IMG/VR virus record: IMGVR_UViG_3300017960_000030
Coordinates: 1 to 38,285 of that record
DNA: 38,285 bases
Origin: a virus
Reading direction: 5' to 3' (one strand)
How positions within the stretch are numbered: position 1 is the first letter of the stretch; every line of letters begins with the position of its first letter. The notes beneath the pieces were generated by a model. That model saw only the letters and a list, made by a program, of their open reading frames with translations, did not search any database and was not told the DNA's origin. Made by a program: the position numbers and the translations under genes. This document shows positions 1 to 38,285 of this stretch, piece by piece.

Positions 1-232
1 ACAATTTAGCAGTTGGTAGTAAGCCTTCGTTAGCAACAACATCAAGAAGAACACTGTTCAAATGACCGACTAGCGAATATGCTCTTTCCAACTGAATGTA
101 TGGTTCGTATTCGTTTTCATCTGTTATTTCTGGAACATTCTGTCTTCTATAATTAATAAGCATTTTAAGAATGTCTGCATAATACATTCCAGAATAATCA
201 ATGGTTGGAACCTGTATAGTTTGCCCTGCCAT
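1..232 (-). CDS. Baseplate protein, J-like candidate (partial, 3' end outside window)
   Basis: Only the first 77 residues lie in the window; the gene runs off the left edge. It starts MAGQTIQVPTIDYSGMYY and continues with a helical stretch (residues 46-77, LERAYSLVGHLNSVLLDVVA) that resembles the N-terminus of long baseplate J-like wedge proteins of myoviruses. The ATG overlaps the stop of the gp25-like gene (TAATG), so the two are translationally coupled. The gp25-J order is standard in P2-, Mu- and T4-like baseplate operons, which supports the call more than the short sequence does. The family assignment is an inference; a different baseplate or tail-tip protein is possible. Confidence 0.6.
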   Translation of the reverse strand, partial: MAGQTIQVPTIDYSGMYYADILKMLINYRRQNVPEITDENEYEPYIQLERAYSLVGHLNSVLLDVVANEGLLPTAKL

Positions 233-627
233 TATTTTTCTCCCAGTTCTTCAAGTGGCGCAGAAAATTGTCTCTTTTCGTTAATATCCAAATTCATATA
301 TTCAAAAGAGATATTCCTTTCGCCTTCCCTATTTTGTGGATCATTTTGTATCTCACTAATAATTACACCATCTGCGCTTAAACCCAATCGGTTTTTAAGA
401 GATCTTTTGAGCAAATCCTCAATTTCACTTTTAACGTCAAACAAAGACCCCTCATCGTTTACACGAAATATGAATCTTGGTTTTAGACCTAAATCTTGAA
501 AAGGATTGTCGTCGTCGCCTTCTTCTAAAGCTAAAACAACAAGTTTATCTAGTTGTGTTTCTTCCTTTTCTATTTTAGCTCCACCGCTTTTAGCTACTCC
601 TAGCGGCATCGATAAACCTTTTGGCAT
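232..627 (-). CDS. gp25-like baseplate wedge protein
   Basis: A protein of 131 residues, the usual size for the GPW/gp25 family, which forms part of the inner wedge ring around the tail hub and helps start sheath polymerisation. The region QLDKLVVLALEEGDDDNPF followed by DLGL, then a helix with DVKSEIEDLLKR and a strand GVIISE, matches the family pattern of an initial helix, a short loop at the DLG position and a regular alpha/beta core. An upstream in-frame GTG at 633 is possible, but the ATG at 627 has a GAGGTGATT ribosome site directly before it and was preferred. It lies between a glycine-rich protein and the J-like gene. The fold call is good; detailed function is inferred from the family. 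Confidence 0.72.
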   Translation of the reverse strand: MPKGLSMPLGVAKSGGAKIEKEETQLDKLVVLALEEGDDDNPFQDLGLKPRFIFRVNDEGSLFDVKSEIEDLLKRSLKNRLGLSADGVIISEIQNDPQNREGERNISFEYMNLDINEKRQFSAPLEELGEK

Positions 628-634
628 AATCACC

Positions 635-1237
635 TCACGATAAAACGCCTTGACCTGATCCAGTCCCAGGCGAGGTTGGTGGAGTGCCTGCTCCAGTAAT
701 TACGACCTCTCCCGTTGCGTTTTTTACTAATTTAGAGCATTCTGATCCAACAACCTCACAGAAATCTGGCCATTTATCACCCAAAAATGCTGCTAACAAT
801 CCAAAATTTTTTACGTTACCAGCCCATTCCGAATCACTAACCGTGATAGATCCGGGAGTAACAACACCTTGACCAGCAAAAACTGGCGTATGTGTAGACG
901 TTAGCCCTGCCAATATAACCTCTTGTTCTAGACCTGTTGCAATAGCGTCACAAACATCCATAAGGTTTGGCCCAGCCTGTCCAAATTTTGCTACCATTCC
1001 AGCGAACAACATTTGAGATAAAACGGAGCCAACAACGCCTTTAAGACCAACACCGACCCCAACGCCAGCTCCTGGAGTTGTCCCTGTGTCTTGTGTTTGG
1101 AATTGCTTCCCCAACATAGACAAAACAGATCCGTTACCAACAGCATTGGCCATGTTCAACATGTCAACACCAACGAATCCTGAGCCAGCTAATTTGCCAG
1201 CTATAACTCCACCCATGTGTATCCCAAGCATCGGCAT
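635..1237 (-). CDS. Glycine-rich baseplate-region protein, unknown
   Basis: I do not recognise this 200-residue protein. It is rich in Gly, Ala and Val. A low-complexity stretch around residues 52-66 (TTPGAGVGVGVGLKGVVG) and a Gly/Pro/Thr/Ser-rich C-terminal tail (residues 183-200) flank a middle part that looks globular and carries the only cysteines (DVCDAIATG, DFCEVVGSEC). There is no convincing signal peptide. Its start overlaps the preceding stop (TAATG), and it precedes the gp25-like wedge gene by 7 nt, so it is made with baseplate proteins and is probably a virion or baseplate-assembly component. A second Met at residue 3 could also be used. No function is claimed. Confidence 0.55.
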   Translation of the reverse strand: MPMLGIHMGGVIAGKLAGSGFVGVDMLNMANAVGNGSVLSMLGKQFQTQDTGTTPGAGVGVGVGLKGVVGSVLSQMLFAGMVAKFGQAGPNLMDVCDAIATGLEQEVILAGLTSTHTPVFAGQGVVTPGSITVSDSEWAGNVKNFGLLAAFLGDKWPDFCEVVGSECSKLVKNATGEVVITGAGTPPTSPGTGSGQGVLS

Positions 1238-1623
1238 TATTTGTCACTCATCTCCACAAATTTATCCCAGACTGGTTTAAGCAACGGCCTAACAACCCTG
1301 TCTAAACATTCTTTACAAAAATCTTTCTGGACTGTTTCTCCCCCAACCCTAAGCTGAACAATGTACGCCCTAGGTTGTAAGTCTTCAAATTTTTGAACTT
1401 CTTTTTCTTCCATTTTCCCTGTTGTTGCATTTTGTGTTTTTACCTTGTGCATCACTGGTATTTGCTTTTTAACCTTTTTCTTTTCCCAGACCACCGGATT
1501 GGTTTTATTTTCTAAATTTACCTTCGGTACAGGAATTTCCTCTTCTATCTCATCGAATAGAGGCTTTATTTCTGGATTAACGTATGTCGGTTTACCACAA
1601 ATATCACAATGCCATTTAATCAT
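1237..1623 (-). CDS. Small putative zinc-binding baseplate-region protein
   Basis: A protein of 128 residues. Two CxxC pairs, C6-x2-C9 near the N-terminus and C103-x2-C106 near the C-terminus, could together form one zinc site; the roughly 90 residues between them are charged and include a basic patch (EKKKVKKQ). The C-terminal helix (DRVVRPLLKPVWDKF) is amphipathic. It sits among baseplate genes, 7 nt after the gene at 1631-2602 and overlapping the next gene by one base. Zinc-stabilised small proteins are known in phage baseplates and as assembly factors, but I cannot name a family. Zinc binding is inferred from cysteine spacing only. Confidence 0.55.
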   Translation of the reverse strand: MIKWHCDICGKPTYVNPEIKPLFDEIEEEIPVPKVNLENKTNPVVWEKKKVKKQIPVMHKVKTQNATTGKMEEKEVQKFEDLQPRAYIVQLRVGGETVQKDFCKECLDRVVRPLLKPVWDKFVEMSDK

Positions 1624-1630
1624 AATTCAC

Positions 1631-2602
1631 CTACACAACTAATTTTCTAATATTATCAACCACAGGTGCAACTGGCCCACCGCCAACGTATAACACCATG
1701 TAGCTATATTTATTTAATTTCAAAGCGGATAAATCTTCACTCAACAAATCTCTTTTGAGTTTTTCTGTACCTCCCGTCGTTAATGGCAAATCAAAAGCCC
1801 AAACGTCGTTCATATCTGCTATGGCAGACAACGCTTCCAAAACGGATTGAAGTCCTTCTAAGCTAGCTTGTAGCTGTTCTACCTTACGTTGCAACATGGC
1901 TATTAGTTCACGCAAAACTTCGTCTGCTGTTACGAGATATCCTTGTGCCTGTTGTATTATTTTTACTATTTCCTTTTGTAATTGTCCTATTTGCTCAATT
2001 TGGTTGAACTGTAAACTATTCCAGTCCGGAGGTGTCGATTGTTCTATTCCGTCTACCAAGCGTTCATATTTTCTAAGTGTTACACTCATGTCGTCTATAG
2101 ACCAAACAGACAATAACGCTTTTATTAAATCGATAAGGCCGCCAGCGTCAACAGCGGTAAGCATAAACCCGAACGCAGATATTTGAGCAGAACTGCTATA
2201 CTGTGGCCGTTTTTCATCTCCTGTGTCGTCAAGAGATTGAATCGCATAATTGATTGCCATTGCAGGCGTTAAATATGGTATTCCATATTTGTCTATTTTT
2301 CGTGTAGACGTAACACCCAACCTTTTAGCTGGACCAACTATCCCAAATGGGTCTACCACCAACTCGTGCGCTCCAGAACCGAAATAATCGTTAACTAAAT
2401 TTTCAAGTGCAACTAGCAGTGCAGACATAAGGCTTTTATATGGATCTACAGAGGACACAAAAAACGCAGAAGCAGCGTCCAACAGCGAAGCCGTTGTATT
2501 AAGTAACGGTGATATTCCTCCGATTACCGTAGACAATCCGTCAGCTACGTCTTGCACTTCCGGTGGTATCGGTGGAACCACGTCTGTAAGCTTCCAAGGC
2601 AT
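1631..2602 (-). CDS. Tail/baseplate structural protein, unknown family
   Basis: A protein of 323 residues with a Pro-rich start (MPWKLTDVVPPIPPEV) and a long helical, coiled-coil-prone segment at about residues 205-265 (rich in Q, E, L and I: LQKEIVKIIQQAQGYL, LQRKVEQLQASLEGLQ). The C-terminus is hydrophobic and contains GGGPVAPVVDNIRKLVV. No enzyme motif is visible. The ATG at 2602 has a well-placed AAGGGAG site, so its 62-nt overlap with the upstream small ORF appears real. Position between the spike gene and gp25 suggests a baseplate or tail-tip component. I do not recognise the family. Confidence 0.6.
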   Translation of the reverse strand: MPWKLTDVVPPIPPEVQDVADGLSTVIGGISPLLNTTASLLDAASAFFVSSVDPYKSLMSALLVALENLVNDYFGSGAHELVVDPFGIVGPAKRLGVTSTRKIDKYGIPYLTPAMAINYAIQSLDDTGDEKRPQYSSSAQISAFGFMLTAVDAGGLIDLIKALLSVWSIDDMSVTLRKYERLVDGIEQSTPPDWNSLQFNQIEQIGQLQKEIVKIIQQAQGYLVTADEVLRELIAMLQRKVEQLQASLEGLQSVLEALSAIADMNDVWAFDLPLTTGGTEKLKRDLLSEDLSALKLNKYSYMVLYVGGGPVAPVVDNIRKLVV

Positions 2603-2744
2603 TTAATGCTCCCTTTGCCGCTATCATACGTTCTATCTTCTTGGCAGTTTCTTCTAATTGGGTTTTCTGCAAGTTTACGATTTTTTCAACCGTATCTACA
2701 ATTTTCTTTGCGCCTTCGTTTTTAACGCCTTTTTTCCAACCCAT
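2541..2744 (-). CDS. Small coiled-coil protein overlapping its neighbour
   Basis: A basic, helical protein of 67 residues (MGWKKGVKNEGAKKIVDT, then a Leu/Ile heptad-like stretch) ending in an Arg/Ser/Thr-rich tail. The ATG at 2744 overlaps the spike gene stop (TAATG) and has GGCAGGATA before it; the longer GTG start at 2756 is less likely. Its last 62 nt overlap the start of the next gene in another frame. It could be a small baseplate-associated or chaperone-like protein. The evidence is position, a ribosome site and amino-acid composition only, so it may not be a stable product. Confidence 0.45.
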   Translation of the reverse strand: MGWKKGVKNEGAKKIVDTVEKIVNLQKTQLEETAKKIERMIAAKGALNALEAYRRGSTDTTGSARRS

Positions 2745-3958
2745 TATCCTGCCCACGCTGTAAACACACCCATCTGCGGTGCGCCTGTTATATTATCTAT
2801 TACGGGTGCTGTAGCTGTCGTGACTATCATTCCAGCCTGACTCCCTAATATTTGCATCGTACCTTTTAGCGTTGCCATTCCAGCAACGTCTACTTCTAAA
2901 CCACCTAGCATGTTTGCCGCTTTTAACGCTCCGGTCATGTCGATTTCAAATCCTCCCATAAGATTTTTCAACGCGCATGCCCCAGCTAACGCTTCAAGGT
3001 TAAAACTTCCGGCTACCAAACTAACAATGAAGTCTCCAAGCAACACCTGAAATTCTTTATTCATTGTTGCTATTGTTTCTTTATGTCCCATTCCGTAGGT
3101 TGTTTCGGCTTCCTGCGCTACCATTTTGCTTTCTTTTCCGGCAACCGTCGTAGATTTATTCGAGACAATCGATTGACCTAAACATCCACCTATTTTTTCA
3201 TTTTTGCCACCGTCTATCGTTATATCTGCACCGCCCGTTATGACCTGTTTCTTATTTCCAATTGTTTCTTCCAACGATGCTATATCGGATTTTAACAATG
3301 TTTCTACCGTCAGATTGTGTTCACCTTTAACAGTTTGGTTGTAATTACCTTTTACGGTGTAATTTTTATCCTTAGAAATTGTTGTGGTGTCGTCTCCAAG
3401 ATAATCCTGTTGGTTTAGTTGTTTGAATTCTTGAATTTTCTTTCCAACCAACTGTTCTATTTTGTCATGTTTGATTGTTTCTATTGTGTTGCCGTTTTTG
3501 TCCCAGACTATTCCTCCACCAAACGTATGTTCAATTTTCATCATCCACTCATCTTCCATATCATCGAAAATGAGTTTATGGCCGCTAGTAGAAATAAACC
3601 CCATTCGCCAAGGATAATGCGTTTTAAATTCTTCGTCGATTTTTCTGATATTTGTATAAAGCATACAAACTACCCTTGGGGCAGGTATGTCTAGAGATTG
3701 GTCTATTTCTATTAGAACTGTGTCTCCAACTTTAGGAGTAAAAAACCAACCTGCACCATCCCAAGATGCAAACGGGAAGGAAGGTTCAGCGGGAAGAGGA
3801 TATTCCCCCTCGTATAAAGTTTCTGCCTTAAAATAAACAGCTCCAGCTAAAGCATCAGAAGAGACAGCAGCGGTTTTTTCCTCATTGGTGAACCCTGCGG
3901 CCTTTTCAATATTCCGCGTCACAATACCTATGTGATATTCTTTTGTGACGTTAGACAT
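2744..3958 (-). CDS. Tail spike / central puncturing protein (gp5/VgrG/gpV-like)
   Basis: A protein of 404 residues. The N-terminal part (about 1-110) reads as an OB-fold of baseplate assembly protein V/gp5 type, with the phrase GWFFTPKVGDTVLIEI typical of strands in VgrG-like proteins. From about residue 195, eight-residue repeats (YTVKGNYN, QTVKGEHN, LTVE) predict an intertwined triple beta-helix needle like gp5C and VgrG. The C-terminus is Gly/Ala/Met-rich. No lysozyme domain is inserted between OB-fold and needle, unlike T4 gp5. The gene follows the hub gene with an 8-nt overlap, the same order as gp27-gp5 or D-V modules. It should form the trimeric tip that pierces the outer envelope. 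Confidence 0.78.
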   Translation of the reverse strand: MSNVTKEYHIGIVTRNIEKAAGFTNEEKTAAVSSDALAGAVYFKAETLYEGEYPLPAEPSFPFASWDGAGWFFTPKVGDTVLIEIDQSLDIPAPRVVCMLYTNIRKIDEEFKTHYPWRMGFISTSGHKLIFDDMEDEWMMKIEHTFGGGIVWDKNGNTIETIKHDKIEQLVGKKIQEFKQLNQQDYLGDDTTTISKDKNYTVKGNYNQTVKGEHNLTVETLLKSDIASLEETIGNKKQVITGGADITIDGGKNEKIGGCLGQSIVSNKSTTVAGKESKMVAQEAETTYGMGHKETIATMNKEFQVLLGDFIVSLVAGSFNLEALAGACALKNLMGGFEIDMTGALKAANMLGGLEVDVAGMATLKGTMQILGSQAGMIVTTATAPVIDNITGAPQMGVFTAWAG

Positions 3959-5183
3959 ACTTCTGTTGCTCCTTTATAGCCTTTCTTACGTCAAGCTTGC
4001 ACTTATAACCTTTATCGTTAAAAACGTGTTTTACTTTTTTCATAAAATATTTTCCGCTAAAGTATGGACCAAGACCTTCAAAATTATGAATCTGCCTTGA
4101 CTGCAAATATTGGCATCCGTTAATCTCTGCCGATCCGTTAATAAAATCTTTAGCGAGTTTTTTCATGTGCATTGCTAAATAGTCTTTAGCGTCTTTTTCG
4201 TTTTCAAAATCTTTAGTAGATATTATTTCTACCATTTCTCCAAATGTTTGATTCCTTATTGTCGCTCCACTCTGTGTAGATTTATCGTCTACGTCGTCTC
4301 CTGCATCAACACCGCCTAATTTTATGTTGCCTAGTTCTGGTAAAAATTCGTCCATAGACATCGTATAAGATATTTTTCTCTCCATCTTTCTATCCCAGGC
4401 GAATACCTTATACTTTGTGAATTGATTTAAAACGGACATGCGTGGTTTGAAACTTAACAATTTGGCTAAAAGTTTCCCGTTAACATTTTGAACATTAAAC
4501 GGTGCGTTATCGTCGTTATATTTGAACGTCATAACTTCTTTTGTTCTATCTTTAGACGGTTCAAAAAACAGAGAAAAACGCTTCTGGTCTTTATTCCATT
4601 TGCAGTAAAGATCGTATGCGTTAAATTTTGCCAATTCTTTTAGAAAATCTAAGTCTGAAGATCCACGTTTTTGCTGTCGTACTTTTATCTCTTTCGTTTT
4701 TCTGATTCCAGCGTAAGAATCTGAATCTGTCGTGCTAATAGCAAATCCATTTCTTTCTCCCAAAATAGATGCTATTTGGCTGTCTCTGTACTTTTCGAAT
4801 TTTTCGCCCTTTTCAGATTTTCTAAGAGAAAGAAGGTGTAACCTGTCATACCCGATTATGTTTAATACTGGTTCACCGTTAGCAGAAAAATCTGGTTCTA
4901 GATCTGTCACGAATGCTGCACCGATATCAACCAAGTCCGTCCCGTATCCACCTTTTAATACAATTAGGTTGCCGGGACTTATAAGTTTGCTATAAAGGAT
5001 TCCTTCGTCTGTACCGCCTATTTTGTCTTGGCGATATGAAAGTTGGTAAGACATCGAAGATGCAAACTCTGATTCGTCTTCAAATTCTACTTTTCTGATT
5101 AAGCTATGTAAACGATCACTGAGTTCTGCTCCGTTAACTGTCAGTTTAAATCTTGGTGCGAATGGATCGTTTTGTATTGGCAT
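3951..5183 (-). CDS. Baseplate hub protein (gpD/gp27-like)
   Basis: A protein of 410 residues of the late-control-gene-D/gp27 type, which forms the trimeric hub linking tail tube and spike. Typical features are an N-terminal beta segment (PRFKLTVNGAEL), the phrase FEDESEFASSMSYQLSY, and the middle LDFLKELAKFNAYDLYCKW, the characteristic stretch where these proteins read FL..LA...g. The C-terminus has a second beta domain with FSGKYFMKKVKHVF. The start overlaps the preceding stop (TAATG). Gene order (tube initiator, hub, spike) agrees with contractile injection systems. The call is strong for the family; oligomeric state is inferred from relatives. Confidence 0.78.
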   Translation of the reverse strand: MPIQNDPFAPRFKLTVNGAELSDRLHSLIRKVEFEDESEFASSMSYQLSYRQDKIGGTDEGILYSKLISPGNLIVLKGGYGTDLVDIGAAFVTDLEPDFSANGEPVLNIIGYDRLHLLSLRKSEKGEKFEKYRDSQIASILGERNGFAISTTDSDSYAGIRKTKEIKVRQQKRGSSDLDFLKELAKFNAYDLYCKWNKDQKRFSLFFEPSKDRTKEVMTFKYNDDNAPFNVQNVNGKLLAKLLSFKPRMSVLNQFTKYKVFAWDRKMERKISYTMSMDEFLPELGNIKLGGVDAGDDVDDKSTQSGATIRNQTFGEMVEIISTKDFENEKDAKDYLAMHMKKLAKDFINGSAEINGCQYLQSRQIHNFEGLGPYFSGKYFMKKVKHVFNDKGYKCKLDVRKAIKEQQKYV

Positions 5184-6160
5184 TATACGTAAATCGTTCT
5201 TTCTTCACCTCTCCGCTCGAAGTGATCTTTAATATTTGTCAAATTTTCTGTTGTTCTTTTAAGTGGAATACATTGCGGAGTAACTTTTATGGTCTTAATT
5301 TCTTCATCGTCGACCAAATCAATAACATCTCCAGTATCTAGTGCTGTTTTTATCTGGCTTAACGGTTTGTTGTAATGTACTCTCCTCAGAACATCCCCAT
5401 AAAGCGCGTTACCGTATTCATTTTTAGATATATGCTCAAATGTTTGACCGTCCTTTGTTACTATGGTTCGGCCTTTTCTGTGCAAAGAACCGCCCGGAAT
5501 GTCTAAAAAATTAGCAACGGATTCTAAACCGATTCCAGCGGCAGCACTAGAGATTAAACCAAGGCCTCTTGTCACCAAAGATCCTATCGACAGTTCTTCC
5601 CCCAACTCCGAGGGAAGGTCTTCAATTTTCATAAGGACGACATCAAACGTCGCTTCTCGTATCGTCCCGTCAGGTCTAGGATCTGAATAACGGATATTAC
5701 CAACAGTTTTTACAAAACAAGTGCAGAGGACTTCCGTACCAGAAGAAAATTTAAAAATTGGTGCACGTTTTAATTTTTCATCTCTTCGGCAAAAGTTTTT
5801 AAGTTCTGTGATGCTCTTCGAGATATTTTTAATATTATACGTGGCATACATTTTAGTAGAAAACGTAATGTACTCGCCCTCTGCGCTTATGTACTTTCTA
5901 TCTATTTTCTGACTGTTTAATGCCGTTGAATCTGATATCTTTGCCCCAACATTTTCTGTTAGGTTTGTTGCTCTAAATTGTCCTCTAAATTCCGTGTAAG
6001 GAGAATCTACCATTTTCAAACGCCAAACATCTCTAGCGTTCAACCCAAAGAAATCTCCGAGAGGACTATTGCCAAGAATATCGCTAACGCCTGGAATTTT
6101 ATCCGCAGCATCTCTAGTGCTTCGTACAAAATTTGTTACTCTTTTAATGTTAAAAGCCAT
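5183..6160 (-). CDS. Tail tube initiator / hub adaptor with LysM-like domain
   Basis: A protein of 325 residues. Residues about 45-180 look like the tube-like domain of contractile-system tube initiators (for example SGTEVLCTCFVKTVGNIRYS followed by DGTIREATFDVVLMKI). Residues about 239-285 form a LysM-like module (QTFEHISKNEYGNALYGDV ... LDTGDVIDLV), as seen in gp53/gpX-like and Pvc7/8-like proteins, where LysM binds the hub or sheath-baseplate junction rather than cell wall. It lies between the tape measure and hub genes, exactly where this adaptor is expected. The start ATG is 2 nt beyond the tape measure stop. Family recognition is by pattern and context. Confidence 0.72.
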   Translation of the reverse strand: MAFNIKRVTNFVRSTRDAADKIPGVSDILGNSPLGDFFGLNARDVWRLKMVDSPYTEFRGQFRATNLTENVGAKISDSTALNSQKIDRKYISAEGEYITFSTKMYATYNIKNISKSITELKNFCRRDEKLKRAPIFKFSSGTEVLCTCFVKTVGNIRYSDPRPDGTIREATFDVVLMKIEDLPSELGEELSIGSLVTRGLGLISSAAAGIGLESVANFLDIPGGSLHRKGRTIVTKDGQTFEHISKNEYGNALYGDVLRRVHYNKPLSQIKTALDTGDVIDLVDDEEIKTIKVTPQCIPLKRTTENLTNIKDHFERRGEERTIYV

Positions 6161-6162
6161 AA

Positions 6163-8547
6163 CTATCCACCATAACCAGCTTGCGATTTAGGTTCTGCTG
6201 CTGTCTCTTTAAGCTGCAGTCCGATTTTATTATTGTGATGTCTTTGTTGCTTTTTAACTATCGTGTTTATTCCGTTTTCGTCTACCGTATTTTCTACTAC
6301 AACATTTAGGTCTGGAACATTTACAGTTGAAGGTGCAACATTTACTTGGACAGTTTGTGGTTTTGCAGAAGATGTTTTAGCCTTCATATGCGCAGCAGAA
6401 ATATTTTCCGTCTCCGGAGACGTTGTTTTTGCCGTTTCTTTCACAGGAAATGGAATTACATTCCCGCCTGCCGTTTTGGTTTCTGTAACAACTCCACCTT
6501 CATTTGCCTTACGCTCCAACTGTACTACTTTTTCTCTTGCAGCTTTTGTGGCAGATTCTTCAGCAGATTTTACTCCCTTCGCGCCTTCTTTTACGTTTTC
6601 TGATATCTCTTCTCCGGCTCCAATTCCAAAGAATTTTCCAACCCATTTTGCCGCTTTTACTCCAAGCGTCATTATTCTGATAAAACCTTCAGCAACCAGA
6701 GAGATAATTTGTATTACACCTGTAAAAGCTTTTACTATTCCTCCTGCAACAAACCCAACCACGCTACCAAATCCAGTAAAGTCGTTTTTGGCTTTTCTCG
6801 ATCCACCGAATATAGCCTTCATGAGAGATTCCCAGGCGTTACCCAACATTTCAAATGTTGGTGCAAGGTCTTCTTTCATCATGTCTATCCAAGGCATAAA
6901 GGAATCCATAAAACCAGCCGCAAATGTCGAAGCAGCCTCTTTTAGACCTTCCCAACCGCCCATAAGATTGTAAACAACGTAACCCAAAGCCCCTAAAGCA
7001 GCCACAACAAGCCCCACAGGACTCGCTAGGAAGGTTAAAACCGTACCGAAAACACCAACAGCACTGGCAACGCCAGAAATTATCGGTGTAAGGAACAATA
7101 TGGCTGCACCAAGAGCTAACAACGGTGGTCCAAGTAACGCAAAACCAACAGCAGCCTTTGTTATTATCCTAGATATGCTTCTAAAACTTGCACCGCTACT
7201 TTCTAACGATGTAAAAAGAGATCTAGCTGAATTCCAAAGGCTTACAACGGTTTCTTTTAAGTCTTGGAATGCGTCTACAACACCGAGAGCAAATTGCCCC
7301 ACGTTGCTAGACATTAATTTCTTTTGTGCATCGCTCCATTTATCCATTGGAGTTTTTATTGTGTTCATTGCCATAACAAATTGTTGAAAAGGCTTTGCTA
7401 CGGCTTGAAGTACGTCTTTTATTTCAAATATTTTAGCAAACATCTCACCGAGTTTGGTTATCGTTCCATCTGTTGCCGATGTTACCGACTTCCATGCCCC
7501 ATAGAGATTGTCTGTCATTTTCTCGTACATTATTTTTGCAGAACCCGGACCCTTTTCTCTTAGTTCTGTAAACAATTCTTCCAGTGCTTTTCCGCCTTTA
7601 TTTTGTAACGCGAAAAACGCTCTTTGTCCTCTTCGCCCAAAAATTTCTTGCGCTGCTGCCGCATTATCCAATGCCTTCGGGTGTTTCCTGAGTCCCACTT
7701 CAAACGCTTCCACAATTTCCGCCATAGAACGAAGCTTGCCCTCTGGTGTTTGGAGTTTATCCATCGTTATGCCCATTCCTTGCAACAGTTCTTGGGCTTT
7801 TGAAGTTGGTTTGGCCAATTTAGCCATCATGTTTGTTAGAGCTGTACCACCAGAAGATCCTTTAATACCAGCATCGGCCAACGCTCCCATCGAACCTATG
7901 ATTTGTTCCAATGGAATTCCCAGGTTAGCCATCGCGCCACCACCATAAGTAATGGCTTCCCCTAGCTGTTCGATGTTGGTATTCGTTCTAGCCTGTGCCA
8001 ATGCCATTGTGTCTGCGAGAATCGTGGCCTGTGCTGCTCTGTCGCCATATTTTTTCATTATTGGAGACATTGCAGACATACTGTCTGTGACGATATCAGA
8101 CGCCCTACCTAAATCCATTGCTCCAGCGGCTGCGGTATGTAACACAGTAGGTAAAACGGCCATAGCATCGGTAGCGTTAAAACCTGCCAACGCTAAATAT
8201 TCTAAACCTTGGGCAGCTTCTTTTGCACTAAACACCGTAGAAGCACCCATTTCTTCGGCCTTCATTTTCAACTGATCGTAATATTCTGCTCCGTCTTTCA
8301 TTTTGGCTGCAACGCTATCCATTTGGCGTTCTAAATCCATGTGTTTTTTCAACGCAACGCCTATTCCAGCGGCCATAATAGAACCAGCAGCTCCAACTGT
8401 TCTAGCTCCCGTTCCTACAGCAGACAATTTAGCGTTTGCGGAATGCAGTCTATCTTTAAATCTGTCCAACGCTTTTCCGCTGCGATTCAAGGACGACTGA
8501 ACACCTTTAGCACTAAATGTTAGAACTGCTGAAAGATTAAAAGCCAT
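6163..8547 (-). CDS. Tape measure protein
   Basis: A protein of 794 residues that fills the tail tube lumen and sets tail length. The N-terminal part contains the phage minor-tail/TP901-type core (about 95-330: FSAKEAAQGLEYLALAGFNA, then VLPTVLHTAAAGA and an amphipathic helix run). Two long hydrophobic stretches at about 465-490 and 494-528 are the usual membrane-inserting segments. The C-terminus is Lys/Ala/Thr-rich. Using the commonly quoted roughly 1.5 Angstrom per residue, the tail would be near 120 nm (an inference). The start overlaps the end of the frameshift ORF of the chaperone (TAATG), the classic chaperone-tape-measure arrangement. Confidence 0.88.
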   Translation of the reverse strand: MAFNLSAVLTFSAKGVQSSLNRSGKALDRFKDRLHSANAKLSAVGTGARTVGAAGSIMAAGIGVALKKHMDLERQMDSVAAKMKDGAEYYDQLKMKAEEMGASTVFSAKEAAQGLEYLALAGFNATDAMAVLPTVLHTAAAGAMDLGRASDIVTDSMSAMSPIMKKYGDRAAQATILADTMALAQARTNTNIEQLGEAITYGGGAMANLGIPLEQIIGSMGALADAGIKGSSGGTALTNMMAKLAKPTSKAQELLQGMGITMDKLQTPEGKLRSMAEIVEAFEVGLRKHPKALDNAAAAQEIFGRRGQRAFFALQNKGGKALEELFTELREKGPGSAKIMYEKMTDNLYGAWKSVTSATDGTITKLGEMFAKIFEIKDVLQAVAKPFQQFVMAMNTIKTPMDKWSDAQKKLMSSNVGQFALGVVDAFQDLKETVVSLWNSARSLFTSLESSGASFRSISRIITKAAVGFALLGPPLLALGAAILFLTPIISGVASAVGVFGTVLTFLASPVGLVVAALGALGYVVYNLMGGWEGLKEAASTFAAGFMDSFMPWIDMMKEDLAPTFEMLGNAWESLMKAIFGGSRKAKNDFTGFGSVVGFVAGGIVKAFTGVIQIISLVAEGFIRIMTLGVKAAKWVGKFFGIGAGEEISENVKEGAKGVKSAEESATKAAREKVVQLERKANEGGVVTETKTAGGNVIPFPVKETAKTTSPETENISAAHMKAKTSSAKPQTVQVNVAPSTVNVPDLNVVVENTVDENGINTIVKKQQRHHNNKIGLQLKETAAEPKSQAGYGG

Positions 8548-8765
8548 TATTTTCCTCTCGCTTTTTCTATGGCGGCACTCTCGTCCTCTTTTTGCTTATA
8601 AAGACGTTTAAGCCACCATTTTCTTTCCCTCCCCTGCATAACACTTACATTGTCCAGCGTTAATCCGGGTATATGATAAACAAGCTGGAAGGCTTCTTCG
8701 CTGAGGGTTTCTAAACTTCCGCCTCCGGCAAAGAGCCAATTCCGAAAAAATCGTCGTAACTCCAT
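8547..8765 (-). CDS. Tail chaperone C-terminal extension, made by -1 frameshift
   Basis: A 72-codon frame overlapping the 3' end of the 272-residue chaperone gene in the -1 frame. It is best read as the C-terminal part of a frameshifted product: ribosomes slipping at T TTT TTC (8750-8744) pass from ...YDDFF into RNWLFAGGGSLETL... and continue to the stop at 8547, giving a fusion of about 327 residues. An ATG at 8765 exists but its ribosome site is weak. The extension (LVYHIPGLTLDNVSVM, then WWLKRLY) is rich in aromatic and basic residues. Location directly before the tape measure gene matches the lambda G/GT principle, where the long form binds tape measure. Confidence 0.72.
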   Translation of the reverse strand: MELRRFFRNWLFAGGGSLETLSEEAFQLVYHIPGLTLDNVSVMQGRERKWWLKRLYKQKEDESAAIEKARGK

Positions 8766-9529
8766 TCAATTCTTTTAAAGAATTTACTTTTACACTTGCT
8801 ACAAACAACTTCTGCTCTAAGATTTGGCCCAGCATTATGGTTTGCTATGGCCTTGTCCAACCCAACTATGTCTATTTTCTTTAATTTGTTGATAATATCG
8901 TCAGGATTAAAATACCCAGAAACACCAGACGCCCCGACAATACTATTTCTAAACGTGTGTTGTTTCATGGAAGCTTCGTCGCCAGATTTTTGCTCGTCTG
9001 CGCGTTCCATGACATCCCATTTGGCCAATCCAATGTTCAGCTCTTCCACCAAAATGTCGCCTTTTTCTAGCGTTATTGGCTTTTTAAGCTTGTATTTTTC
9101 TACTTCAGCATAATCGCCCTGTTTGCAATCAACGTCTATATCGTTAAGACTCGCCGTATAATTGTCTATAGCTTGCCCACACGAAGGACATTGAAAATTT
9201 AATGCGAGTTCTTCCCCAATTTGATCAAACCGGAGATAAACGTACATGTAAAACGGATTGCCAATCGGAGATTGGTTTAAGTATAAAACCCTTTTATTGG
9301 GTTCCATGCTTTGCCAATCTTCTCCGTGAACGCTTTCTAACATTTGGTTGAGAACGTAACTTATGAATTTTCCAAGACTAGGATTTTCGTCCTTCTTTTT
9401 CGCGATAAGTTTTTCTTCTGCGAACGTCCAATCGCGGAATGTAAAACTCTGATCCTTTTTGTCTTTCAATTCGACGGGAAGTTTGTTTTTGAGGTCTCTC
9501 AAGGTAAGCTTGCGCGTTGTTTCGCTCAT
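8711..9529 (-). CDS. Tail assembly chaperone with two CxxC pairs
   Basis: A protein of 272 residues. Two CxxC pairs, C114-x2-C117 (CPSCGQA) and C243-x2-C246 (CSKCKSK), probably form a zinc ribbon. The organisation recalls the T4 gp26-like baseplate/hub assembly family of myoviruses, which sits just before the tape measure and often carries such cysteines. The C-terminus runs through the frameshift site (D260-F261-F262) and ends 10 codons later in the unshifted form. The ATG at 9529 has GGAGG 5-6 nt upstream. Its own promoter candidate lies in the 153-nt gap upstream. Chaperone function is inferred from position and frameshift; a structural role is also possible. Confidence 0.68.
   Translation of the reverse strand: MSETTRKLTLRDLKNKLPVELKDKKDQSFTFRDWTFAEEKLIAKKKDENPSLGKFISYVLNQMLESVHGEDWQSMEPNKRVLYLNQSPIGNPFYMYVYLRFDQIGEELALNFQCPSCGQAIDNYTASLNDIDVDCKQGDYAEVEKYKLKKPITLEKGDILVEELNIGLAKWDVMERADEQKSGDEASMKQHTFRNSIVGASGVSGYFNPDDIINKLKKIDIVGLDKAIANHNAGPNLRAEVVCSKCKSKFFKRIEWSYDDFFGIGSLPEAEV
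8744..8750 (-). promoter_or_regulatory. Programmed -1 ribosomal frameshift site T TTT TTC
   Basis: On the coding strand the codons are GAT TTT TTC GGA. The heptamer T TTT TTC fits X XXY YYZ, so both tRNAs can re-pair after a -1 slip and the next codon becomes CGG in the 72-codon frame. A GGAG lies 9 nt upstream and could act as a stimulatory internal ribosome-binding sequence, as known for dnaX. A short GGC/GCC hairpin follows about 7 nt downstream but is weak. The overlap between frames is 55 nt. Confidence 0.75.
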
Positions 9530-9540
9530 TTAATCCTCCA

Positions 9541-9693
9541 AATCATAAGTTTGTTAGAATTAGTCTAATTTTTTCGCGCAGATGAGTAAGTAAAAAGGTT
9601 ACTTAAATCATCATATATACATATTTAAAGTATAGCACGGCGAGGAGAGAGTTTATAGACATCATCCTCGAATCGGTCTATTCGAATTCATTA
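9541..9693 (-). promoter_or_regulatory. Tail operon promoter candidate in 153-nt gap
   Basis: The gap between the tube and chaperone genes contains an extended -10 element, TG-C-TATACT, at 9637-9629 on the minus strand, with only a poor -35 match (TATAAA at 17 nt). It is followed by a small AAGTAA/TTACTT hairpin. The same TGnTATACT form occurs in front of the capsid-region genes near 26780. The gap ends in GGAGG before the chaperone ATG. No ORF is visible in it. Confidence 0.4.
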
Positions 9694-10140
9694 TTACAGA
9701 ATGTCATAATCGTCACAAGTTAATGTAACGGTCAGGACAGCCATTTCACCGTCTGCATTAGACATATCGGCATCTGGGTATTTAAGTTTAGACACCCATG
9801 TTCCGATATAAGCCAGTGTTTTTGCTATACTATCGTCTATACGCTTATAAACCATAGTACAGTCCTTCTTATAACCTTCTTGGACAGGGTGTTTGCCCTG
9901 TTTGTACCAAGTCTCTATCGCGGCAACTTCTGCAGCGTGATGGAGAGGCAATTCACATTCTATTTCAAATGGTTCTTGCTCGCCGCCACTCGCCGAAGTC
10001 TTATCCGGTAGTGTGGTTTTTCCTGTTTCTTGCTCAACACCGCCTGCTTTGGTGAAGATTAATTTTGGTAATCCAGCCACGTCCAATTCATATTTGTTGA
10101 TCGGGCTGTGGTTCGATTGAACTAAATTTTTCAGAGTCAT
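9694..10140 (-). CDS. Tail tube protein
   Basis: A protein of 148 residues, the normal size for a T4 gp19-like tube subunit, which stacks as hexameric rings to form the DNA channel. It begins with a beta segment (YELDVAGLPKLIFTKAGGVE) equal to the family's opening strand and surface loop, has ECELPLHHAAEVAAIETWY in the central helix, and ends with alternating hydrophobic strands (GEMAVLTVTLTCDDYDIL). It immediately follows the sheath gene, as in nearly all myoviruses. The ATG has TGGAGG 7 nt upstream. A stable hairpin in the 70-nt gap before it may set its expression relative to sheath. Confidence 0.8.
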   Translation of the reverse strand: MTLKNLVQSNHSPINKYELDVAGLPKLIFTKAGGVEQETGKTTLPDKTSASGGEQEPFEIECELPLHHAAEVAAIETWYKQGKHPVQEGYKKDCTMVYKRIDDSIAKTLAYIGTWVSKLKYPDADMSNADGEMAVLTVTLTCDDYDIL

Positions 10141-10172
10141 TTTAATTTCCTCCAGTTATTTGTTAGGATCTG

Positions 10173-10196
10173 TGAGGCCATTTATGGCTGGCCTCA
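10173..10196 (-). other. Intergenic hairpin between sheath and tube genes
   Basis: A perfect 8-bp inverted repeat, TGAGGCCA and TGGCCTCA, with an 8-nt loop lies between the sheath stop and the tube ribosome site. There is no U-run after it, so it is not a standard terminator. It could be an RNA processing or stability element, giving a tube transcript independent of the long sheath message. Confidence 0.5.
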
Positions 10197-10210
10197 ACAC
10201 CACAGACCCG

Positions 10211-13200
10211 TTATTCGACACTTTCAAAAATACCCATTTTGCTCATTGTGATTATAAATCTTTCAATGGTATCAGCAAGTCGTAAGGATATTTCTGAGAA
10301 CATATCTCCAGCAGCCCTTGTTGCGTCTGTATTGATTTCACTGTCGAGCTTGATTTGACAAGCTTCTTCGAAATCAGCACCGCGAAGTGCACGTTTTTTG
10401 AACTCTGGACGGAAGTAAGATTTTAACGCCGACAGTGCCTTCACTTGTTCGATCTCATCATTGATCGCAAAAATTATCCAATCAAATGACTCTCTTAGAT
10501 CGTTTTCGTAATGTGACATCTGTTCGCGCTGATGTTTCCATTTCCAAGCCGGATCAACACTCACAGTTCTATCGCCCCAAATAACGCAATTGCCGTCGAT
10601 AAACTTCAAAATTCCGATACCCTGTTTGTTTAAGAGTTCTTCGTCTAAAGTTTTATCCCCGGTAGGTAATTCTACACACTGCGGAATTGTTGCGTCGATT
10701 CCAGCGGCTGCTTTATGGTATCCGTCGTAGTTCTTGGCAAACAACGCTTCTCGACCATAAATTGCACCACAAGTTGGTACGAGTTTTAGACCTGCTTTGG
10801 TTGGATGGGTTATTTTCATGAAACTTGGGAAGGTTACAACCGCGAAGTCGTTTCTTCCTAGAGTGTCATTAACCCATTCTTCTGCAGCTTCTTCCGTTAC
10901 GATATTGGAAGGAACCTGTTGACGATATTGATAGTTCAACGCTTCCGCGCATTCCATACCAGCCTTTTGAACCGCCGATGAAACAACGCCTGGGTTCGTA
11001 ATTTTTACGAGACCGCGTTTTTCGCCCTGAAGAGCAAGAATCGGAGTTGTTGTCGGATCGTAAAGGCTAATGTAATCGTTATCGTCAATGTCAGAAATTC
11101 CATCATATCCACCAGAAAATTCTTCCATGTATTCGACGCGATATGTGTTTCCAACCTGCGCATAATCCGTCATCGTAGAACCGCTTTTTACGGTTATGGT
11201 GTCGTATGTATTGGACACGATTTTGAATTTTTGTCTTCTGTTGGTGTCAACATTAGGATAAACATAACCACCAACCATTTCGTTAGGAACCCAAGGTTTA
11301 ACGGCCAATGTAAATTTATCGCCAACGATAAAATCAATTGAACCCTGTTGGATTGTGAACCCTATTCCGAAATCGTTTGGCGCAGCAAATGCCGTACCAG
11401 TTTTTGGTGTTGCACCGGAAATTAGACCAAGCGTCGCGCTTGTGTACTTCCATTCCTGATCGGCGCCACCAGAAAAGTCGGTTATGGTTAGATTGTCTGA
11501 AGCACCATCACTCTCGACGAGCGACCAACCACTTACAGCTTCTGGAATCCTACTTGTAAACGTAACCGTGGCTACGAGTACAGATTCAGCTACCTTTGCT
11601 GTTATTTCTGGGTATGCTGCTACAGCATTACCTAGTGCTATGGCTGTGCCACCAACGCTTCCAGCAATAACGCACCAACCTACAGTTGCAGGAACGGTTC
11701 CATCGATAAAATTGATATCATAATCGTTTCCATCGAACGTAAACCTAACATAATCTCCATCTCCAGCAGAATAATTGGATCTTGTTGCTGCGCTGAGTTT
11801 TAGCTCCGTAGCCATAGAACCACCAGATTGTCCGGTATCTGCAATTTCTAAACCAATTCCACGACCTTTGGCTTCTGATGTTACGATAAAATGGTCTGTA
11901 TCCCAGGCTACCGTTACTGTTCCGGTATATCCTGCCGCAGCTATTGCCGCATTTATTTTGGTTTGCATTTCCGTTGCAGTATTTGCACCTGTTGTGCAAG
12001 CCGCAAGAGAAATAAGCACTTCTACCAAACCTTGACCATAAAGGTTTACATTAAATTTATTGTGTGCGGCTCCTGTGAAGTCACCCAACGGATAAGACGC
12101 CGTTACGTCTGCACCAGTTACGACTGCTGCTGTTACGTCAAACGAATTGTTTGTAACTTCAACCGAACCAGACCCTTTAGATCCTGCACTGGTACATTCA
12201 ACTTCGATGTCGTCTTCTTGCGTATCTCCACCAAAAGTAAAATTGTCAACGTCTCCGTCGCCAGTCCCAGCAAAATCTATACCAATAACGTCACCTTTTA
12301 AGGTTGTAGGTGTTAACGCAACGGATTGACCGTGGGCGTTACTTGGTCGTATGTCTGATGTTATCGCACCTACCCAAGTGTTGGTAACTTTTACAAAATC
12401 ATTTGCATCGTCATCGTTAATGTACGATTCCCAATAATATTTGCTATCTGGGTCCATAGACAAATCTGGATATTCCAGAACTCTAATTCCATCTACATAA
12501 AATTCTAAACCGAATTCTGTAGTTGGATTTCGGACACCATCCTTAGCCAAGTAAGCCAACGCTTTATCATTGTTTTCGAGTTTTAATTTCCAAGTCTCAT
12601 CAGAACTACCCGTTTTTGCGTAGTCTGTTGCCATATCGGAATCTGCTGTTACGGTGATTACACCATCTGCGGTGTTAGAAACAACCGTATAAGATTTTCC
12701 CGGAATAGCCGCGAGACTAAACTTCGCATCTTTAAAATAATCCTTTAGCATTGTTTCGCCTGTGTCGAATGTCGTGCTAGACAGTCCGCCACCTCCGAAC
12801 GCCAAACCGAATACGATGTCTTTCTTTCCACCCCATCGTCCACCGTTTGCCGCTTCAAACTCACCAACTTCTGGGTTAGATGCGTCATTAAAAAGCAACA
12901 ACTGCGATCCGGTTAGATATGCGTCCAAGGCTGCCCCGCCTAAAGACAATCTAACAGTCCCAGCTACAGGTGTGTCCAAATCTACATCGGTTATATATCG
13001 AACACCAGTGTCACCACCGTCGTTGGATAAAACAACACGACGACCGATCTGCGGACTTCCTATTGCTAGATATTCGGCAGAAGTTAAGAATGCGTATTGT
13101 CCACTGCAATCGTCAGATAGCGTTGCAAACAATGCTTCTCGTTTTCTTGCTTTGACAGAAATTTTCGATGCTACTTCCGTTCCATCCGTCACGCGAAGTG

Positions 13201-13462
13201 CATATAATTCTCCTGCGCCCCTGCCCAATTTGTAAAAATCAAATGCTGCATCCGGGACTAAAGAATCATCAATAAAACTTCCTGCCTTCCTCTCGTACTC
13301 CTTTTTTGTTGCCACACGAAATAGCTTCCCTACTGGGCCACGTTCAAGAATACCAACCATAACAGACGTTCCAAGTCTACCTTTTTCGATCTGCTTTTCG
13401 GCATCTTTTTCGATTAAGACCGTTCCTGCGCCATCCGTTGGGCCATACCTACGTTGTACCAT
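10211..13462 (-). CDS. Tail sheath protein, very large with insertion
   Basis: A protein of 1083 residues, about twice the size of common sheath proteins. The N-terminal part (to about residue 120: GTSVMVGILERGPVGKLFRV, ELYALRVTDGTE) and the C-terminal part (about 785-1083: NDFAVVTFPSFMKITHPTKA, ENDLRESFDWIIFAINDEI, AGDMFSEISLRLADTIERFI) match sheath-fold patterns. Between them lie roughly 500 beta-rich residues. Residues 468-542 resemble a flagellin hook IN-type module (HNKFNVNLYGQG, TEMQTKINAAIAAAG, FIVTSEAKGRGIGL); 565-660 is a second module. Two related segments, 255-286 and 743-776 (VVSNTADGVITV, IVSNTYDTITV), flank it. The ribosome site lies in the loop of a hairpin. Confidence 0.85.
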   Translation of the reverse strand: MVQRRYGPTDGAGTVLIEKDAEKQIEKGRLGTSVMVGILERGPVGKLFRVATKKEYERKAGSFIDDSLVPDAAFDFYKLGRGAGELYALRVTDGTEVASKISVKARKREALFATLSDDCSGQYAFLTSAEYLAIGSPQIGRRVVLSNDGGDTGVRYITDVDLDTPVAGTVRLSLGGAALDAYLTGSQLLLFNDASNPEVGEFEAANGGRWGGKKDIVFGLAFGGGGLSSTTFDTGETMLKDYFKDAKFSLAAIPGKSYTVVSNTADGVITVTADSDMATDYAKTGSSDETWKLKLENNDKALAYLAKDGVRNPTTEFGLEFYVDGIRVLEYPDLSMDPDSKYYWESYINDDDANDFVKVTNTWVGAITSDIRPSNAHGQSVALTPTTLKGDVIGIDFAGTGDGDVDNFTFGGDTQEDDIEVECTSAGSKGSGSVEVTNNSFDVTAAVVTGADVTASYPLGDFTGAAHNKFNVNLYGQGLVEVLISLAACTTGANTATEMQTKINAAIAAAGYTGTVTVAWDTDHFIVTSEAKGRGIGLEIADTGQSGGSMATELKLSAATRSNYSAGDGDYVRFTFDGNDYDINFIDGTVPATVGWCVIAGSVGGTAIALGNAVAAYPEITAKVAESVLVATVTFTSRIPEAVSGWSLVESDGASDNLTITDFSGGADQEWKYTSATLGLISGATPKTGTAFAAPNDFGIGFTIQQGSIDFIVGDKFTLAVKPWVPNEMVGGYVYPNVDTNRRQKFKIVSNTYDTITVKSGSTMTDYAQVGNTYRVEYMEEFSGGYDGISDIDDNDYISLYDPTTTPILALQGEKRGLVKITNPGVVSSAVQKAGMECAEALNYQYRQQVPSNIVTEEAAEEWVNDTLGRNDFAVVTFPSFMKITHPTKAGLKLVPTCGAIYGREALFAKNYDGYHKAAAGIDATIPQCVELPTGDKTLDEELLNKQGIGILKFIDGNCVIWGDRTVSVDPAWKWKHQREQMSHYENDLRESFDWIIFAINDEIEQVKALSALKSYFRPEFKKRALRGADFEEACQIKLDSEINTDATRAAGDMFSEISLRLADTIERFIITMSKMGIFESVE

Positions 13463-13463
13463 G

Positions 13464-13481
13464 CTAGAATCCTCCTTCTAG
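13464..13481 (-). promoter_or_regulatory. Sheath ribosome-binding site in hairpin loop
   Basis: The leader reads CTAGAA-GGAGGA-TTCTAG, a perfect 6-bp inverted repeat whose loop is the ribosome-binding core. An alternative pairing AATCCT/AGGATT overlaps the same bases and would hide part of it. It ends 1 nt before the sheath ATG at 13462. Folding could set initiation of this highly expressed gene. Confidence 0.5.
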
Positions 13482-13497
13482 GATTAAAGGTTTGTCA

Positions 13498-15015
13498 TCA
13501 ATTTGTAGTAAAACCTTTAGACAGCCAGTCAACCAGATACACGTCCTTCGGTTCTTTAATGAATGCCGTTACATTCTGGAGACGAAATTCTCCAATGTGC
13601 GTGTTGACGTTGGAGGCGTTAGGCGTATTAGTAGACCTAAATTCCTCCCTAACGACGATTGGGTAAGGTTCATCCAATCCCCACGAAATAATGTGACGAA
13701 CATTGACAAAGAAGCGATGTAGTGCTTCACCTAAAAGGTGTTGATCCGATTGATTGCCCGTAAAAACGGCGTACCCAAATATCAAATCATATTGTTCAGG
13801 TGGTTCTATCTTAACCCCTGTAAGATCCAATTTATTTTTAATCTCATTGTAATGATGCCCTGCGTCCGGAGCAACAACTGGGCTAACCTTTTCTACGCGC
13901 TCAAAAACAATGGACGGTATTTCATTTACTTCATAAGAATCGTGGTGAGTATTTATTGCTATCTCTGGGAAGTAAATCATTTCTAAGTGCATTAACGAGT
14001 CCGCTGGTTGTGACGATGTAAGTTTTACTATCCCAGGCTTGTTCCCAATTCCTTCCCTCGGTGGGCCAAGCGTGTACGAATCAAATAGGTTTTCTGTCTT
14101 GCCGGGGTCTGTCGTTAAGTTATAAACAGCTTGGCATCCAGTCATGTTGTACCCATCTGTTTCTAAATCGTATTCCGCATTGTCCTCTAAATTTATTGTG
14201 TCGGTGCCAGTGTTCAAATAAAGCTGTATAACCGTGGTTGGACGTAATTGTTCGTCCATGGTTTTTATTACACCATTATAAATAATATCATCTGCAAAAT
14301 TTATATCGTATTCGCCAAGGACTTTTAATTCTTTTAAATATGGAGTATATCGTTGGTCATCGGTTTTAAGATTGATATAAAACCCTATCCCTTTACCTAT
14401 CGCTTTGAGATCCAATTCATCAATATGATTAGAAATAACGAAACCGCTATTCCAGTCAGAAACCCCACCTGTAACCCATTGAAGTGTGCCTGTGTCGTAA
14501 ACCCATTGATCGCCATTCTTATCGTATATTCGAAATCCGATATCACACGCGCTCCTTAAAACATAAACCCTACCGTTGTTGATATTTGTAGCGTTATCCA
14601 ACATAACCTTACTATTTTGACCAACGGATAGTATTGTAGTCTCATAATCTCCTTGGAATATTCTGTCTCCTGCTATCGGAGATATAGATTTCGACGCGAA
14701 TGTAAACCAATTACCTGCCTTATCGGACAGCTCCATAGAAAATTCTTTAAAATCTTGTTCGTTTGTTGCAAATACTGATTCAAACGCTAACCATTTTCTT
14801 GCCGCATTTGGTGTAAACATTCTACTTTTAGCTGTTATGTCCGAATCCGTACTAAAAATTGGAACCCCATGACCTGTCACGCCTTGTTGCTTTAACTGCA
14901 ATCTGGGATAAGATTTATTTTCTGCATTTAGGCGAATCTTATCAGAGGTTATCAGAGATGTGTATCTTCTGTTCTGTTCATCAAATAGCCAGCTTTTAAT
15001 AATTTTCGTTATCAT
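13498..15015 (-). CDS. Neck/tail-completion region structural protein
   Basis: A protein of 505 residues placed between the HK97 gp10-like protein and the sheath. Its N-terminal two thirds are beta-rich and contain a segment (about 115-152: QGDYETTILSVGQNSKVMLD ... GRVYVL) similar to ones in the connector at 15973-16932. From about residue 365 the chain (SIVFERVEKVSPVV, QYDLIFGYAVFTGNQSDQHL, helix GEALHRFFVNVRHI) recalls tail terminator/Pvc16-like domains that cap the tube. Position fits a tail-terminator or neck function. That domain match is by eye and uncertain. The ATG overlaps the preceding stop (ATGA). Confidence 0.55.
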   Translation of the reverse strand: MITKIIKSWLFDEQNRRYTSLITSDKIRLNAENKSYPRLQLKQQGVTGHGVPIFSTDSDITAKSRMFTPNAARKWLAFESVFATNEQDFKEFSMELSDKAGNWFTFASKSISPIAGDRIFQGDYETTILSVGQNSKVMLDNATNINNGRVYVLRSACDIGFRIYDKNGDQWVYDTGTLQWVTGGVSDWNSGFVISNHIDELDLKAIGKGIGFYINLKTDDQRYTPYLKELKVLGEYDINFADDIIYNGVIKTMDEQLRPTTVIQLYLNTGTDTINLEDNAEYDLETDGYNMTGCQAVYNLTTDPGKTENLFDSYTLGPPREGIGNKPGIVKLTSSQPADSLMHLEMIYFPEIAINTHHDSYEVNEIPSIVFERVEKVSPVVAPDAGHHYNEIKNKLDLTGVKIEPPEQYDLIFGYAVFTGNQSDQHLLGEALHRFFVNVRHIISWGLDEPYPIVVREEFRSTNTPNASNVNTHIGEFRLQNVTAFIKEPKDVYLVDWLSKGFTTN

Positions 15016-15554
15016 AATTTACCGTACTTCTTTAAAATTCGTTCTATTGTTACATTCCATTCCTTTCTGATCTTTACATGAACAGAAGAATCTTCGAAAA
15101 CAGAACGTAAAAATGGTCGAGCTGGAATCCGTATGGTTACAGATTTCCCTCCTCTTTTCATCGTGTACGTTGTCCCTTCATGGATTATAGGTATCAGTTC
15201 TTTATAAGCCTTACCCGTTCTTGGACTTTTCTGATCCTGAATCGCACCAACTTCCCACGTCCACGTCTTTATTCTTTTAGCTAAAAGCGTGTCTCGGATC
15301 ATCGTGCCAGATTCTATAAGTGGCGTTGCCTCCGCTGCACTCTTATAGCCTTTTCGTCTAGCTGTCCAATATGTGTTGGGTATGTACTCTTTGTCGTGTA
15401 TCCTTTTTCGTATTTCGGATAAAACGTAAAGAGCTGAACGTCCGGTTGCCTTCCCAACAGCTATTTTTAATTCGTGACCCCATTTGTACTTTACAAATTT
15501 CTCAAATTTCTTCCAATCGTCTCCACTAATAGTGATTTTTCCGTCTAATTTCAT
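15012..15554 (-). CDS. HK97 gp10-like / virion morphogenesis neck protein
   Basis: A protein of 180 residues. Hallmarks of the HK97 gp10/Mu gpG-type tail-completion family are visible: an N-terminal helix, TYWTARRKGYKSAAEATPLI followed by ESGTM, HEGTTY, and the end motif IPARPFLRSVFED, then a C-terminal helix. These proteins act at the head-tail joint. It overlaps both neighbours by 4 nt (ATGA), between head-closure-like and neck genes. The start has GAGGATAGGAA before it. Confidence 0.72.
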   Translation of the reverse strand: MKLDGKITISGDDWKKFEKFVKYKWGHELKIAVGKATGRSALYVLSEIRKRIHDKEYIPNTYWTARRKGYKSAAEATPLIESGTMIRDTLLAKRIKTWTWEVGAIQDQKSPRTGKAYKELIPIIHEGTTYTMKRGGKSVTIRIPARPFLRSVFEDSSVHVKIRKEWNVTIERILKKYGKL

Positions 15555-15973
15555 TTCCTATCCTCGAAAAACCACTTTTCTAATGTCGTGGAGCCTTTAT
15601 CAGAATATTGTCCACCGTCCTTTTTACCTAAAAGGTAAAATTCGCACTGTGTCTCATTTCCAACATTTCCGTATGATTTTATTTTATCCCCAATTGCCAG
15701 TTCTTTGCCAAGAATCTTGAGATCATTTTTTCTTACTACAACATACCCGACAGCTTGGAATAATTTTCCGGCTAGTTCTCTGTCTTCTGGCACGGTTTTT
15801 GCCGCTCCGAGGTATGGGTCTTCCACAAATATAATTTGTCCATCAATTTTAAAGGATTGCTTCCGCTTCACATAATTTACAGGTTCTCTTCTACGATTAG
15901 AAAACGATGTTCTACTTTCATCGATTTGTTCGATTTCTATCAATATTTTGTTTAGTAAATTAGGCTGTACCAT
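15551..15973 (-). CDS. Putative head-closure / neck protein
   Basis: A protein of 140 residues, strongly beta in composition. The start ATG at 15973 overlaps the connector stop (TAATG); a TTG two codons upstream is less likely. Features: a basic segment (FSNRRREPVNYVKRKQSF), a hydrophobic strand (IDGQIIFVEDPYLGAA), and GDKIKSYGN, which fits the beta-barrel head-closure proteins (SPP1 gp16-like or similar) that follow connector adaptors. I cannot assign the family from sequence alone; the call rests on order (adaptor, this, gp10-like). Confidence 0.5.
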   Translation of the reverse strand: MVQPNLLNKILIEIEQIDESRTSFSNRRREPVNYVKRKQSFKIDGQIIFVEDPYLGAAKTVPEDRELAGKLFQAVGYVVVRKNDLKILGKELAIGDKIKSYGNVGNETQCEFYLLGKKDGGQYSDKGSTTLEKWFFEDRK

Positions 15974-16932
15974 TACCAAATTAACCTATCAACGTCATAA
16001 AGTTGTGTTATCGTTGTAAATAGTGGGTCTGTTCCACCAATCGCCAACGGTGCTTTATACATTTTAAAAATTCTATCTATATCGTCGTCACCCGTAAAAG
16101 TCCCATGTAGTGCGTTTCTTCCGGCAAGGCTTCCTTCGTATTCTATTTCGTGAAGGTCTGTTTTTTCTTTCTTTACTCTTCCGGCTACAGTCGACTGCGA
16201 CGGATCGCTCATGGCTTGTCGCATAACTAGTCTAGCTGTTGCCCATTTTATTGCCGCAGGTGTACTTCCATCTGGTTCTAAAAATCCAAACGACCCTTCA
16301 ACCCTGTGAATTCTTCCTTTGTAAAATATTCCATCCCAATATCTCGTAGGTGGGTGTTTATAAATATCGTTTGTGTTTGACCATAGTTTAATTTTTGGAT
16401 TTCTTCTGTCGTCTGGCATTGTTCGCGAATTAAAAACCTGATAACTTTCTATGTCATAAGGATCTGTACCATCGTTAAGATAGATATTTGCAATTTCTAT
16501 TATAGGAATGCTAAAATGTAAAACGTAAGTATTGTTACCTTCAAACTTGAGCGCATTTGCTCCCAAAAATTCACGTTTATTAAACCATTGTCCAGTGTAA
16601 ACATCTATTGTTTGCATCGCCATTGTTCTCAGCATGTCAATTTCAAACAACGATTTTGCTACTCTATAAACCTTTGCGCTTCCATCAACAAAATCTGTTG
16701 CATCGTCTAAGGTCAACGTGTCTGGACCTGTGGATAAACTGTTAATAACCTGTGCATATTCTCCCTGACAGACTATGTCTCCTTCTTGAAGATCGAACGA
16801 AGAATTGGAATAATTGAAGGTATTCCCACTTTTACCAGAAAGTGTTATAGAACTTTTGTAGCTAACTATCGACGATGGATACATTAGCTCAAACATTTCC
16901 GAATATGTTGCGTATGCGCCTGTATTATCCAT
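15973..16932 (-). CDS. Head-tail connector (adaptor) protein
   Basis: A protein of 319 residues. The N-terminal part has the helix expected of gp6/gp15-like adaptors (YATYSEMFELMYPS), an inserted beta unit (about 48-92: LQEGDIVCQGEYAQVI ... LTLDDATDFVDGSAKVYRV), then QTIDVYTGQWFNKREF, a phrase typical of adaptors (ID.yTgr.F), and later IKWATARLVMRQAM in a helix. The C-terminus carries IDRIFKMYKAP. It should sit under the portal. The start overlaps the preceding stop (TAATG). Larger than minimal adaptors because of the insertion. Confidence 0.68.
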   Translation of the reverse strand: MDNTGAYATYSEMFELMYPSSIVSYKSSITLSGKSGNTFNYSNSSFDLQEGDIVCQGEYAQVINSLSTGPDTLTLDDATDFVDGSAKVYRVAKSLFEIDMLRTMAMQTIDVYTGQWFNKREFLGANALKFEGNNTYVLHFSIPIIEIANIYLNDGTDPYDIESYQVFNSRTMPDDRRNPKIKLWSNTNDIYKHPPTRYWDGIFYKGRIHRVEGSFGFLEPDGSTPAAIKWATARLVMRQAMSDPSQSTVAGRVKKEKTDLHEIEYEGSLAGRNALHGTFTGDDDIDRIFKMYKAPLAIGGTDPLFTTITQLYDVDRLIW

Positions 16933-17144
16933 TATAAAATACCTTCCCAGATTCTCTTTTTAATGTTCTTTTCCGTTTTCTTTTTCCATTCTCCATTTTT
17001 ATCTTTATACCATCCAGCGTTTTTAGCCGCTGCCCACGATATTTTAGAACACGATTCTTTAGATCCGCCTCCAGCTACACAGCTTGAGTACGTGCTTTCT
17101 AACAATTCGTTTAACGCTTTTGGCCCTCCGGTTACCTGTGGCAT
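16932..17144 (-). CDS. Small ChaB-like protein
   Basis: A protein of 70 residues starting MPQVTGG; the ATG at 17144 overlaps the hydrolase stop (TAATG) and has AAGAGGAC upstream, so the longer upstream start is rejected. The stretch from LLESTYSSCVAGGGSK to KISWAAAKNAGWYKDKNGEW resembles ChaB-family short proteins (acid/alanine helix, then AW.avk..y....g.W). Some phages carry such proteins in the head/neck cluster, function unknown. The C-terminus is basic (KKKTEKNIKKR). Family call is moderate. Confidence 0.5.
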   Translation of the reverse strand: MPQVTGGPKALNELLESTYSSCVAGGGSKESCSKISWAAAKNAGWYKDKNGEWKKKTEKNIKKRIWEGIL

Positions 17145-17746
17145 TATGTCCTCTTTTCTTGAACTAACGAATACTTGGAACGAGCCAAATAGCAATCTTG
17201 CGGAGTAAAGCTGGGATACCCAAGTCTACTTCTCAACTCTATAAAGTCTTCGCCAAGCACTCTATTATTTATACAGTATATCAATTCTGAACAAGAAACT
17301 TTATCTTTCTTAGTGAAATCAAGCCCGTAATCGTATGGTTTACCAAGATATTGAGAAGATATTTCTATCATTTGTTCACGCTGTCCAGACCAAGCTTCTT
17401 CTATTCTCATAACTGCGTAACAATCTGTTCTCATTATGAGATTCGCCAAATAATCTTCTCTAACACATGGGCTAACAGATTCAATTATTCTGTGTTCTCC
17501 AAACTCATCTTTACCCAAATACATTGCAGCATGTTTCCAATATCCGGGAATCGCTAAAGTTGTTAGTTCTCCTTTAGTGCGAGTAAGTATGACATCAGCA
17601 GGTTTGATAATTTTTGATAACGACAACACATCGTCATAATGTAAACCTTTTTTCGTCCAAGGTGCGTGTACGTTACCTATCAAATAGGCAACGCCCATTG
17701 TTGTAAGGCTAACTGTTTGAAAATATGTGCGTTTTAAAATGTCCAT
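17144..17746 (-). CDS. YiiX/NlpC-P60-like cysteine hydrolase
   Basis: A protein of 200 residues. The order is that of a permuted papain-like fold (YiiX/YebB type): KPADVILTRTKG, then a His motif GYWKHAAMYLG (H72), a strand/helix region, and the Cys motif KDKVSCSELIYCI (C152). These enzymes cut amide or ester bonds, including peptidoglycan cross-links. The N-terminal 25 residues are mildly hydrophobic (TVSLTTMGVAYLIGNV) but not a convincing signal peptide. An upstream TTG start is possible; the ATG at 17746 was chosen. Placement among decoration and connector genes suggests a virion-associated hydrolase or a processing enzyme. Substrate is unknown. Confidence 0.65.
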   Translation of the reverse strand: MDILKRTYFQTVSLTTMGVAYLIGNVHAPWTKKGLHYDDVLSLSKIIKPADVILTRTKGELTTLAIPGYWKHAAMYLGKDEFGEHRIIESVSPCVREDYLANLIMRTDCYAVMRIEEAWSGQREQMIEISSQYLGKPYDYGLDFTKKDKVSCSELIYCINNRVLGEDFIELRSRLGYPSFTPQDCYLARSKYSLVQEKRT

Positions 17747-17747
17747 C

Positions 17748-17900
17748 TCAACTCTCAAATATTGAAATTAAAGTGTCAAGCTTCTGTTTTAACGCAGTCT
17801 CCGAGCTTGCTTCAATAAACGTCTTAAACCCGCTGGGGTAACGCACATACCAAGTGTTTTCTCTTTTTAGTTGGTATTTAAAATTTCTATACTCTATCAT
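17748..17900 (-). CDS. Small hypothetical protein (50 aa)
   Basis: A 50-residue frame that starts MIEYRNFKYQLKRENTWYV and ends ISIFES. The ATG has AAGGAATAATT upstream, a good ribosome site, and the stop lies 1 nt before the hydrolase ATG; the upstream gene ends 2 nt before its start, so the frame fills an otherwise empty gap exactly. A central VRYPSGFKTFIEA and a C-terminal helix suggest a small alpha/beta protein. Function unknown. Confidence 0.6.
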   Translation of the reverse strand: MIEYRNFKYQLKRENTWYVRYPSGFKTFIEASSETALKQKLDTLISIFES

Positions 17901-17902
17901 AA

Positions 17903-18709
17903 TTATTCCTTAAAATGATGAATAATAAATTGTATTTCTATTTGTTCCCCTGCCGAATGAAGAATAGGAAACCTAAATTTATTTGAATTATAAGTAAGAT
18001 CAACGGGAATGGTTTTAGTTCCCCTACCATCAAAAAATATTTCCTGTTTTACTGGCATAAAACTTAAATCTAAGCCGCCGTCAAGATACGGAATGGAACC
18101 GCCATATTCTTCCGCTATATCTGGGGCAATTTTACACCATGCCCATGCTGGATTAGTTGGGGCTGATTTTAAATAAAGGGAAGCTCCAATAATGTCATAA
18201 GTATAATCAGCTTGCCAATCTAAAACAGTATAAATACAATTGGAGTTTAGTCTTGTTTGGTAATCTTCGTCCGATTCTTCTTGGCCTTGTACTAATTCTT
18301 CCTGTGAAGAATTATAAAATTTTAGTGTAAAACCTGTGTTTTCTTCCCCTGTGCATTTCTTAGAGAAAACAGAATTAGCTTTACACGTTGTAACACAAAA
18401 AAGCAAAGGCTGATAATGCCAGCCTAATTTTGTAGTTTTGGGCTGAATTATTTCAGCGTTATCTGAATCCTTTGGTTTTGCATCTATATTTTTTAACCAA
18501 TCAATTTGCTGTGATAGGTCTTCAATATATTCTGTTGAACTTCCTACTTGTAAATTACTATTGGCTATTGCTTCTAAAATTAAAGAATCTGTGGAGTAAT
18601 TTTGCCTAAGATGGTCTGGTATCGTGTATTCATCGTCAATTGCCCAAGTTCTACAGATATTTAGAACTTCCCCACTAATGTTTTTAAGTCTGCAAATGTT
18701 CCAACTCAT
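17903..18709 (-). CDS. Putative virion structural protein, unknown
   Basis: A protein of 268 residues starting MSWNICRLKNISGEVLNI. The ATG at 18709 overlaps the previous stop (ATGA) and was preferred to a TTG 8 codons upstream. It has several cysteines and many aromatic residues (YTVLDWQADYTYDIIG, NPAWAWCKIAP), beta-strand-like alternation, and no enzyme motif. It ends a run of small beta-rich genes downstream of the capsid gene. A head fibre or decoration function is inferred from context only. Confidence 0.5.
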   Translation of the reverse strand: MSWNICRLKNISGEVLNICRTWAIDDEYTIPDHLRQNYSTDSLILEAIANSNLQVGSSTEYIEDLSQQIDWLKNIDAKPKDSDNAEIIQPKTTKLGWHYQPLLFCVTTCKANSVFSKKCTGEENTGFTLKFYNSSQEELVQGQEESDEDYQTRLNSNCIYTVLDWQADYTYDIIGASLYLKSAPTNPAWAWCKIAPDIAEEYGGSIPYLDGGLDLSFMPVKQEIFFDGRGTKTIPVDLTYNSNKFRFPILHSAGEQIEIQFIIHHFKE

Positions 18710-19212
18710 GGTGCAACTATCCTTGATATCCAAATTGTCATTTCCATATCACTACAATTCGTCCCAAAGTCTTTATATTGCGCCCAAAGCGTATCACCTG
18801 GAACAAAATCGTAGGATAACCCGTCTTCATATCCTGAAATTCCTGAACTATTTCTCACCGAAAGAGTATGAAAAATAGAATTTGTCTGGCTATTTTTTCT
18901 AAATTCTATATCGAAAGAAACATCCGATCTTTGGTTTCCCCAAGTAATCTCATTTATTCTCGTATGTACCGGAAACACCATAAAAGGTGTATTTGACAAA
19001 AGTTCATTTGGGCCGAGCCAATCCCCGCCACCAACCGTTCCATTATACGCGCCACGAATACCAGCCCTTGGGAAACCTTCCGCGTTTTGTTTTGCGTACT
19101 CTATTGCTGTTTGAGCTTCTTTAATCGTTGTTGGCCAACCATTTGTTGACGTATCAAAGGGTAAGGTTTTGCATATCTGAAATGTTTTTCTAACTATTTT
19201 AGAAAGTCCCAT
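18706..19212 (-). CDS. Beta-rich virion (decoration/fibre) protein
   Basis: A protein of 168 residues with a Lys-rich start (MGLSKIVRKTFQICKTL), a Gly-rich loop (GAYNGTVGGGDWLGP), and a C-terminal beta-sandwich-like half (SVRNSSGISG, LSYDFVPGDTLWAQYKD, MEMTIWISRIVAP). This style, with TLWAQY and a final strand of alternating hydrophobics, recalls head-fibre or C1q/TNF-like jelly-roll domains in phage decoration proteins. No enzyme motif. It overlaps the next gene by 4 nt. Inference from composition and neighbours. Confidence 0.5.
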   Translation of the reverse strand: MGLSKIVRKTFQICKTLPFDTSTNGWPTTIKEAQTAIEYAKQNAEGFPRAGIRGAYNGTVGGGDWLGPNELLSNTPFMVFPVHTRINEITWGNQRSDVSFDIEFRKNSQTNSIFHTLSVRNSSGISGYEDGLSYDFVPGDTLWAQYKDFGTNCSDMEMTIWISRIVAP

Positions 19213-19213
19213 T

Positions 19214-19543
19214 TTATCCCTCTAAAACAATTTCATAATTGGTGTTTGCATTATTGGAAGCGATTTTAATGTTTCCATGCGTAATTTTACCGCGAATGGT
19301 TATTCCTTCCCCAATATGTATTGTCTGTCCGTAGGTTGCTGGGGCTTGCCCGTCTGTTGTGATGTATAAAACATCGTCAAAATCATTTGCTCTTGTGCCC
19401 AAAACAGGGTTATTGACATGTACCGCGACACAATCTTTTCCATCTGTTCTTTGGATAGTTACGGCACTTGTTCCAACCGTTCCCACTTTATGTTCGGGGC
19501 TTGCATCTGTTGAATCTTGTATCTCGGTTTGTATCTCTTCCAT
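19214..19543 (-). CDS. Small beta-rich virion protein
   Basis: A protein of 109 residues. It reads as a compact beta-fold: HKVGTVGTSAVTIQRTDGKD, VAVHVNNPVLG, DDVLYITTDGQAPATYGQT, then IHIGEGITIRGKI. The pattern of a short strand plus Gly turn resembles small capsid-bound or fibre-bound proteins. Located 52 nt after the repeat protein gene and 1 nt before the next gene. I do not recognise a family. Confidence 0.5.
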   Translation of the reverse strand: MEEIQTEIQDSTDASPEHKVGTVGTSAVTIQRTDGKDCVAVHVNNPVLGTRANDFDDVLYITTDGQAPATYGQTIHIGEGITIRGKITHGNIKIASNNANTNYEIVLEG

Positions 19544-19595
19544 CCTAATTACCTTAAAAAGGAGGATAAGAATTTATCCTATCCCCCATTGAAGT

Positions 19596-20633
19596 TTAAA
19601 GTGTGTAGCCGTTAACACCACCATGAACAGTTGCATCTGTTCCTCCACCACGAAGCCTTTTGGCTTGTAACCGAACAGATATGTTTGCTGCACCGTCAAT
19701 TTCAATAGGTCTAGGAAACACAAGTTGGAACGTTCCGTTGTTTTCTGTAACAAGAAATTTTCTGTGTAACGCAACAACTTCATCTCCAGGATCTTGCGAA
19801 GAATCCCATTTAACCAATCTAAACTGGCAAAGTCTATCCGCACTGCCGTCAATAGCAGTACAAAGGTATTTTCCAGACGTAAGAGTGATGTCTACCACAT
19901 CCACCCAAGCGGATGTTCCAACACTTCCAACGTCGCCATCGTTAGCATCAGCTTCGTCGGCGCAAACGTCTCCTTCAGTCCCGGGTGTTAGATCTACCTC
20001 GGCTGTTGTTCTCAACCTACCAAGCGAATCGACCTGAAGCATCGAATAGTCGCCGTCGGTATCCACCAAAGAACCTTCTGTGTCGTTACGAACGACCAAA
20101 AGAGGCATACCAAGATCGGCACTGGTGTGTGCAGAATCTTCAGCCTTCATTCCTTTAGGAACAACCCTTAACCAACCTTCGCTGTCCAATTGGCCAGACG
20201 CATAATCACCATCGGTGTCTACAAGAGAACCGGCAGTGTCGTTACGAACAAATAACGCCATTTGACCAAAATCACCTGACGTGTGTGCATCGTCTTCTTT
20301 GTGAGCTGATTGTGTGACAACGTACAATGCACCATTTTCGTTAACGGATAACATCGAATAATCGCCATCAGCACCAACGAGAGAAGAAAGTGTGTCTTGG
20401 CGAACAGCCATAATACCAACACCAATTTCTCCACCTGCCGACGCTGCATCTTCTTCGAGCATAGAGAGAAACTTAGGTGTTACTTCATTTCCGTTCCCAA
20501 GCTGAATAGACGATGTCCCGTGGTTTATCAACGCACGAGATTTTTGATCCAACGCAATCGTAGACCTTTGGCCGTCGCTCAAAGTCAGCAATGTTGAGTT
20601 GTATCTTCCGATTAAAGTTGTAAAAGAATCCAT
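19596..20633 (-). CDS. Virion protein with three 52-residue tandem repeats
   Basis: A protein of 345 residues. Residues 60-106, 112-158 and 164-210 repeat with an exact 52-residue period. The core is AEDxAHTSxDLG, LxVRNDTxGSLVDTDGDY, then LDSxGxLRVV. Similar DGDY/VD..GrL repeats occur in phage virion proteins thought to be head fibres. The region after residue 235 is a beta domain (WVDVVDITLTSGKYLCTAID, FQLVFPRPIEIDGAANISVR) that looks like a jelly-roll. The repeats remain alike at DNA level (shared GTGTCGTTACGAAC near 20075 and 20230), implying recent duplication. Likely an elongated capsid-surface protein. Confidence 0.62.
   Translation of the reverse strand: MDSFTTLIGRYNSTLLTLSDGQRSTIALDQKSRALINHGTSSIQLGNGNEVTPKFLSMLEEDAASAGGEIGVGIMAVRQDTLSSLVGADGDYSMLSVNENGALYVVTQSAHKEDDAHTSGDFGQMALFVRNDTAGSLVDTDGDYASGQLDSEGWLRVVPKGMKAEDSAHTSADLGMPLLVVRNDTEGSLVDTDGDYSMLQVDSLGRLRTTAEVDLTPGTEGDVCADEADANDGDVGSVGTSAWVDVVDITLTSGKYLCTAIDGSADRLCQFRLVKWDSSQDPGDEVVALHRKFLVTENNGTFQLVFPRPIEIDGAANISVRLQAKRLRGGGTDATVHGGVNGYTL
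20004..20456 (-). repeat. Three tandem coding repeats, 156-bp period
   Basis: Repeat units encoding residues 60-106, 112-158 and 164-210 of the 345-residue virion protein. The second and third units are most alike (VRNDTxGSLVDTDGDY in both); the first is diverged (VRQDTLSSLVGADGDY). The period is 52 codons. Confidence 0.7.
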
Positions 20634-20661
20634 AGATTACCTCCTCCAAACACATTAAAAA

Positions 20662-20949
20662 TTAGTTTTGAGCAGAATCGCTATCAGAAGCTTCTACGGG
20701 TTCCTTCTTTTGTATTTTCTCCTCTTTTTTACGCATCTTGGTGTCCAAAGAACTGTCGTGTTTGCGACTCCAAGCGGTACATTTGGGCAAAAATTCTGTT
20801 AGTCTCTGTTGGATGGCAGCATATTCTTTTCTTATACCATCAAATTGTTTGACTAATTGTTTGACCTCATCATCCGGAGTGAAAGATTCCCCCGGCCTGC
20901 ATCTAACAACAAGCTCGAAATTCTTTTCGTCAAAAATTAAAATAGACAT
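20662..20949 (-). CDS. Small coiled-coil protein, unknown
   Basis: A protein of 95 residues. The N-terminal beta part (MSILIFDEKNFELVVRCRPG) is followed by a long helix (DDEVKQLVKQFDGIRKEYAA, IQQRLTEFL) and a highly charged Lys/Glu tail ending DSDSAQN. It sits between two virion genes and could be a small structural linker or assembly factor. Unrecognised. Confidence 0.5.
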   Translation of the reverse strand: MSILIFDEKNFELVVRCRPGESFTPDDEVKQLVKQFDGIRKEYAAIQQRLTEFLPKCTAWSRKHDSSLDTKMRKKEEKIQKKEPVEASDSDSAQN

Positions 20950-20963
20950 TAATTAATCCTCCG

Positions 20964-21419
20964 TTATTTGTAACAGTTAAGAGCCGCAAACGCTTGACCT
21001 TGTTGATTAACTCCCAACATTTTTGCTTCTACTGAAATATAAGAACCTGCCTCATAAACTACAGGAATTGGCTTCTCTATTGTTTCTGAAAATGTATTTT
21101 GTTGTGTAGATAAAGTATATCTCCTAGGAAAATCATCTGTTTGTGTGTGAACCCTAAGTCTAAATTGTGCCATCATCCCAACCAGTGCGAGTGTGAGCTG
21201 TTTGATATAAATTGTTTCTCCAGAATTTAACGTGTATTTACAAATTTCATGATAAGAATCATCAGGCGGGACATTAACCCAATCGATCGAGGAAACATCT
21301 ACAAGTTCAGTCGGAGGACTAACTATTACAACATTAACCGACCCATCTGGGTTCGGTTCAATGGTGTTGCCATTGCGTCCCCTTATGATCTTTGTAATTT
21401 TCTTGATCGATAAGTGCAT
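20964..21419 (-). CDS. Beta-rich putative decoration protein
   Basis: A protein of 151 residues. After a basic N-terminus (SIKKITKIIRGRNGNTI) the chain alternates strands and turns: DGSVNVVIVSPPTELVDVSS, a 40-residue region ending GETIYIKQLTLALVGMM, then YEAGSYISVEAKMLGVN. The phrase on GE-IYIKQL and final strand pattern is typical of receptor-like or fibre jelly-rolls in phage small virion proteins. Spaced 2 nt from the next gene. Function inferred from context. Confidence 0.48.
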   Translation of the reverse strand: MHLSIKKITKIIRGRNGNTIEPNPDGSVNVVIVSPPTELVDVSSIDWVNVPPDDSYHEICKYTLNSGETIYIKQLTLALVGMMAQFRLRVHTQTDDFPRRYTLSTQQNTFSETIEKPIPVVYEAGSYISVEAKMLGVNQQGQAFAALNCYK

Positions 21420-21421
21420 AG

Positions 21422-21694
21422 TTACGCTGTGGCGTACACCCTAATCTTTGCATCTACTACGGTTGATTTAAACCATATTTTGCTTACCTCTGCTTCGCCA
21501 ATGTCTAAAGACTCGTCTTCCCAAGTTAGCTTTCCGTCGATGTCTCGACCGTTGTACGAAAAGTACACGTCACCTTCGAAGGAATCTCTAATTAGAAGAA
21601 GACGAGCCATCACATAAGGAAATTCAATGGTTGGACTTCTCTCGAAATCCGCATTAGATACAGTAAGCGGATAGTACGCCTGTCCTCCGGTCAT
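21422..21694 (-). CDS. Small beta-rich virion protein, paralogue-like A
   Basis: A protein of 90 residues. Its second half (GDVYFSYNGRDIDGKL, then IGEAEVSKIWFKSTVVDAKI, RVYATA) is similar in layout to the gene at 22079-22381 (GLDISLDGKELFG ... DINISRMWVRKTGASVQILAYGVY): a strand with an NG/DGK turn, an (I/V)S(K/R)(I/M)W strand, and a hydrophobic C-terminal strand. The two look like diverged copies of a small beta-sandwich. Function unknown, likely virion-bound. Confidence 0.5.
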   Translation of the reverse strand: MTGGQAYYPLTVSNADFERSPTIEFPYVMARLLLIRDSFEGDVYFSYNGRDIDGKLTWEDESLDIGEAEVSKIWFKSTVVDAKIRVYATA

Positions 21695-21713
21695 GATTTA
21701 TACCTGTTGCTGT

Positions 21714-22064
21714 TTAGGAGAACGCTAATACTTTGAATTTCGCGTTCAATGTTACTGTTACTTTAACGTTTGTTGCATCATGAACACCTTCGGCAATCGT
21801 GAACGCAGCATTATTGTCATCTGTAACAGAAACTAATACAGCAGATGGTACAACACCAAGACCATGCGCAACGTCTTGTGATGCTCCAGTTCCTGTCAAT
21901 TCTGCAGATTGAAACACAGCTCTCTGTGTATCTGTATCAACAGGTAACGCTATTCCGCTTGCTTCAATATCATTTAAAATTTCTGGCAAAATTTTATCGC
22001 TTCCGCGACGTGTGCCAGGTTCTAAGTTTTGTTGACCTTCAAAATAATCTAATTCTAAAGTCAT
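21714..22064 (-). CDS. Small virion protein with GLGxxP strand
   Basis: A protein of 116 residues. The second half has QDVAHGLGVVPSAVLVSVTD, the H-G-L-G-x-x-P motif seen in C-terminal beta domains of phage fibre and head proteins, followed by strands TNVKVTVTLNAKFKVLAF. The first half is helical and charged (EGQQNLEPGTRRGSDKILP). It is 14 nt downstream of the previous gene, in the capsid-decoration cassette. Role inferred. Confidence 0.52.
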   Translation of the reverse strand: MTLELDYFEGQQNLEPGTRRGSDKILPEILNDIEASGIALPVDTDTQRAVFQSAELTGTGASQDVAHGLGVVPSAVLVSVTDDNNAAFTIAEGVHDATNVKVTVTLNAKFKVLAFS

Positions 22065-22078
22065 TTTAATTTCTCCTC

Positions 22079-22381
22079 TTAATAAACGCCGTAAGCTAAA
22101 ATTTGAACACTTGCGCCAGTTTTTCTAACCCACATTCTGCTTATGTTTATGTCTACAAAATCGTAAACCAAAGCATTTTGATTGGCTTCTGGTGCTGGAA
22201 GTGTCCCAAACAGTTCTTTTCCGTCAAGAGAAATGTCTAAACCGGAAGTAGAACCAGCCTCTACGATGACTTTTACACCGCGAGCGTCAAATCCCCATTC
22301 GATTTTATCCCACGCAGTGTCACTAGACGGCGAACCGTATGTACCAGAAAAATTACTTATTTTCTTTTGTGTTAGAGCCAT
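22079..22381 (-). CDS. Small beta-rich virion protein, paralogue-like B
   Basis: A protein of 100 residues, similar in layout to the 21422-21694 product (see that entry for the shared DGK and ISRMW strands). Start MALTQKKISNFSGTYGSP; the ATG lies 29 nt inside the previous gene, with GAAAGG upstream. The domain may be a trimer-forming jelly-roll on the capsid surface. Function is inferred from position and similarity only. Confidence 0.5.
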   Translation of the reverse strand: MALTQKKISNFSGTYGSPSSDTAWDKIEWGFDARGVKVIVEAGSTSGLDISLDGKELFGTLPAPEANQNALVYDFVDINISRMWVRKTGASVQILAYGVY

Positions 22382-22754
22382 TCTTTATACCTTTCTTTGG
22401 GACAAATCGCGGTTTACCAATCTTTCTTAACTCCACTCTAGCCATTTTGGGTCGAACATTGTAATAGACTAGGATCGTAAGTTGTATATCGTCTGCTTGA
22501 CATACTATTTTCTCTCCATGAGCAGTCTTTACTCCGTTCTTAACCCCAAACAACTGTTCTACGGAGTATCTAACGCTTCGAAATTTCTTTGGTTTCGTAA
22601 GCGCATGCCAAAAGGTATTGTGGAGACAACCAATACCTGTAATTGTCTCCATACCCTTTTCGTCATTTAATAACTCCGAAAGGTTAGCACTGTCTTCAGC
22701 GTTATCCAATTCGAAAGACAGTGTCTTCCCATCTTTACGGTTAAGTTTAATCAA
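22353..22754 (-). CDS. Hypothetical protein starting at TTG
   Basis: A protein of 133 residues, MIKLNRKDGKTLSFELDNAED, with a middle helix and the strand VRYSVEQLFGVKNG, then a basic C-terminus (ELRKIGKPRFVPKKGIKNG). The only start that includes the conserved-looking N-terminal strand is TTG at 22754. AAGGGAG sits 6 nt before it, which supports this start; the next ATG is 34 codons inside. It overlaps the next gene by 29 nt. Unrecognised; in the post-capsid cassette. Confidence 0.5.
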   Translation of the reverse strand: MIKLNRKDGKTLSFELDNAEDSANLSELLNDEKGMETITGIGCLHNTFWHALTKPKKFRSVRYSVEQLFGVKNGVKTAHGEKIVCQADDIQLTILVYYNVRPKMARVELRKIGKPRFVPKKGIKNGSNTKENK

Positions 22755-22842
22755 CTATAGCTCCCTTTTGTGTTCCCAAATAAGGGGCTAAACCCTCAAA
22801 GTCTCCCGCGACGAATCCCCACCGTAGTTAACTTGCGGGTGC
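22755..22842. other. 88-nt gap without a gene
   Basis: Between the stop of the 70-residue gene and the TTG start of the 133-residue gene. On the minus strand it contains the AAGGGAG ribosome site and G-rich stretches (GGTGGGGATT, CGCGGGAGAC) but no clear terminator or promoter and no ORF with a ribosome site. Confidence 0.4.
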
Positions 22843-23055
22843 TTATATACCTGACCGTTCAAATTTCTTTGGAGCTGCAAACTCCTGAAATCTTAAATCC
22901 GGTCGAACCTTTTTTACGTGTGCATATTCTTCCTCGGTCAGTTCGAAAACTTTACGAGGTTTCAGATGCAAAGCACCCTCAAATGTTCTTTCGATACCAG
23001 CGGGGAATCCTCCGACATCTTCGGGAGACATGCCTAAATATTGAACCTTAATCAT
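22843..23055 (-). CDS. Small post-capsid protein (70 aa)
   Basis: A protein of 70 residues: MIKVQYLGMSPEDVGGFPAG, then ALHLKPRKVFELTEEEYAHV, a helix starting point common in small phage proteins found downstream of the capsid gene. It ends in a basic/hydrophobic tail. Start has AGGAGGCTACCTA-type spacing upstream. Likely a minor head or connector-linked protein; the family is not named. Confidence 0.52.
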   Translation of the reverse strand: MIKVQYLGMSPEDVGGFPAGIERTFEGALHLKPRKVFELTEEEYAHVKKVRPDLRFQEFAAPKKFERSGI

Positions 23056-23066
23056 TAGGTAGCCTC

Positions 23067-23375
23067 CTACTTCTTCAGATCATTCGTAGAAATAACCCCA
23101 CTTGGTTTTTCTTCCTTTTCTTCCTCTTTTACCTTTTCGCCCTTATCGTCGGGATTAACCTCAACACTCGCAGCCTTCTTTGGAGCAACGGGTGGTCTGT
23201 CAACATATTTTGTAATGTTGAAAACTGCCGCTGACTTATATGGTCCCAATTTTTCTTCTGGAATGTTGACGACCTTGCCGGCTACATATTTGATACCGTT
23301 AGGCATCGTGTAGCTTAGGCACTTGGTCGGATCTAGCGATACAGCGTACATTTGCGATTTCTTTTCCTTAGCCAT
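23067..23375 (-). CDS. Small post-capsid protein with charged tail (102 aa)
   Basis: A protein of 102 residues. The first 65 residues form a compact unit (MYAVSLDPTKCLSYTMPNGI, VAGKVVNIPEEKLGPYKSA, FNITKYVD) and the rest is Pro/Lys/Glu-rich low complexity (VKEEEKEEKPSG). Directly 40 nt downstream of the capsid gene, the usual place for head-stabilising or minor head proteins. GGAGGTAATC precedes the ATG. Function inferred. Confidence 0.52.
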   Translation of the reverse strand: MAKEKKSQMYAVSLDPTKCLSYTMPNGIKYVAGKVVNIPEEKLGPYKSAAVFNITKYVDRPPVAPKKAASVEVNPDDKGEKVKEEEKEEKPSGVISTNDLKK

Positions 23376-23415
23376 GATTACCTCCTTTGGTTATCGGTTA
23401 AACTATCAGACCTAC

Positions 23416-24621
23416 TTACCGTAGACCGATGTTCTTTCCGAATACCATTGCTTCGAGGTTCTCAATTTCGGTAGAAACCTTTGCTGTTATCGCATATTGG
23501 TTAACGCCCTTGAAGATATCTCTATCTTTTTCAATCCTAATATCTCTTCCAAGACCGATGATTAGGTTACGGTACTCAGTTAAGAGAAGTTGAGATTCTG
23601 CAAGATAGGTTATCTTTACGTTTACTGGATCAGGTAATACACCAGCAGCATCGCGCTTGATTGTGCCGTTTACATAATCCATAACATAATCGTTACCAGC
23701 ACCTTCCGTGTATGGAGCGACCGGAGTTGCACCAAGGTTGGTAAGAGTAACAATTTCACTGTTTTCTACGATGTTTTTAAACTGCAACTGAGTTGTTGCA
23801 ACACCAGTCAACGTAACATGCTCTGTTACTCTTGGAGTTGAAGAAAACAATGGGGCTGGAACCAATTCGATTCCGTAAGGAGTCAAGTTTGATTCTGTTT
23901 CCAACGCGCTATCGCCTTTGGCTGTCGCACGACTTGAAATTACCTGACGGTAATTTTGCTCAAGAACCGTGGAAGAGAAAAACTTGAGGTTTCTTTTATT
24001 TCTTTTGTACTTCTCTGGCAATGCGTTAATCATGTCACTGAAAACAGTGCTGCTGATGTTCGCGCCATTGAAATCCTTAACATTCGATCCACGCGCTTTT
24101 TTCAACCAACCATCGAGCAAGCCGATGTAGGTATCTTTTACTGCGTGAGTCGCGCTTCCACCATCATAGATGTCGCCTTGGAACCTAGCTGGTCCAAGAA
24201 CATCACCATCAAGGTAGAGTTCTTCAAGATCGTTAGCCATTTGGGTGGCCATCATCTTGATAATGTGATCTTCCACTGATTCCATCTCGATGTTGTATTC
24301 CATAAAATCATCACTGATTTCAAAAGGAACCATAACTTCTTTTGGATTCAGAGTTACTTTGGAAGTCGATACACCACGGCGAACCTGTGGATCTGTTGCT
24401 TCTGCTTTTGCAACTGTTACACGTTGGCCGACGTTGATTTTGTCGATATCCAATTGATCTGGTTTAAATTTTACCGTTCTGACTTTGCCTTTAAGCGATG
24501 TTAGATCGAAAACGTAATCGATAAACTTATCAGCTTGTTCAGGATTTAGCTTCCCAGCAGCAGCCAGAGCATCGGTCGTGACCTGTGCTTTTCTGATCAG
24601 CTCTTCGTTTGACATACCCAT
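23416..24621 (-). CDS. Major capsid protein (HK97 fold)
   Basis: A protein of 401 residues. The N-arm and E-loop region (about 1-110), spine helix (SVEDHIIKMMATQMANDLEEL), and the C-terminal A-domain phrases NLIIGLGRDIRIEKDRDIF and IENLEAMVFGKNIGL agree with a broad family of HK97-fold capsid proteins of phages with XkdF-like proteases. Residues about 265-343 form an extra beta insertion (HVTLTGVATTQLQFK ... YVMDYVNGTIKRDAAG ... VNVKITYLAES). GGAGGAATTAAA precedes ATG 24621, so the upstream of two close ATGs was used. Scaffold and protease genes lie directly upstream. The capsid gene is likely the most expressed of the cluster. Confidence 0.88.
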   Translation of the reverse strand: MGMSNEELIRKAQVTTDALAAAGKLNPEQADKFIDYVFDLTSLKGKVRTVKFKPDQLDIDKINVGQRVTVAKAEATDPQVRRGVSTSKVTLNPKEVMVPFEISDDFMEYNIEMESVEDHIIKMMATQMANDLEELYLDGDVLGPARFQGDIYDGGSATHAVKDTYIGLLDGWLKKARGSNVKDFNGANISSTVFSDMINALPEKYKRNKRNLKFFSSTVLEQNYRQVISSRATAKGDSALETESNLTPYGIELVPAPLFSSTPRVTEHVTLTGVATTQLQFKNIVENSEIVTLTNLGATPVAPYTEGAGNDYVMDYVNGTIKRDAAGVLPDPVNVKITYLAESQLLLTEYRNLIIGLGRDIRIEKDRDIFKGVNQYAITAKVSTEIENLEAMVFGKNIGLR

Positions 24622-24662
24622 TTTAATTCCTCCGTTTTCAAAAATTCAATGAGTGTTATTAA

Positions 24663-25541
24663 TTACAATACGCCATTCCAGAAGTTTTCGTTTTTCTTTT
24701 GGATTTGTTGCGTATTATCTGGTGCGCTGCCTGCTGGGTCAGCAGGAGTTGTTTCAGCTTTTTCTAATCTCTTTTCAAGATCCGCAATTTTGTCATCACG
24801 TTTCTTGATTTCCGTGTCATATTTCTTTTCCATTCCTTCGAGTTTCTTGAGAATCTCGCTATCACCTTCGTTGTCTTTCTTTACGTCGCCCTCTTTCTTT
24901 TCGGTTGGCTTGGCAGCTTCAATCATTTTTCCGATAGAATCGTACATAGACTGTAGCTTTTCAAGGTTAGCCTTAGAAAGAGATGCGCCAGCCTTTGTGA
25001 TTTCCACTTCCAGCTCTTCTTTAGCCATCCCTTTAAGAACACCAACTAGGGAATCGCAGCCCTTAGTCATTGGAACGTAAGATGCCATCGCAAGCGATGT
25101 TCCTTCGAACGCTGACTCTGGGTTTACTACGAATTGGTATTCCCAATCAAGATCCCGCATCTCCATCATATCTGGGTTCAAACCATTTTCGATTAGAACC
25201 TTTTTACATTTTTCAACGTCGGGATACTGGCTTTTAAAGAAATTGATCGAGTGAACAGCGACCTCAAGTTTTTTGAGGACTGGTTGATCTTCTTTCTTTG
25301 TGCCTTCTGTTGTTTCTGTTTGCGCTGCCTCTTTTGGCTCTTCAGCAGGTTTTGGATCTGCTGCAGGTTGCTCGGCAGGCTTTTCTTTGCTGTCATCATC
25401 AGGTTTGGGATCTTCGACTGGTGTCATTTCACCGTCCTGATTCTTGACAACAAGAAAATCTTTCTTGTTTGCCGGTTCGTCAACCAACGAGACTTCCCTT
25501 GGTCTGATGTTGGTCAACTTCGTTTTCGCTTTTACGACCAT
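24663..25541 (-). CDS. Prohead scaffold-like protein with XkdF-type N-terminal motif
   Basis: A protein of 292 residues, highly charged. It begins with LTNIRPREVSLVDEPANKKD, which is the element that normally lies at the junction after the protease domain in XkdF-like proteins (VSLVD.PAN). A Pro/Glu/Lys/Ala low-complexity linker (about 38-90) follows, then a globular part, then a long coiled coil (about 225-265) and a C-terminal tail (NENFWNGVL) likely to touch the capsid protein. It is 14 nt downstream of the protease gene with GGAGG. The expected role is the assembly core of the procapsid, digested by the protease. Confidence 0.68.
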   Translation of the reverse strand: MVVKAKTKLTNIRPREVSLVDEPANKKDFLVVKNQDGEMTPVEDPKPDDDSKEKPAEQPAADPKPAEEPKEAAQTETTEGTKKEDQPVLKKLEVAVHSINFFKSQYPDVEKCKKVLIENGLNPDMMEMRDLDWEYQFVVNPESAFEGTSLAMASYVPMTKGCDSLVGVLKGMAKEELEVEITKAGASLSKANLEKLQSMYDSIGKMIEAAKPTEKKEGDVKKDNEGDSEILKKLEGMEKKYDTEIKKRDDKIADLEKRLEKAETTPADPAGSAPDNTQQIQKKNENFWNGVL

Positions 25542-25555
25542 CGTTTTTCCTCCAG

Positions 25556-26392
25556 TTAATCAAGTTCTTCAACGGTTGCCACACCACCAATAGAAAACCC
25601 GTTGAGTTCTCCATTTTTAACTTTCTCCCAAATTTCATCGTCTTCCACGTAAACCTTTAATAACCACGTTCCTTTTTTAATGGTACGTTCGTTATCTCCA
25701 TCACTAAAAGTAAATGAAGATGGTGCTACAAAGGTTTCTAGAATACTGATTTGGCCATCCCCCAGCATTGCCTTGTGCATCTCACCCAACTGGCTGAATT
25801 CTTTCATCCAATAGTGAGCTGCTTTTTCAACTTCTGCTTGAGAATAAATGTGACCTTGACCGTCTACTGCGTTAGGAACCAGAACTTCTCCAAAAACTTG
25901 CCTTTTCTCAGCAACCTTGACGATTGGGACGTAAATCTCAACCGAGTTTGAATCTTCGTTCTTCGTTACTTGAGAAGTTGCTTGATTCAACATGGTTTTG
26001 ATTGGTGCAAGTGCGTCTTGAAGCTGCTGGACAAACCCATTCAGCGAAGCTGTTTGGGCAGTGAGAGTTGCTTTTAACTGCTCATTTTCAGAAATCTTGT
26101 TTCCGGTACTCACATCAGTAGGCGAGACGACATCCGTGTCAGTAACATTTTCCATGCTAGCTGGCATGTCTTCTGCCAAACCAACGAGTGCTATAATTCC
26201 AGCACCCAAATTAAATTCCTGAATAGATGTCTCATTAAATTTTTCTTCGGATACTTTATTAAATATCCAAAATTTTTCGACTTCTTTCCAGCCGGAAACT
26301 TCGACGTTTTTCTCTTCCAGCCACTTAGCACAACTTTCATAGTCCGAAAAGTAGTCCTTAGAGAATCTAATTGTATGAACCTTTAAATTCAT
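25556..26392 (-). CDS. XkdF-like prohead protease
   Basis: A protein of 278 residues. The N-terminal part (about 1-75: DYESCAKWLEEKNVEVSGW, NLGAGIIALVG) is the small domain often fused to these proteases; residues 100-145 are a coiled-coil linker. The protease part has VEIYVPIVKVAEKRQVFGEV, VEKAAHYWMKEF, GEMHKA (H206), SILETFVAPSSF, KKGTWLLKVYVEDDEIWEKV and GFSIGGVA, the hallmark XkdF order. Where many relatives read E-S at 219-220, this has E-T; its effect on catalysis is unclear. It matures the capsid by cleaving the scaffold. The stop lies 15 nt before the scaffold start. Confidence 0.75.
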   Translation of the reverse strand: MNLKVHTIRFSKDYFSDYESCAKWLEEKNVEVSGWKEVEKFWIFNKVSEEKFNETSIQEFNLGAGIIALVGLAEDMPASMENVTDTDVVSPTDVSTGNKISENEQLKATLTAQTASLNGFVQQLQDALAPIKTMLNQATSQVTKNEDSNSVEIYVPIVKVAEKRQVFGEVLVPNAVDGQGHIYSQAEVEKAAHYWMKEFSQLGEMHKAMLGDGQISILETFVAPSSFTFSDGDNERTIKKGTWLLKVYVEDDEIWEKVKNGELNGFSIGGVATVEELD

Positions 26393-26402
26393 ACTGCTCC
26401 TC

Positions 26403-26711
26403 TTACTCTTCAGCTACGAAGACCATGTGGTTATCTGCACCATTAACCGCTGCGTCTGTCCCAACTGTGAATTTTCTTTCGCCAAGAGTGATTCCTGCTG
26501 CTGCGGCCAACGCTGTTACTGCGCCACCACCAACGGGTCTCTTGATCCCACCTTCTGAACCTGACACTTCGGCTTCTGCAAATTTCTCAGCAGAATCGCG
26601 AGTCGTCATGTTCACTACCTTGACGTACCTTGGAGTGAAATCGAGATCGATTTCTTTGGCTGCACCTGTTCCAATGAACGAGCCAACCTTTTTGTGTGCT
26701 CCACTAGCCAT
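26403..26711 (-). CDS. Small capsid-associated beta protein
   Basis: A protein of 102 residues: HKKVGSFIGTGAAKEIDLDF, PRYVKVVNMTTRD, a Gly/Ala middle (GGGAVTALAAAAGITLG), then FTVGTDAAVN and a last strand HMVFVAEE. This strand order (F.PRYVkvvn; GiTl; FtvGtd..vN) is found in small phage head proteins beside protease genes and in fibre tips. It is the first gene after the candidate capsid promoter at about 26780. Decoration role inferred. Confidence 0.52.
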   Translation of the reverse strand: MASGAHKKVGSFIGTGAAKEIDLDFTPRYVKVVNMTTRDSAEKFAEAEVSGSEGGIKRPVGGGAVTALAAAAGITLGERKFTVGTDAAVNGADNHMVFVAEE

Positions 26712-26807
26712 AACGTGACTCCTTAAATTAAGTGTTCCTGTAGTTTACAATAAAACAATACCTATGATTATAAGTATATCATAGCTAAAGTATTGTAAAT
26801 CCACAAA
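26712..26807 (-). promoter_or_regulatory. Capsid-region promoter with overlapping dyad
   Basis: The 96-nt gap holds an extended -10 element TG-A-TATACT at 26781-26773 (minus strand), with TTTACA upstream at a short 15-nt spacing. It lies inside an inverted repeat: CTATGAT/ATCATAG (26762-26768 and 26778-26784) and outer CAATAC/GTATTG (26756-26761 and 26790-26795). Such overlap suggests an operator. A ribosome site (TAAGGAGTCACGTT) precedes the gene at 26711. Confidence 0.5.
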
Positions 26808-27794
26808 TTAAGCCATGTCTACATAACATTCGCACCGGAAGTGGAATGTAGGCAGCATGACGGCCTCAGATTTACTATCCTTCAACTCTTTTAACGCCTG
26901 ATCCTTTGCCGATCCTGGCTTAATAGCGTCTGGAACGTCAAAATGAAAAGACGGTTGAAGCTTCTTGATTTCATCAATAGAATCAACAGCTAATATATTA
27001 TCTATGTGTGTCATGGCGTCCTTGACAGGATAGGTTGTCCCATCCATTTCTAGGCATCCGGCACATGTTCGATTTGTTTTGAGGGATCTGACTATCATGT
27101 TTTTTACCCCAACGTCCGACATGGTGTAAACGCTACTCGACGTTCTTGCCATGCTAGCGGTGTGCATGGCCAATCCAGAAAAATATTCCTCGGCTGTCCC
27201 AATAAATCCTCCCGGGACTACCTTCGCTATCATTTTTCCGGATTTTAGTCTTAGGGCTGTGGATAAATCTTTTTTCATTTGTTTTACAGCGTCTGGAAGC
27301 GGAAGTTGTGTCTCAAACATATTTTCTCGAACGCTGTCGTGTACTGCCTTCTGTACACTTCCTTTATAAAATTTACCCGTAGACGATTTCGACATCTTGT
27401 TTAACTGCTTGATGGCGTTATCGTCTTTGTCTGTCCATAATATTGGGGTTACTTTAGGTAGGTCTGCTTTTTCTACTTCGGCAAGCTTATTTCCTTTTAT
27501 AAATTCGTTCTTAGAATATTTATAAAAGAAAGACACATAGTCTTCTAACTCTTTTTCCACATTAGAACTAAACTGACCCATAGAAGCATCGATGTCCTTT
27601 AGAAATTTTTCTACACTTGCTTCCGTTTTCTTTACGGAATCAGCTTTATCTAATAATGGCTTGGCTAACGCGCTCCATTCTTTAGTTAGATATAAAGCAA
27701 GGGTGTTCACCGTACTCGCGTGAACCGTATGCGGTGCTGTTTTTGTATCCAGCAAGATAGAAACAGCTTTAAGAATTGATATCTTACCTTTCAT
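26808..27794 (-). CDS. Minor head protein, SPP1 gp7-like
   Basis: A protein of 328 residues. The C-terminal half has TLKTNRTCAGC-like spacing (C-x2-C in TNRTCAGCLEMDGTTYPV) and ends in PTFHFRCECYVDMA, the Cys-rich end of phage head morphogenesis proteins of SPP1 gp7/Mu gpF type; these bind the portal and enter the prohead. The N-terminal half is helical. Position directly after the portal gene is standard. Start is 2 nt beyond the portal stop. Confidence 0.78.
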   Translation of the reverse strand: MKGKISILKAVSILLDTKTAPHTVHASTVNTLALYLTKEWSALAKPLLDKADSVKKTEASVEKFLKDIDASMGQFSSNVEKELEDYVSFFYKYSKNEFIKGNKLAEVEKADLPKVTPILWTDKDDNAIKQLNKMSKSSTGKFYKGSVQKAVHDSVRENMFETQLPLPDAVKQMKKDLSTALRLKSGKMIAKVVPGGFIGTAEEYFSGLAMHTASMARTSSSVYTMSDVGVKNMIVRSLKTNRTCAGCLEMDGTTYPVKDAMTHIDNILAVDSIDEIKKLQPSFHFDVPDAIKPGSAKDQALKELKDSKSEAVMLPTFHFRCECYVDMA

Positions 27795-27795
27795 T

Positions 27796-29475
27796 TTAAC
27801 CTATTCCAAACTTTATTTCTTCATGTACGTCTTTATTTAATATTTTTTCTAGAGATTTCAAAACCTTAACTGCGTCATCGTCGTTTTCGCCCTTCGGTAT
27901 CTGGCCTTGATTCGGCGCCAACGTGCCTGTCTTATCGTTACCAGCTACAGATTTTGCCCTGTCGACCAACGTCAAAGACAACGGAACGTCAGGATCAAAG
28001 TCTACCGTATTGTCGTATGGCTCCAGCTCTTCGTTAAGAATGTCACCGAGGATTTTTCTTGCCAAATTAGGAGTCACTCCGCCAGTTTTCTCTGCGCTGG
28101 ATATAACCTTCACGAGATCTTCGTCGTTTGTAACATTTGCAGAATTAGATTTAAAAACGTGGTACTTCATATCAAAATCTGTGACGAGGATCTTGTTTAT
28201 TTTTCTATCGAAGTTGTGTCTTTCCGGAGCGAATACCTGTTCATCGGCAAGCTTACGAGATTCTTGAGCTGTCGCCCTGTTATAATCATCTGATTTTCCA
28301 ACAAAGATCGGCGGTAACCTAAAACATCTTCGTATTTTCTCAGAATTATTTTTATCATAATTCTGAAACAATTGATCGTCCGTCTGAACACCGGATAAAT
28401 CCTTTGTCTCTAATTTCATTGTCCCAGGATTCAATTGTGTGTCGTCCGCGGACTCAGCTTCCAACACCAAAAAACTAGATCTGTTCTGAGATCCTTTTAT
28501 TCTGGTCTCGATAAACTCTTCTATCCTACCAATCGAACCTTCCGTTAATTGACCGTTCGATACCATAACTAACATGCTAGGAATATTGTTGTTTTTGAAC
28601 GTAACGAAGTTAATCTCGTCGGCTGACCGAGAACCATATATCGAAAAAAGGTTACCTATGTATCTTGGAATACCGTAAGGAGACCTGTCGGATTTGATTT
28701 TAAAATGAAAAATGGGGTGGGCGAGATCTGCACGTCTTTTTTCTAATTCGTTATCTGGAATTACCTTCCCAGACTTCTTACAGATATTCCTTGGATCCCC
28801 CCACTCTTTAAAATACACAATTTTGTTGTTTATTCTTTGAACAAATCGTCTAAATCGGCGTTTTACTGTTCGTTTTTCTACCTTGCCAGTTATTCTGTTG
28901 AAATATGCAACCTGTGTTTCTGTAAATTCCGCATCAGATTTTACCAACCTAACCGTATGTGCCGGCAATCTCTCTATCGAGATCGTTGCTGTTCGCGCCA
29001 TGTTAGGTATCATTTCCCAATAGGCATTACCCGTATCTTCAAGGTTTTCTCTAGTATCCTGCCGGAGAGAAGTTATACTGTCCTCAAAATTTACATTGTC
29101 AAGGAATGGAATGATTCTAGATTTTTCTTCGAAAATAGCTTTTTGTAGTTCTTTGTCCTCTTTTTCTTCTTTCGACATCGGCAGTTCTAAAAGCCTATAA
29201 CCAAATCCGTCGATATTTGTCTTCATCGCGTCAACACATTGTCCCAATTCCGTAGAATTTTCTCTCAACATGGACAGCGTTAAAAGATGGTACGGTGGTT
29301 CTATTATGTCGCTAGTAGAAGTGTACTCAAAATCGTCCTGTAGGATTTGCTGCGATGCCTCTTCCCCTTCAACCTTAACCACTATCGCTCTAAGTGCTCT
29401 TTTGTTCGGACTGTCAGAGGATAAACTCTGTTGAACCTGTTTTGAAGCTGGTCTAACATTACGTTTACTTTTCAT
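27796..29475 (-). CDS. Portal protein
   Basis: A protein of 559 residues of the PBSX/SPP1-like portal type. Recognisable parts are DIIEPPYHLLTLSMLRENST, ELGQCVDAMKTNIDGFGY, the clip and wing region with YGIPRYIGNLFSIYGSRSA, NNNIPSMLVMVSNGQL, then SEKIRRCFRLPPIFVGKSDD and ATAQESRKLADEQVFAPERH, which is typical of the core helix region. The C-terminus is polar. It forms the 12-subunit gate at one capsid vertex through which DNA enters. GAGGTATTTAAA precedes the ATG. Confidence 0.85.
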   Translation of the reverse strand: MKSKRNVRPASKQVQQSLSSDSPNKRALRAIVVKVEGEEASQQILQDDFEYTSTSDIIEPPYHLLTLSMLRENSTELGQCVDAMKTNIDGFGYRLLELPMSKEEKEDKELQKAIFEEKSRIIPFLDNVNFEDSITSLRQDTRENLEDTGNAYWEMIPNMARTATISIERLPAHTVRLVKSDAEFTETQVAYFNRITGKVEKRTVKRRFRRFVQRINNKIVYFKEWGDPRNICKKSGKVIPDNELEKRRADLAHPIFHFKIKSDRSPYGIPRYIGNLFSIYGSRSADEINFVTFKNNNIPSMLVMVSNGQLTEGSIGRIEEFIETRIKGSQNRSSFLVLEAESADDTQLNPGTMKLETKDLSGVQTDDQLFQNYDKNNSEKIRRCFRLPPIFVGKSDDYNRATAQESRKLADEQVFAPERHNFDRKINKILVTDFDMKYHVFKSNSANVTNDEDLVKVISSAEKTGGVTPNLARKILGDILNEELEPYDNTVDFDPDVPLSLTLVDRAKSVAGNDKTGTLAPNQGQIPKGENDDDAVKVLKSLEKILNKDVHEEIKFGIG

Positions 29476-29513
29476 TTTAAATACCTCATTTATGAAGGGA
29501 TTAAATTATCCTA

Positions 29514-30938
29514 TCATAAAACCCCAAAATCTCTACGAGATTTCTTCTGTTTTCTAAAAGCCCAAGATACAGCGATTTCAAACGCATCAAAATCGTCGTC
29601 GTGATCTGAATCTGGGAATTCTATCAAGCTATCTATAAAATCTTGTACGCCCCAGCGCGGAAAATACACGTCTCCATTTTCAAACTTACTAGACAGTGTC
29701 CACGCTCTGGTTACTTTATCTTTAATAGTGGTAATTGGTTTTACTGGAGCATCGGACAGGTGCATTACCAGTTCTCCTTGCACAGATTGGTATGCGTTAG
29801 ATTCTATGAATATCCTTCTTGGATGGTATTGGTTGTTTTTCTCTATTATTTTAGCAGTCTTCTGCAAAAAACTAAGCTTATCTTTAAACAAATCTATAAG
29901 ATAAACGCGCCCGTACTCGTCCTTGCCAATTGTTGCTATACAGAAGAAGTCGTGATTTTCTTCTTTTTTAACAGCCAGGTCAACCCCTTGATATACTGCG
30001 ATTTTATCTGGAAGAGAATCGTAGAATTTTATGTATTCATATTTAAAAATCTTTCCTTCCATTGCCGTTGTATCATTTTGATACTGGGTGTTGAAAATCG
30101 CTGTACCCATAGCCTTCTTTTTGGATAGCAACCATTCCAACGTCATTTTTTCTGGCCAAAGGGACTCTCCGTTTTTGTTTATTGCTGGCCAAACCCTAGA
30201 AATAAAACTGTCGTCGACCTTAGCAAGATGACCATAAAAATCTGAGGGATAATAACGTGTACCGTGAACGAACATGCGTCCATCTGGTTCTAATGTTGGT
30301 TCTAAACTCTTGTAAAACCAAACCTTAAACCGCTCACGTTGTAAATCTGTTCTAGAATTTTCTTCGTCAACAAGGTCGTCTGCAATTATCAAATCATAGT
30401 GGCGTCCAATAATTGCACCACCAACACCACAACAACTTATCGTAGATTCTTTGGCGAACGTCTTTCTGGTTTTTACGTTGATTTCTTTACTATCCCATTT
30501 AGCACCGACCAGATCACCAAACACGTCAATAAATTTATCATTTGCTTCTATATGTTGTTTAATTTCTCTTAGAAAAATTTCTGCCTGGAGTTGTGTGTTA
30601 GATACTATTAGGATTCTAATGTCTGGATTTTTAACAACTTCGAAAAGCGAACGGACCACTGTAAGAGATATTGACTTACCAATACCACGAGGTGCCAACA
30701 CCAACGTCTTATCGTTTGATTGTTGGAATTTCAACATAGACATGTGGCAAGGTTTTACTTGGTAGGATAATACCTCAGACATCAATAGATCTATTCTATC
30801 TAGATTTACGATAGATTCTCTAAGAACATCAGTCTCTACTCCGATATGATCGTAGTATTGAGTTTCTAGTTCTTTTCTATGCTTTAGCGCATCCACCAAA
30901 TCTGGTGCTTGCCCATCCGTGACAACTTCTTGTTCCAT
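29514..30938 (-). CDS. Terminase large subunit
   Basis: A protein of 474 residues. The ATPase domain shows a Walker A-like loop LVLAPRGIGKSIS (82-91), Walker B YDLIIADD (181-188), and a coupling motif VHGTRYY (224-230). The nuclease half has YQGVDLA (D320), IFIESNAYQ (E379) and HDDDFDAF (446-453), the acidic residues of the RNase H-like site. It packages DNA into the portal and cuts concatemers. It follows an RHH-like gene by 7 nt; the expected small subunit is not recognised by sequence. Good family call from three motif blocks. Confidence 0.85.
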   Translation of the reverse strand: MEQEVVTDGQAPDLVDALKHRKELETQYYDHIGVETDVLRESIVNLDRIDLLMSEVLSYQVKPCHMSMLKFQQSNDKTLVLAPRGIGKSISLTVVRSLFEVVKNPDIRILIVSNTQLQAEIFLREIKQHIEANDKFIDVFGDLVGAKWDSKEINVKTRKTFAKESTISCCGVGGAIIGRHYDLIIADDLVDEENSRTDLQRERFKVWFYKSLEPTLEPDGRMFVHGTRYYPSDFYGHLAKVDDSFISRVWPAINKNGESLWPEKMTLEWLLSKKKAMGTAIFNTQYQNDTTAMEGKIFKYEYIKFYDSLPDKIAVYQGVDLAVKKEENHDFFCIATIGKDEYGRVYLIDLFKDKLSFLQKTAKIIEKNNQYHPRRIFIESNAYQSVQGELVMHLSDAPVKPITTIKDKVTRAWTLSSKFENGDVYFPRWGVQDFIDSLIEFPDSDHDDDFDAFEIAVSWAFRKQKKSRRDFGVL

Positions 30939-30945
30939 ACCAACC

Positions 30946-31146
30946 TTAGTTTATTTTGATGTCTTTTAGGTAATATTTGACAGCTCTGTTTATAAGTAAA
31001 CCGAAATTGATTTTTTCTCCTTCGCCCGACTCATTAACCTTGCGGTTATGCGCTGCAACATAAATTTTAGCCTTTTCCTTTAACGAAGAAACCATGTTAA
31101 AGGTTGTTGCCTCGTAATTATGTTTTGCGTTCTTTGGCTTAGTCAT
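30946..31146 (-). CDS. Ribbon-helix-helix-like small protein, possible small terminase or regulator
   Basis: A protein of 66 residues starting MTKPKNAKHNYEATTFNMV; the ATG at 31146 follows GAGGACTACGGAG, so the upstream non-ATG extension is rejected. A short strand (ATTFNM), helix (SSLKEKAKIYVAAHNRK), turn, then second helix (NFGLLINRAVKYYLKD) suggest a ribbon-helix-helix fold. It lies 7 nt before the terminase gene. It could be the DNA-recognition part of terminase or an autorepressor binding the 10-bp inverted repeat just upstream. Neither role is proven. Confidence 0.5.
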   Translation of the reverse strand: MTKPKNAKHNYEATTFNMVSSLKEKAKIYVAAHNRKVNESGEGEKINFGLLINRAVKYYLKDIKIN

Positions 31147-31162
31147 CTCCGTAGTCCTCAAT

Positions 31163-31201
31163 TTAAAATATGATACTGATATACATAAAAACATATTTTA
31201 A
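31163..31201 (-). promoter_or_regulatory. Inverted repeat TTAAAATATG/CATATTTTAA, candidate operator
   Basis: Perfect 10-bp arms at 31163-31172 and 31192-31201 with a 19-nt centre, lying just upstream of the ribosome site of the RHH-like gene. No good promoter hexamers are evident inside. The spacing between arm centres is 29 bp, close to three helical turns, which suits dimer-dimer binding. Confidence 0.5.
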
Positions 31202-31275
31202 TAGGATTGGGAAGAGATAAATCGAAATTTTCTTTCGCGAAAATTCGCGCGGACACCGAAAACAAATTTATTGTG
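31202..31275. other. Gap with CGCGAA hairpin and TTCGCGCGGA motif
   Basis: No gene. It contains CGCGAA-AA-TTCGCG at 31236-31249 and TTCGCGCGGA at 31244-31253, the latter repeated at 36380-36389. No U-run follows on the minus strand, so a standard terminator is not supported. Confidence 0.4.
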
Positions 31276-31635
31276 CTAGATTCGGATTGGCCAGTTTATC
31301 GATTTTCCTTGTTTTTCTGATAGCTTATAAATCATCAGGGATAGAGGTTCCCAGGTTTGGGTGGGCCATACTGGTCGGTCTTCGGGATTGATTAATTCTT
31401 TCGGCCAAGGCGATTTATGGTTTTTACCTCTCCGTAACATCTCCTCGGCCAACTGGTCGTGTCTCTTGGCTAATGCTTTTGTGTACCCTATCCAGCGTTT
31501 TACTTCTGGGTGATTTTTCCATCCTACCTTGTAACAGCCAGCTATTGTTTTTGCTACTATCAATATTTCGTTGTGTTCGCCCAGAAGTCTTTTATCGTCC
31601 AAATACCAAACCGGAATAGGGTACCAAATTCTCAT
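31276..31635 (-). CDS. Pyrimidine dimer DNA glycosylase/endonuclease V-like protein
   Basis: A protein of 119 residues starting MRIWYPIPVWYLDDKRLLGE. The order LLGEHNEI, then KNHPEVKRWIGYTKALAKRH, then QLAEEMLRRGKNHKSPWP matches the Pyr_excise family (LLgEH.E, HPE..RW.G, RH..LaeEM..RG). T4 endonuclease V has a Thr at position 2 as catalytic base; here residue 2 is Arg, as in several bacterial members, so activity is uncertain. It would start repair of UV pyrimidine dimers. The ATG overlaps the preceding stop (ATGA). The next gene upstream in the operon is DUF932-like. Confidence 0.65.
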   Translation of the reverse strand: MRIWYPIPVWYLDDKRLLGEHNEILIVAKTIAGCYKVGWKNHPEVKRWIGYTKALAKRHDQLAEEMLRRGKNHKSPWPKELINPEDRPVWPTQTWEPLSLMIYKLSEKQGKSINWPIRI

Positions 31636-32447
31636 CGCTTTATCCAACCTGCCAATTCTGTTGCGATTTTTGTTGTGTATTTAAATTGGATATCTTCGTT
31701 TGGAGATTTATGTGTCATTACTTCGGTGGCAACATTAAAGAAGTCCCATTTTGTCTCTACAGTTTTTCGATCTATAGAGAGTTGTGGGTGGTTTATTCTA
31801 TCTTTCATCAAATCAACGTATTTTACAGGCACAGATTTTTTCTCTAAACATTCATCTAGGAATGTAATGGAATTTTCTGGAGTAAAAGATTCTTGAGTAA
31901 AACCACCAATGTATTTAATAAATCCATTATTAAAAGTGTCAAACGCTCTTACAAATGTTTCTTTGACGTTTATGCCTTCGATTCCTTTAGTGTGTTTGTG
32001 GTAAACCCCTGCAAATTTTTCTCCAACATAAAGACCGTTCGTACAAATTAATCGATATCCCCCGACAACAAATCTAAGTCCTGTGCTACTATTATAACTA
32101 TTATCTATATCGGTTCTCATTTGTACGATATCACCTTTGCCAGTAACATCGTATTCGTATTCTGGGAATACGACACCAACCCTGAGTCTTGCACCTTGAT
32201 GTGTCTGACTAATTTTTTCTACATTGTAAGCTATTCCCAAATCTTCCAGCGTGTTTCTTACTCTTTCGACGACATCATCGTGTTGCATAATAACGTAATC
32301 GTCTTTTACGATATTCATTACTTGGGATTCGTCCTCTTCGTTAACGAGAGCATTAAACCCTTTTAGCTCGTTACCCTCACAATCGAAAACTTTAATTTTT
32401 TGTGCGCGAACAAGATCTCGTTCGTCCCATTGACTTTGAAATTCCAT
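31632..32447 (-). CDS. DUF932-like phage/plasmid protein
   Basis: A protein of 271 residues starting MEFQSQWDERDLVRAQKIKV; CTAAGGAGAACTAGA precedes the ATG at 32447. Features of DUF932 are IVKDDYVIMQHDDVVERVRN, RLRVGVVFPEYE, NSYNSSTGLRFVVGGYRLIC followed by TNGLYVG, and a helical C-terminus. The family is widespread in phages and plasmids, with no agreed function. It is 1 nt beyond the receiver gene stop and overlaps the glycosylase gene. A DNA-processing or replication-linked role is often guessed but unproven. Confidence 0.68.
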   Translation of the reverse strand: MEFQSQWDERDLVRAQKIKVFDCEGNELKGFNALVNEEDESQVMNIVKDDYVIMQHDDVVERVRNTLEDLGIAYNVEKISQTHQGARLRVGVVFPEYEYDVTGKGDIVQMRTDIDNSYNSSTGLRFVVGGYRLICTNGLYVGEKFAGVYHKHTKGIEGINVKETFVRAFDTFNNGFIKYIGGFTQESFTPENSITFLDECLEKKSVPVKYVDLMKDRINHPQLSIDRKTVETKWDFFNVATEVMTHKSPNEDIQFKYTTKIATELAGWIKR

Positions 32448-32448
32448 T

Positions 32449-32877
32449 CTAGTTCTCCTTAGTAAAACGCCCGCTAGCAATTTGCTCGATAAATTCTAAT
32501 GGGCTAATGGTTTTAAAAACTACCTTTGCTTTTTCAGGTACATTCGGACTACAATGCCCAGTCCAAATAACAACCGGAGTTTGTTTAGAACATATTGTTT
32601 CAAAATAATGCTTACAAGCACCGGGCATTTGGTAGTCAGAAATAATTAGATCGTACTGATTTTCGTAAAAATTTCTCACAGCTTCGTGTGGACATTCGCA
32701 AATAGTTAGGTCTGCATTTATGGAACGCATTGCTAACTTCATCGTATCCCTGATCGACTGCGTATCGTCAACAAATAAGATTTTCATGGGTCTTCCTCCA
32801 ACAAGTTTATCGTAGTAATCACAGGCGGCTTCTAAATCTTCTACGCTAATTTCGTTTACTTCACTTACGTTCAACAT
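32449..32877 (-). CDS. Stand-alone response-regulator receiver protein
   Basis: A protein of 142 residues. From residue 31 the chain reads MKILFVDDTQSIRDTMKLAM (acid pair D37/D38), LIISDYQMPG (phospho-acceptor D81), VVIWTGH (T106) and KVVFKTISPLEFI (K122): all five key positions of a CheY-like receiver. No output domain follows. An N-terminal 30-residue helical tail precedes it. The ATG at 32787 (residue 31) has its own GTTGGAGGAAGACCC site, so a 112-residue receiver-only form is possible. No histidine kinase is in the window; the partner would be a host kinase. Upstream in the operon is a zinc-finger-like gene, downstream DUF932. Confidence 0.72.
   Translation of the reverse strand: MLNVSEVNEISVEDLEAACDYYDKLVGGRPMKILFVDDTQSIRDTMKLAMRSINADLTICECPHEAVRNFYENQYDLIISDYQMPGACKHYFETICSKQTPVVIWTGHCSPNVPEKAKVVFKTISPLEFIEQIASGRFTKEN
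32787..32801 (-). promoter_or_regulatory. Internal ribosome site and second start in receiver gene
   Basis: GGAGG lies 7 nt before the in-frame ATG at 32787, which begins exactly at the receiver fold (MKILFVDD). The upstream start at 32877 has GGGGAAAACA. Two products, with and without a 30-residue tail, are possible; or the tail is not translated. Confidence 0.5.
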
Positions 32878-33193
32878 TGTTTTCCCCAAAATTAACAGGG
32901 ACTAAATTGCTTTTAGCCAGATAGGGTTCTAGTTCTTCCCAAATACATTTCTTATGATAAACGTACTGACCGTGGCGCATTATAATTATCGGTTCTGTTA
33001 TGTCGCCGTTACAACGATCACAAATTATCACATCTTTCATGTATTTGTTATCTTCTGGAACCCATTCGTCAAGATCCGTCATAATAAAACTATCCGGAGG
33101 CATCATGGCTGTCATTGTCTTTTTGTTTTGTAAAAAATTCTCATACCGAGTTTTCACAAACTCCTCTCGTTTTATAAATTTCCATTCCTTCAT
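32861..33193 (-). CDS. Small zinc-finger-like protein
   Basis: A protein of 110 residues. Residues about 55-85 carry ICDRCNGDITEPIIIMRHGQ, then YVYHKKCIW: C-x2-C and a later H-x2-C, a possible treble-clef-like zinc site. The first half is basic and helical. GGAGAACAG precedes the ATG. Its stop region overlaps the receiver gene by 17 nt; it overlaps the winged-helix gene start by 4 nt. It may bind nucleic acid; not recognised further. Confidence 0.5.
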   Translation of the reverse strand: MKEWKFIKREEFVKTRYENFLQNKKTMTAMMPPDSFIMTDLDEWVPEDNKYMKDVIICDRCNGDITEPIIIMRHGQYVYHKKCIWEELEPYLAKSNLVPVNFGENNVERK

Positions 33194-33468
33194 CTGTTCT
33201 CCTTTCTATTAAATACTACTATTCGTTTTTTCCTGTTTTCTGGTAGACTTTTTTGTATTGAAAAATCTTTATAAAAGGAATCCTCAAACGCATAATATTG
33301 AGCTGGCCCACCTTCCGTTTGATCTTCTCTAATTATCAAATCTTTTTTCACTAACCTGTTAATCGTGTAAAACTTAGACTTGTTACCATTGGTAAAAACA
33401 AACGGAGTTTTTTGGTGGTTTGCTACCATAAAACACAAAACATCATATTCAGACGGTGTCAGCTTCAT
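33190..33468 (-). CDS. Putative winged-helix DNA-binding protein
   Basis: A protein of 92 residues: MKLTPSEYDVLCFMVANHQK (helix 1), KSKFYTINRLVKKDLIIRED (turn and recognition-like helix then wing strand), QYYAFEDSFY (wing). This order is that of small MarR- or DUF-type winged-helix proteins. The C-terminus is basic (ENRKKRIVVFNRK). The ATG overlaps the LigA stop. A transcription-factor role in the middle-gene operon is likely but unproven. Confidence 0.5.
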   Translation of the reverse strand: MKLTPSEYDVLCFMVANHQKTPFVFTNGNKSKFYTINRLVKKDLIIREDQTEGGPAQYYAFEDSFYKDFSIQKSLPENRKKRIVVFNRKENR

Positions 33469-35366
33469 TGTCCCTCCATTAATCTATTTAGTTTGTCTTC
33501 GTTTATAATCTCTACGCCAAGTTTTTCAGCTTTAGCCAACTTAGAACCAGGACTATCCCCAACAATTAAATAATCCAGCTTTTTGCTTACGCCGGATTTT
33601 ATAATTCCGCCACGCTCTTTAATTGCGCCTTCCACTAAACTTCTCGTCTCGGATAAGCCTCCAGTTATGCAGAAACTTTTACCTGCTAAAGTTTGATTTT
33701 CTGTGTTGCGTAACGGTGGTATTGCACGAACCCCTGCGAACAACAAACCCTTGACGGTTCTACTTCTTTTATAAAGACCGTCAACAATGGCTTCCGCTCG
33801 TAATTGCCCCAAAGAATCTATTCCTAGATTTAAAATGTGAGCAACATCCAGTTGCATAATCTTTTCTAAACTGTCAAACCCACCCTGCGTAATAAGCGTC
33901 TCCCATAACGTCATGCCTATATCTTTTATGTTTAATCCTGCTAGAAAAACGTGAAGAGGAATATCTTTGTACCGTTGATACGACAGCATGTTCTCTGCGG
34001 ATTTAAGACCGGTCCTAGAAACGTGCTGACAAACATCTTTCACGGAAATTAAATAAAGGTCGTCTAAATCTTCTACCAATCCGATTTCGAAAAGTTCTCG
34101 TAAGCGTTCTGGTCCAATACAATTTATTCTAAAATGTCCCTTTATTATATTTATCCAATGTTCTAATGTGCCAAGGTTTTTAGCTTTACAATCTTCGTTC
34201 GGACAAACTAAAAACGCTCCGTGTACTTCTGTTTTGTGTGAACACGTTGGGCAATTTAATGGGAAGACAGGCATGTACGTTGTTCTATTTTCTCCATCAA
34301 TTGATTTTTCAACGTGCGGAATCACGTCTCCGCGACGACTAACTATAACTCTGTCTCCGACTGCAATTTTCTTTTCGGCCATTTTGCTGATATTTGCTAA
34401 CGAAACACGCTCTACATTTACGCCAAGGTCGACTGGTTCAATCATCCCGACCGGAGTTATGTGTCCGTTTTTGCCAACGCTCCATTCTATCTTTTTCAAT
34501 GTTGTTTCTTTAGCTTCGGATGGGAATTTAAAAGCGATGCGAAATTTTGGTCTTCGGCGAGAAGAATATCCAACACGTTCTTTTAGGTTGCTATCATCAA
34601 CAGAATAAACAACACCGTCGACCATCCAATCTATATCGTGTCTTTTGTATAACATGTCATAGTAAACACGTTCTATTCCCTCTTTCGTCCCATAAACCCA
34701 ATAATTAATAAGATCAAGACCACATCCAGACAGAAAAGAAAACGCTTCTATATCGCTAATATAATCATCGTCGAAAACAACACCATAATACATCAATGTA
34801 CAGTACGAACAGTTTTTGCCACCTCGCGCAGCACCGCTTGCGCCATTCCTTGGGTTTTCGTATGGATTTTTATCTTCTGTAAAACGCAAATAATTTTCAA
34901 AGTCGCTTATCCTCATCACAATTTCAGCCTTCATCGACAGTGACTCTTTTGTATCGATTTTTCGTTTTACATTTTGCATCTGCAAAACATTGGCAGTAAT
35001 ATCCTCTCCGTATTCCCCGTCCCCTCTAGTTATGGCTTTTACCAGTAAACCCTTCTCGTAAATTAGTTCTACGGCAAGACCATCGTACTTCCACGACGAT
35101 ACAACCGCAGGTGTCTCTTCGCCGAAGGGATCTAGCCAACGCCACAATTCTTCGAACGTAATATTCCCTTCATCGTCTACAGATTTTTTCTTTTCGAGAG
35201 AAGACATGAAAACTCTATGCTTTACATTACGCGAAGATTTTCCGAACGAATCCATATCGGAAGCGTTCATCCCAAATCTTTTGTCGTATTCTTCGTCAGA
35301 AATTAGCGGACACCCTTTTCTGTAAGCAGCGTCCGCTTGTTCTTTAGTAATTTGTTGTAGATTCAT
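33465..35366 (-). CDS. ligA: NAD-dependent DNA ligase (LigA)
   Basis: A protein of 633 residues. Domain order: short Ia region with ISDEEYD (22-28), nucleotidyltransferase with the catalytic Lys in SSWKYDGLAVE (K93), TRGDGEYGEDITANV, AEIVMRI, NPRNGASGAARGG, an OB region with VGKNGHITPVGMIEP and GDRVIVSRRGDVIPHV, a four-Cys zinc finger (CPTC ... CPNEDC), helix-hairpin-helix repeats, and a C-terminal BRCT (LAGKSFCITGG, YLIVGDSPGSKLAKAEKLG). The active Lys sits about 22 residues nearer the N-terminus than in E. coli, so Ia is shortened. It seals nicks in phage DNA, using host NAD. Preceded by a 12-bp hairpin in an 83-nt gap. Confidence 0.9.
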   Translation of the reverse strand: MNLQQITKEQADAAYRKGCPLISDEEYDKRFGMNASDMDSFGKSSRNVKHRVFMSSLEKKKSVDDEGNITFEELWRWLDPFGEETPAVVSSWKYDGLAVELIYEKGLLVKAITRGDGEYGEDITANVLQMQNVKRKIDTKESLSMKAEIVMRISDFENYLRFTEDKNPYENPRNGASGAARGGKNCSYCTLMYYGVVFDDDYISDIEAFSFLSGCGLDLINYWVYGTKEGIERVYYDMLYKRHDIDWMVDGVVYSVDDSNLKERVGYSSRRRPKFRIAFKFPSEAKETTLKKIEWSVGKNGHITPVGMIEPVDLGVNVERVSLANISKMAEKKIAVGDRVIVSRRGDVIPHVEKSIDGENRTTYMPVFPLNCPTCSHKTEVHGAFLVCPNEDCKAKNLGTLEHWINIIKGHFRINCIGPERLRELFEIGLVEDLDDLYLISVKDVCQHVSRTGLKSAENMLSYQRYKDIPLHVFLAGLNIKDIGMTLWETLITQGGFDSLEKIMQLDVAHILNLGIDSLGQLRAEAIVDGLYKRSRTVKGLLFAGVRAIPPLRNTENQTLAGKSFCITGGLSETRSLVEGAIKERGGIIKSGVSKKLDYLIVGDSPGSKLAKAEKLGVEIINEDKLNRLMEGQ

Positions 35367-35392
35367 AGCGGTTTACTCCAACCAAAATTCAA

Positions 35393-35424
35393 AATAGCCC
35401 GCGAACAAACGATCACGAGCTATT
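35393..35424 (-). terminator. Hairpin between the 149-region gene and ligA (weak terminator or attenuator)
   Basis: On the minus strand AATAGCTCGTGA pairs with TCGCGGGCTATT (12 bp, two G-T pairs) around the 8-nt loop TCGTTTGT. It is followed by TTGAATTTTGG, only partly U-rich. It may reduce read-through from the strong upstream promoter into ligA. Confidence 0.4.
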
Positions 35425-35449
35425 CCGAATGTTAAACAAAGCCGATTCC

Positions 35450-35893
35450 TTATCTAAGGTTAGATTTTATAGAATCGAAAAGTTGCCCATTTATTTCATT
35501 GATTTTTCCGTTGATGGAATTTAGTTTGTCAGTCATTGCTGATTTTTCTTTCTCAAGACCTTTTACCTGATCTATCAAACCTTTATTCTCAGGGGTATTA
35601 AGCGCGGTTTTATATTCTGTCTCTGTGATGAGATCGACCGTAGGGACTGCAACTAAAGCACCCGGCACTTTACGTGCATATTGATATTTATTGTACTTTC
35701 CGACAGCATCCACACCGTCCTTGTCAATAATATCTTTCATCATAGCCACGGTTTTTTGTGCTCCATCTTGAGTGAGACACTTCATGTGACCTTCTTTGCC
35801 GCGACCTGCAATTTCTAGCGTTCTGCCGGAAGTCAATTCCACGACACGTTCACCTTTAGTAAACACAACCTTCTTTGTTCCATTCTTTGTCAT
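35450..35893 (-). CDS. Promoter-proximal protein with C-terminal coiled coil, unknown
   Basis: A protein of 147 residues starting MTKNGTKKVVFTKGERVVEL; AAGGAATGTGAAA precedes the ATG at 35893, preferred to a GTG 2 codons upstream. N-terminal part beta-rich (GRTLEIAGRGKEGHMKCLTQ), middle basic/aromatic (GKYNKYQYARKVPGALVAV), C-terminus a heptad-like coil (about 105-145: GLIDQVKGLEKEKSAM, LNSINGKINEINGQLF). It is the first gene after the promoter at about 35960, so it is likely abundant. Function unknown. Confidence 0.58.
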   Translation of the reverse strand: MTKNGTKKVVFTKGERVVELTSGRTLEIAGRGKEGHMKCLTQDGAQKTVAMMKDIIDKDGVDAVGKYNKYQYARKVPGALVAVPTVDLITETEYKTALNTPENKGLIDQVKGLEKEKSAMTDKLNSINGKINEINGQLFDSIKSNLR

Positions 35894-35948
35894 TTTCACA
35901 TTCCTTTCATTTCATTTTCTATTAACAATAAAAACAATATTTGAATAT

Positions 35949-35977
35949 ATATTAATATATTTATTTTTATTTGTAAA
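35949..35977 (-). promoter_or_regulatory. Sigma70-like promoter TTTACA-17-TAATAT
   Basis: On the minus strand TTTACA (35977-35972) is followed after 17 nt by TAATAT (35954-35949) in a very AT-rich stretch. The start would lie near 35942, some 50 nt before the ATG at 35893. It should drive the operon including ligA and the receiver gene. Confidence 0.62.
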
Positions 35978-36176
35978 GCACTTATTTGCCCTATAATTGC
36001 AGAGTGTTAGGAAAAAAGACGTCATCGTGTTTGGTCTGTTATAATAGGCCAAAATCGGTACCCCTCTTATTTAAGGTCTAATAGCGTCCAGGCTAAAAGT
36101 TTTTTCTGTTAGGGGCAAAGGTCGGCCTAACCCTTTTAAACGCGCTGACGGTCTGTTATGGAGTCCGCCAAAAACG

Positions 36177-36254
36177 GGTTTTAGGGTTTTTTGCGCGCCG
36201 ACAGGTTTTAGGCCGTGCTGTCTGGTTTAGGGTGTCTAAAGGGTTGGTTTTAGG
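36177..36254 (+). repeat. Iteron-like GGTTTTAGG repeats (4 copies)
   Basis: GGTTTTAGG at 36177-36185, 36204-36212 and 36246-36254, with GGTTTAGGG at 36224-36232. Spacings of 20-27 bp are about two helical turns, as expected for protein-binding iterons. Confidence 0.55.
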
Positions 36255-36318
36255 CGGTTTGGTGTTGGGGTTGGTGTTTTTTGGTTGGTGTTTATGGCGT
36301 GTGTTCTTTAAATAGCTT

Positions 36319-36349
36319 AGGGCCACCGAACGCTAGGTTCAGCAGCCCT
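36319..36349. other. 13-bp hairpin
   Basis: Minus-strand reading: AGGGC-TG-CTGAAC, loop CTAGC, GTTCGG-TG-GCCCT. All 13 positions can pair if G-T wobbles are allowed. No U-run follows on the minus strand. Could be a protein-binding or single-strand initiation structure, or a weak terminator. Confidence 0.5.
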
Positions 36350-36396
36350 GTTTATTGTTAAAAATTTTCTGTCCGAAATTTCGCGCGGAGGTTTTT

Positions 36397-36837
36397 TCAT
36401 TCCACAAACTTTAAAGGATCTGGATGGGACCAAACTATTGTCCCACACCTGTCGCATTCCAACATTGGCTCTCCGGCAAAACCTTCAGTATCTATATAAT
36501 CCATGTTGCCACATTTAGGGCACTTCCGTGGGACGTTGTATGGGTTATGTTTGGCATCCAGCTCGACTAAAGTCATTCCTACTCGTTTTTCAAATTCAGC
36601 CACAACGTCTTTGTAACCCCACTTTATGTGCGGGTTAAGTTTTAACATTCCATCGTCATAACTATCTTTACCTTGGTCTCTCATTACCTCCCTTCCGTTT
36701 ACTTTTAAGAAGACACCTAAACCTAAATGTAAAACTATTTCGTCTCCGTTCTTTTCAACTGTCCATTCCTCGTAACTGTACGGGTCATGTCGTGGACCTT
36801 CCCTACCTGACTTATAATAAACATTATCGTTTTTCAT
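36397..36837 (-). CDS. Zinc-ribbon protein, unknown
   Basis: A protein of 146 residues. The C-terminus holds a zinc ribbon with C106-x2-C109 (KCPKCGNMDYI) and C128-x2-C131 (LECDRCGTIVW). Before it, EEWTVEKNGDEIVLHLGLGV and WGYKDVVAEFEKRVGMTLVE suggest a beta sheet and helix. The ATG has GGAGGCTAAC upstream. A terminator precedes it, so expression may depend on read-through or an unseen promoter. It is the last gene before the noncoding region, on its upstream side. Function unknown. Confidence 0.55.
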   Translation of the reverse strand: MKNDNVYYKSGREGPRHDPYSYEEWTVEKNGDEIVLHLGLGVFLKVNGREVMRDQGKDSYDDGMLKLNPHIKWGYKDVVAEFEKRVGMTLVELDAKHNPYNVPRKCPKCGNMDYIDTEGFAGEPMLECDRCGTIVWSHPDPLKFVE

Positions 36838-36851
36838 GTTAGCCTCCGAAT

Positions 36852-36877
36852 AAAAAACGGGGGACTGCTAATCCCCC
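36852..36877 (-). terminator. Intrinsic terminator
   Basis: On the minus strand GGGGGA pairs with TCCCCC (6 bp) around a 7-nt loop, followed by GTTTTTTATT. It lies 24 nt beyond the acidic repeat protein stop and ends the right-hand small-gene operon. Confidence 0.8.
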
Positions 36878-36901
36878 ACAATTAAAATTTATGAATGTCT
36901 T

Positions 36902-37393
36902 TTATAAAGTTTGCTGTGGTTGGTGTTCTTCTTTTTTCTCGGTGTCTGTTTTTGCTTTTCTGTAGATGGCTCCCATAAGTTGAACAGCCAATAGTTTGTA
37001 GTCGATAGAAATTTCATCGTAGTCTATGTGATCTACCAAATCCTTAACGTCAATTTTTTCTGCAACGTATTCTAAATCTATAGCGTCAGCCAGTTCGGTC
37101 ATGTCTATCTTTTCTGCTATACCATCCATGTCTAGGTCTGTTGCATCGATCTCTTTACCCAACTGATAATAATCTAGTTCTCTTCCAATTTCTGGATAAT
37201 CGATGTTATCTAAAACCTGTTCGTAAATTTTTTCTGGTTCTATTTTTTCAAACTCCAAATCCAGTTCGTCGACTTTATCGTCAAGACCATCAACCTTCTC
37301 TTCGTAGGCTTTTAGTTTCTTTTCTAGATTTTCAATTTTCGCTGTTAGTTCTTCGAACCTAAAAAGATTTTTCAGTGCTTTTAAAATTTTCAT
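36902..37393 (-). CDS. Acidic nonapeptide-repeat protein
   Basis: A protein of 163 residues. Residues 14-50 form a charged coiled coil. Residues 64-131 repeat every nine residues with the pattern (I/L)-D-x-x-x-(I/L/V)-(A/G)-x-x: positions 64, 73, 82, then 87, 96, 105, 114, 123 (for example LDYYQLGKE, IDMTELADA, IDLEYVAEK, IDVKDLVDH). The repeat zone is rich in Asp and Glu and poor in Lys and Arg. The C-terminus is Lys/Glu/Gln-rich. A solenoid or DNA-mimic-like surface is conceivable but unproven. No family recognised. A terminator follows. Confidence 0.6.
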   Translation of the reverse strand: MKILKALKNLFRFEELTAKIENLEKKLKAYEEKVDGLDDKVDELDLEFEKIEPEKIYEQVLDNIDYPEIGRELDYYQLGKEIDATDLDMDGIAEKIDMTELADAIDLEYVAEKIDVKDLVDHIDYDEISIDYKLLAVQLMGAIYRKAKTDTEKKEEHQPQQTL

Positions 37394-37394
37394 G

Positions 37395-37619
37395 TCATAC
37401 TCCTTTTGTTTTAGAAATCGGTTTGTTTATCATTTCATAAAATTTTTCAAAGTCTTCCGCGGTTAACTCGTCAACAAGTCGCGCTACCAAACAAATAAAT
37501 TCATCAGGATCACCAAACTCGCCCCACTCATTTTGTGCTACACGATCCAAATGAACCCAGAGATCAAATCCAATGTGGTCTTCAAAATCTGGGTTCTTAA
37601 AATTTCTTTTAGTCTTCAT
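37395..37619 (-). CDS. Small hypothetical protein (74 aa)
   Basis: Starts MKTKRNFKNPDFEDHIGFDL; the ATG at 37619 sits 6 nt after GAGGAGG, whereas the ATG at 37625 would touch it, so the former is used. A helix-rich part (WVHLDRVAQNEWGEF, FICLVARLVDELTAEDFEKF) suggests a small alpha-helical protein. Overlaps the neighbouring gene by 11 nt. Function unknown; early small-gene cluster. Confidence 0.52.
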   Translation of the reverse strand: MKTKRNFKNPDFEDHIGFDLWVHLDRVAQNEWGEFGDPDEFICLVARLVDELTAEDFEKFYEMINKPISKTKGV

Positions 37620-37833
37620 ATTCATCCTCCTCTTCGTCCGGTTCGCAAACGTAATCCATAGTAACAGCTAAAAGATTGTTGTAGTCACCGGACGTTGCAC
37701 GTTTTTTGTATTCTTCGACGAGATCGTGGTGTCCTGCTCTTTTCAAGGCTTTTATGACGCGCCCCATTATTGCGAACGCATTACCATCTTCGCCGACCAA
37801 CTTACATGGTACTCTTTTAAAACCTTCTTTCAT
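37609..37833 (-). CDS. Small conserved-looking phage protein (74 aa)
   Basis: MKEGFKRVPCKLVGEDGNAF, then AIMGRVIKALKRAGHHDLVE, EYKKRATSGDYNNLLAVTMD, acidic tail EPDEEEDEYED. The pattern GedGNAf.im..v.kalr.ag..~...f...a..gdYd.ll....dyv is one I have seen as a small phage/bacterial unknown. Overlaps the next gene upstream by 4 nt; its acidic tail codes for the ribosome site of its successor. Function unknown. Confidence 0.58.
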   Translation of the reverse strand: MKEGFKRVPCKLVGEDGNAFAIMGRVIKALKRAGHHDLVEEYKKRATSGDYNNLLAVTMDYVCEPDEEEDEYED

Positions 37834-38057
37834 TTTTGACTCCTTTCTAGTTCTATTAAAGTTTCTTGTATCGCACCGATGTGGCCAGCGTCCCGACCAC
37901 CACGTTTATGATATTCGTCGAGAGCTGCTGTCATTGGCACATCTTTAGCCGCGACTCCAGCAGCCTTAATCTCTTCAAACATTTGCAAAACAATAGGATC
38001 TGTTTTAAGTTTTTCAATTGTCTGTCCATACTTTTCACTTCTTAATATTGTTGTCAT
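37830..38057 (-). CDS. Small hypothetical protein (75 aa)
   Basis: MTTILRSEKYGQTIEKLKTD, a helix (VLQMFEEIKAAGVA), and KRGGRDAGHIGAIQETLIEL. Gly-rich GGRDAGHIG could be a turn in a small alpha-helical protein. AGGAGGTGTTACC precedes the ATG. Part of the right-end early operon. Function unknown. Confidence 0.52.
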   Translation of the reverse strand: MTTILRSEKYGQTIEKLKTDPIVLQMFEEIKAAGVAAKDVPMTAALDEYHKRGGRDAGHIGAIQETLIELERSQK

Positions 38058-38068
38058 GGTAACACCTC

Positions 38069-38272
38069 CTATTTTTCTATCGGTTCGTATTCTACTTGTG
38101 GAAATTTATCTTTTACCCATTCAATAGCTTTAGGAATGTATGCGGAATAGTCATCTTGCCAATTTTCACCTTCTAACATTTCGGTACCAAACATTTCTAA
38201 ATTAGATTCCAATACAGAAAGTACGCGACGTTTGGTCAATTTCTTAACAATTTTTCTATCAATGCTAGACAT
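38069..38272 (-). CDS. Small hypothetical protein (67 aa)
   Basis: MSSIDRKIVKKLTKRRVLSV, then LEGENWQDDYSAYIPKAIEW and VKDKFPQVEYEPIEK. Helical with a basic start and acidic rest. It lies at the right edge, so its upstream neighbour is not visible. The ATG has no strong ribosome site within the bases shown (CTTACACC). Function unknown. Confidence 0.48.
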   Translation of the reverse strand: MSSIDRKIVKKLTKRRVLSVLESNLEMFGTEMLEGENWQDDYSAYIPKAIEWVKDKFPQVEYEPIEK

Positions 38273-38285
38273 GGTGTAAGAAGTA

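Follow-up and report, generated by a model that had tools for sequence, protein, structure and literature searches.

Introduction

A receiver domain is defined by five catalytic residues (DD, D, T/S and K), and a pseudo-receiver is one that lacks at least one of the five (PMC12632262). The residue three positions before the lysine (K-3) is aromatic in 86% of receivers according to the same study, which is also our source for the definition of Y-T coupling. On the phage side, Pseudomonas phage LSL4 encodes PIT4, a protein that binds to kinase domains of the host and stops twitching motility; according to its authors, direct interaction with a two-component system had not been reported earlier for any phage protein (PMC10714779). 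The cREC domains of jumbo phages are described as never found in histidine-kinase systems and as linked to NAD/ADP-ribose systems (PMC7824862). Literature searches for response regulators encoded by phages turned up no paper describing one, nor any on the function of those that databases already catalogue.

Here we analyze a receiver gene in the IMG/VR virus record IMGVR_UViG_3300017960_000030, whose whole length of 38,285 bases is the window referred to below. By the definition of PMC12632262, the product of 32449..32877 is a true receiver, an identity strongly supported by its profile match, predicted fold and catalytic residues.

The window encodes a single-domain receiver with all five catalytic residues

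The gene reads as follows:

32449..32877, (-) strand: receiver gene, long form; 142 aa from ATG 32877, a single-domain receiver by Pfam Response_reg, AlphaFold2 (AF2) and PDB matches

In a Pfam-A search, residues 33-117 of the protein match Response_reg with 35.6 bits against a cutoff of 30.2, the only receiver match to this family across the whole 38,285-base record. No other receiver-type Pfam family was matched at E 0.1, and no named NCBIfam family scored near its cutoff. The catalytic pentad is complete (D37, D38, D81, T106 and K122), and its presence makes the protein a true receiver and rules out a pseudo-receiver as PMC12632262 defines it. An alignment of 19 sequences shows no variation at D37, D38, D81 and K122; in the present protein, Thr follows K122. 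The open reading frame, its coordinates, its two ATGs and the five key residues are as the initial annotation gave them, in sequence and in translation. That annotation had also noted the lack of an output domain and of a kinase, and both points are borne out: the 142-aa protein carries no output domain, and the histidine kinase ATPase domain HATPase_c has no match anywhere in the 38-kb record. We also considered a defense system, which is ruled out, as PADLOC gave weak receiver-level matches only.

The predicted fold keeps the catalytic end and lacks helix α4

A first model, based on an 8-sequence alignment, was weak in its C-terminal half. The AlphaFold2 model from the 19-sequence alignment, which consists of receivers only, reaches a pLDDT of 83.6 and a pTM of 0.74, and comprises strands β1 to β5 with helices α1, α2, α3 and α5. 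Helix α4 is absent from this model, in which a loop without helix connects β4 (102-106) and β5 (118-121). Solved receivers in the PDB match the model with Z scores of 15.6-17.1 over 107-114 residues, including RR468 solved with its kinase HK853. The (βα)5 fold calls for five helices; five strands and four helices are predicted here, with α4 missing, and the PDB list is still filled with receivers. The structure prediction and receiver-family search proposed in the initial annotation thus both return a receiver, by AF2 model and by Pfam Response_reg. We also looked for the match to a non-receiver flavodoxin-like family that it had raised, and this alternative fold is unsupported, with receivers making up nearly the whole PDB match list.

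The sequence departs from canonical receivers as well. The spacing from T106 to K122 is 16 residues, versus 22 in E. coli CheY; the K-3 position is V119 and not aromatic; and D+8, a relatively conserved Gly in receivers, is Lys. A CheY-type output surface would combine α4-β5-α5 with Tyr or Phe at K-3, and the protein has neither α4 nor such a residue, V119 standing in its place. From sequence and model, then, the catalytic end is intact and the usual output route (α4 and Y-T coupling) appears stripped. Receivers can signal through the α1-α5 surface too (PMC12632262), so the loss of α4 is no proof that output is absent. The missing helix and the replacement of the K-3 aromatic by V119 had been overlooked in the initial annotation.

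The receiver is an accessory gene of a contractile-tailed phage

The record encodes a terminase large subunit, portal, head maturation protease, tail sheath, tape measure and baseplate hub, a set that identifies a contractile-tailed virus. Its structural proteins have distant homologues only, and no tRNA was found in the record. The tail sheath protein (10211-13462) is 1083 aa long and matches a sheath family over approximately its last 200 residues only, the remainder being unusually long; at 17144-17758 lies a permuted papain-like amidase (64.4 bits to Peptidase_C92) that may act in lysis or on the cell wall. Around the receiver, the gene order is DNA ligase, 92 aa, 110 aa, receiver, DUF932, pyrimidine-dimer glycosylase, 82 aa, terminase, with these features:

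33465..35366, (-) strand: NAD-dependent DNA ligase; conserved marker gene of the tightly packed run, upstream of the receiver
32861..33193, (-) strand: 110-aa open reading frame upstream, function unassigned; shares its last 17 nt with the start of the receiver gene
31632..32447, (-) strand: DUF932 gene downstream, 1 nt past the receiver stop; Pfam DUF932, 42.8 bits
31276-31647: pyrimidine dimer DNA glycosylase; Pyr_excise, 77.5 bits; overlaps the DUF932 gene
29514..30938, (-) strand: terminase large subunit; conserved marker downstream and query for phage relatives

The run from ligase to glycosylase is tightly packed, with overlaps of 4, 4, 17 and 16 nt and one 1-nt gap. Seven viral relatives were identified by terminase (54-66% identity), and the ligase, DUF932 and 82-aa genes are common to them where comparable; the ligase is 41-42% identical in loci L003 and L006, and the DUF932 gene has a relative in L006 at 34% identity. 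We looked for the receiver in these relatives and found it in none of the seven, so by gene content it is an accessory gene in a variable ligase-to-terminase stretch. IMG/VR searches with the DUF932 gene and the 110-aa open reading frame found no relatives bringing the same cassette, and profile searches gave the latter no confident family. The record is possibly a fragment of a phage genome, and a kinase or partner may therefore lie outside it.

Two translation starts are credible

The receiver gene contains a second in-frame start directly before the receiver fold:

32449..32787, (-) strand: short form; starts at internal ATG 32787, which has a strong Shine-Dalgarno, and comprises just the receiver fold (112 aa)
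32794..32799, (-) strand: internal Shine-Dalgarno GGAGGA upstream of ATG 32787, from sequence and duplex energy
32788..32877, (-) strand: 30-codon N-terminal extension; acidic, with a predicted helix at residues 12-26 and no known relative

ATG 32787 is preceded by TTGGAGGAAGACCC, with GGAGG 7 bases ahead of the start and a Shine-Dalgarno energy of -9.3 kcal/mol against the anti-Shine-Dalgarno. This is stronger than the median of annotated starts in the 38,285-base window (-7.1 kcal/mol), and the long-form start ATG 32877 has -5.5 kcal/mol. Among the 261 internal in-frame ATGs of the window, ATG 32787 ranks second, which bears out the second ribosome site noted in the initial annotation; the sole stronger one sits two codons from an annotated start. 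At 37619 (-), two codons into the open reading frame 37395-37625, a Shine-Dalgarno reaches -12.0 kcal/mol, and the ATG there is probably the true start of that frame.

The extension itself looks coding. Its 30 codons lie at the 49th percentile when scored against genuine in-frame windows, and none of 357 open out-of-frame windows scores as high; translation of the extension, and hence production of the long form, is therefore probable. From its ribosome site, the internal start at ATG 32787 is probably used as well, making both starts credible. In the AF2 model the extension's helix (residues 12-26) has a pLDDT of about 70. Searched alone, the 30-aa extension gave no significant match, the only two hits having E = 6. 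An output module could be encoded by the 5' extension itself.

Viral stand-alone receivers show a similar trend

Searching IMG/VR with the receiver protein (P0001) alone returned no close homologue. An alignment search of IMG/VR returned viral receivers at 29-42% identity over part of the domain, and a genome search returned generic bacterial and archaeal receivers at 26-41% identity. The collections searched hold no close homologue, and thus no orthologue set for selection tests. Loss of the acceptor Asp in homologues, a point raised in the initial annotation, was looked for in the relatives found, which keep this residue.

For a wider comparison, receiver-motif pattern scans of IMG/VR gave 35, 5 and 2 stretches. 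The viral set comprises 16 receivers, stand-alone by length and motif (the present one and 15 others from these stretches); they were chosen by an MKIL-type N-terminus, and some of their contigs may hold host DNA. The bacterial control comprises 20 high-scoring stand-alone receivers and is hence biased towards consensus. The acceptor aspartates are present in all 16 viral receivers, and the complete catalytic pentad in 15 of them. The T-to-K spacing ranges over 16-24 with a median of 21 in the viral set (n=16, including the misaligned row L038, set by hand to 19), versus a constant 22 in the bacterial set (n=20), a difference with a Mann-Whitney p of 0.0025 that ignores kinship within sets. 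An aromatic K-3 residue occurs in at most 6 of 16 viral receivers versus 19 of 20 bacterial ones (p = 0.0003, kinship within sets again ignored). In a less biased bacterial set of 25 receivers from the genome search, the spacing is 21-23 in 24. These counts suggest a trend in which viral stand-alone receivers often shorten α4 and lose the K-3 aromatic, and nearly always keep the catalytic residues.

The view that phages rarely carry receivers, expressed in the initial annotation, holds only in relative terms: stand-alone receivers are present in at least 15 other viral contigs. When cultured phages were searched with a generic receiver, 211 records matched. The public 'phages' collection contains many Listeria, Enterococcus and Staphylococcus phage records with response-regulator-like matches (e.g. 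OR846742.1 and OR848345.1). Many such records look like bacterial contigs, which would inflate receiver counts, and we therefore set the 211 aside and do not use them as a frequency.

Histidine kinases in receiver-bearing viral records

At E 0.001 or better, HATPase_c has no match in 13 of the 16 receiver-bearing viral records, the present one included. The 139-kb record G016 (IMGVR_UViG_3300033512_000218; locus L087) encodes a stand-alone receiver at 4110-4529 (+) and, 0.9 kb beyond it, a 313-aa histidine kinase at 5478-6419 (+) with an HATPase_c match of 59.6 bits; judged from gene content, this pair is a possible complete phage-borne two-component system. The 16-kb record G014 (IMGVR_UViG_3300029268_001049) encodes a 1051-aa PAS/GAF hybrid histidine kinase with HisKA, HATPase_c and receiver domains (L088, 2598-5753 (-)), and on the same viral contig a separate stand-alone receiver (L046, 5926-6270 (+)). 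In the 543-kb record G017 (locus L030) there are three receiver matches, one of them CheY-like, and no match to HATPase_c.

A possible sink or decoy for host kinases

Our best reading, which we put forward tentatively as a possibility somewhat short of probable, is that the protein is a host-derived phosphoacceptor that competes for host kinases as a sink or decoy, with the ratio of its two start forms as part of the mechanism. Such a role is consistent with a predicted anatomy that retains the phosphoacceptor without α4 and Y-T coupling, in a record that has no kinase, and, by analogy, with PIT4, a precedent that makes host kinases a plausible target class here. In this model, a contractile-tailed phage would have a receiver domain of bacterial origin as an accessory gene located between ligase and terminase. 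During infection, host histidine kinases or Hpt proteins would donate phosphoryl groups to this receiver, which would dock on them via its intact active-site and α1 side. Since the α4-β5-α5 switch is absent, no ordinary signal would be passed on, and the protein would instead compete with host response regulators and damp host two-component signaling. Use of the two starts would determine how much bare acceptor is made relative to the form with the N-terminal helix, which may localize or dimerize the long form.

The main rival makes the protein a signaling adaptor: a phosphorylated single-domain regulator in the style of CheY, DivK or Spo0F that binds a specific host or phage target via its α1-α5 face or N-terminal helix, and so rewires signaling rather than draining it. 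An intact pentad and two forms that differ by an N-terminal helix would both suit an adaptor, and bacterial single-domain receivers with protein targets are known, for example an exopolysaccharide regulator (PMC12802240). However, the CheY/OmpR-type α4-β5-α5 surface is reduced (no α4, V119 at K-3, Gly to Lys at D+8) and the scanned neighbors include no chemotaxis gene, and we consider this role somewhat unlikely. We give less weight still, as a doubtful alternative, to a phosphorylation-independent binder, in which the fold would be a scaffold that directly blocks a host kinase or other host protein and the pocket a relic. PIT4 acts on kinases by binding and without a recognizable domain (PMC10714779), and the high sequence divergence of the present protein, whose best relatives are 26-42% identical over part of the domain, would fit such a binder; yet the five catalytic residues are kept despite this divergence, as they are in 15 of 16 viral stand-alone receivers, which argues for selection on the chemistry.

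That the gene is the receiver half of a phage two-component system, with its kinase beyond the 38-kb fragment, has counterparts in other viral contigs where a kinase accompanies a stand-alone receiver (L087 in G016, L088/L046 in G014). The lack of an HATPase_c match in 13 of the 16 receiver-bearing viral records speaks against it, though most of these records may be incomplete; we consider it improbable. Least credible, and very improbable indeed, is a passenger gene without selected function or a cREC-type cyclic-phosphate enzyme (PMC7824862). Among its relatives only this phage has the receiver, and jumbo phages do carry divergent cREC-type Rec domains, but the frame is open with phage-typical codon use and a strong Shine-Dalgarno, Response_reg is matched above cutoff with no other receiver-type family at E 0.1, and the pentad is complete.

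If the sink or decoy reading is right, a receiver that keeps the phosphoacceptor and lacks the output helix would represent a second route beside PIT4, in which the kinase's phosphate is taken rather than the kinase blocked. A broader proposal, speculative and on balance unlikely, is that tailed phages have repeatedly captured receiver domains, kept their phosphoacceptor chemistry and eroded the face used for switching and output, where α4 is short or missing and K-3 no longer aromatic, giving rise to convergent 'decoy receivers' that drain host kinases and that are tuned in this phage by two starts. The trend in the 16 viral receivers, if true in an unbiased survey, would amount to a recurrent host-takeover strategy, and small decoy receivers could serve as laboratory tools for shutting down bacterial signaling.

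Comparison with known systems

The present protein resembles canonical receivers (PF00072; CheY, Spo0F) in fold, strand order, the five catalytic residues and stand-alone architecture. Unlike them, it has no α4, Val at K-3, Thr rather than Pro after the catalytic lysine, Lys at D+8, and an N-terminal extension with a second start. Its proposed target, the histidine kinases of host two-component systems, is the same as for PIT4. PIT4 lacks a conserved domain and binds the kinase domain, whereas the present protein, a true receiver by its residues, could take the phosphoryl group. The cREC domains likewise have a receiver-like fold, catalytic aspartates and a phage carrier, but in contrast to cREC the present protein matches the canonical profile and has the T and K residues. 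We also checked its neighbors for an NAD/ADP-ribose link, and the nearest NAD-using gene is the ordinary NAD-dependent DNA ligase.

Other counterparts are catalogued phage receivers: A0A6C0R1B8 of Alteromonas phage vB_AmeM_PT11-V22, A0A6J5RMP2 ('CheY-like receiver') of an uncultured Caudovirales phage, and PHROG 731. Like the present protein, which has a PHROG receiver match, they are short, occur in tailed phages and have a similar predicted fold; in sequence they are not closely related to it, with 16-19% identity in structural alignments. Phage receivers as such are thus already in databases (BFVD, PHROG 731), and what is new here is a variant that combines a complete pentad, no α4 and two starts, together with the trend among its viral counterparts.
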